Positions 1-64,000 of a stretch of DNA of 64,000 nt are shown here, piece after piece. The position numbers and the translations under genes are program-made. Within the stretch, counting starts at the first letter, position 1, and every line of letters begins with the position of its first letter. Where the stretch lies: the NCBI RefSeq assembly GCF_018320785.1, contig NC_054873.1, positions 27,370,196 through 27,434,195 of the forward strand. Direction: 5' to 3'. This stretch comes from Cheilinus undulatus (taxonomy: Eukaryota > Chordata > Actinopteri > Labriformes > Labridae). A model generated the notes under the pieces. That model saw only the letters and a list, made by a program, of their open reading frames with translations. It was not told the DNA's origin and ran no database searches.

Positions 1-1186
1 TTCAACAAAGGGGAAAGCAAAGCATTGCTGTCACTTGAAGCCTAGGTTGTATATTATAAGTGGAATTTTGCAAGACACTGGGATTTTAATGGATTGTGTA
101 CAGTAACTAAATGATCATGTGAAGACAAAAAGTTTTTAACTCCACAGAAGCTTTAAAAGGCATTCCTGAAGAATTTACCATCCATATCTGCTCTTTTATC
201 ACAATACAAGGTGATAGCAATGTCATAATTGTTAAGAGCAAATAATGTCTCTACCTTTTAGGCTAAGTTCATCCTGACAACATTATGAATGAAGAGTTAT
301 AAGGGAAATTTAGAGAGTAAAAATTCGTTTCTTGAAAATGCACTACTAGTAAATTGAAGTCCACCCTCTGCAGTCAAGGTTTGTTTGATACATGAGATAA
401 GTTTTCTTCTGTTTTGTGGGAACACGGACAGTAAAATAGCACACAGTATGTGACGGTTTGCAGTCGCACTGGGTGGTACACCCATGGTGGGTTTGCTCTG
501 TCTAGTGTTTCATCCTGGCTGTCTGATCTCCAACCAATTAAGTGGTGGATTGTAAAGAAACATTCCTGGCATACTTGACCCACTACTCACTGCCCACCAA
601 CCCTCATCCTCCCCCTACTCAATGGATACATTGCACCTCATTTATCTGTCTGGTCACATGGATGGTGAATACATGTACAAACCTAAAACCCACATTAACT
701 TAACTGCATGTAAAGAAGTAGTTAAAATCCAAAAGGTCTCTCACAAAGAGAACTTATATCATGCACACATTGACCATTTCTTCTCTGTATACTATCGCTC
801 CCATTTTCCAGTTCTCTGCCTTCTCTCCAGGTCCCAATATCTGAAAATAACAAACTAAAGTGCATTAAAAACACTTTTAGAAATGCCTAATAGTCAGTAA
901 CTAGGACATCAATGTCTTCCTGTAACCCTCCAAACCCTCTTTCCCAACCCCCTTGCCTTTTCCTCTAATCTGTGAGCTCAATCTTCAGAGGTCATGAAAT
1001 TAGAGAGGAGAGAGGAAAGTAGAGGGGGTAGGGAAAGGGTGATGAAAGTAACCACCAACCCATCTCGAATTAAGGGCTGATGATCAGAACCACTGCATCA
1101 AACATCAATGTGTGTGTGTAGTATTTGTAAACTCGCTGCTAGTTGTTCATTGCCCCCTCTCTTTTCTACATTTTATCTCCGTGCAG
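1..1186 (+). other. frmd4a intron (left window edge)
   Basis: Intronic sequence upstream of the first visible frmd4a exon. It is AT-rich with pyrimidine runs. No exon, RNA gene or recognisable repeat was found; the short open frames here have no splice or codon support. Confidence 0.6.
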
Positions 1187-4100
1187 GAGCTCATTGAAGT
1201 GGACAGTGATGTCGTCTTTGAGCTGGCTTCCTATATTCTCCAAGTAAGATACAGCACGTTTCTCCTCTGCAAGGACACAACCATTTTTTCATCCATATTG
1301 ATAATGATTCAGCCATGAGTCTCTCAGTTATTTGTCATTGATGCTACATTCTAAAAACTTCAACTTTCTTAGTTGCTAACAGATTTCTAGGCTACTAGCT
1401 TTATTCTTGGTGCTGTCAGTCAGTGCTAATTTTACACAGAGCAGCAGGAAAACTCTTTTATCCCAAAAACTCTCTTCTGTCCCTCACCTAGCCCTTCTCA
1501 ATGTAGGTCAGTCTATTAACTGTGATGCTGCAAGGTCATGTTACACAATCTCTTTTCTGTGTATAGGTGTGTGTGGTTGAGTGTGTGTGTGCCCGCTCTG
1601 CAGGTGCAGATGTACAGTATCAGGTATCAGCAATGTAGGGCCTTTAGATTTTTCCCTCCAGATGGAAGTTTAATGATTCTAATTTCAGCCCAGCAGACCT
1701 CACTGCACATTCACCCATTCACATGGAACATAAACACATATATGTTTACCACCTTGTGCCCACATACTCGTATATGTTAGGTGTTCTTTCTGGTCTTAAT
1801 GCTTTTCTTTTTATCCTTCTGTCACACAGGAGGCTAAAGGTGATTTCACCAGGTAAGCATCTCTCTTATTCTTTAACTTTACATTCTGCTATTGTTCTGC
1901 TGCCTATCCTGGCCAGAACGCTCTTGTAAATGAGATTCTTGATCTCAGAGAGGTTTTCCTGGTTAAATAGATTTATATGAGTAATTCCCACACAGGGGTA
2001 GATGTGTTAATGTTGATTTGGAGGGCATGAGCACAGACAGAACAAAAGAGACAATAGAAGTGATTTGAGTGTTTTGTCTGCTCTCCTGCCTCACTGATTA
2101 TCAGTGTGCATCACTGAGTGCTGTCTTTCTTTCTGAGCTTCATTTACATCCCTCCCTCTTTTATACCTGTTTCATTTTGTTTCACTCGTGTAAAATAACA
2201 CAGTTACAAAGATCAATCTTTAACCTTAACCCTAAAGCTGTAGGGATTCTTAGACGTGTGCAAAGGAGCTGCAACTAACAGGTGGCTCTTCAGGAATACA
2301 TCTATGTGACTGGCCTAACTATATGCCATCATTCTTTTCCCTTATCCCTTTAATGTAGCACAGATAACACACGACAGAAGCCATCCCATCTGACCTCGTT
2401 TACGCACATGAAAGGAGTAAATAGACACACTATCCTACATAAGGCTGGAATGTGACACACACTAGAGACATTCCTTTCACCCCCTCCTCCTTTTCCTAAC
2501 CCTGTCTTCACACACCACACCACCAGACACCTCCCAGTTCTTTTTTGCTCTGTAGAAGAGTACAATGTGCTACCTCACCTCTACTGAGTTTCACTTCGTG
2601 TCAGGACTGCTCCTCTGAGCCTTTATTATCATTTTAATAAAAAGTAAATAATCTTCCTCTTTCAAAGGAAATCTGTTATTGCAAAACCTTATAGTCTTTC
2701 TACTTGTTTGAAAAATATTAGAGTCTATTAAAGTCTGTTCTTTATGTAATTTAACAAAGATTTCAAAAGTTCTTTCAACATTTTGAATTCCTGGATTTTT
2801 CTCAAAGCCTGAGAACAAGAAAATAATTCATATTTATCACAATGCATCTCTAGTTACATTTGTTTAACTGTGATTGCTCTTCTATACCTTCTATGATCTG
2901 CAGTTGCAAGCTCCAGCAAATAAGCACCTTTACTTTACCTAAGATGTAGTTGCTCCAATGGACATTAGTCAGTTCAGACCTACAGCTGCAATCATATGTC
3001 AAAAAGCAAAAATTAACAGCTGGATAGGGTTGAGTGGCTCATTTCCAGGGCTTTAGCTCATAGGTTGTGATGTTCCCAGGGCTTTCCCAATCCTCCAGGG
3101 CCTTGGCGAAGCCTGGAGGGAGAGGCTAAAGGATTAGTGAGGTGTATTAAGACCTCCTGCCACTGGAGGTCTGAAAACTGAATCTAGCGCCAAGTCTCTT
3201 TGGCACTCTGTGTCTCATTTACCCTGTCTTTGTCTTTACCCTTTTCCTACTTCATGCCTGTGTTATATCCTTTTATTGTCTGTGTCTATGTCCCTACTCA
3301 TTAATGCTCTCCTGCTTCCAGCTGAAGGCGTGTCTGCAGCTGTTCTCAGACAGGATCAAGTAGCTGGAATAGACATCATTAGGCTATCATAGCTCATTCC
3401 TCTCTGGACTGATTGCATATTTCCACTAAATTAACATTTTATTTCTGAGACAGTTGTGAAAAAAGTTCACTTTTGTTCAAATCTATTGCACATAATTCTA
3501 CCAGTCCATTTTCTACTGTTCCTTGCTATCACCTACTCAGTTTTTTTAAGAGAACTGTCTACAGCAGAAAATTAATGTTCTTGCTTCAAGTAATGTTAAC
3601 CATGCCTTGTGGTTTTTCCCTCCCAGTAATGATGCAACCAGGTCTGACCTAAAAAAGCTGCCTGCTCTGCCCACCCAGGCCCTAAAGGAGCACCCATCTC
3701 TGGCCTACTGGTGAGAGACTAGTCAGGTTTCCAGAAAAAAAAAAAAAAAAAACACAAGACTACACAAGATGTGCATTTGATGTTTTCCCTTCTTGACAGT
3801 TTTCCCTGTCTCTATTCATTCTACTTTGTTACAGTGAAGACCGGGTCATAGAACACTACAAGAAGCTTAATGGGCAGTCCAGAGGACAAGCTATTGTAAA
3901 GTAAGTGTGTGTGTTTAGTTGTTTGACTGCTATATGAATCACTGTTCTCCTCTTAACCTTTTCATGTCTGTCTTTCTGCTCCTCACAGTTATATGAGCAT
4001 TGTGGAGTCCCTGCCCACATATGGAGTACATTACTATGCTGTTAAGGTACCATTTTACTGCTCTGCTTTTTTTCTTTTTCACACACGCACAACCAAACAC

Positions 4101-7100
4101 ACACATCTGCACATTTTTGCTCACCGTGGAACTGAGTGCAATTTAAGATTTAGAGATATTTAGAGACATTTTTACTTGTATATTTGTCTGTTTCTCTTTG
4201 CTCTTTTATCAATCATACACTCACATGCAGGTGATATAATGGATGGATACTGTTGTTGTGTTTTTGTAGGACAAGCAGGGGATCCCATGGTGGTTGGGTT
4301 TGAGCTATAAAGGCATCTTTCAGTATGACCACCAGGACAAAGTTAAACCCAGGAAGGTGAGGATGTGCTCCACCTGACTCTGCACCACATACACTATAGC
4401 TTTTTGCTCCGTCTTGATCTTTAAATAAGCTTGAAACAACAACCGGTGTAGATATGATCAGGAAAAGATTCAGATTAACCACAGCTTTACTAAGAGCTAC
4501 ATTTTATGATTATTCTTCTATCTTTCCTTTTACTAAAGGCCCAATACATACTTCAAATAATGTGTAACTTAAGAAGGAAATCTCCTCTGTATGTTTTTGT
4601 TTATGGTCATTGTGTCCATTTTTTTCCGTTCTGTGAGTCAGGACATTGTGTTTTGGAAGAACACTAACAATGCTGAACAGATACTACTGTCTGGAGACGT
4701 TCAGTCTTGGAATGTTTTGTATCCTGTCTTGCTTTTATTTCTGCTTGCTTTCTGTGAATGGCATCCTCTTGCCAGTCACTACTATGCCTGTGAAAGCTTT
4801 TCTCACCTCACCTCTGACCCCCAGGCGTGTTCCAAGCCCTGATCTCTGGCGTTCAGCATTGTCTCATAGGGTGTTAGTGCTGTTAACAGCATCCCTAAAC
4901 ATTTACTGACCACCAAGACACTCACACAAATGTACACTGATACTTTGTCACTCATAAATGCAAGCACACAACTCATGCATTTGCAGGCTTACACACAAGA
5001 ATCAGACTGAACTCTGAACTCACAGTGCTGATGAATACTTCCCGTCTGCCTCAGCTTTCCTGTTTGCCACTAACACTGAGCTCTGTCTGCATGAGTCTCA
5101 GAGAGAGAGTGAGTCTTGATAAGTGCATTCCAGTCTAGATGAAAGTCACACCCCTGAGCAATTCCTGCCTCATTCCCATGTGCTCTGAAACTCTGTTGCT
5201 GTTGAGGTGTTCCATCACCGTGCTGATGGAAAAAATCCACTTGGAGTGAAATCCACTTTATACCATGTGGAACTCACAACTACAGAGCCACAAAAACTGT
5301 CACAAACTGTGCCTTATCTACCATATAATGCACAAACAAGTTTGTTGGCAGAAAGTAAAGTGGCATGTTTTAGTTTTCCCAGGATGATTGCTCAAAGAGA
5401 GAGAGGGGTGCAGAGAAACAAGAAATTGAGAACAGTATTTCCTAGTGCTGGGCACGAATTGAGTTTCAGTTCGATGAATGTATATGATGCAGATGTTTAA
5501 AAATACAGGAGTAACCTTTTTTGTAATCACGATCTTACAACCAATTCAAATAATTATGATTTTGTTTTTGCTAAAGTTAAGCAGCCCTAGCATTCCCACA
5601 CAAGACTTATCAAGCATACAGCTACCAAAACATTCGTCAGCGTGAGTCAGTGGTCTGTTAATCGTCAGCTCTGATCACCTCACTTTCCTCTTGTCTTTCT
5701 TTATCTTTTCACTCTCATTGGAAGCACAAACAGAATAAGACTGTGCCTTACCACACAAAATACTCTCGCTGAAGATGTTGGAAATTCATGTTTTATTAAT
5801 GCAGCATCACAAAATTATGAATGAACTCAGTGAGGTTTTTTACTAAAAAGGCAGAGTGGGTAGTACTCCTCCCTTTCTCTTCCAAGCCATTCAATTTTCC
5901 ACAGGAAGACACACTCATAAAGGTCACTAAGAGCTTTATCCTTGTAATGAGAATCATCCCTTTTCAACAAAGCAGAGGAAGAACTGTGGATTTGGTAATT
6001 AGTCAGACAGTTCAGTACCAGTAACCAATGACTCAGAGAGGTGGAGGCAGAACACTAACTATGACACATTTTGGGATAATTACAATCTTTTGTTATAGTT
6101 ATAACATGTTGTTTTTTTTTTAACAAAAAACCTTTTTAATTATTGAGAAGAAACTAGCGATTCTCTTTTTTAGATGTGTTTGTGTGTGGGAGTGTGTGCT
6201 GGAGGTAATTAAGTCTAATGAGTTGGTCTTTTTATGAGGGGAGATCCTGTTGTTTCTGAATCCAGGATGTCTACTGCACCCTCTGTGTTTATTTGGGCTG
6301 CTTAATTACTTTTCCCCTTCACCTTACTGCAGGCTAGTTTTATACACACACACACACACACTCACCACACACACATACATGGGTTTACTGCTGAAGTTCA
6401 CAGTGGACCGATGCCTCATTTGTGTGATCTGACTCATTTAGACAGAGATTATAGGGTCTCTGTGTTAAAGGACTACCTGACTGGCTAACTTAAGACTATA
6501 AGCTCCATCAAAATTGTGAAGAAGCTGCATAAATATGCAATCAAAGACAAAACTATGCTTTAATTCTTTTTTGTTCACACTCATTTCAATCTATAATGGC
6601 TTTTTCTGAAGTGGACTGACACTGTCTCTAGTCTGCTTCTGCCTGTGTTTCACTTAGACCAAATAGGCATATACAGCCTCTTCTGATTATTTTTTCCATA
6701 AATGTCTTCCCTAAAAAAACACCACAAGCAAAATACAAACACAGGAAGTGCCCCCAGAGTGTATCTACATCACCATGACAACTTGTGGGCAAAGTATAGC
6801 TCACTGGAGCCCCACCCATATATGGAACAATAGCCTTTTCTGAGCCTTGGGTCCATTTCTAGCAAAGAATAATGTCTGGCCTCTCTACAGTTCCTACCTC
6901 TCACGTGCTATTTAAACTTACTATTCTTCCTGTGATCCCTAGAGAGTCCACGACAGCAAAGAAAAGCCTTTACACTCCATCAGATTTGACCTTTACATCC
7001 CTAATGGATGTGTGCTCAGGTGCAGAGACATTATTATGAGACAGACGTGGGTCTGTGCACGAGCACCCAGTTGTTTATGAATCATGACTTCCTTTGATTT

Positions 7101-10100
7101 TGTGTGTGCAATTCTGTACTAGTGTTGTACAGTCAAGAGGAAGAGAATTTGTTTGTATGCATGATCCCCCTTGTCACAACAGAAGCACTCACCAGATAAG
7201 ACTGAGTTCTTAAGAAAATGGCCATCAGCTTTGTTTGTTGAGGTATTCTTAATATTAACACTTCTCATAAAAAAGTCACGTTTTCATTGATACAGTGGCT
7301 TTGTGCAGCTACACTGATTTTTAACTATGTAGATCTGTTCTGTAGGACCAGATTTTGCTACCCCTTGGTTTCATATGTTAAACTTGAATCATAATCTAGT
7401 GAGTTATGGCACCTTCTGGATTATCAAGTGGCCACCCTACTTCCTCAGTATTTTGCCTCAACAGCCAAGCAACAGTTAAAACAAAAATGTCCATAACTTG
7501 AGTAGCACCTTGTTCCGACTGCTCTTTAAATACTCTGATTTTTTTTAACTCTTAATGTTTAACTTGTCTTAAAAACATCAAAATCTACGTTCAGAACTTT
7601 GCTGCAACTCTGTCCCACCGGTAGAGAGGACAGCTCTAGTGGTCTTGTGTCTGAACATAGTTCCAAACACCTATCTTATCTGAACAGCTCTGGCCCTGTA
7701 TAGTTAACACACACAAATGCACCAACACAGTCACTCACTCTCTGCCTTACCCACCATATTTAGCACCATGCTACGTTAGCACTCCATACTCCATTGAAAA
7801 TGCACGGAGTGGCAACAGCTTTGATAAGAGCTGTGATTTTCTCTACTTGCATTCTTACGCACACACAGATACACTTTTAAATACATTCAACAGGCTGTGT
7901 TTACTTACAGTTTCCACAATATATCCCCCCTTTCCTCCCTCATCTCTAGGTCCATTGTTTTCCCAGGCTGTTAAAATTCCTGGGCTGTGACCTCTCAACT
8001 TTGTCTCTCCCCTTCTCTTTCCTTATCCCCTCATAGTAGGGATTTTGTCTTAGTTTCTTTCTGCTGTGTGTTAGTTTGATGCAGCTTAGAGCCCTTTTCT
8101 GTTACAAATGCTTTACTAGTGTCCATTAAAGGTTTGTGTGTGTGTGGTTTGGTGTCTGCTCCAGCTGATAGTGCAGGCCCTCTTATGTTCTGAAATAGCT
8201 CACACTCTTCTTTTCTCTTAGTAGAAACAGACCCTGTGTTTGAAATCAGTCCCTATTCACTATATAGTATGCTATATAGTGAATATGCCACATACACATT
8301 CTGAGTAAATATTTTTATACCCAAAGTGCACTCGTTATATCCTACAACGCATTGTGAAAAGTAGTGAATTAGATGGTCACAGCCCAGCAATATTAAACAA
8401 TGAAACACAGTTTCATATTTCCATTTCATAGAGTATATTTCACCTTCAGTTCATATTTTGAATTGCCAAGGTTTTAAACAAAGTAAGATTGTTTTTCCTA
8501 TGATGCTTCCAGACATGAGGCCAACATCTATACGTGTGAATAAATGATACTGCACTGGGGCACTACAGGTTTAAATTGTAGGACAGAAGTCTTTTTCTGT
8601 GGGTGGAGTAGCATCTGAAATTATCTTTGTATCGTGAAGATGAGTCCACTATACTGTCATCTCAGCTCCCTGTAAAGTAGGGAGTAATGAGTGCGTGATT
8701 TCTGACACAACCAGGCTCAGACTTTGTGTTTGTGCACCAAGGTTATAATAGTTTTTGGTTTTTCGTCAGTTTAATTTTTTCCCCTTTTTGTTTTTAATTA
8801 CAGATTCATTTTTATTAATTTTACATGTTGTTTTAATTTTGCAAAAATTTTTGGTTTTAGTTTAGTTTTTAGCAGTTTTAGTTTTTCCAGTAATATGGAA
8901 TACTAGTCAGAGCCAATATTTCAAAGAGCCAGAAAAGAGTGAACATTAGACATTTAGATATATATTCTGAATAGGCTTCTCAAAAATCCTAATCTTTGTT
9001 TAGTAGGATTTGATATTTTAATACAGCTCAATACCTAAATTATAGTGTAAAGACTTCGCCAGTTAGATCAGAACATTTTATGCTCCCCAGACTTTGGCGA
9101 CTGGGGAAAGAGTTGAGTAGTCTAATGACTAAATCTAAGGATATTTTGTATCTAATTTAAATTAATTTTAGATAGTTTTGGAAACACAACATAGGTTTAA
9201 TTTTCACATTTTGTAAAGCCTTGTTATTAATGTTAGTGTCAGTTAACTAAAATAATTTTTACATTTTATTTTTTTCACATTTCATTGGTTTTAGTTAACT
9301 TTATCAACTTTGATATGCACAAATACACAAGTCAGACTTAACAAAACAGGGACACTTCAAATGCTGGAGCCTAGAAAAGCTTTTTCCCCCTTCATCACTC
9401 CTCCCCTGACCCCTCGTTAAACACACACCTCCAAACCACAGAGCCCAGAGCAGGAAGCACCGTCCCTCAGGGAGGGAGGGAGGGAGGGGTCAAGAGGAGG
9501 GGAGGCATAAACGCCCCCTCACTTCTCCTAACACAGAGGAGGAGGAACCTAAACTTTACACACTTTTCCTCCACCAACACACACTCACGCCTGTGCCTAC
9601 AGATGGTGAACAGCCATCACCTCATAATGTTCTGTTCCTCTGCATCTGGGAGGATTTAACATACACACATGCCGTGGAGGACGTCTTGGGGGAAACTTTC
9701 TCGCCCAGCTGGCTTTTGGCTTCATTTAAAGAGGAGCTGATGGTTCATAAAGGGGGTGGAAAAGAGGAAAAAAAGAAAATCCGTGCAGAGGAAAGAAAGC
9801 CTCCTCCCTCTCACACTGTCTTTCTCCAGAGTGAGGTCATCCAGCGAAGAGATCCACTGTGGACAAGAAGGCCTGGTCTGGACCTGATCACGGAGCTCCA
9901 GACTAGGTTCTCTCTTCTTCCTCCACCCACTCCGCCTATTTGCCAGCTACTGTTTTTTTCTCCTCTTGTCATTCCTAGCCAGTGCATTTCTCAGAAAACA
10001 AATGGAACCATGCAGAGAAGAGAATGGAGGAATTTTGCTGAAGACTGTGTGGATCGTGCGAAGTATGCTTTCTTGTAAACAGCTCTAAAGAGTTTCTTCT

Positions 10101-13100
10101 GACCCCTCAGGTGTTCCAATGGAGACAGTTGGAGAACCTCTACTTCAGAGAGAAGAAGTTTTCGGTGGAAGTTCATGACCCAAGGAGGTAAGTTTATATC
10201 ACAAATTTAAGCTGGTATCAACTTAGTGTATTGCTTTTGTTTAAAAAGTTTGAGAGTCAGTTTTTTGATTTGGTATTGACTTTTTCAGTAATTGAAAATT
10301 ATATGTTAATACGCTTAGATTCAAACTACAAATACTCAAATGCAGGAAAAGGGAGATGGGAATCTAATTCAGTAATGGTTGCGGAGTTTGTCTTGGCAAT
10401 CAAGCAAGTTATTGGGTATGTCCCGTGGGAGCCTGGCATGGATTGATAGCCTAATTATTAACACACTTGTGTAGCCGTATGCATTCACAAACACCCTTGC
10501 TCCTTCATATATGCACACAGGGGAAACTCTTAATCACTGACCACAAGGAAAGATGGCTGTGTGATAGCTGTTTTGCAGAGGAAGTGACCTCTCTTGTGTT
10601 TATTTAGCATGGCTCTAAATGTGGAGCGCTGTTCTACAGACAAGGGGAAGGGAATGGCTGAAAAGGAGACAGGGTGACACAGAGAGCATTAGTGTTTTCT
10701 TTAAAGGAAGCTGTCATTAGTGTGAGTTGGTGTGTTGCTCAGTCACAGATGTGTGTTTAGATAAGGATGAGTAAACAATGGTGAGCATCATGTGTGGCTA
10801 AACTTTCTTTCTTTAAGACGTTTTACTGTTGTATGCAGCTATCTATTGTATTCAGTGTATATAAGGAGGCCTTGTGTCCGCTCCTACTGTAGGGCGTCGG
10901 TGACCAGAAGGACATTTGGTCACAGTGGCATTGCTGTGCATACGTGGTACGCCTGTCCCGCACTTATCAAGTCCATCTGGGCCATGGCCATCAGCCAACA
11001 CCAGTTCTACCTGGATCGCAAGCAGAGCAAGGTCAGTCAGACTTATCAAATGCTTCCTCACAACACAGACAGACATGACCTCTGAAGTAGAAGACTAATA
11101 AAGTAAGCCTACTCAGAAGAGTATGGCAACTACATTTCTTCATGATGGGCTTTTAATTCTCTCCCTTCTTGTATGAGCAGTCCAAGATCCATGCAGCACG
11201 GAGTTTGAGTGAGATTGCCATAGACCTGACAGAAACAGGAACTCTGAAGACCTCCAAACTTGCCAACATGGGCAGTAAAGGCAAGATCATTAGCGGCAGC
11301 AGTGGCAGTCTGCTCTCCTCAGGTCAGTGCATGGACAGTAGAAGGTCTATACAGTGTCCGTGTGTTTGCATGTGTTGGGGTGAGGGGGAGTCCCGTTGAC
11401 AACTGGATGGATAGAAACAGCTGCTTCTGGAAAGAGGCCATTGATTCATTGTTGAGTTTTCTCACTCATGTACTATACACACACACACACACACACACAC
11501 ACCACCCACAGTCTTTTCAGTGGGTATAGAACAACACATCCACCCATGTCACACAGACTCATCCTCCAGAGGCCCCTGCCCCCTCCTCTAAATTTAGTTG
11601 GTGATTGAATGGGTCAGTGAATAACTTCATCAATGAAACAATGCTTATCTATGTTCAACAAATGAGTGTGACACAAACATTTGTGCACTGCCAAATTTAG
11701 AAAGGCAATAGAAAAAGGTCTTTTTTAGAATGACAGGCCAAATGTGTAAGGGAAGCAAGCAAAATACTTCAATTAAACTGTAACCTTGAGTGTACTTTAA
11801 GTCACTTAAGCTTTTTACCTACTGCTACTATAGCATAAAGTGATGTGTTTTAACCACGAAATCAGTCTGTATGATCAAGGGAGAAGAACGTTGTCTTCTT
11901 TCAGTAGTTCTGCAAATATGCTCTTCACCTTTATCTCCCTGCATATCATATCCAAGTTTGGATGGGTTTTTTTCTTCTTGTTTCCCAGCATAGGTATAAG
12001 CATATGTCTCTCTCTTTTCTTGCTGGGTTTTCTTTATTTCCTGAACTGTCCATACCTCTCTTTGCGTACATACATCTATCTTTATCCCTATCACTGGGGT
12101 TGTGTCAGTGCTATTGTCATGATCCTCTAATAGCTGAACACTGTTGCAGCAAATTAAGCAAGTTACTGTGAATGTGATGTCTCATCTGTGCTCTTCCCCC
12201 TCTCTGCCACAGAGAGACTGTCAGAATTGTACTATAGAGTTTGTATGACTACCTAAATAACCATAAGGCAGCAAGGGAGGACACTGTGTTTTAAACAGTT
12301 TTCAACAGTTACCTGAAGGTGATATGGGCGTTTGATAGTCAGTTCCAGGGTTGTGAACATTTAAAAAACAACAGGTATAGAAACTTTAATACCAGAAGTA
12401 ATTTATATTTCAGTCAGGACCACTGTTCAAGAAACATGCATGATTTGCATCTATAGATATTTCTTTATTAGCAGTTATTAATTAGCACTTATGCTGTTAT
12501 TTGGTGATGTGGCTGTTCTGGGATCCCTCTGCCCTTCCACAGGCCCCTGTGGAAAGCACTGAGCAGGAACAGCACACATTACTGCTCTTCTTATGCCGAT
12601 AGGGAAAGTTGTGGGCAGCAAAGCCCAAAGCAAAGCAGGCATCAATGACAACAGAATGACACCGATTTAGTCAAAAGCAGAATGAAAGAGGAGCTGGGGT
12701 GGAGGAGGGTTTCAAGAGCAGCTTGTAGAGAGCAGCAGAGCATGACCTGGCAGGAGCAGTTAAAATAAGGTAGGATAAGAGCAATTAGCCAATAGTGTGC
12801 TTAGAGCAAATCAGCCTGCTGTCAGCTGATGAGGGTTTGCGTGAGATCAGCTGATATCCATTATGGCAGCAATTGACTCAATGGCCTGCCTAAACTAGTG
12901 CTACACGCTCAACATTTGTCAAAAGAGTGCTGAAGTTTGACTTTCTCCCTCAGGTGTTCCTGTAGTCTTACATTTTTCCACTGTTTGACAGCTCAGTGGT
13001 ACCGCACAGAAATAAAAAGTGTGTGTGGGGAGCGCATGTGCATGTTTTTCAACAGGCGTGTTGCAAACAAGCCTTTTACCGTCTCAGGGCCTTGGAGACT

Positions 13101-16100
13101 GTGCGTCACAAACTTTGTCCTAATCTGCCACTTCCTCCAAACACTAACACTTGCACAAACATACTACTAAAAGTCATTTTCCTTATCAAACTGTTCCATT
13201 CACTTCCCTGTAAACATCCTGTGAGGTTAGCAGGTGTACACACAACTTCTACCTCCTGTGTCTCAGCAGAGATCCCCAAACACTAAACACACAAACTTGC
13301 AAAGCCATAGTCCTGACTCCTATCCTGATCTTATGTGTCATCTCTCCTCTGCAGGCTCTCAGGAATCTGACAGCTCCCAGACTGCTAAGAAGGACATGCT
13401 GGCAGCACTGAGGGCCAGGCAGGAAGCTCTGGAGGAAACGCTAAGACAGAGAATAGAGGAACTCAAAAGCATCTGCATCCGAGAGGCGGTATGAGACAAC
13501 AAGGACAGATTTTTTAAGTATCTTGGGAACCTGATTGTCATTTAGCATTTTCTTTTAAAATCAACTCATTTTATGTCGCTTCTTAGGAGCTGACTGGAAA
13601 GCTTCCTAAAGAATACCCTTTGGATCCAGGAGAGGAGCCACCCACAGTGAGAAGGAAGATCGGTACTGCCTTTAAACTAGACGAGCAGAAAATTCTTCCA
13701 AAGGGAGAGGTGAGGGTCCATACTCTGTCACTCTTTCCAATCTTCCCTGTCACCATAAAGACATTACACCACAAAAACCTGCATTAGGCGTGTGATCTGC
13801 AGTGTTAGAAACGTAAACTCCTTAAAGAGCCATTATTCCAGCTGTAATGTGATTATTTAAAATTATATTTTGGGGCTTTTAATGCCTTTGTTCAGAGACG
13901 AGGACGGTAGATTGAGTCGGAAACAGGGATGAGAGAATAGGGGAGACACATGTGGGAAGGGAGCTGTAGGCTGGACTTGAACCTGCGGCACCCACATACA
14001 TGGGGTGCGACCTAACTGCTAGGCCATCTGTGCCCTGATCAAGATATCTTAAGAATCAAATTTATTTTAAACCTTTTCTATAATAACCGCATAATATTCA
14101 GGGTGGCTGACATAATGTAAAGTTAAGTCGGCCTGCTGATTTGGGGTGCAGTGTGTAATATTTAGCCTGGTAGCATTTAGCAAAACAAGCTTGGTTAAAA
14201 TGAAACATAACATCTATAAGTAGATTGATCTAAATTAGTGTTGACATCTGATAACACATTTTTTAAATTTATGTTTTAAGTTAACTCAGAATAAGCCTTT
14301 TATTCATACATAGGGAGGGTCCCCTCCAAGGACGCTGCCATCTTGGATTTTTGCATTTTGCCTGTTTCTATGGCACCATAGAAGGAACCAAATAACAGTT
14401 AAGCATGTATTGATTTTTAAACTTCCCTGGTTCCCACAGTTATCACCAGAGAAATGAGCATCAAACTCCAGAACTGACTGTTAGATGTTGATAGTCCCAA
14501 TTTTACACACTGCACCTTTAAGTAAGCAAAGTAAACTGAGAAGACTAAAAAGCTACAGTCTGAGACGTCTTGCACCTTGTAACAGTTTCTGCACTGCCTA
14601 GCTGTCTTCTGTGCCACGGTTAAATTTTCCAGAGAGGCAGAATTTCTAAAAATAGTCTGGCAGCATTCTCGCCACAGGAAGTGGCGATAGTAGGATTGTG
14701 TGTTATATGTGTGCAGGCATGTGTGTTTGGTGAGTGGGTGTTGCTGAGGTTGTATGCTTTCTAAAGAACCCAAGGACACGATATCACAAAATTGCTTTGC
14801 AAGCAAAATGATTTTTCTTAATTTACACTTAACACCCTACACACAGAGAAACAAAAGCCACTCCAGCAGCTGTGTGGAGAGATTGTCAGAGGGAGAGATT
14901 CTTATGAACTGAGGTAATCTAGTAAGATGTTGACCTAATGAGTACATCATTCTCTCTGTCTCATTTTTTTCATGTTTCCTCAAAGTAAACGTCAAGGATT
15001 TTCTCTTCTACAGTCACATTCGGGTTTCTACTCTACCATTGATGAACAGTGTTTCCACATAGTTGGCTATATTTAGAAACCAGTTCAAGAGAAGTAAAGG
15101 TGCAGTATATAGAACATTTGAAGAATGACAGAGTATGCTTTACTTGGGTCGCCCTCTCATCTCTTCCTCCACATATCTCGGGAGAAGTATAGAGGAGGAG
15201 AGAATGGATTGACGGAGCAGTGTTATTACTGGGGGACAGTGTGTCCAGTAGCGAATACATCCAGTGTTGAGAAACTGCAGTGCTGCAGCTCAGATAAATG
15301 ACTTCCGCGGTGTGTTTTCTCTGGCAAGGCTTTGTGAGTGTGTCTGTATGGGAGAGTTACAGTCTGAATATGTGTCTGCAAAGTAAGCCTTGTTGATTTT
15401 GGATTGTGCATTGATTTCTGCCACTATAAATGTGAGCAAAACCCGATATCTTTGTTCTTTTGCTTCTCAGAGTTTTTTACTGATGTTTGTGTGTGTGGGG
15501 GTGTGTTTGCTTATCCCAGGAAGAAGAACTGGAGCGTTTGGAGCGGGAGTTTGCCATCCAGTCCCAGATTACAGAGGCAGCCAGGCGTCTTGCCAGCGAT
15601 CCTCATGTGAGCAGTAAGAAGCTGAAGAAGCAGAGGAAGACGTCTTATCTGAATGCACTGAAGAAGCTCCAGGAAATTGAGAACTCTATCAATGAATACC
15701 GAGTCCGCTCTGGCAAGAAGCCTACACAAAGGGCATCTCTTATCATAGAAGGTACCAGAACATGCCTATACATTTCATTTCTTTACATTTCTATATTTTC
15801 ATGTCTTTTTTGGGAAGCTCCCACTACACACATCGACAACATTATCAAGTGTTTTTCAATTATTTAAAGGAAATATTTCTGATTTATTGAAGTTCTGCTA
15901 AATTGAGGCTTTAGAGCTTTTAGATTTAGTAATGGTCCAATCTCATCTCTGTCCTATAGAAGCCAATATCGGCTCTGAAGACAGCTCATTGTCTGACGCT
16001 CTGGTCTTGGATGATGGTAGGTGTCAGTTTTCCACATCATTTCACAAGTAATGTGTGTTTCTTTTCCATGATGCCTTGAAAAAAAATGTCTGACTCATTT

Positions 16101-19100
16101 GATATAACCTAATCCAATGGTTACTCTATTTCAGATGATTCTCAAGTTACAGGTACCCCCACGTTCTCTCCAGTAGCATCACCCCACAAGGGTCTCCCTC
16201 CTCGACCACCATCCCACAGTCGGCCTCCTCCACCGCAGTCCCTGGACGGCCTGCGACATCTGCACTACACACGCTCCGACTACGATAAATCACCCATCAA
16301 ACCCAAGATGTGGAGTGAATCATCACTGGATGAGCCTTATGAAAAAGTTAAAAAACGTTCCTCTCACTCCAGGTACGAGAGTATATATCTGAAATACAGC
16401 TGCTATACTTTTACCACCCTGTGGAAGGCTTTCAGCATCATTTAAAGAATTGAAAATTAGAACTGCTTTAAGATGATGTAAGGTTGTAAAATCACCATAC
16501 ATGCAAGCAAATAAGCCACAATATATGGTATTACAACTGTAAATTCCTCATGTATGGGCTGACTACATTTAGTACATTAAATTTCACATAGTCGAAAGAA
16601 CTGTGTATGTGATGGATTTTTATTGTCTATGTAGTCACAGGCGTTTCCCAAGCTCTGGAAGTGCAGAAGCAGGGGGAAGTAACTCACTGCAGAGCAGCCC
16701 TATCAGGAGCATCCCTCACTGGAATTCTCAGTCCAGTATGCCATCGACCCCCGACCTGAAGACCAGAACGCCACACTATGTACATTCCACTAGGTAGGTC
16801 ACTCTACCTTCAGTTGTTGTGGGTTACACAAAACTGCACTTCTATAGCAAACCCTAAAGGCAGGGGTGGAAAACTAATAACCTTTACTCAAAATAGTGTA
16901 ATTAAGTAGCTTTTTTGTGTAACTGTACTTTCTAGAGTACATTTTGAAATTAGTAATTTTACTTTTAATTGTATATTTTTTGGGGGAAGAAGAGTATAAA
17001 ACACAAAATTTTAAAGTCAAAATATGGAGATTCTAGCTCTCTCTCAGCAGCCTGAAACTGGCGGGTAGTTTGGCTTTGACTACACATGACTGTCAGTAAC
17101 ACAGAGAGAGAAAACAATCCCACATTGCATCCCAAAACAGATTTTTTGTTTCACTTTGTTATAGAAATATGACCATACCTAAAAAAAAAACTAGTTAGAC
17201 TTTTGAATTCTAATGTTCTCATTGCTTTACTTTAAATAAACTTTAAATCAAATATTTTAACTTTTACTTGAGTAGATAAGTTGGACAGCAATATTTCCTC
17301 TAATTATTTAAATTTTAACCAAAATATCTGTACTTTCACTTGACTACAATAGTCTTGTGCTCTTTAACCCTTTGCCTGCAGGTTATATGATAAGTCTTAC
17401 ACACTCCCATCTCTCTGTACTCCAGCTAAAAGTTCTTACAGGGCTTCCTGTTCTGACTTTCTGCATCTGTTATTTCTTTTTCATTGTCATGTCCACTTCA
17501 TTATGTTAATATGTCAACTCAGCCGCTAAATTCGGCCTCTTTCACGATTCTGCGTCTTACAGGTCAGTGGACATCAGTCCCACTCGTCTGCACAGCCTTG
17601 CTCAGCACTTTAGGAACCGCAGCTCGAGCCTCGAGTCTCAGGGCAAACTGTTGGTATCCGATCCCGATGCACACCCGCACACTTTGGGCACACTGGGCAG
17701 CCCTGACTTCTTCCTGGGCCCAGGTCGTGGTTCAAACGGCTCTGACCCACTGGATGACTGCTCATCCTGCACCAGCCAAAGCAGCTCAGAGCATTACTAC
17801 CCCGGTGGACCACCTGGCAGCAACCCCAACTACTCCACGCTTGGAGAGGACTCGCCCTCCAAAGCCAGACAGAGACAGAGGCAAAGGCACAGGTAGGAAC
17901 AGAGAAAATGCAGGGAAAGAGGATTCCTTTACTCATCTTATTTTTATTTCTTTATGTATCATACATTCAAAAAAAACAATTCTGCGGTGAGTTTGATTAT
18001 CATCTTTCAATCTCCCTCCAGGTCTGCAGGTCACCTGGGTTCTTCAAACTCTGGCTCAATGCCAAACCTGGCAGCTAAGAACGGCTCTGGTGGAGGCTCA
18101 GGTGGAGGTGGGATGGGAGGAGGACACCATGGAGTCTATCTTCACAGTCAGAGCCAGCCCTCCTCTCAATACCGCATTAAGGAGTACCCACTGTACGTGG
18201 AGGGCAGCCCCAACCCCGTGGTGGTGCGTAGCCTGGAGAGCGATCAGGAGGGTCACTACAGCGTGAAGGCCCAGTTTAAGACATCAAGCTCCTACACAGC
18301 CGGAGGACTGTACAAAGAGGCCTGGGGAGGGGAGGAGGGTGGGGAGGGAAGTGGCCGGCTAACACCGTCACGCTCTCAGATCGTACGGACTCCATCGTTG
18401 GGGCGGGAGGGTGGTGGAGGAGGAGGGGGGAGGGCAGCAGTGTCTGAAGAGCTGCGGTGCTGGTACCAGCGGTCGTCAGGGAGCCTGAAGGAGAGGAGTC
18501 ACTCACATTCAGGGTCATCCTCTGAGGCAGGGTCACAGCAAGGCACCCTGGGACATGGTCGAGGGAGTAGAGTAGGGACACTCGCCAAGGGCTCACCAGG
18601 TGAGTGTTTTCATTAAACAGACTTTACTTTTTTGGGTGAACGATGTCATGTATATTTTATTTACTGAATTTTACACATATGAAGTTTATTCTGAGATTTT
18701 TAACATTATGAACTTGTTGACTTCTATCTGCTGTTTGTATGTTAAAGAGCGATTCTGTCAGGAAATCTTAAAAATAAAGAATATTAGAAAGATAATTTTA
18801 TTTGTGATTTGAGAACATGAACCCACTGAAGAGTATTTCATGATTCATGCAGGTATTTGGCATATGGGTCAAATAAAACATCACTTTTAACAACTACAAC
18901 AAGCAATAGCCTAGACAAGGGTATTTATTGTTTATTATTATTTATTTCTTCATTTGAAAGAAAAGGCATGTGGATGGCCATATTTTAAGTTTAGTGAACC
19001 TCAGTTATATGGTAGCTGTTGCAGCTGTCTGTGAATACCCAGTGATTTTCCTATGTGACCCTCTTGCTGTTGAAGTTAAATTATAAGACAATAAGAACGT

Positions 19101-21212
19101 TTCCAGAAATCCTACTAATCTCAGGAATATATGCTGTTTGCACCATACTTTGTTAAATAAACAGATGTGAATTTAATCATTGTAAACAGAAAGCCTGAGA
19201 ACCAAAAGTTGTGAAATGGAAAAGCTTTGCCCCGTGTGAGGCTCGAACTCACGACCTTCAGATTATGAGACTGACGCACTGCCTACTGCGCCAACGAGGC
19301 ATGCACTTTCTTTGTCACTCTAGTGTAACAAGACCCCTGAGGCCACATCCCCCCCAGACTTTGGGCTGAAGCATAGTTGAAATTCCTTTGGTGCTCACCT
19401 CTCTGTAGAATGTATGCTGTGGGTTTTTTCTAAGCCTTTAAATCTATATGTTTAGGTGTGTTTGTTTCAGTGTGCTGCAACTCGTGCTGTTCAATTTCTG
19501 TCTCATTCACCATGACTAAGTGATGTTTTTCCCCCATAGCTGCTTCCCCTCACAGCCAGAGGAGTATGACGCCCTCCAGCGAGCATGCAGCCACACCCAC
19601 ACCCCCCTGCAGCCCACAGCACATCCTTAATTGGCAGAGCGGGTAAGAGAGGCACAAAGCCTGTTTACTTGTATTTAATTGGTCCAATAACGTGTTGTAA
19701 GGCACCAAAAGACACATCATGGACATATGAAGATCTGACCAGTCAGACCATTCATGAGTGGACTAGAGCATTTTGATCCACATAAAAATGAGAGTTCAGG
19801 CATATGTGCCCTTGGCCATATTGATGCCATCCAAGCTGATATCTGATACCTAGTAGTAAGCCTAAATAGCAGCACCCGATAGTTCAGACCACATACAGAG
19901 GTGGTCTGGGATGCCTTCAACCACATATGTTTGTTTGAGTAAACGTCCATCCAACAATGTTGGCTCCCACTGAGCTTAAACGATGATGCATTCTGTCTTT
20001 TCAAACAGGCAGAGGTACTTATTTGCATGTGAAATAGAGAGGGGAATTCTGATCTCAAATACTCAGTGTAGATGCATGTAAATGCATAGTGTAACAACAG
20101 AGCAGCTACGTAAGTAGTTACATTATCTACGTAGCTAAGCTTAACATTGCTAAACATTCAGATTGAAAAGCTAACTTGGCTTCATTGGCTTGTGTAGTAA
20201 TTAATTACGTAGGTAGCATCCTTATGTTAGCTTTATCTTAAGCTAATGAAACTAAAGCGAGCCGTTGTTCACATATCTATTTCTAAAATGGATCTATGCA
20301 TAATTCAATCCTGGATTAGACCTCTGTCCTTTTTGTTGTTTTATTTATGAAATGTTTCTTAATGTAATGTTTGCAATGTGGCTTTTTCATGTGTGTAACT
20401 GCTGGACATTGTTTATGAACAAAGGGGAATTTTAAAAATCTCAAACTTGAAATAACTAGTATGGCATTTCCTTTCTGAGATGTATGGTGTCTCAGATGAA
20501 CGGTCTGTGTGCCGTCAGAATTATACGGTCTGCAGCCAGACTCCTCTCAAGTGTATGGCTAAATGCAAGGATGGATGTTAATGCAAGGTATAAATAGCTT
20601 CTTTGACACTGAGTGACAGATCACTTGCCTCATTTTCATAGGATTAAAAATTCTCCACTGCGCCTCCTCCTCTGTTTATGTTGAATTATTTTTGGGCACA
20701 CCCACAGTCACACCTGGAGCAGTCTATGTTTGAAGCTGGATAGAAACCAGAAAATGTCCTAACTACTCAGCTTCTTTCCTTAAATGTCTATCCCACAAAA
20801 ACCTTAAAACTATGCATCCCCTCATGCTTTGTGTGTCAGCTGACTTTGTATGTATTGTTAAACTGTTACTAGAGAATGGTGTTGTTGTGGTTGGGGGCTC
20901 TTTTTTAACTTCATTCTAAAAATCCAATAATCTGTCACCTCCCTTTTTTTTTCTATCTTATCAATTTTTCCATTGCTGCGTCTACTCTTTTCTTTCTGTC
21001 TTGGGTCATTTCTCTCACTCTGATACCCTTTTGTCACTGATTTTTTTATTACTTAATATAAATGTTGTTCTCTTTCCGGCCTCTTTCCTTTTCTGCACTA
21101 ACCCCTTCTTTACTTGTGTGTTTGTCCTCTCTCCTGGTTTAGAGGGACAGCAGACAGCTCTCCTACTGTGGACGTCTGTCAGTCTCCCCCTCAGCCCAGC
21201 TCTGATGCATAG
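1187..21212 (+). CDS. frmd4a: FERM domain-containing protein 4A, 5'-truncated by window edge
   Basis: Scaffold that links Par-3 with cytohesin/ARNO Arf6 exchange factors at epithelial junctions (known role of the family). Nineteen coding exons are seen: 1187-1243, 1830-1852, 3627-3710, 3835-3900, 3989-4046, 4270-4356, 10111-10187, 10893-11031, 11181-11322, 13355-13488, 13587-13709, 15520-15751, 15960-16016, 16135-16372, 16635-16793, 17563-17892, 18022-18599, 19540-19642, 21143-21212. All have AG/GT borders, and the sum of 2757 nt gives 918 aa. The first visible codons (ELIEVDSDVVFELASYILQ) lie inside the FERM domain, so roughly 120-130 N-terminal residues are upstream of the window. After the FERM lobes (KDKQGIPWWLGLSYKGIFQY; VTRRTFGHSGIAVHTWYACP) comes the cytohesin-binding CUPID/DUF3338 coiled-coil region (EALEETLRQRIEELKS; GTAFKLDEQKILPKGE). 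A long disordered Ser/Pro/Gly-rich tail follows. FRMD4A fits better than FRMD4B because the tail motifs (SVDISPTRLHSLAQHF, YRIKEYPLYVEG) match FRMD4A as I remember it. Confidence 0.95.
5443..5590. repeat. Small hAT-type MITE remnant
   Basis: About 150 bp with imperfect inverted ends (tagtgctgggca on the left, gcagcccta on the right), the pattern of common teleost nonautonomous hAT elements with a TAGGGCTGGG-type end. Non-coding. Confidence 0.4.
6343..6374. repeat. CA-rich microsatellite
   Basis: An uninterrupted (CA)n run followed by an imperfect CA-rich stretch inside a frmd4a intron. Confidence 0.8.
8235..8710. repeat. Nonautonomous hAT-like MITE
   Basis: The left end reads tgtgtttgaaatcagtccct and the right end, reverse-complemented, begins ttgtgtcagaaatcacgc. 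The shared TGTGTxxGAAATC inverted end and the internal cactatatagt palindromes match a widespread fish MITE type. No coding capacity. Confidence 0.6.
8738..9312 (-). repeat. 575-bp TIR element, copy 1
   Basis: Begins caaggttataatagttttt and ends with a degenerate inverted version (ttttagttaactttatcaac). It is the same family and the same 575-bp length as the copy at 62740-63314, in the opposite orientation. AT-rich and non-coding. Confidence 0.6.
11477..11502. repeat. (CA)n microsatellite
   Basis: A run of about 13 AC dinucleotides in the intron following the exon 11181-11322. Confidence 0.85.
13859..14038 (-). repeat. tRNA-derived SINE
   Basis: On the - strand the head carries a pol III A box (tggcctagcagttaggt) and a B box (ggttcaagtcc at 13973-13983, read from the complement). 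A short body follows, ending in the aaaagcccc-type tail seen in fish SINEs. It lies in the frmd4a intron between exons 13587-13709 and 15520-15751. About 180 bp, so probably near full length or slightly trimmed. Confidence 0.7.
14141..14523. repeat. MITE with TGCAGTGTGTAA inverted ends
   Basis: The left end ggtgcagtgtgtaatattta and the right end ttttacacactgcaccttta are inverted repeats of each other. This end sequence is common in fish MITEs. A fragment with a related end (aaaggtgcagtatatagaac) sits at about 15097. The 129-codon open frame on the - strand overlapping the right half is not supported as a gene. Confidence 0.55.
16861..17379. repeat. hAT-like MITE rich in TTTACTT/AAGTA motifs
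   Basis: Starts caggggtggaaaac and contains repeated 'tactttactt'-style motifs and their complements (acttgagtagataag; tactttcacttgac), typical of a large fish nonautonomous hAT family. The right end is diverged and its limit is approximate. Located in the intron before exon 17563-17892. Confidence 0.5.
19228..19300 (-). tRNA. tRNA-Met (CAT), elongator type
   Basis: On the - strand the 73-nt sequence runs from GCCTCGTTGG to ACGGGGCA. The 7-bp acceptor stem pairs (GCCTCGT with ACGGGGC, one G-U), the anticodon loop is CTCATAA with anticodon CAT, the T arm has GAGTTCGAGCCTC, and the discriminator base is A. Internal A and B boxes are intact. The sequence is close to the canonical vertebrate elongator tRNA-Met and lacks the initiator-type AGCAGAGTGG start. 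It lies antisense inside the frmd4a intron between exons 18022-18599 and 19540-19642, and looks functional. Confidence 0.95.
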
Positions 21213-21691
21213 AGGTACTGTCTGTGCTCTCTGCCTGCCCCCCTGGGGTCTAAACCTACATTTTTACTGTTGGGAAAACACAGCAGAGGCATAAAAGAGA
21301 CTGAAAAGAGCCTCATAGACAAAATAAAAAGTGGCAGCAGTATCAGTTTTCCTCACAATTAGATTTTTAATCAAAGACATCTGTCACTTAAACCATCAAC
21401 TGTAGGGGGCTGACTAAGCAATGGTGTTTGGTTGTAATTTCTGTCACGTACTCTCTCTGGCTGCATCTGATCTCTGCATGCGCTCTGCTCTGTGCTCTGA
21501 CACTGTGGCTAATTTCTCACAGGAGTTACTAATAGAAATATTTAAGCATGTTTTCTATGTGCTTTAACAGAGAAAAAGGCTTAGGATCAGATCACTTGAA
21601 ATCAAGTTGACAAAATTTAGATTATTGATTAATCTTTGTAATTAAATGCATGTATTTGTTGGTCTCACCCGACCTTTCTCTGCATCTACAG

Positions 21692-21794
21692 GTCTTTCAG
21701 TGACAGCTGTTTTCTCAGCAGCCCCCTGTGCTCAGAGCTGGCAGATGTGCAGTGGTACGGACATGACAAGGCCAAACCTGGAACCCTGGTTTGA
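21692..21794 (+). CDS. frmd4a: frmd4a alternative terminal coding exon
   Basis: An AG acceptor at 21690-21691 opens a 103-nt frame ending in TGA. If the exon ending at 19642 skips 21143-21212 and joins here, the protein ends GSFSDSCFLSSPLCSELADV, then QWYGHDKAKPGTLV, for a total of 929 residues in the window (2790 nt, divisible by three). Both terminal exons accept the same phase, so they look mutually exclusive. The peptide is well-formed and resembles a C-terminus I associate with FRMD4 proteins. Use in transcripts is inferred. Confidence 0.7.
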
Positions 21795-24700
21795 GATCTT
21801 CCTGCAGGGCCCAGAAATGTCCCTTTGCCCTCTCCTACTGCGTCTCCACTGTCCCTCACCACCACTCATTGACAACTGAACACCTCATCCTCTAAGCCCC
21901 ACAAAAACGGCCCACCCTGACCGCACTGGAGGACTGGACATAAGCCTCCCTCCTCCCTTAAACCCTCTGCCCTCCATCCATTTCACCACCTCTTAATTAA
22001 GCCCCTCTATCACAGCTCAGCTGGACAGGGACACACTCGCTGGGCTCCGGTGAGGGCTGACTTTCACAGAACGGACTGAGAAGTGCCACCTCAGGTGTTT
22101 AAGTGATTCCCTGCAGCACCACAGAGCCCGATCTTTACTCACTCTCAGCACACAAACAAATGGGAAAGAGCGTTAGGAAGAGAGAGCACAGAGAAATATT
22201 AAAGATACAGCTCAACTGAAACATCAGCCACTCTATGATCTGTTTCATAGTTCCGCTTTGGCACCTTCTTGATCTCATTCACACCACTGCACTGCCACCC
22301 AATCAGATGATACCTGCTGGATTTGAGCCACCAGTTTAAAAGAAAAATTCAAGGCCCAAACAAACTCTCTTGGATTCATTATTCTCATTAATGTTTGTCC
22401 TTTTTTGTTATTTGTCCCTGCATATTTATGAGAAGATGAAAAATAAACATAGCCATCATCAGAGAAATTCAACTCCTCTCAGTTCAACCCACAACCAAAG
22501 ACAAGGACTGGATTAACTGGGTGGTCACTCCAGGTTCCACAGGCTGGAGCTCTTCACAGTGATGGCGTGTGGATGGTTCACGGGACTCTATCTGGGATAT
22601 TCATGAGGACTACAGCAATAACAAACAGAACACAAACTGGTTTGAATCTACTGAGTGTAGTGAAGCAGGCACTTTGCCGTGTTCTCTTCCTTGTGAGGTT
22701 TAAAGGGTTATTAAAGCATCTTAAGAAGATTTGGAGTTGTTGCTATTGGGTTTGGCATTAGAGACTTCATCATACATATTTATTTAACTTCAGTGGTCAA
22801 GATCTTCTGCCCACTACAGACTGTTTGGTCACTTTATAGCCTGAGCAAGGGGGATTAGTTGAGGTGAAACATAGCCATCAAAAACTGTTTTATTTCTGCC
22901 ATCAAACAAGACATTCTGATCACATTTATTTCTGTTTTACCTCTGAGAGGAGAACACTTTTCACATCCACTGCATTTGTTGAATGATTTTGCTGATCAGT
23001 GAAAATTTTGACACTTTCCTCCTCTGGTCTCGGCTCCGTTCCAGTTCTCTCCATGCTGACTTTGTATCAGCGTCTGTCGTAGCACTGTGGTTTCTCATCT
23101 TTTTCTCAGATGCTCTAAATCTGAACGCTGGCTTGGACACACATGACAGTCACAACACCTCACATCATGGGCATGCATGAGCGCAAGTTTTTCAGTGCCA
23201 AACATGTTGGTGCTTTACATTTGTACTGTAATTTATCTCTGAAGCAGATTCTCTTTCAAGCTTAAATCCCTTTAAGCAGTAAATTAACAGATTTTCCCCA
23301 AAGAAAGCACTGAACAGACTACTCTCTGATTTTATAGCAAGTGTTGTTGGAATAATTCAAACTTTGAGAAGCACAACATTAACTGGATGTGGGGCTGTGC
23401 CTACAATAAGAGCATGCACATTTATCAACCTCAATATTTTATTAATTTGGAGTGCCAGAGTGTATGAGGGGTAATCTGGAAAAGCTACAACAGATATTGG
23501 ACACTGGTAGATACATAGCCTGTAGTGTCCAAAAGCAATTACAAGAAGTAAAAACAAAACATTTCTAACCCCTTTAAATGGAGATATTAAATTTTCTCAT
23601 TCACGCAGTCAAAAATCAAAGCAGGGTTAGAAGAAGCACATTTGGTTTTATATGAAGGAAGAGCTGCATGTTTAAGCTGTCCCAGAATCACTCCCCCTTT
23701 TTACCCTTTTACCAGAATTTGTGTTGTTTAATTGTATCAAAGAATATGAATTACTCTGGTTTTAATTTCACAAAGATTATGACTGATTCTACATCTCAGA
23801 AATAAAGTTTTCATCATGTATTTACACTATATCTGGATGCGCTGTATAACAATCAGTATGGCATTTGTACTTCTTGCATTAATAATTCAATCACATCACT
23901 TGTCTGCCACTTTCTGGTCTATTTTAGTAAGAGGAAGGTAGACTTACTCCTTGCATGAGTTGTGCACCAACAGCTGGTCAGATTTGATCAGCCTTTACCC
24001 AGAATTCAAACCAAAACTCCTTGGTCAATATGTCGTAGGAAAAATTTCAATACTGTATTCAAGTCACGTTTCAGACTGCGAGTTTATCCTTGCTTTGCGC
24101 TGTCAGAGTCTCTGCCCATGAAGACATTATAATCCCATGCATGCCCCACAGACCCACTGACAAATAAAGACCCCAAAGATATTCAGCATCTGACTTTTAT
24201 AAGCACGTCTTTCTCCATAGTGTCCCCTCGCCCCTCAGACAGTCCTGTTTTAAACTTTGTGGTAATCTCTGAGCCCAATGTGAAGAAGTGTGACATCCCC
24301 TCCCTCTGTAGCTCCAAACGTACCAGATTTTCTGTGCTCCATAGAAATGTTTGAGGTTTTTGTAACACACCTAAGAGAACTGAACTAACTCTTTTATCAG
24401 TCTTTACCTGTATGTACGGAAGGGCACTGTAAGGGTTTTGTGGGGTTTTTAACATTCACATTCATTGTTTTAACAATGTGTCATTTTATATGAATGAGTA
24501 TTGTTTTTTTTATTTTGTTCTGACATTATAACAACCCTTTCAGGTGCTACAAAATGACCAGTTACTGCTTTGTCACGTAGGATCTTTAGACACCTCTTCA
24601 TTGATTTCAACAGATACAATACCAGATGTGCAAAATGAAGCTTATTTTAACAGTTTAATAGTAGAACACTTCCCCTACCAGACAATAGAGCATGTAACTT

Positions 24701-25860
24701 GATTTTATCGGTTCTGTTCAACTGTAACAATACATTTAAGGTGTTGTAGAAAAAAATGTGGAATTGATTAAAAAATAACTGAATTCCACAGTTAATTTAT
24801 TCTTTTTTCTATTAAAAATTTGTATAGTAACTTTACATTTTTCAAAAGTGTGTTGTTGGAAATTGACGATGAATTTTCAAGATGAGAAGCCGTGGTGGTT
24901 CTTCAGAATAAGAAAAATAAATTATTGATGAATGTTCTCAAGAATATGTCTTCTTGTGTTTTCTTTATACATCCTCTTCCTCCCAGGTGTCTCACATCAG
25001 ACCCTTTTATCCAGAGGCTACTGCTGAAAGGTCAGACCATCAGACTTCGTAGCCAGACTCATTATAGGGGATTCCCTCGTGCTTCCTCTCCTCTGGACAC
25101 ACTCACTCTCCTGTCATCACACCCAGGCCTCACTCATGCTTTCTTCACACTCTGTCCTCACGGAGAAGGAGACAGAGGATTTCCTGTGGATTCGAGAGGA
25201 AAAGACGCTCTGAAGATTAGTTATGACTCAGCACCCAGCGGCGGAGAACCAGATTGAACAGCTGCAAAAATGCGTCATTGCATGGTTTAAATACCAATAC
25301 AGCTCACTGAGATAACACTGAACAATCTTTTGCTGTGTTTATGCAACAGGAACGTTCACGTGTTGGAGAAGCAGACATCTGATCAAATGGATTCTCCATG
25401 CAGTTACATATACACTCATGTTAAGGCAAACTGGCTCCTAAACTGCCGGAAGTTTTTAGTCTTTGCCACAAACAGTGGTTTCTACCAGAGAAGTCCATTT
25501 CTGTAGGACACCCAACCTGCTCCCCCTGCTTTCTTTTATTCTCCTTCCCTTTCCGTTTATTATTGAACCCCTCGTTCTTCTTTGTCCTTAGTGTGTTCCC
25601 ATAGCAGCTCACACAACCAGGCAACAGCTGGAAGCTGTTAGCCCGACATGCCGTGAGAAACTTTCTTTCTTCTCTGTGTTTGTGTTCGTGTGTGTGCTTA
25701 CCATAGGAGCAGTGCATGACCTTGCTTGATGTTCTTAATGAAATGCTCCATCATTTAAATACCCACAAACACCACAACCTGCACTTTATTGTTCCACTGT
25801 TCACTCTGTACATATATGTCTGTGTGAATAAAAGTCTGAGCCTTTTACTGTGAAACTGAG
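21795..25860 (+). other. Probable frmd4a 3' UTR and downstream flank
   Basis: No convincing coding exon. Candidate polyadenylation signals AATAAA lie at about 22442, 23811 and 25827 on the + strand. An open stretch at 24988-25257 follows a good acceptor (tttcttcctcccag-like pyrimidine tract) and could be a further terminal exon, but no family match is recognised. The true transcript end cannot be fixed from sequence alone. Confidence 0.45.
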
Positions 25861-26149
25861 CACATACTGTATTCACATTAGGGCACAATGAAATCATTTA
25901 AGGTGGGATGCAAGTTCATTTAAACAGGCATTTATTATAGATCAAAACAGGGAGTACACAATGATCTGAACATAATTTAATCCTCACCCATTGAGGGGTT
26001 TCCTTCTAATTAACTGTGTTTATATTTGCAGAGAAAATGACAGCACAATCTTGAATATTTAATCACCATATCGTCAATACTTGGTCTTTGTCTAGAAAAG
26101 TTCAAAACAAGCATGGTTACAGTGCTAATAATAGTTTTACCATTTTCTT

Positions 26150-27368
<1,219 letters not shown>

Positions 27369-27777
27369 AATACTCTGAAACATCCAAAAGCTGATTAGCT
27401 GATGTACATTACAGTGCATGTGTCCTTAGAGCAATGGTTTCCAAGATGTTTTATCCTGTTGAGCTTTTGATTAGTTTTCTTCTTACAACATCATATACCA
27501 CTAGAGAATTTAGTTATCTTGAGCCTTTTAATACATTTTTATTAATGAATTCAAGCCAAATATCTTGAACTTTTTTTGCATGGAAGTGTCCTCTTCAAAG
27601 CTAGTGATGGAAGCATTTGAGAATTTTTTAGATTACTCCTCTTGTTTCCAAAACAATGACAAATGTTAATGTATGGCCTCTGTTTCTAATATTCAGCATC
27701 GTAATGAGCTCTGATAAATGTATTTCATATTGGATAACTGTTAATTATTTTATTTAATAAACCATTTCATCCTCTTT

Positions 27778-27990
27778 CACAGTGGTTCCCAGCCTGGCTC
27801 CAGGCTCCCATAGGGGGGCGCCAAAGATTTCAGGGGGGTGTGTTGGTCCTTGGGGGAGCTCGCCATTATTTTACAAACAAGTAGGGAGTAAGCAGGGAAA
27901 AAGGTTGCTCTATTATAACATTAAACAGAGGGGTCCAATTTTAAGAAACTTGCTGCAAAACAGTTCAAATCAGTGACAATGCTGCCCTCT
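27778..27990. repeat. Probable hAT-type repeat fragment
   Basis: Begins cagtggttcccagcctgg and continues with the ggggggcgccaaagat-type stretch found in many fish dispersed repeats. Its start resembles the inverted end of the element at 37035-37336. Boundaries are approximate. Confidence 0.4.
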
Positions 27991-28260
27991 AGTGTTCACC
28001 TGAGAGAACAAGGGAATTGTTAATCAGCAATGGTTAATATTAACCGTTTCATCCACCAAAAACGAACATTTATAGCGATTACTTAAATCATCAGCTCAAC
28101 ACTGAATTTTACACAGATCTACATGTGTTAATATGTCATTTCTTTTTGATAAGAATTTCATAAATACACCCTGATCAGCAACAGTAACTCTGTTTTTGAA
28201 AAATATACAATAACAAACAGTGCATACAGGAGAGGGGGAGCCTCTTCAGGTCTGTGGGAT

Positions 28261-31204
28261 TCAGAGATTGTGTTCACCTTGTTCTAGGAGAGGCCCATTG
28301 GTTTCATCTTGAATCTGCTTCACAAAGAGGAAAAAATGAAATTAAGGAGCCATTAAATTCAATTAATTCATTTGAAGGGAATATTTGATATCACATGAGA
28401 ATGAGTGCTGTAATACTGAATATCAGCACAGCCGTAGTTTAAGCTCACAGCCACAGACGATAATACTGCAGTGCTGATATTCAGTGAAACATCTCAATCT
28501 CAAATGTGATATTACTGTTATACCAGCAAAGACATCAGCAAAGATCCAGAGATATGGGAGGAACCAGATCTACATTTCAAGCGTTTTACAAAGGGTCTGA
28601 ATATTTATATCACTACGATATTTATTTATTATTTTTTTTAATTCAATTTATATTTTTTTAATTCTGTTGTCACTTTGTCGTTATGAGGTACTGAGTGTAG
28701 ATTAATGAGAACATATATATTTTGAGTGCAGCATCATGGTGCAACATAACAAAACTGAAATGGGGGGGAGGGGGTCTGAATTCTTGCTGAATCCACCGTA
28801 TCTTCTTAAATCAGGAAGCCAGTTGTAGAATGGAGAGTCACCAATTAATCCAACCCCAGTTAAACTGTGACACCAGTTGTATACATCAGGCAAACTAAAT
28901 GATAAAAAGGTGGTAAGCCCAGACTAGAGCCTCCAAATAAATGTTGAATCACTTCCCCTATCGTTCTAAGTTTATCCATCCTATTCTAGTTACGTACCTG
29001 TGAGACAGTTCTGTATGCCTGGACATAGGTGGGACTGTAGCGACGTAAACCACTCCAGCTTAGAAAAAGTATGTAGACTGAAGCAAACAAACAGACGACA
29101 GTAAATGCTAAGGAGCCCCCATTTGCGATGTGTGAACCTGCTTGCTGGTGAGAAATCAGAAAAGAGACAACGAGGAGGAAGGATTGGTCATTTATCTCAT
29201 TCAGTTTAAGGCTGACCTTGAAAAACGTTTTTTTCTGTGGTCTTGTAGAACTAGTAGATCTGAAACCAGAGTATTCTGAACACAATAATGACTTAAACAA
29301 AGGTAGGAATACCTGCTCTTTGGTGTTGAGTGGGACAGGCTCTATAGAAGCGACACTGTTTGCCAGGATAGCAGAGAAGCCGAACAGCATACTGAAAATG
29401 TTCAGACCCATCAGAGTGATGACCTGGTCATGATTAATGTGACAGGAAACAGAGAAGTCATACAAATGCAAGAAAAGGCCATATTTGTGTTCATAAATCA
29501 GAGTACTTACCTTTAATTGATTAGCTCTCCTCTGAACCTCTACCGTCAGACAACCAGCAGCTACAAACTAAAACAACACAAACATTTGACAGTGATATTT
29601 GACTCTGAGCTGTCAGTACTAAACTATAGTTTTTTAATTGGTCCATTTCCGGGGGCCAGTGTGAGTTCTTTGTGAGAAATCATGACCTAAATTCCCATAT
29701 GATTTTCAACAGCTTAAATTATTTAATTAAAAGTTTGGACCTAAGATGGAACCAAACATATGGTTTAAAACAGAGCCAGTAAAAACCAACATGTTTAAAC
29801 CATTTAACCCAGTGAACCCATGTCCTCTTTTTTTAAACTCCATTTTTTTAGGACTTTAACCATGTTAATGCTAACAAGATACATTTTGGAGGGTAATTAT
29901 ATTTTCATTATGAAAGCATATGTGGAAATCAGAACTTTTAACTGGTCAATTATAAGCTCTGATGACTTTTTGTATGGAGCGTGTGTATGGGGGGGCACTC
30001 AAAATGGTATTTCTCATTTATAGGATAACATTCCTATTAATGTATACTATTCCTTTTCTTTTTGCTATATATGTGTGGCATCCTTTTGTGGCCACAAACA
30101 CCTTAAGTATAACATTAAATAAAATGTTAAAATTGACAAAAATGTTGATAATAAAAGGTTTTTGTGCATTATTAACATACTCAAGGCTGTGTACATTTCT
30201 TTCAAGGAAATCCAATTTGCATGTAGTATATTAGAAAAAAAATGATTTTTGTATTTTTTTAAATAACATTTTTTTTCTAAAATTATCTTATTTATCGGGT
30301 TGATCTTGACTTTTTAAAAATGATGAAAGATAATAGAAGTTGGAAAAAAGATTTATAAATACAATTGTTGATGGAATTTATGAAATTTTTAGACACAAAA
30401 ACTCTCAGTGTAAACATTTATTTTTAACCAAACTAGGCTTATAAGGCTCATAATTACAGAAGGTCTGAGAGGACAATCAAGCATACTGTATATTACTGTG
30501 TTTCTTGTGATAACATACATTTTAACTGTTTTCTTCAGATTTTGAGCTAATAATGCTTCATCACAGGAAACCAGTTTTTTTTATCCCAACTTCATGGGAC
30601 AAATAAGTCCAGATGTAATGACAACAACCAAAATGTCTGCTATCATGGCAAAATTGTGTAAAATAGAATATACAAACATGTGACCACTTAGGGCTTCCGT
30701 ACATAAGACTTTTGACAGTTTTCTTCAGGCACACATTTGTAAATGATTGAAAACAGCTCCCCAACCTACTTTTGGGTTCCAACCCACAACTGAAAATCTA
30801 CCGGTCTTAGAGATTCAAACATGGACTCACAGCTATGCTTGACCACACTGGTGTTGTCATGGAGATAGAGCAGTTGTAGCTCATGCATGTATGGCTGACT
30901 GTGAAAAGCATGCAAGCAAAGGCACCGAGGATCTGAACCACCTGAGGAGAAACACATAAAAGCAGATGTAAAAAGAAATAAATAGACAGTATATATTATC
31001 AAATGATTTTAAAGAAGATAGAGATCTTACTCCAGCAACTAAAACTCTGGCGTTAACCACCGTCCCAAACCATCGATGAATCCTGACGTTATATAAATCC
31101 TCATCCTCTGTGCTGACCTGGGCTGACACTGTAGGAGCATCCGAGTGTCTGTCCTTAAAAAACACCTGGTGCAGACCCTCTTGAAACATGTTCTGGGTCA
31201 TCAT
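28261..31204 (-). CDS. tmem253: Four-helix membrane protein, TMEM253-like
   Basis: Six coding exons on the - strand: 31204-31031, 30941-30831, 29567-29511, 29423-29313, 29144-28998, 28314-28261. The total is 654 nt, 217 aa, all with AG/GT borders. The ATG follows the acceptor directly, and a 5' UTR exon ends at 31320 with a GT donor. Four hydrophobic segments are visible: ARVLVAGVVQILGAFACMLF, then the stretch after SMTTPVW into FVAAGCLTV, then LMGLNIFSMLFGFSAILANS, then SLAFTVVCLFASVYILFLSW. N- and C-termini are polar, and the C-terminus ends GPLLEQGEHNL. The pattern HxCxxxxCS near helix 1 and LTVEVQRR before helix 3 recalls TMEM253, whose human form I remember as about 217 aa. MS4A/TMEM176-like four-helix proteins are the alternative. 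Function unknown. Confidence 0.75.
30588..30807. repeat. Diverged copy of the 37035-37336 hAT MITE
   Basis: The segment ending cctacttttgggttccaacc and cacaactgaaaatctaccgg aligns with the right half of the 37035-37336 element (cccacttttgggtcctgacc, then ccagttgagaaccactgg). It also shares caggcacacat. It lies in a tmem253-like intron just downstream of the exon at 30831. Confidence 0.5.
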
Positions 31205-31778
31205 CTGGGAAAAGAAGAACTGTCAAATTGCCCTCCCTTTGCTAATCAGTCAACAACTAAAAACTCACAAACACCTTTGACTGTGTAGATATCCTTGTTG
31301 AACACAAGTAACCTCTTACCTTCAATGAATATGAAAGTGTTGACTCGTTTTTCCACAGGCAAAGAAAATGTTATCGAACTGAAATATGTAAAAAGATTTC
31401 CTCACAGCTGCTCTTTCATAGTTTACAAAAGTAGATCTAGAGGGCGAAGCTCCTTTTGAGTTCAGAGATAAAGAAAGGTTAAAGTCCAGTCTTGAGGAAG
31501 AGATTTCAGGTCAGAAATTATTCACGTCTAAAGAGCTTTTCAGCTCATAGGCAGGACTTTTGAATCAGACAGCTTTATAACTTTGGCAGGCTAAAACTGT
31601 GCAATAGCCCAAACACAGGCAGTAGATTCAGAGTGTGCTTCCTTCTGAATGTGTTTTGATACTATTTGAATGACTTTACCAACTGTTATCTTCTGTCCTT
31701 TTGTCATTTTATTCCAAGTCAATTAAGATTTTACATGGTCAGTAAAACCTAAAAAGTAGCTGTTCTATTCAAATTATA

Positions 31779-31783
31779 TTATT

Positions 31784-31829
<46 letters not shown>
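31779..31829. repeat. (AAT)n microsatellite
   Basis: A near-perfect ATT/AAT trinucleotide array of about 17 units. Confidence 0.9.
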
Positions 31830-32479
31830 TGGATTATCTAACATATTAAAATATTATATAAAGCATGGCTTATTTTATTTTTTTTTAAATACATGTTCAT
31901 AACAAATTAAAACTACAACACAAAAAGGACACTACTGTATAATGGAAACCGAATAAGATGAGGGCTGAAAATGACTGTTCAACATTTAAAAGCATTTAGA
32001 AAATGTTGCTATGAAATTTATATATGCCATGCAACATTTTCATGTGTAAAAAGTCTTACGTGATACATTCACACAGCAATAAAAGGCACTGAGCTTTCAG
32101 ACTTCTAGAGAAAATTATGAGGAGACCTATCACTGAGCCTTGAGGAACTCCATTTCTTATATCATGACGTCATTCTGTCAAACCCCATTGTTGAAAAAGT
32201 AAACTGACTGGATAAAAGCTATCAAAAGGACAAAGGATCATAAAATATCAAGCCATCTATTCTTGTTTTTTATCTGTACAGAATCTATTAGGAAAACTTT
32301 GACCCAAACAAGTCAGGATATTCCTCATTAAATAAAATCCGGATTGTGGCTTGATGAAAAAATCAAAATGTAATAAAACCTTTAAGTGGATAAAACAAAA
32401 TAGAAAAAAAATCTTTACAATGATGCTGATCCTTTGGACATTTTTTTTAAAATGCTCTTGAATGGCTTAATCTCTACGG

Positions 32480-32769
32480 CAGTGTTCTCAACCTTCAGGT
32501 TGGGACCCCTTTGGGGGTCGTGAGACACTTAGAGGGGGTTGCCAGATGCCTTAAAAATATTTTAAATGATTTTTTCCCCAGCTAAGTGCCACATTTAACC
32601 CATTTTCAATTTCTGCTCAGCTGACCTCTCTTGGTCAGTCTTGTCTGCACATGACTATTCTTGAATGTGCATGGCTGCTCAACCACCTTCAGGTACAGTG
32701 GGGGTCCCCGGTCTCTGGCACCTTTATTTTTGGGGTTGCAGGCTAAAAAAAGGTTGAAAACCCTTGCTC
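32480..32769. repeat. hAT-type MITE
   Basis: The left end agtgttctcaaccttcaggt, followed by tgggacccctttgggggtcg, and the right part (ggggttgcaggc... ggttgaaaacccttgc) form imperfect inverted ends of the fish repeat type that starts with a 'gttctcaacct' motif. Non-coding. Confidence 0.5.
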
Positions 32770-33759
32770 TATGGCAACATAGTAGATAGATGAGGTAGAT
32801 AATGAAGCTTAGCGTTAGTTTATGCAGGACACAGTAGGTGTGCATCTAGCCGTGATCAGCTAATGGCCAGCTGATCCCAATTATTACCTCCAAGCTCAGA
32901 CAGCCAATCACAGCTTTCTCACAACACAGCGGTCCATTTAAATAGGATGTTCTTACTAATCACTACTTGCATAATGCTGAATCACCATGCTGCTGCTGGC
33001 AAAGCTTAACCTCCTCCACCCCAACCTCCTCCTTTAAAGCATAAAGCGTGATGCACCCGCATATTCAGATTCATGCTACTACTATGAATTAATTACTTTT
33101 GAACTAATTTTATTGTATTCAATACGCATTGTCATAAATGTATCTATCTATGTGGGGGTCTCTAGCTAAGCGCTCTCTGTAAAGTCAAAGCATGCTGCTT
33201 AAATAACCCAGGGTGCATCTTCTGAGCAGAACCTTCTCCGCCAAATAAAACTGTACAATAAAATGGTTAAATGTATTACAAAACTGTTCCTGAAAAAATT
33301 AAGGTTATGATTTTTTTTTCTTTAGAATTTTTCATCAAAAAGTTCTCAATATCAAATAAAATATTAGATAGGCAACTGTCAGGATATTTCATTTTTGTTT
33401 GACATAAGCAGCTCCGCTAGAGGTCTGGCAGTATTCATATTTCTATAAAGCCCATGTCTGAGTAAAATTAATTCAGTACAGATTTTCTTTGAAGGACTAG
33501 GACGAAAGTAAGATGTGTTACTTGATGCTGGGGGGATGTTCCAAGTATAAATCACTCTAATTCAGGTTGATCTTCTTGAAAAACTAGGTCCTAACAACAG
33601 AAACAATCCACATGTACACAGTGCATTAGAGTCTTTCATGTCAGGACACAACCAAGTCTGAATAAAGCACAGACGGCAGCAAAAAATAGATTACAAAGAC
33701 TTACGAGCACCTTTAGTAGAAAAAAATAAGATTGTAAGATCCAGAAATCCACAAAGATT

Positions 33760-36700
33760 TTAAACCCATTCTGTTTTTCCAGGCAGTATTTCTGAGTCAT
33801 CATCCTCCTCTATCCTGCTTGTGTACAGGTCAGCCAACCTGCTGAAACGTGGCCCCCAGTGTGAGAGGCTCTGAAAGTCCTGCTCTTCATCTGAGTCGGA
33901 AGAGTTGATGGAGCTGAGTGAGCTCGCCATTGAGCCGACACCCTCGTAGTCAAACACGAGAAGAGAGTCATACGGAGGAGCTGTGGGGTCCCCGTCTGCA
34001 GCATGTAGGTTCTACAGGGGACACAAATGTAGGATTTATAAATATTACACTTGAACAATCAGCAGATATTTAAAAACCCTTTAAGGTCCAGATTGTAAAA
34101 TAAGCCAAGGCTTACATCTTCAATGAATTTCCCAATCTCTTCATTGGCTTGGGGTTGTAGGCGATAGGACGGCCGGCTTTGAACAGTTGGAAATACATCA
34201 GTGCTGAAGACTTCAGGACGGTTATCAAGCCCTCTGTAGAGCTGGCTCAGGTCATACGCCTGAGAGCAGAAGCAGGAAACACACCATGATTATCAGAATA
34301 CATCTGGCACTAAAAATGCCTTTTTCAGCAGCATTAGCATCTTCTGCCCCCTACCTGGTCGTCTTCACCTCCTCCCTCCTCATTATAGTAGAAGATGTTG
34401 TCTCTGGGTATGTCTTCAAGCAGAGTCACATCCTTCTCTGACCTCCTCCTTCTCAGCAACAACAGCAGCAGTAGAAGCAGTACTGTAGTCAACCCAAACA
34501 TCACATTAGATAAAGACACAATCAGAGCAGACTGGAGTGAGAAACAAGAAATTTATTTGGCATGCTACATACGCAAAAGACCAAAAATTGCTCCAAGCAC
34601 CAGGGTTGCTAGAGAGGGAATGCGTAGATGAGGTGCAGAATGGGGGATGAAGCAAGCAGAAACAGCCCCTTGACATTGGCACACCTCCACCACCAGTGTG
34701 CTGTCCTGGTAAAGCATGCCGGCATCATAGATGCGCATCAGCACAGAGTAGTCCCCGGGTAACAACTCTCGCTTGGGAGCAAGAGCTGCCACGTTGCCTG
34801 TGAAGACAAAAAATGCAAAATAAACACTTGAGCAGAGGCAGAAAGTAACTAACCATATTACGTTGTCTCTGGGTTTGTTCGTGCTCTCTTACTTGTGGCA
34901 TTGGTGCTAACAGTCCAGTTGATCATGTGCTCTCCCAGAAGCTCAACAGTAAACGGTCCTGCATGGTCTGGTCCATCCAGGTCTGTGATATCAAGCAGGG
35001 CAGGGGAGGGGTCACTGTTGCATAAGCTGACCTTCCTCTGCCTGATGACTGGACGATGGTCATTCACATCCAATAAAGTCACAACCAGAGTGCCTGTGCC
35101 TGTAGCTGGGATTGTATCTGCAAGGGTAGAATGAGATAAGACACAGCTGAGCTGTACTTCAGTCTGGCATAAAGATAGGTGTATAAGAAAGACTGCTTCG
35201 ATTGTGTTGTTAAGTGAGAACAAATGTAGATTTACCATCATCATATGACAGAACTATTACTGTATATTTGCTGTCTTTGATATGATGTGATTCTCTGTCC
35301 ATGCTGCTCTTAACTGTGACTGATCCTGTGTCTTTATCAATACTCAGCAGCCGTGCAGTGTCATTGTGCAATTTATAACTGAAAGCAAAAAAAAATCATC
35401 ATTAGCACATTTGAGACAAATGTAGTTCCCAAATAAATTGCCATTAATACCTAACGCTCTGTTTCCTGGCTGTGTCCGGGTCCTTTGCTCTGAGGTCGAC
35501 TAAAAAACTTCCTATCACTGCATCCTCTGAGATGCTCACATGCATCTCTGCTGGGCTGAAAACAGGAGGCTCGTTCCTGTCCACGACTGCTACTGTGACT
35601 GTGGCCGTGGAGGTTGACACCGGCACAGAAAATGGTGCCTCGTTTGTCACAACCACCAGCAGAGTAAAGACAGGAGTACTCTCGAAATCCAGCTCCTGGT
35701 AAGAGATGGAGAGCAAGGGGAGAGGAATGATGTACTGACTAGTGCTCCATGGTGAAAATGGACAGGTTTTCTTTCTTACCTTGGCTGTTCGAAGGACTCC
35801 CTCCATTTTATTGGAGCCTGTGCTGATGTTGAATTCTCCCCCCTCGTTTCCTCTGATTATTAAGTATTTGGTGTTGGCATTTGGAAACCCTAACTCATCC
35901 TTGTCTGTGACCATCAGCCGTATTACCTCAGCTCCAGCCTCATTCTCAAGGACTGATGTGGATATCTGGGTGAGAAAAAAGTGCAAGATGTGAAAAAAAA
36001 CTGAACACCGTCTGACATTGGTGTAAAGTTTCTGGACAGTTTCTACTCACAGACGTGTCGGTGAACTCTGGAGCATTATCATTGCTGTCTATAACGCTGA
36101 TGAGAACAGTGCTGGTAGATGCTAACCCCTCACCCTCCATGTCAGCAGCCACAATGATCAGCTTATACTGCGGGTGAGTCTGACAAAGGGCAGTGAGTTT
36201 AGGTGTAAAAAATAAGACAGTTTTAGCAGAATAAAAGGAAGCTGTCATAGTGTGATTACCTCTCTGTCCAGCCCATCTGCCTTTACACTGATCATTCCAC
36301 TCACTGGGTTTATTGCAAACATTTCCTTTTCAGGCATTTGAGGCACCTGATCCTTTATCCTGTACCAGATCACAGCATTGCTTGTCTGTGGGTCATCTTT
36401 ATCTTCTGCTGTTACTTTTGTGACGATGTCATCTGTTGAAGAAAACAGCAGAACTTGTAGTTTTTACTGATGCGTTTGACAGTTTAAAAATGCTGTATGT
36501 AAATCCTACCACCAGAGGGCACTCTTCAAAACATTAACAAAAAGTAGTATATAGAGGGGTGTTGTTGCTGACCATGTCCATTCCTTTATGACCACAGTGT
36601 ACCCATCTAATGATGGTTACTTCCAGCAGGATAATGCATCATGTCGCTAAGCTCAACTGATCTCAAACTGGTTTCTGGACCAAAATATCTGAGAACTGTT

Positions 36701-39700
36701 CCAACACCTTGTTGAAACTATGCCAAAAAGGATCAAAGAAGTTCTGTAGGTGAAAGGCGGTCAAACCTAGGACTAACACGGTGTACCTAATAAAGTGGCC
36801 GGTGACTGTATATGCCATACAGAAACCATCTGTTCTGCTTCAGGGCTAAATTTCACAAAATGAGGAAGAAAAGCTGTTAAAAGTGGCTTTTCTGGTTTTG
36901 GCTGCAAGCTTCTTGCAAAACATTTAAGGGCTGATCGCAGTTTTAATCAGAAAGGCAAATTTAACGGCTACCCCGGGGCAGGGGAATGGAGTTATGGTTT
37001 AAATGGAGTTTAGGTGACAGAGAATGGCAGAGAACAGTGGTTCTCAACTGGTTGAGTCATGAGACTCACCATCAACTCCTCAAGGAGACTTGCCGCCCAA
37101 ATTTTGGAGATTTTTTAGTCAATCAGATAGATTCATTAAAAAATAGAAGGGCTTGGGCTTGGGCCTAAGACAGTACAAAAGGTGTGACTAACAATGAAAT
37201 CGGACAAAACATGCATGTTTTATAGAGTCTCGTGGACAATTTGGCACAATGTTTTTTCCCAGGCACACATCTGCAACCACTGAAAAGGGCTTTGTGACCC
37301 ACTTTTGGGTCCTGACCCACCAGTTGAGAACCACTGGCATAGAATAATCACAGTCCATCACAAGAAAGCAGCACAAAAACATGAATGAGTTGAGTTTCTG
37401 TCTTTAAAATCCAGCATTTTCACAACAACCAAAGACAAGTCTTGTAGGTCGAGGCAGCTCTGTCATGGTGACAATTGACAATTTTAAAAGTTATGGATTT
37501 CATAGACTTTTAACATTTTTTGAAATATCTAAGGTAACCTAAGTACTCAGCTAAATTTATACATATAACACTGAAGTAGCCATTTTGATAAATGTAGACA
37601 TTTTTGTGTAAAAAAAAACAAAAAAACATTATTGCAGCTTTAAAAACAGCAGGAAGATTTTCTTCTCAGCTTTCTAACCACTGATACACATACCGAGAGA
37701 AGTTTGAGATACTGAATTTTTCACTGGGAGCATAGAAAATTTCCAACTTGAGCTTTAATATGCACTCATGGAATGACTAATGAAATAGAATTAATATTTC
37801 CAAAACATTTGGGGAAAACCAGATTAAAAAAGAAAAATTACATTAAAAAGACTGTGGTCATAAAGGCTGTTAAATATTTGTGTGCAAGTTATAAGTGTGT
37901 TTGTTAGAGAGACCAGGTTTACTTTGTGATTAAGGTCTGTGTTGTGTATGCTTTCTCACTGGGTTGCATTCATTTGTTTATATTGACGTTTTTGTGTAAA
38001 TGAGCCAGGGCATTTTGTTTTTTCTCACCTATCTCAGCACTCTCACTCACTCGACCATAGAAAGGGTTCTGTGTGAATTTTGGAGGGTTGTCATTCTGGT
38101 CAATGATGTTGATTATGAGCTCCATGGGCTCCTCGGCTTTAACGCCTGCACTCAGTGCATGAGCCAACAGCTGCAACACAAATCACACCATAATTAGAAC
38201 AGAGACAAAGTTATAGATATACCTGACAACAGTATCATGTTTTTATAAGCTCACGCTGTATTTGGCTGTCTTCTCCCTGTCCAGTGGCTGAGTCACATAC
38301 AGCACCCCAGATCTCCTATCGACAACAAAAAACCCCTCAGGAGGTTGATCAGCACCTGGTCCACTAATCTTGTACGTTATCTCCACTCTTTCCTCATTGC
38401 TTGACTTGATCTTAAGCACAGTCGAAAAGATATTACATGAGATAATTGAAATGACACTACAGTCATAAAAGCCTAATTTGCCTAATACTGCTGTGGTTAC
38501 CTTCACCATGTATTTGGGATATGGACCCCTCTCATTTTCTGGAAAGTTAATCACTGGGATGACCCACTCCCTCTTTATTCTCTTCAGACTGACAGACCTC
38601 TGCTGAAACTCAATAGTTGGGAGATCCTCAAGGCCAGGGTCAGCTGTGTTCTGTTTGAAACATGTCGAGTCAGATATATCATCACAGTTTGACTGATAAA
38701 ACAAAGTATTGCACTACAAAATGAGCATTAAATTTACCTCTGGGTATCTGCTTTCATTATGAGAGAAGGAGATTCTGGTGCAGCATGGTAAAGATCCTGC
38801 TGCTGCTAGAAGAGCCAAAAACTGAAGAAAAAGAGAGAAGGCATACAAGTTTCTTCTCTAACATATACCAATTAACCTTGCCCTTACAAATGTAAATTAT
38901 TCAGGACAAATATAAACTTATATTATTTATTTCAAGACACAATAAGAACAGATTTGGAAATGTTTTATATCCCTCACTTATACTTTCAATAACATTTACT
39001 CTGAGATGTTTAGAGTGTTTTTCTGTCTACATGGTGTAATAGTAGCCAGGAATACTGATTAACCAGTGACTGGACCTTCCAGACGCCACTGTCTTTATAC
39101 TACAATCACTTGAGACACATTCACAGCACTCAGGTGGTCCTCATTTCACTAATTGTGAGACTACTAGCACCACTTGGCTGTAGCTCTGTTGAATTAGGTC
39201 AGTCACTTTAAAGGGGACGAATAATTATGAAGTCACTTATTTTAGATTACATATTTTTTCTAATTGACATTATTTTGTAGAAATCTGTTTTCACTTTGGC
39301 ATTAAAGAGGGGTTTTTTTGCCAAAAAGCCAAATTATATAGATTTTGTTTGATTTACAAAATCCATCAAAGAGTAAAACATTCAAGGCACTGTAGCACAT
39401 TTTAGCAATAGGGAAATTCTAGGCACCTCACACAAGATATCATAAAGATTAATGGCAAAGAAACAAACAGAAGACAAAAAGACAGACTATTTAAACAGGA
39501 TATTAAAAGAGAGAATAGAATAGGAACAGATTCAATCAGAAGTTAAACAACACTGTAGAGTATAAAATGTACAATTCAAGCTTGACACGGTTTTTATATA
39601 CATCAACAAAACATGAATAAAATTACTAAAAGCATGTGAATGTTAGCAATAAGGTATGTAGCTTCAAATCTACTGACAAGTTTAAGATATTTAACTTATC

Positions 39701-39775
39701 GCAGCAGCTTTTTTCACTCACCTTTACTTGGCACATGAAAAATACCACCCTCACAGTCCTGCTGCTAATCTCCAT
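33760..39775 (-). CDS. Classical type I cadherin (E/P-cadherin-like), no prodomain
   Basis: Calcium-dependent adhesion receptor with a catenin-binding tail. Fifteen exons: 39775-39722, 38821-38738, 38650-38501, 38410-38255, 38170-38029, 36432-36260, 36179-36051, 35965-35780, 35695-35451, 35378-35236, 35117-34893, 34797-34573, 34482-34355, 34259-34116, 34011-33760. The sum of 2436 nt gives 811 aa. A signal peptide spans exons 1-2 ([18 protein letters not shown]). After only about 35 residues a furin site (RIKR) precedes the mature start [18 protein letters not shown], with the strand-swap Trp2 present. Five EC repeats carry Ca2+ motifs (PENE, LDRE, DQNDNPP, LDRE, DSNDNAP, LDFE, MDRE, DVND). 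EC5 has the paired cysteines ([12 protein letters not shown]), followed by a transmembrane helix and RRRR. The tail has the p120 site ([15 protein letters not shown]) and the beta-catenin site ([20 protein letters not shown]). It matches CDH1 best by eye; a fish paralogue (B-cadherin/cdh31 type) is likely, so no symbol is given. The canonical HAV is HAL (LLAHALSAG). Confidence 0.93.
36545..36812 (+). mobile_element. Internally deleted Tc1/mariner remnant
   Basis: Lies in the 1.6-kb cadherin intron between exons 38029 and 36432. It retains transposase-derived DNA (tgaccatgtccattccttta; cttccagcaggataatgc) and ends with the fish Tc1 terminus taataaagtggccggtgact. Compared with the family, the middle between 'aaactggtttctgg' and 'accaaaatatctgag' is deleted. 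Non-functional. Confidence 0.7.
37035..37336. repeat. 302-bp hAT MITE with perfect 18-bp ends
   Basis: The left end cagtggttctcaactggt and the right end accagttgagaaccactg are exact inverted repeats. No coding capacity. Located in the same cadherin intron as the Tc1 remnant at 36545-36812. Confidence 0.8.
38975..39395 (-). mobile_element. Tc1/mariner fragment, related to 26936-27366
   Basis: Shares long, nearly identical stretches with the right third of the element at 26150-27368, for example accagtgactggaccttcca and gagacacattcacagcact. It ends aagagtaaaacattcaaggc near a TIR-like cactgta. It lies in cadherin intron 1. Only the end encoding the transposase N-terminal side remains. Confidence 0.75.
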
Positions 39776-39822
39776 CACGTCCGTCTGTTGAGAAGCCTGC
39801 ACAGATCTTTCCTTCTCCTTCA

Positions 39823-41083
39823 ATGGAAACCTCCAGACTCAATCTGCTGCTTTGTCCTGATGGCAGTGGGCCAAGGCAGTGGCATTAAAAAAATCTCCTC
39901 TTCACTGGTTTTCTCAGCATAAGAGTTGCTCAGTGTAATTAAGTATCATGCTCAAGAGTCAGAACTTAAAGTGTATCTTCTTTTAACTGCCTGTAGCCAC
40001 AGTAATCCTGTGTTTACTGTGCTTCACTCTGCCCCTATTGATGCTTACTGAGCGGCTGTTTGATTTTATCACTGAAGGGTTGAAAAAAAAAAACAGAAGT
40101 TAGAGGTGACCTCGAGCACTACTGGTCATGCAGGTGTGTGTTAATGCAGCGAAGTCTCTCACTCTAACCTTAGTGGCATCACTATAATGTTTTCATGATA
40201 TAATAATTTATATGATGTCATCTGAAATTCAGAACAAGAAAAAAAAGAAATGCTAATGACCAACAGTGTGTTAAAACTTCAGTTGGATTCTGTTTGTAGG
40301 GAAATCACCCCATTCAGTTTGAACTTTCTTGCAGGAAAGCATGCATGTGTTTACAAAACACCCCAGGACCCAACCAGCTCCCACGACACTCAGCAACTCA
40401 CACTTTAGCAGAGTTTATTATGAAAACTCTGTTTCCCACACAGCTTTAGATAGGTTTAAATGTAAATAAAAGTTCTGTTCCTTCATTTTGATTTCACTCA
40501 GATTTGAAAGACAAAAACAAAGTAATCTTAAATATTTACTAAGAAGCGCCTGCATGTTTTCACAGAGAGTGAGTGGAGGTACAACACTTTTAACATTCAC
40601 AGTGAGGACAAAACATTTACTGAAAGTATACTTCACAGCTTACACAAACGAAGAGTAACCATCAAAGTAAGTAGACAAAAATCTCATGGACTGATTGTCT
40701 CAAGCGAACTGTGCAAGAAAAACTGAAACAAAGGTGCAAGTAAAGAGCAAACTGAGTGCATTACTCTGAACTTTCAACTCCTACTTTCCATTCTTTGAAA
40801 TTCAACAAAGGTAATGTATATTTAAAAAAAAAATCATGAATAAAGAATAGGAGCGAAGCCTCTCTGCACAAAATGTGCTTTGACCAGGTAGACACATCTA
40901 TTATGAATATAGAGTTGATGTAATCCTATGGATTTATAATATGTTAAAACTATTTGCATTAAAGACAGGGAACTTCATTTCAAAATATCTATATATGTAT
41001 ATTTCATGTTTTTTGGTAACAGGTTTTAATATAGGCCCTAGATGTTTCAGAAACTAACGGCCTGGAGTATTGTTTAGCCATGA
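39823..41083. other. Spacer between cadherin 5' end and pdp2 3' end
   Basis: The cadherin transcript must begin here, but no clear TATA or CpG-rich promoter is recognisable. AT-rich; the short open frames have no support. Confidence 0.5.
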
Positions 41084-41745
41084 CCAGAGGCCTGTACTAC
41101 TCATGAGGATTTGCTTTAAGCAAAGTAACTTTGGGGTTAACTCGAGGTTTTCATTACCCGCTTCAGAGCAGGTTATGATCAAGATGAAGGATCATCTATG
41201 CAATACACTGCTAACAACCAATCAGGTTTCTGAATCGCAAACATCTCTGAGGTGTTTGCAGGTGAGGAGGGAGAGAGAGCAATGAAAACTTAAGGTTTCC
41301 TGTTTATATGAAATAAATTTGTGACAGGCCTTACAGTCATCCTTCAACAATCAAGACTGTTAAAAACGCAACAAAACCTACTTTTTGTAATAATTTATAT
41401 GAAACAAAAATACATCAAAGCCACAAATTAATGTAACAGAATAAAAGGGTGTTATCAAAGTTGATGCTGATGTCCTCTTTCTAATACAACAGCTTTAACG
41501 GTTTACTCAGATTGTGACACACGACATTCTGCTGATGTTAGACTGGTTTTTGTTTATAACTGGTCTGTTACTAACTCCACCCCTTTTACTTGAACATGCT
41601 CATGGACACTCAGGGTTTAGTTATTAGGTTGATAACAAACTCCATTTGACGGCTCAGTGTGATCTGATTTGTTTGAATTAGTACAGCCAGATAACTCAAA
41701 GACAGCCTGGGTATGTTGAGCTAAATTTGTAGTACAGACCTCTGG
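41084..41745. repeat. 662-bp TIR element (CCAGAGG ends) in pdp2 3' flank
   Basis: The left end is ccagaggcctgtactac. The right end, reverse-complemented, reads ccagaggtctgtactac, giving 17-bp inverted repeats with one mismatch. Internal aggttttcattacccgcttc is typical of a common fish nonautonomous family. It ends 40 bp from the pdp2 stop codon, so it probably forms part of the pdp2 3' UTR. A fragment of the same family is at 57565-57693. Confidence 0.75.
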
Positions 41746-41785
41746 ATGGAGCTAGCTGTTAGTTTAGTTCACATAAACCCTCCTG

Positions 41786-44700
41786 TCAGCCATTTTGAGG
41801 TCTGGCCAGGTTAGAGTTCAGATACACCACAGTGGCTGTGATATCGTCCCTGTACATACGAGCCAAGTCCTCTGGCAGAGCCAGCATAGAAGCCAGTCTT
41901 TCTTGGCAGAGTTCTCCATACTCCCCAGTGCCGAGAGCACGCCTGATGAGATGTGTGGCAGCGTTGGTGTCCAGAGCGGGGGAGGCCCGGGCCCTACGCT
42001 TCAGCAAGAGCTCATGCATTTGACCCAATTTCAACTGCCTCTCTGATGGAGAAACTGGAGCCTGAACAAAACACAGAAAAGTGTAACTTTAACAGGTAAA
42101 TGGTTCAAACACATGTATGAGTAGTTAACATATATGAGGCGTTTGCTATGGTTTAGAAGAATAACAGCACTTGTAATTTTGACTTCCCCACACGAACCTG
42201 GAGGTGGATCCCACTCAAGTGCTCGCCAACAAGTTGCACAGCCTCTTCACTCCCTAGTTCATCCCACAGGCCGTCAGTGCCGAGTATTAGAAAGCGGTCT
42301 TTCGGTCGGAGCTTATGATAGGTAATTTCAGGTGCTACATCCAGGTAGGGTGGAGTTAGGTAGTTAGGTGGAGTGTACTGGTACAGATTGAGAGAGTCCA
42401 GATCTACTCCGGACTCCAAGCTGGCTAAAACGCTCTGCTGCAACTCATGGCTCCACTTGAATCTCACATCACCAAAAGCACGCAGGGGCATTAAAACCTA
42501 ACAAAAAGATAAAAGCGTAGGACTTTATAATTCAGCAGTAAAATCATTGCATAGTCCCTCTGTGATGACATTTACCCCAAGAAGTCTGTCATCTGTGACC
42601 ACTGTGTCCCTCTCTGACGGCGGGTGCTGGGCGCGGATGCGCTCCACCTCAGTTTCATTTTGGGAGTTGTGGTCCTGGGAAAGGGGTAAGGCACTCCAGG
42701 AACCGTCCTCCTCCTGAACCCCCAGTACTATTCGACAGTCACCTGCATTTGCGACATGGATCCCCTCTGTTCCGATATGAGCCACAGAGGCAGTGCATCC
42801 AGCAAATGCAACCTTGGTAGACAATGATAGCTGTGTATCAACACCATGACACCTTCAATACCCATGAGAAAAAAAAAAAAGGCATAGTTTTACCTGAATG
42901 GCTGTGCTTTTCATCAGGTCATTTGAGAGAGGAACTTGAGCCTCTAAGGAGATGTCTGCATCAAGCCTTTTGAAAGCACGATCCAGAGCATCAGGAGGAC
43001 TAAAAACCATGAAAAAAGGGGTGTAAAGGAAAACCATTCATAAGCAGATATACTTGTATGTTTGACACTTGTCTGTGTAAATCAAAGCTTTTTTTTACCT
43101 CATGCCTTCCCCATGCTCCTCACTGTCCAGTAATTCTTGCCAGAACACCCTAAGGTGGTCAATGTAAAGTGATGCAGATTCACGATAGTTGAAATCTGAG
43201 TGGTGTTTGTACCACTGCAAAATAGGAGGAACAGGTCTGCCATGCTCCATGCATTTCTCAAGCTCCTCCAGGCTCTGCTTTGGCATCATTGCAACTGCTG
43301 TGTAGTACAGAAGCCGCTCGCTGACAGCCTGTGCACACGCCCAGCCCCCATGACCATCAAACACTCCAAAGAGCACTCCCTTTGACTGGAGAAGATTAGA
43401 TTGAGTTGTATTAGATTTGTATTAGATTTAACGGAAACAGGAGGAAAAGTAGGGTGGTAATTATATAGTTGTGAAGTGGAGATGGTGTTACCTGTAGGCA
43501 TGTGGCTGCACTGCGGCGGTCCTCATTAGGGGTGTTAGCAGCCAGCTGGTTACTCTCAAACTTTCTGACAGCACTGATTCCTCGGCCATCAAACTCAGGA
43601 ACAATTACAGTCTGAAGCACAGATGCACAAGCACGAGGACAAAAAATTATTATAAATGAATGCATTTATTGTTTACACTACGCAGATTTTTTCAGATAAG
43701 GCTACAGTTGGACACTCGTGTCTCTGCAGTATTTGTAGTGTTATGATCTACTGATATGCTTTTATTCATTCATTTGATCTCCATGTTTTTAATATTTGTA
43801 TTTTCTCATTGTCAATTGAAGCTGCTACTCTGTTTTTTGTTGTTCTATGACAATGACAATAAAGATTCTATCTATCTATACGTACATATACTATATCGCC
43901 AAGAGTATTCACTCACCAATCCAAATGATTGAAATCAGGTGTTCTAATCACTTCCATGACCACAGGTGTATAAAATCAAGCACCTAGTCATGCAGACTGT
44001 TTCTACAAACATTTACGAAAGAATGGGTCGCTCTCAGGAGCTCAGTGAATTCCAGCGTGGTACTGTGATAGGATGCCACCTGTGCAACAAGTCCAGTGGT
44101 GAAATTTCCTCACTCCTAAATATTCCAGTCAACTGTCAGTGGTATTAAAACAAAGTGGAAGCGATTGGGAACGACAGCAACTCAGCCACAAAGTGGTAGG
44201 CCATGTAAAATGACGGAGCAGGGTCAGCGGATGCAGAGGCGCATAGTGCGCAGAGGTCACCAACTTTCTGCAGAGTCAATCGCTACAGACCTCCAAACTT
44301 CATATGGCCTTCAGATTAGCTCAAGAACAGTGCGTAGAGAGCTTCATGGAATGGGTTTCCACGGCCGAGCAGCTGCATCCAAGCCATACATCACCAAGTG
44401 CAATGCAAAGCGTCGGATGCAGTGGTGTAAAGTACACCACCACTGGACTTCAAAGCAGTGAAGATGCGTTCTTTGGAGTGACGAATTGCGCTTCTCCATC
44501 TGGCAATCTGATGGACGAGTCTGGGTTTGGTGGTTGCCAGGAGAATGGTACTTTTCTGACTGCATTGTGCCAAGTGTAAAGTTTGGTGGAGGGGGGATTA
44601 TGGTGTGGGGTTGTTTTTCAGGAGCTGGGCTTGGCCCCTTAGTTCCAATGAAAGGAACTCTGAATGCGTCAGCATACCAAAAGATTTTGAACAATTCCAT

Positions 44701-46373
44701 GCTCCCAACTTTGTGGGAACAGTTTGGGGATGGTCCCTTCCTGTTCCAACATGACTGTGCACCAGTGCACAAAGCAAGGTCCATAAAGACATGGATGAGA
44801 GAGTTTGGTGTGGATGAACTTGACTGGCCTGCATAGAGTCCTGACCTCAACCCGATAGAACACCTTTGGGATGAATTAGAGCGGAGACTGAGAGACAGGC
44901 TTTCTCGTCCAACATAAGTGTGTGAACTCACATGCGCTTCTGGAAGAATGGTCAAAAATTCCCATAAACACACTCCTAAACCTTGTGGAAAGCCTTCCCA
45001 GAAGAGTTGAAGCTGTTATAGCTGTAAAGGGTGGACTGACGTCATATTAAATCCTATGGATTAAGAACGGGATGTCACTTAAGTTCATATGCAAGTCAAG
45101 GCAGGTGAGTGAATACTTTTGGCAATATAGTGTATATACAGTGCTTAACAAATTTATTAGACCACCCTAACCCTAACCAAAGTAAGGTTTATGCCACAGC
45201 TGCCCTAAATTAACAGCACTGGTAATTACCAAAATCGTTTTTTATGTTTCTGCAATGGTTGATACACTAATATGTAGAAGTTCTTTAACCCAAATGATAT
45301 TTTCAATGCTAAAATATTATTATAATTGTTATCCATGCATTTTCAAATTTACTGATTTACAAAAAAAACTGAAAAAAATAGTAAAGCACATTAATATTTC
45401 TTGATTAATATGTCAAATTATAGTTATTTACTTGCATTCCTGAACAGAAAAATGAGTTTCTGACTTCTCATAGAAGTCCAGTGAGCCGGCTCAAATTCGG
45501 GTGAATTCAGTTTGAAATCCCTCATTCCTGCAAAATAATAAAACGTGGAGAGCTCACTGAAAATGAAAGAGTCCACATTAAAGCACTTCATGATGCTGGA
45601 TGGTCTTTGAGACAAATATGCCAGGTGGTCTAACAAATGTTTTAAGCACTGTAAATATATATTCAGAACACTGCTTCCCAAAGTGTGGGCTTGGCGCCTC
45701 TGGTGGGCCCCAGAGGTACTGCAGAAGGGCTGCAAGAGGTGAATTGCAAGAAATAAAAACCATAAACCTAATAAGTAATCATCTTCATGTGAAGTAAAAA
45801 TATGGTGGTAAATAATTTGAATCTCGTGTCATGATTGGGTGAGGGTTTTGGTGGGCCAACAGAGAATATGAGGATTCACTTTGAAACAAGTTTGGGGAGG
45901 GCTTATCTGGAAAGTTCACACGCCTCTCAAACCTACCACCATCTCAGGAATATACATTTGATTTGTGATCCTTATGTTACGACACTATTATGTCCATTAC
46001 CTGCTCGTTAGATCGAAGAATACTGTTGATCTGGACTTGGTTGAGTTGGAAGTCGATGTCCTGACGAGTTGAAAGGTGTCGCCCACTTTGAGATCGCTCT
46101 ACTCTGGAGGCACGCCGGGATGAGAAGTGACGATGATGGGCTGATCGGGGCTGAGAAGTGGGTTGTGCTTCAAAGAGGCAACACTGAATGAACTGAACAA
46201 ATAAAGCACAATAGATGCAAATACACTGTAAATAAGACTGAATGGAGTACACGTTTAAGTACAGTTAAACAAAAGTAAACCATAGTACAGACCTGAGATG
46301 AAGCCGACCATGGAGGTATCAGTGTGTAGCTAGAAGCTCTTTGGAGAATGCTGGCGCACACACGTCCAGACAT
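41786..46373 (-). CDS. pdp2: Pyruvate dehydrogenase phosphatase catalytic subunit 2
   Basis: Mitochondrial-matrix PPM/PP2C-type Ser/Thr phosphatase that dephosphorylates and reactivates the pyruvate dehydrogenase E1 component (family knowledge). Eight coding exons: 46373-46293, 46192-46001, 43611-43492, 43385-43099, 42999-42894, 42812-42576, 42497-42198, 42061-41786. The sum of 1599 nt gives 532 aa; human PDP2 is about 529. The Arg/Ser-rich start ([20 protein letters not shown]) fits a mitochondrial presequence. Motifs in order: [27 protein letters not shown], metal-site [30 protein letters not shown], and the C-terminal [18 protein letters not shown] carrying the last metal-binding Asp residues. 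PDP2 is preferred over PDP1 because of [11 protein letters not shown] and YDSL-free linkers close to PDP2. An alternative acceptor at 46183 would drop three residues (FIQ). The intron at 43612-46000 is swollen by transposons. Confidence 0.95.
43888..45137 (+). mobile_element. Tc1-like transposon with broken transposase
   Basis: About 1.25 kb with roughly 30-bp inverted ends (left ctatatcgccaagagtattc; right, reverse-complemented, ctatattgccaaaagtattc) next to TA-rich flanks. The transposase on + is split: the N-terminal start at 44023 ([20 protein letters not shown]), a shifted frame 44165-44461 with the second DNA-binding segment ([20 protein letters not shown]), then 44486-44836 with the catalytic-core remnants ([33 protein letters not shown]) and [15 protein letters not shown] downstream. 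Frameshifts and in-frame stops (after SKQ, after DWPA) make it inactive. It sits in a pdp2 intron, in antisense orientation to that gene. Confidence 0.92.
45138..45653. repeat. Tc1-type MITE abutting the Tc1 element
   Basis: The left end acagtgcttaacaaatttat, followed by tagaccacc, and the right end ggtggtctaacaaatgtttt, followed by aagcactgt, are inverted repeats of about 28 bp. There is no coding region. It starts within a few bases of the right end of the 43888-45137 transposon, around a TATA stretch. Confidence 0.75.
45663..45935. repeat. Possible hAT-type repeat fragment
   Basis: Starts actgcttcccaaagtgtggg and continues ggtgggccccagaggtac, an end type common among fish hAT repeats. The right limit is unclear. 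Confidence 0.35.
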
Positions 46374-46980
46374 CTCTAATGATCCCACGCTTTCTCTGGG
46401 TTTTTTGCAACCGACACCCTGAAGAAGTAAACGAGGTTGTTGAGATATCAGCTTGACATCTGAGCAGAGATCCAACAGTCAGGGAGCTACAGATAAAGTA
46501 AACGGGCTATATGTTTGGGAAGTCAAATGTCTTAATATAAGTTCTGCATAGGCAGGGAAACGTCTAAAAACATGCCTCTTTTTTTATAACTATCATTTGC
46601 ATTTACAGAGGCGAGCAAGCAAAACCAGATATGTCTAGGGCAAAACATTTAAAGTTTACTTTTATGCTTAGTTAGCTTTGTCGTTAGCGGGCTAGCTTCG
46701 CTATCATTTACTAGAGAGCCCCAAATCTAGGGCAAAACCTGTGACGATAATTTAGACCGGCAGTGATAGCACAGAACGTATGTGCTAAACAAACTTCATA
46801 TATTAAATGCGTACAAACTTAAGAAAGAACCAACGTCTATTCCCAAAGTCGTTCGACCGAAGAAAATAACGGGAAACGTATCACATCACAGCCAGCGGTG
46901 TTTCGTTTCTTCTTCCATTGTTGGGAGGGTGGAACCCGGCTTTCGGTGCACTACCGCCACCTAGCGTGTTGGAGCTTCCA
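46374..46980 (-). promoter_or_regulatory. pdp2 5' UTR and presumed promoter
   Basis: A 5' UTR exon segment begins at an acceptor at 46419-46421 and runs into the ATG at 46373. Upstream, 46720-46970 is richer in CpG than its surroundings (cgttcgaccgaag, gataacgggaaacg-like runs) and lacks a clear TATA box, as expected for a housekeeping promoter. The transcription start is inferred, not seen. Confidence 0.4.
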
Positions 46981-51189
<4,209 letters not shown>

Positions 51190-53428
51190 CTAAAGCCTGT
51201 GGTGTTTTTTTACATTCACATTTCCATGTTTTCTATTAATGTATCGTCTCTGATTCCGATGATATGGATCATAACGAGTCTTTGGTCGAGATACTTTGCC
51301 CCTTACGTAGCGGCTTTTGGATTTCACAGCATATGTGTGCGCAGATGTTGGTGACATAATGAGGCCTGTCTGAGGAGGAAGCATCTTAGTGTTGACACTT
51401 TTCCTCCAAAAGACACCGTTTAAAGTAGAAGCAGAGACTCTGGATGCTGATTGGGGGTGAAGTCGCTGGCTGGCCATGCTGTGATGCCCTTTCTTTGCAA
51501 AAGCTGGAAGCTTCCAAGCTCTGCTAGGCCGCATGAGGGCCTGCTTGTGGCCGCCTCTGACTGCACTCATAAAGCCACCATGCAGAGAAGTGCCTGGTCT
51601 TTGCCGTGGGGGGACGAAGCTCAGGTGTCTTCGTGCACCATGACCATGAAACGTTGGAACATTTTTTCCATTAATACCTTTATTTCTGGATACAACTTCT
51701 CCACCTACTGATCTTGAAAAAGCCGTCTCCGATGCTTGAGGAGAGTTAGCCAGAGAGTTGAAACTTGCATAACCAACCTTAGACAAGACCCTGCTCTGGG
51801 TGGAGTCCAAGCCATTAGATAAGGGGAGCAGGGTGTTATTTAACATTTCTGTTGATTCTTGGATGGCAGAGATTCGATTCTGCTTAGATGGGTCTTCATC
51901 TTTAACCTGTGCAGGGTGGATTGAAGGATGAGTAATGCTGACTCTCTGCTCTTCAAGATAGCCATCATGATAAAAACTAGAAGGCTTCACAGAAATATAA
52001 TAAGGGTGGTTTGATTGAGTATCCACACGACCACTGATCATCTTTGATGAAGGGTTTTCAGAGCTAGAAGAAACAGATCCAGCAGGAGCAGGCTGGTGGA
52101 CGTTGGTAATGTAGTTTATATAGTTTGATTCCTGGAGAGCAGTTGGTTGATAGGCTGGAAATGTTGGGGCTGGTCTTTCCTGGTGTTTTGGTTTGAATTC
52201 TGGAAAATGCAGTTTACCTCTTGGTGCACTGATGTATAAACTTTTGCCATAAGAACTCAAAGCCCGGGGCTTTGGTGAAGGCAGATGGTCATCAGATGTT
52301 GTTTGGTGACTGGCTGCTTTACTGCCAGGTGTGTGATTTGGTGGTTGGATTTCTTTCTCAGGGGTTTGAGGTGTTAATTTGCGTGAATAGTCGCTGAAAT
52401 CTGGAGAGGAATACTTCTCAAAAGTTGAGTCAGAGGGAATTTGCTCTAAACTTGTTGAACGATCGTAATTGTGTGTATCAAGAACATTTAAAAATGTATC
52501 CTTACCATTGTAAGACCTTTCATTGTCTTTTGAAACAAACTGTGTGGCAGCTGGCTGATGTTGGAAAAAATCATTCATGCCTTGTCTGTTTTCATGACCA
52601 CCGTGTGACATGAAACTTGAAGTAGAGTCAACAGGGTCAAGGATGGAGAAGCTTTCACTTGGAATATGGTAGTCACTTTGTTCAAACACGTTTTCTCTGG
52701 ACTCACCCCAAGCTTCATTTTCATGCTCTCTTTCTTCTCCTGCAGAGTCAGATGTCGGAGTGCCTCCTTCAGTATTTCCAGCATTAGAAACCAAACTGTT
52801 TTCAATAACATCCCGCGCTGTTTGAAAATGTCTTCTTGGGTCACTTCCAGGTTTCAAGAAGGAGCTTTTCATTCTGTCTATGAACTCTTTAAGATCTCTC
52901 ATCGTTGAGAAACTTACGCCCTCCGTGGCTTTCTGCTGTGTGTGCTCCTTCACTAAAAGGTCAAACGGGTGTTGAGAACCTGAATCTTCACGATCAAAAT
53001 TCTGTACTGAGCGAGAAGCAGGGACTGTTGAAAATGCCTCAGTCTCCTGTCCTGAATCTAGTGTGCTTTGTACCATTTCTTCTCCATGGCTAACAGCAGA
53101 GCTAGAAATCTCATTGTCTTCATGATGGACTTGTTGACTCTCAGGGGCCACAATGCCAGTCTGCATCTCATTGATAAGACTTTCAGAGTCATGGTTTGGG
53201 TTCAGAGAGGCGCCAGAGAAGATCTGGTTTGAGGTTAAGGGATCAAACACACCTGCATGGCTCCTAAAGTCATCATTTTCAACAGAGTAGCCATGTGCAC
53301 AATTGTAACCTACCAGGAAAGAGAAAACAAGAGATCATTTCTTATTCAGTATGATTGACAAGTATAAGAAAGTAATAGAAAGTCTTACTTTTTTGAGGAG
53401 GAAACCAAATACAGATCCAGAACAGCAT
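51190..53428 (-). CDS. Unrecognised Ser-rich, intrinsically disordered protein, 719 aa
   Basis: Two coding exons: 53428-53389 (exon begins at an acceptor, 53447) and 53309-51190, joined in phase to 2160 nt. Exon 1 encodes a short hydrophobic start (MLFWICIWFPPQKS), possibly a signal peptide. An in-frame open upstream stretch means the true start may lie in an earlier exon. The next residues hold the only cysteine of the large exon (YNCAHGYSVENDD). Residues from about 30 to 250 are acidic and Ser/Glu-rich with one predicted helix (MRDLKEFIDRMKSSF). The middle is Pro/Ser/His-rich (TPQTPEKEIQPPNHTPGSK). The last 180 residues are strongly basic, with Arg, Lys, His and Tyr (KSRYVRGKVSRPKTRYDPYH; ending NVNVKKHHRL). 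No known domain, repeat or active site is seen. The long stop-free frame and conserved splice sites argue that it is real. Possible roles, such as a matrix, egg-coat or mineral-binding protein, are only guesses from composition. Confidence 0.75.
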
Positions 53429-53447
53429 GGTGCAAGGCCAATGAAAC

Positions 53448-56400
53448 CTGAAAAAGAACAAAGTCAGAAACAAAACTAGTAACACATTCAGGCCAGCTGT
53501 AGTCGCCAGTTAACTAAATACACAACTTCATCTCTTGAGTCACATTAATGATATTTATGGTCAAACATTACTCCAGTAGAAGTGAAGGTTGCTTATTCAA
53601 AATAGTACTGACATTTAAAGTACTGTGGTACATACTGATAAAAAATATCAGGATTCAATTTTTAAAAACAAAAAATCTCAAAACGTATTTTCAGAACAAA
53701 TTAATTCAGTCAAGAATACATTGGTGTGAACTGGTGTGACTCACTATTTTTATTTAAGATGACTTTTAAAAGCCACATTTAAACATTTGCAGCTCTGAAA
53801 TAAGAGGAGCAATAATGGAACAACCAACAATAGTGATAAGTGCAAGGCCTCTTCAAATTTAAATTAATTAGAGCAGTCTAACAGAACTTGCTCTCCAGAG
53901 AGACCACGTCCCCATTTAGGGGAAACAAGCCCAGAGACTGAATGGCAGTCGATGAGAAAACAATGGTAGCAATGTGATTAAACACTTTGGTGTGTTTTGT
54001 GCTTCAAAACATTCAAAAATGATAGTTTACAATATATTTTCCATCATCAAATGACTTAGGAATGTGAAAGAACAGCTCTGAGGCTGTAAACTGTAAACAG
54101 GCATCACATAAGGTATGTGATGCTTGTTTGTGATGTCTGTTCAGACTCACTATGCCACACTGGACAATGAAATTCTTTATTTTTGAGGCCAATCCCCGTT
54201 CAGAAAAGTCATTGTTTTCATGTTTAACTTAATGGCCACTGGATTCAAGCTCCAAATAACTGGACAGCTGTCAGATTTTTTTAGCTTTTAATCACTAAAG
54301 ACCCTTCATATCCCATTGACTGCCAGTCACTTTAAATGTTTTGTTGTTGTTTTTAACTCAGAAAAGGGCAGGGTGTTCATACGGGCAAAGTATCCAGATG
54401 GATTTTTCTTATCAGTTCTTTTGTGTTATGTATCCCAGCATGCTTTGCACAGTGAAGCAGCCTCCTGCTATGAAAAATCCTATGGCTGATAGGGTGTGTT
54501 GGAAATTTACTTTTTTGCTCACATGCTACTGTGCCTGGTAGATTAAAAAAAAATACTTTTTTTCCAGACACTTTATTTAAGTGAGCGGCATAATGTAATG
54601 AGGTGTTTTATAATTATCAAGGCTTTCAGTATCAAAGCAATAGGCCATTAAATAAGGAGAAATGTTTCCACTAGCAAAAAAAAAAAAATACTGGTGTGTA
54701 CAATCTTGTTCATTATTTTGAGGCTGGTTAGCCTCCACTGTAGTCAAGTCATAAAATGCAGATTTAACTGCAACTAAACCTCAGCTGAGAGGCAAGATAA
54801 TCAATTTATTGTTATGTTTTCATATTGGGTGAGTTAATACAATCTTAAACGTTCAATTGAAAGTATGTTACTTTATCATGCAAAATCCATGTATCCCATG
54901 TTTAAAGACAGCAGGATGTTTTGATAAGTAGTTAAGCATGTACTGGACAAGATTACCAAGAGAAGAGAGGTACCATTTTCTTTACCAGTCCCAGGGGCCT
55001 GTAGGTTTAACAAATTCACTTCACTACTCAAATATATCTGCATTTGGCTGGTGGTGGGCGCTTACTCTGCTGATACGCGAGTGCTGCCATCACGGCTGGC
55101 TGCTGTAACTATGGCGGTAACTGCTGTGTTTTAATGTCGCCTGCTGACTGTGACAGCTGCAAAGATAGTTGGATTAAAAAAGTTAGCTGCTGGTAGCTTT
55201 ATTTAGACTTTATATATTTGGTAGAATTTAACTGATTCTAATATCTAATCGAGAGTACCACTACATATTTGTGGTTGAGTGCTGTTTAACATGTATTTTT
55301 TAAGACTGCCAATTAGGTAAAGAGTTTAACAGCTGCATTTAATCATTAAAGGCTAGCAGTGCCAGTAAATGCATTTTAAAATAAATTTTCAAAATGTATC
55401 TATTTCCTTTTTTTTTGTTTTTTTTTTTTTTTTGTTAAAGCAGTAAATCTGTAAGGATTCATGCAGCTTTAACTTGATTATACCCACAAGTTAGCTGAAA
55501 ACTGTTATTTATGAGATTATGTTATGAATCACCTGGAGATTAAAATGCCCTCAGAGAGGCCAAAATAATGATACTGTGTTTAAACATGTTCATCCTGATG
55601 TCCTTTTTAATTGAAATAAAGTTGAACAGAAAGTTATGTTAATAGAAGAAAAATGTTCACTTCTTTTGTCAGTTATCATTTTGATATGTGAATGTTATTG
55701 TGAGATCCCACGACAGTAATGGCAGCCTGCGAACTCCCCTTTTCTCCTCTTTGATTTGTCTACATGCAATGAATGAATGGGGAAAATGCTGCACATACCA
55801 CACACAGATCCACACAAACAGTTTACTGTCATTTCTATCAGGTTTTAGAAAAGAAAAGCAAATTCATCAGCTGACTTCAGAGCTAGAGTAGAGAGAAATG
55901 AGAACATAGTGAGGTCAAAAGAACAAAATTTGTCTTAAAAATACAGGAGGGAAAAGTAATGTCTCTAAAATAATACTCTAGTGAAGATCAGCTACTCAAA
56001 CATGTATTTAGAGCATTTTATTCCATCATCCACCACTTATTTTAGTCAATTGTATATTTACCCAAATGGAAGAGCCATGACAATGAAGAGTCTGCCTGTC
56101 ACTGTTGATTAAAACCACCTGCAACCATTCATAACCTTTCCTTTTTTCTCAAGAGATAATGAAAGCAAGGAGAAAAGGAGAAGTGAATGAAGGACGCTCT
56201 CAGATCAGATTGAGGTGATTGCACACAGGTGATACTGTTTGAGTACTCACCTCATTAGACTACCACAGGTGAGTTTTTAGTCAAACGGCTGCATGGTGAT
56301 GGCTTGAGTGTCCAAAAACTCTGAATGTGAAAGATGTAAGCTTTAAATCAGCCTTTCCTTATTGTGTTTAATGTAAGTTTGCATAGGAGGATATGAATTT

Positions 56401-56740
56401 AGCACTTTAATCTGACCACTTTCAACAAGGTTTTAAAACATAGCTGATAGATCTTAAAAAAATTAAAACCCATTTAATCCCAAGAAAGTGACTTAGATGT
56501 GACTCTTTACAGAAATATGACCCATGTGAATGAAAGTCCTGAATATTTACATGCTGCTGACTGAGTTCATGAAGATATCGTATTTCACTGATATCCTTTC
56601 ACCTGTGCACCAGCACCGTTATCTAAATTTCCATTTAATCACTCTGCCCTGTCTGAAAGTATAATCCTTTATATCATCATCAGAACGCCCTTGATATCAA
56701 ATGATTTTTAAGAGGCTCCTGTTCTGTTGAATTCATGCAG
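53448..56740. other. Region upstream of the unknown gene and fbxl13
   Basis: No coding exon is supported. A candidate non-coding exon for the unknown gene ends at 56251 on the - strand with a gtgagt donor. A small CpG-bearing patch lies at about 55040-55150. A poly(T)-rich tract lies near 55407-55435. Promoters of the divergently transcribed unknown gene and fbxl13 are expected between here and 56.8 kb. Confidence 0.4.
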
Positions 56741-56830
56741 CTTCCTGGCAGTATGCATTCAAACTCCATCCTCTGAATTAATGATGAGCTGGAAGAGGTT
56801 CACCAGCAGACTACTGAGCTGGATCAGAAG

Positions 56831-59800
56831 ATGGACTTGACAGAGAAGCATTGTGTGAGGGAACGCCAGCGGGCTGGACCCACCAAATGGTCGGACTGGG
56901 TAAAAACGCACAAGAAGTCACAGGCTGGTAGGTGACTAATCAAGTTATGTAGACTGAACCACAAATCATGAGGATTTTTTGGCTTAGCTCATGGGAATTT
57001 AATGTTTGTGTGAGCTGTGTGTCTGTAGTGTAACCAGAGAAAACAAGCAGTGTGGTTATGAAATGCATCCAAACTGAAAGTCTCTTCTGAAATTCATTTT
57101 TTCCCCTCTGTGTACTCCCACTCATGACTCATTCTGTCCCCTTCATGTTGCTTTCCCTGAGAATCTTTAGCTTTATTGAGCTAAATTTGTCCTGATATTC
57201 TCTACAGTGTGTGGAAGCCCAAAGCAGGAATGTATCCACTCATTTCATTTCCTCAGTTATCCTGTGATGGAGTAATTTCTCTTTATTTCCCTGAGATCTT
57301 GACTTTGTCATCTCATACTCCCAGAATTGCAAAAGCACAGCAGTTATTGTGGTAACTTAAAGGTGAACTATGGATTTTCTGTTCTACAAATATTTTTTTT
57401 CTCCCCGTTCCTTCTTCCTTCATTGCTGCAGCTATGTTGAGTTACTTTTGCATATTTTTAGTGGTATGCTTAGAGTTTGTAAGTGTAGTGATTGGCTGAC
57501 TGCAGGCTCTTTCATAATTGTGATAGGTTATATGAAGCTTACACAGCCCCTTTTTACACAAATGCCCTCATAGACACACTGGGTTGATCTATCAGATTGA
57601 TAACATGTGTGATCCTCTTTGAGGATTAGTGAGGCTAGATGTCTGTAAGATACTCCAGGTATGTTGAATTCCCTTTGCAGTACAGGCCTCAGACAATTAC
57701 TTGTTTTCTAGATGGCAAGAAAAGGATCTCATGCTCCTCATTTTCCCCTTGAGATAATCAGGTAGTTTGATCCGCTACAATGTGAAAAGCAGCTTTTTAT
57801 CTTGAGACAGTGAGCTACATTTCCCCATGACCATGGGAAAACCATCTTTGAAAATATGTTATCTTTTTTTTTTTCTTGAAACAATCAGATACATTAAGAT
57901 CTCAGGAAAACACCAGAAATTCCTTGGTATCACATGAAAATTAGGTGAATAAAACAGGATTAAGGCTTAGGGCTTCTGTCCAGTTCAACTTTATCATGAT
58001 ACTGATGCCATAACTTAGACCACTTATACCCCCTGCTGAAAAATGGGGAAATGTACTAGTTCCATTCAAAAGTTACAAAGTTTTAGAACTAGATTAAAGT
58101 CTTCAACTTAATTTCATTGCCAAACTTGAGAGAACAAGAAATGCTGGCTGCCTTAAGCACATCTAAAGTACTATTTGCATGGGATTAGTATTACCTGTGG
58201 GCCTCTGATAATTTGTGAGGTCAGTGTTTGTTGTGGTGCAGTCCCATGGGATAAACAAAGTCTGTAATGTACTCAAATTTCTGACGTTTCTGAAGGAAAA
58301 CATGGAGGTGCTGCATGGCAGCAGCTTTGAAAACACACAGTTCATTTTTATTTCTAAATTCCATACAAAAATGCAATGTTGTGATCTTCACATTTTGCAG
58401 GTGGTGTTTCTCTTAAGTAGCCTATCCTAGAGATACTGTCAACCAGATTTTACAAAAGATAACTTAAGCCAAAGAATCGCTCTTTTCATCTGTTACATGT
58501 TTTCTGCAGCTGATGCTGTTGATGTTTTTGTGCATCTTATTAATTCAAGATCATTACGCTCCACCAACAACCCTCCTCACTGAGATTAGCTGCTGTAGCC
58601 AGATCCCTGAATGTTGAGTGACACATTTCAAAGCGGAAGTTGTTTAATATTTGAAATGTACAGCTAAATCATACTGATATAAGATCAGGCACAGTAAAAG
58701 AAAAGTTGTAGGAGGCAGAGCAGAAGTGCTGTGCATATTAAGGGAGCAGCAGTGCACACACATTTGGATATTTGAGTGTGAATATATGAATGGAGCAAAA
58801 AAAAGTCAACATAAGATAAAATCAGCTGAAAGAGCAGCACTCACATGTGTCAAAACTTGGTAGACAATCACCTACACGTCCTCAATTTCTTTCTTTTTTT
58901 GGGGGGGGGGTCAGAAAAAGCCACAAGAACCGTAAAAAACCACATTACAACCCTCATTTACAAAGATGCCAAATCACACATGATTAGGATTACCTGTCAA
59001 CCTATGTATGCTGAATTATGGCAGGTAATTCACCCTGGAAATTTTCCTCCACAAATTACAGACATGGTCAATTCACACAGGATTAAAGAGGTCCAGCATG
59101 ATAATTACAAATTACCAGAGGTCCCTAGGTAACACTAGTCCTGTGCGAATAGGGCTATGCCGTAATGTTGAAAAGGACTCAAAGAGGACAAAAGAAGACC
59201 TTTAGGTATGGTATATTTTATTGTTACAGAGTATAGTAGATATATACATTTTCAACATCTTTTTAAATTCATGTTTGTATAGATCCTGCAGAGGATGGGA
59301 ATGCTTCATGAAAACCCCAACAGAGTCCAACAGACTGGGAGACGCTGTGAAGGACTGTCGGTTCTCCCCAGCAGCCTCCTCCTGAAGGTAACATTTTAAA
59401 CTCTGCAGCATTCATTTGTCACTCATCTACTTTCTTAATGATATCCTGTATACTTTATGAGCCTCATTACTTCACAGACATAGACCGGTTTCTTCTCTGT
59501 TCTTTAAGCAGCACTGATGAGATCATTCAGGTTACATAACTCTAAGTGTAAACATGTTTCTCTGAGGTTGGCTGATTGATGAGAGTGGCTGCTCGTTGTG
59601 GTCTTACTCAGTACCACAGGGAGTATTTATCTATGAGACAGCCCTTATCATGATCTACTGCTGTACTGGGATTTTTCAAACAAATAGTTGTACTTTTACT
59701 GGTCTTCTGTACATATTGAAGTACTTCTACTTATAAACCAGGACTTATAACTTCAGCAAACATATACCTACACTTACTAATGTTGGCCTTGCATGGTGTA

Positions 59801-60747
59801 ATTTCACATCACTGGCATACGCTGGAATAGTTTGTTCAAATTTGGCTTTGTTTGTTCTTGTGTTTCTATTCAACACCTTGCATGATGAATTGTGCTTTGA
59901 CATGACTATGTTTGGAAAAAGAGAAGTGGCTGCTTGTTCACTGACACCATACTGCCCTGCAGAATGACAGCAAAAGAGGTGCCAGTGAAAACAGACTAGT
60001 CTGGTCCGAGGGTCTAACTTTCCCCAAGATTTTTTTTCTTTAAAAAGATGGCGTTTTTTTGTGAGAAAAGAAAACTGTAGGAATAAATGTTGATAGTGTG
60101 AATTTGCTTCATTGTTTTAATCTGTAGAAGAAGGCCAGCTATACACTACGGGCTTTTAAGCCCCATTTGAGGCAATATTGAAATTGTCCTTATGTCCGTG
60201 ATCTCTCATGTTTTTAAAATTGTTTCAGATTTTAAAATCGTCTAGTGTATGGCGGGCCGAAGGTTGGGCTCACACAATTGTGTCTTTGTGGTTGTTTCTG
60301 GTAGATACTATTTTGATGAACACAAAATGAATACTTAACAAGTTATCAAATATTGGAAAGATAAACGGGGAGAGTTCAGATGTTTCTGCAATCCTGAATG
60401 TTTACATCTGTCATCAAATTGCTTTCTCTGCAGATCTTTCAGTATCTCTCATTCCAAGACTGGCTTACTTGTGCTGAGGTGTGTTGCTCATGGAAATCAC
60501 TCATCCAGTCCGGTACACTGTGGAGTCAGGTCTGTGCTTTTTGTTTAGGATATAGAAAAAGTTTTTCTTGAAGCAGGAGTATGATTGTTTCCTTATGTGT
60601 TTCTCTGTTAGATAAACTTCTCTGCAAAGAAATGCTGGGCAACAGACTGCACAGTGCAGCAGATTCTGCTGAAATATCGCCCATTTGTGATCCATGTTAA
60701 CCTGCGTGGCTGCACGTCCCTAAAGTGGAACAGCCTGAAATGTATCA
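56831..60747 (+). CDS. fbxl13: F-box and leucine-rich repeat protein 13 (DRC6), 5' part
   Basis: Axonemal nexin-dynein regulatory complex subunit / F-box LRR protein (family knowledge). Exons seen: 56741-56927 (coding from an in-frame ATG at 56831, or from further upstream), 59283-59387, 60434-60529, 60612-60747. The first exon reads RAGPTKWSDWVKTHKKSQA. The next two give the F-box: LSVLPSSLLLKIFQYLSFQD and WLTCAEVCCSWKSLIQSG. The fourth begins the LRR array (INFSAKKCWATDCTVQQILL; HVNLRGCTSLKWNSLKCIS) and leaves phase 1. The remaining LRR exons lie beyond the right edge. Exon 1 leaves phase 1 but the exon at 59283 opens in phase 0, so at least one small exon between them is missing from this model. 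The F-box and first LRR match human FBXL13 well by eye; the N-terminal exon is less certain. Confidence 0.82.
57565..57693. repeat. Fragment of the CCAGAGG-ended TIR element
   Basis: Aligns with the right part of the 41084-41745 element: gttgat...gataacatgtgtgatc, ccaggtatgttgaa and the end agtacaggcctcagac. The left half is lost. In an fbxl13 intron. Confidence 0.5.
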
Positions 60748-60800
60748 GTGAGTATTGATCACCCTGCTGCTTCTGTACATGGGCGTAGCATGGGCTGAGA

Positions 60801-60826
60801 GGGGTGGGGTGGGGTGGGGGGTGGGG
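60801..60826 (+). other. G-quadruplex-forming motif
   Basis: Five runs of four or more guanines separated by single thymines on the + strand, in the fbxl13 intron just after the exon ending at 60747. Its meaning is unknown. Confidence 0.6.
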
Positions 60827-61152
60827 CAGAGAGCAAGATGATGAGGATGATGGAGTAGCAGAAAGCAGGGAAAATGAAGGTTTTTCTGCAGGCTGTGAAG
60901 AGGGGGAGTGGGCAGAACGTGAAGGTGAAGAAAGTGAGGGTAGTGCAGATGTTCGGGGGGGGGCAAAATCACACCCCTGCTTCTGTATACTTCTAATCAT
61001 GAGCCAAAAAATGAGTTATTAATTAACTTATTGAAAAAGACAACACTGACAATGCTACTATGTCTGATACAGACTGTTTTATGTCATTTAAAGAATACAA
61101 AGCTGAATAACAGAGTTTTGAAAGTCAGACTTTATGTCAAATGTCTCTGGAG

Positions 61153-62118
61153 TCACGAGAGCCTGTAGATCTGGTATTTCTGTGGAGCCCTAAGGTGGCT
61201 CGGCTCCAGCTCCTCCTCCAGCTCTCCCTGCACCTCCAGTGGTGTGTTCCACAGCTCAGGGTCTGTTTCTTCAGGATCTGGTCTACTGTACTGCCTCTCC
61301 CTTGGACAATCTTTGTGGTAGGAGTTTACATACTGCTGCACAGGTTCCCCAGTGTGCTCAGGCGGGGAGCGACACAGCAGGCCGGAGTACCGCACTCCTG
61401 GGTGCAGACGCAGCCAGTACACCATGTAATGGATGCTGAAAAGTTGTTAATTTTGAAATTAATTTACAGCTGTTTTAATAAATTACTATATGCATTTAAG
61501 CAGAATAGCTTACCTGTAGTCACACACCCAGGGGTTCCCTCCCAGTTTAAGCTTTGACAGGAAGTAAAGGTCCTCAAGAACCCCGTGCTGGATAAAATGC
61601 AGGCTGTTATCAGACAGGTCCAGCTCTCGAAGGTGCAGGAGGCCAAACAGAGAAGCTGCAAGATGGAACAAGTGCTTTCTCACTGTATCTATAAAAAGCC
61701 TGTGGTGCAAACAAATTGACAGGAATGTGCAGACTACAGTATTTGGTCTTTGAATCACTTGAGCCTAACATAACCCCGTCAGCATCCCTCAGTATAAATA
61801 AAGCCAATACTGTAAACACAAGGATGGCAGAATTCCCAGTGTCATTAATGTGAAAAAAGGGAAACAGAAGCTAGGAGAAGTTTAAAAGGGGAATAGCAAG
61901 AGAACAAACTGTTTTATTCAGTAATCACTATCCGTAGGCATACAGCTGAAAAGCACACTTACCTTTTTCAATGTCCTCCATATTGTTATGGCTGATGTTT
62001 AGTGTTCGGAGGCTTCTTGCTCCATGGAAATTTTTTGCTTTGAGATGACTGATGGAATTATGGGAGAGATCGATGTGAACAACTTCGTCTGGAATACCTG
62101 TTGGCACCTCAGTCAGAC
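61153..62118 (-). CDS. lrrc17: Leucine-rich repeat-containing protein 17, 3' exons (partial)
   Basis: Secreted LRR protein implicated in bone-marrow/osteoclast control in mammals (family knowledge). Three in-phase exons on the - strand: 62118-61963, 61655-61514, 61435-61153. They encode the second LRR block (LTEVPTGIPDEVVHIDLSHN; LHLRELDLSDNSLHFIQHGV; EDLYFLSKLKLGGNPWVCDY) with a C-terminal LRR cap (SIHYMVYWLRLHPGVRYSGL, SYHKDCPRE) and an acidic tail ending YQIYRLS. The match to the C-terminal half of human LRRC17 is clear, including VLEDLYFL and the cap cysteines. The 5' exon(s), with the signal peptide and first LRR block, are not found before 64000 and must lie beyond the window. It is antisense within the fbxl13 transcription unit. 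Confidence 0.92.
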
Positions 62119-64000
62119 CTAAAGACAAATGACAGGTGGTTTATTCAGATTTACTTTTACCTATTGCTAAAATTATGTGATCTACATGCTCAGCATTGTT
62201 TTTCATTTAAAGTCCCCATAAAGTGATAAAAAAATATTTATTTTAGGTTTGTTGTATGACAGGCCACTGTGTTATGAACCACCAGGCCAAATTTCAGTTG
62301 TGAAAAACATCTCTAAGTTTATAAAAATTGAGCTTGAGGCAGTAAAGTCTGCACTAGGATGGTATGGGTGTGTCTGTGGAATGAGCTGAAGCCACGCCCA
62401 TTCAGGAGAAATATGATCCTCTCAAATTTAAAAATGCTTTTGATCAGCTGCCTGATTCTGTGCCAGAGCAGAGACAGAAGTTGGGGATTAAATTTACTGT
62501 TTTCTGGCACAAATTTCTTTGTTATGATGCTTTTATTGACCCGTAGGCCACCGTAGCGGATAGAATTGGAAAATTTACCTCACAATGAACAAAATCATAG
62601 CACGTAGGTGGCTGTTAACATTCAATGGTGGGCACTGGCATCAGCTAACAGCAGACTGTGCTGAGGTGAACTGCTTGGTGATTTTACATCATTGTAGCAT
62701 GGGGGGGTTATAACTCAACTATTTTGGTTGTGTTATGAGCAAGGTTGTTATAGTTAACTAAAACTAACTAAATAACTAAAAGTAAATGGTAAAAATCATT
62801 TTAGTTAACTGAAACTAAATAAAAATGGAGCTTTATGAGAAAAACGAAATTTAACTAAAACTAAATTCTGTACTGACAAAACTAACTTAAATGAAATTAA
62901 ATTAGAGACAAAATCTCCTTAGTTTTAGTCTTTGTCAGCAGCAGACTGTCTGACATGAACACCCAGGCCCAGAGAGAGTAAAGTGGCCTGATTTGATTGC
63001 AGAAGACTTCACTCAATGGTAAATTTTGGGTCTTGAGTTGTATACAAACATAAAAATTAAAAAAAAATAATTAAGTGAAGAGCCCTTTTGGGTCTGGCCC
63101 TTGACAGGTGTCTCATATTGCTAAAAAAAAAAAAAACTAAAACTAACACTAAAACTAATAAAACTAAACTAAAACAAAGTATTTTTTCAAAATCTAAACT
63201 AAACTAAGAAACCAACTAGAAAAAATAATAAAAACTAAACTGAAATCTAAAGCAAAAGGTAAAAACTAAATAAAAATAAAAACTAATGATTAATCCAAAA
63301 CTATCATAACCTTGGTTATCAGTGATGTACAAATCTGCGTAACCATAGTAATGCAAAGTCAGTACTTCCAACATGCTGACAGCCATCAATGAGCTTTAAT
63401 ATGCCTCTATAGAGACCAGTAACGTGTTACTCAAACAATGTCCTTGTTTTAGACAGACTTATCATCCACTTTATACCTTAAATCAGTGGCCTTTGTTGCC
63501 TATGGACATATCCATACATTTACAGTATATTTAGTTGTACAGTTTCAGTACAAAAAGACTTTCCTTAAGGTACACCAGTGTGCCTTGCCACACCATTTGA
63601 GAAGCTTGTGTAAGAGTTTTCTTTATTGTATTTCAGCTTAAAGTACTAAAAAAAGGGCATGCAGATGGAAGCAAAACATTATGGAGCTCAGCCCACTTGG
63701 CAAATTTTAAATGCCTTTGCTTTTTCGTAGTCTGCTTCTGATGTATTAGCCTTACTTTGTTTAGCATACACTTCCCAAGATGTTCATGAGATAACAAATA
63801 ACTGTAAATAACAGATAGTCAGAGACGAGGGTAGCTTGTAACGTCACATTAAATAAAAACACCTGCTCAGTCAGTGTGTGGGTCTTTGCCATCTTTGCAT
63901 CTAACCTTCGAAATTCTTTGTGAAAAGGAAGTTAAGTCATCCAGTCATACAACACCATTTTAATCATAACCATGTGGGCTCTCTGACATGAATTTTGAGG
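62119..64000 (-). other. lrrc17/fbxl13 intron to right window edge
   Basis: No coding exon of either gene is recognised. The stretch contains the second copy of a 575-bp TIR element (62740-63314); the rest is AT-rich intron. Confidence 0.55.
62740..63314 (+). repeat. 575-bp TIR element, copy 2
   Basis: Starts caaggttgttatagttaact and ends aaaactatcataaccttg, which reverse-complements to caaggttatgatagtttt. Large parts are built of degenerate 'actaaaact' repeats. Same family and length as 8738-9312. Confidence 0.7.

Follow-up and report, generated by a model that had tools for sequence, protein, structure and literature searches.

The long minus-strand reading frame in the window, the whole analysed stretch of 64,000 nucleotides from Cheilinus undulatus, belongs to a gene (here the target) that, although outside the corresponding Pfam family as defined, probably represents a paralogue of the DUF1373 genes that has diverged strongly from them. 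Homology to these genes is very probable, and that the target is a real protein-coding gene is virtually certain. The initial annotation had described the product as a protein of unknown family. In this form the description is not borne out, since an exon layout and a C-terminal motif are shared with a cluster of DUF1373 genes and the target is therefore not of wholly unknown family. The tie depends mainly on exon layout and less on protein similarity. DUF1373 (PF07117) is described in Pfam as a medaka-specific family of unknown function.

Open frame, exon layout and the DUF1373 cluster

The longest frame of the window (51190-53334, minus strand) extends for 714 codons stop to stop, the runner-up encoding 239 aa. 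At this base composition, the probability of 713 codons being open by chance is ~5e-18, and the remaining two minus-strand frames across the large exon contain 27 and 62 stops. With a small and impure training set (stop present in 4 of 10 pieces), the codon score of the frame was mildly pro-coding (0.02 versus a mean of -0.24, sd 0.21, for 306 noncoding blocks); its synonymous component was negative (-0.13, s.e. 0.02), reflecting synonymous codons unlike those of that small set. The exons at 53447-53389 and from 53309 join in phase to encode 719 aa counted from the ATG at 53428. Scored with approximate vertebrate matrices, the donor was at the 98.7th percentile of the minus strand and the acceptors at the 99.8th and 99.9th. 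The frame, the chance estimate and the phases agree with the initial annotation of a 2.1-kb exon open throughout and spliced in phase to a short exon.

A search of the genome with PF07117 revealed five tandem genes on the chromosome of the target (C9:36.741-36.759 Mb; 36741359-36758887), ~9.3 Mb from it. One large coding exon is common to the cluster genes and the target, and the intron phases of 2 and 1 in the target are those of all five cluster genes. Exon 2 is 59 nt in four of the five and 56 nt in the fifth; the nearest of the four 59-nt exons is identical to exon 2 of the target at 28 of 59 nucleotides, a value reached by 18 of 20,000 shuffles. By splice score alone the 59-nt exon of the target is unremarkable, with an equally good candidate in 22% of 200 shuffled regions, and it is credible because DUF1373 relatives share it and not because of its score. 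It had been proposed in the initial annotation before the DUF1373 family was known to the analysis.

Exon 1 of the cluster genes ends ATGAG/GTGAGT in four of the five and ATGAT/GTAAGT in the fifth. A first exon was therefore predicted for the target from the family layout and was then found: ATGAGGTGAGT occurs once in the window, counting both strands, at 56255 on the minus strand and upstream of exon 2. This 11-mer would be expected 0.0019 times within 53448-61000 of the minus strand and 0.031 times over the entire window, and a looser pattern (ATGNN, then GTRNG) gave a single site upstream of exon 2, which is the same ATGAG/GTGAGT 11-mer. The results suggest that translation of the target probably starts in an upstream exon whose final bases are ATGAG (56255-56251) and not at ATG 53428. 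The 719 aa of the initial annotation hold for the in-phase join from ATG 53428, whereas the upstream exon probably gives a product of 727 aa.

A donor-like site also follows the stop codon, at 9-11 nt in all four cluster genes inspected versus 55 nt in the target; in a single cluster gene a corresponding acceptor and an AATAAA were also read. The acceptor assigned to the last exon of the target (Table 1) has a competitor with a score of 6.0 versus 5.4, from which the exon would begin at 50978, and further ATTAAA/AATAAA sequences near the 3' end are located at 51045, 51040 and 50605. The agreements between the target and the DUF1373 genes are partly independent and were not all fixed in advance.

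Table 1. Features of the target gene and neighbouring genes, in window coordinates.
Feature	Position	Strand	Basis
Exon 1, probable coding end (ATGAG, then GTGAGT donor)	56251..56255	-	11-mer match with DUF1373 genes; inferred
Exon 2, 59 nt, hydrophobic leader, intron phases 2 (5' side) and 1 (3' side)	53389..53447	-	splice scores; DUF1373 layout
Exon 3, remaining coding region, stop codon 51190-51192	51190..53309	-	open frame; acceptor at 99.9th percentile
Probable 3'-UTR intron	50918..51134	-	donor AAG/GTATGT 9.8, acceptor 5.4
Last exon	from 50917	-	acceptor score 5.4 of preceding 3'-UTR intron
Possible polyadenylation signal ATTAAA	50845..50850	-	sequence only
Predicted helix pair, sole partly ordered-looking stretch, ~residues 155-197 of 727	52783..52911	-	AlphaFold2 without alignment; weak
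C-terminal motif common to target and DUF1373 proteins, residues 680-703 of 727	51265..51336	-	BLASTP; shuffles
Gene presumed FRMD4-like	to 18.6 kb	+	one piece tested, no Pfam family
Classical cadherin	33.8-38.7 kb (by eye)	-	PF01049 and cadherin domains
Pyruvate dehydrogenase phosphatase (PDP)	41.8-43.6 kb (by eye)	-	PDB 3mq3, E 3.8e-31
F-box gene	60.4 kb	+	PF12937
Leucine-rich-repeat gene	61.1-62.1 kb	-	leucine-rich repeats

The PF07117 profile matched five of six tail-containing pieces of the target with E values of 0.011 to 0.28 and 12.8 to 17.3 bits, all sub-threshold, the best score of 17.3 comparing with a Pfam gathering cut-off of 28.9 bits. One 317-aa piece that includes the tail gave no DUF1373 match in Pfam, and with the whole protein a chance-level match to Inositol_P (E 0.028) outranked PF07117. 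The target was also absent from the nine genome-wide PF07117 matches (E up to 10; 10 candidates scored). Since the scores fall below the Pfam cut-off, the target is classed as a relative of DUF1373 and not as a member.

The conserved C-terminal motif of the DUF1373 proteins (VYAFSSRSSYQRGRAVFGQTRYTP) aligns without gaps to TYAVKSKSRYVRGKVSRPKTRYDP of the target with identity at 11 of 24 positions; for one pair BLASTP gave an E value of 0.004. None of 50,000 shuffles of the tail (top 46) and none of 5,000 shuffles of the whole protein (top 50) attained the motif score of 51, which spans 26 columns, and the best score among the 1,220 other frames of at least 30 aa in the window was 20. Beyond the 24 residues of the motif, the comparison with DUF1373 proteins revealed no similarity that convinces. 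The chains of both are of low complexity; however, the cluster proteins are about 214-318 aa long versus 727 aa for the target, and composition, repeat search and alignment show the target to lack the Gly/Ser/Tyr/Ala-rich repeats of its relatives, in place of which it has an acidic front and a basic tail.

Two irregular DUF1373 sequences were observed in the genome. One cluster copy (L012, 3041-4042) is without the usual stop after TKGGY. A fragment on C5 (L014:4981-5115) contains the near-perfect tail motif VSELESVYAFSSRSSYQRGRAVFGQ and soon afterwards departs from the family; it may be part of a pseudogene or an exon that was captured.

Predicted protein and leader

The target protein is Ser/Pro/Gln/His-rich, with an acidic Ser/Glu-rich front and a basic Arg/Lys/His/Tyr tail. 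In the 719-aa model the net charge is -25 for residues 1-240 and +33 for residues 540-719, a segregation matched in none of 20,000 permutations and in accord with the acidic front and basic tail initially described. The single cysteine of that description is incorrect, the 719-aa model having two (positions 6 and 17); the 727-aa model has cysteines at 7, 14 and 25. The charge-hydropathy test scored 577 of 669 windows of the protein as disordered, and AlphaFold2 without alignment gave a mean pLDDT of 39.3, with values below 50 for 634 of 705 residues, a quality too low for comparison of folds. Block means of ~60-68 were obtained across most of the predicted helix pair. The two methods thus predict a largely disordered product, as had been proposed.

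The leader of the target contains the hydrophobic stretch TMLFWICIWF without a clear cleavage site. Signal peptides were scored with a von Heijne matrix applied equally to the target and its relatives, for which control sequences gave ~10 (two secreted proteins) and ~-2 (two cytosolic proteins). The best scores for the target were -1.6 in the 719-aa model and -7.3 in the 727-aa model (MRFHWPCTMLFWICIWFPPQKS), in contrast to 9.75-11.76 for leaders of DUF1373 relatives (3 of 5 scored). The initial annotation had proposed secretion and a signal-peptide prediction that includes any upstream exon; the target leader fails the matrix with the upstream exon as without it. No two-exon model of the target reached a signal-peptide score of at least 4 when two acceptors scoring at least 4 were combined with first exons in 53.3-61 kb. 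Secretion is therefore carried over from the relatives by homology and is plausible because their leaders resemble signal peptides; by this analogy the target protein is fairly likely to be secreted.

The main rival to this reading, considered unlikely, is that the target is a non-secreted nuclear or cytoplasmic disordered protein that binds nucleic acid, in which the basic tail would contact RNA or DNA and the hydrophobic start would be incidental. The failure of the leader in both the 719- and 727-aa models is consistent with this reading, as is the net charge of +33 over the 180 residues of the tail, which could equally have a nuclear or RNA-binding role. A well-contexted minus-strand ATG at 55090 with a phase-1 donor would furthermore provide an alternative first exon (MAALAYQQ, 55090-55066) yielding a leaderless protein. 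However, such a start depends on a weak donor (5.7) at 55066 and bypasses the 59-nt exon, whereas the DUF1373 layout favours the hydrophobic exon.

Search for relatives and the remaining alternatives

Searches of Pfam with the whole target protein and its pieces gave no family above the cut-off, and a PDB sequence search with the protein found no relative, in agreement with the initial statement that no domain is recognised. Matches to Inositol_P, OST_P2 and carbonic anhydrase were dismissed as being at chance level. A protein search covering 1.17 Gb of the same genome in 46 contigs detected no second copy, the next match after the target itself having an E value of 1.3. Five stretches of viral contigs matched a pattern and 16 stretches were found in prokaryote genomes, none of which encodes a relative. 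The titles and abstract openings retrieved contained nothing on the target gene, and literature searches by the DUF1373 name and accessions (PF07117, IPR009803) found no paper. Another frame of the window with a FUN14-like look was without a match in Pfam.

These searches bear on the possibility that the target is an unrelated, lineage-restricted orphan gene and that its likeness to DUF1373 is coincidental. Consistent with an orphan are the restriction of similarity to 24 residues, below the Pfam cut-off, the lack of a paralogue detectable by sequence and a composition that differs from that of DUF1373 proteins. Against it stand the partly independent agreements in the motif, in the length, phases and nucleotide similarity of exon 2, in the ending of exon 1 and in the post-stop donor, and coincidence is considered quite improbable.

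It is also very improbable that the start of the frame was misread, such that the hydrophobic exon 53309-53253, chained to 53447-53389, is read in a different frame and spliced to an acceptor further on. The 57-nt candidate exon 53253-53309 does rank second among minus-strand candidates by splice score (17.6), and two of its frames are open. The next phase-compatible acceptor, however, is at 53001 (4.3), so that ~84 codons of intron would have to be open by chance; in codon score, the three highest-ranking 60-codon blocks of the target frame include its first two, and the DUF1373 layout has a single large exon.

As far as is known, genes for secretory calcium-binding phosphoproteins (SCPP) have phase-0 introns only. 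Membership of the target in this ancient mineralisation family, which has similarly disordered members, is rejected as extremely improbable because its introns are in phases 2 and 1, despite a predicted disorder, Ser/Pro/Gln/His-rich composition and short leader exon that recall the disordered, Ser/Pro/Gln-rich products and short leader exons of teleost SCPP genes such as gsp37 and scpp7; the window neighbours (an F-box gene, PDP and a cadherin), among which no SPARCL1 was noticed, also argue against it. A link of DUF1373 to gsp37, considered as a possibility, was dropped, PMC13367325 placing gsp37 among the SCPP genes.

Genomic setting, proposed origin and role

The target is located ~13 kb from the classical cadherin gene, and the DUF1373 cluster is near TANGO6 on the same chromosome. 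Flanking the cluster are TANGO6 (PF23565, E 6.5e-21), ~9 kb to one side, and, ~28 kb away on the opposite side, a gene for a cryptochrome/photolyase (PF03441, E 1.4e-27), the intervals having been inspected by eye. The PDB matches of the cadherin were led by CELSR1, followed by EP-cadherin and Cadherin-1, and CDH1 is a candidate identity for this classical cadherin. CDH1 and TANGO6 are adjacent in mammals. A tandem array in an ancestral CDH1-TANGO6 neighbourhood, divided at some later point within one chromosome, would account for the target near a cadherin and the cluster near TANGO6. The target might accordingly be envisaged, as a rather doubtful scenario, as a long sister branch of a fish-restricted secreted DUF1373 family, the two branches having been adjacent in that neighbourhood before their separation; one would have become tandem short repeat-rich coat proteins and the other a 727-aa polyampholyte, acidic and basic in its two parts, in which nothing but the leader exon and the Tyr/Arg module has been retained.

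On the other side of the target, the F-box gene is presumably FBXL13 and the leucine-rich-repeat gene is taken to be LRRC17. The PDB matches listed for the former were to other F-box proteins, FBXL13 not being among them. According to PMC3933685, LRRC17 is nested within FBXL13 in human and in coelacanth and/or zebrafish. X-box (RFX) sites, sought as a ciliary link to FBXL13, were represented in the window by no full 12/12 site and by one 11/12 site at 53502. A CpG-richer patch at 55051-55300 (observed/expected 0.70, 97.9th percentile of the window) carries ATGGCG/GTAACT on the plus strand and is a possible start of FBXL13. Elsewhere in the window, a Tc1/mariner-like transposase remnant was recognised by eye at 44120-44836 (plus strand), the antisense of which carries a 223-aa open frame at 44344-45015, and ARAGORN and Rfam identified a tRNA-Met gene (CAT) at 19227-19301 (minus strand).

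The reading preferred here, that of a diverged DUF1373 paralogue with four exons encoding a disordered, secretory coat or matrix polyampholyte, is somewhat likely taken as a whole. The start codon would close exon 1, the leader would be encoded by the 59-nt exon 2, nearly all of the protein by the large exon 3, and the last intron would follow the stop. The product would enter the secretory pathway, as the DUF1373 relatives probably do. With signal-peptide-like leaders, Gly/Ser/Tyr-rich repeats and a Tyr/Arg tail, the relatives resemble coat or matrix proteins. The target would have kept the DUF1373 tail, a long polyampholyte replacing the repeats. As an extracellular coat or matrix polyampholyte, it might use its two charged blocks, an acidic front rich in Ser/Glu and a basic Arg/Lys/His/Tyr tail, to bind oppositely charged partners; the conserved Tyr/Arg motif might serve as an anchoring or cross-linking module. 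The extracellular coat or matrix role is itself put forward tentatively, from composition only; the actinodins, fish-only proteins of the fin fibres, are comparable by analogy only as fish-restricted structural proteins.

What appeared to be an orphan is thus probably related to a fish family that has a name but has hardly drawn study, and a concrete gene model is supplied for it that includes the first exon, the phases and the 3' end. If the link to DUF1373 is true, the shared 24-residue Tyr/Arg module would be the place in which to seek the function of the family.
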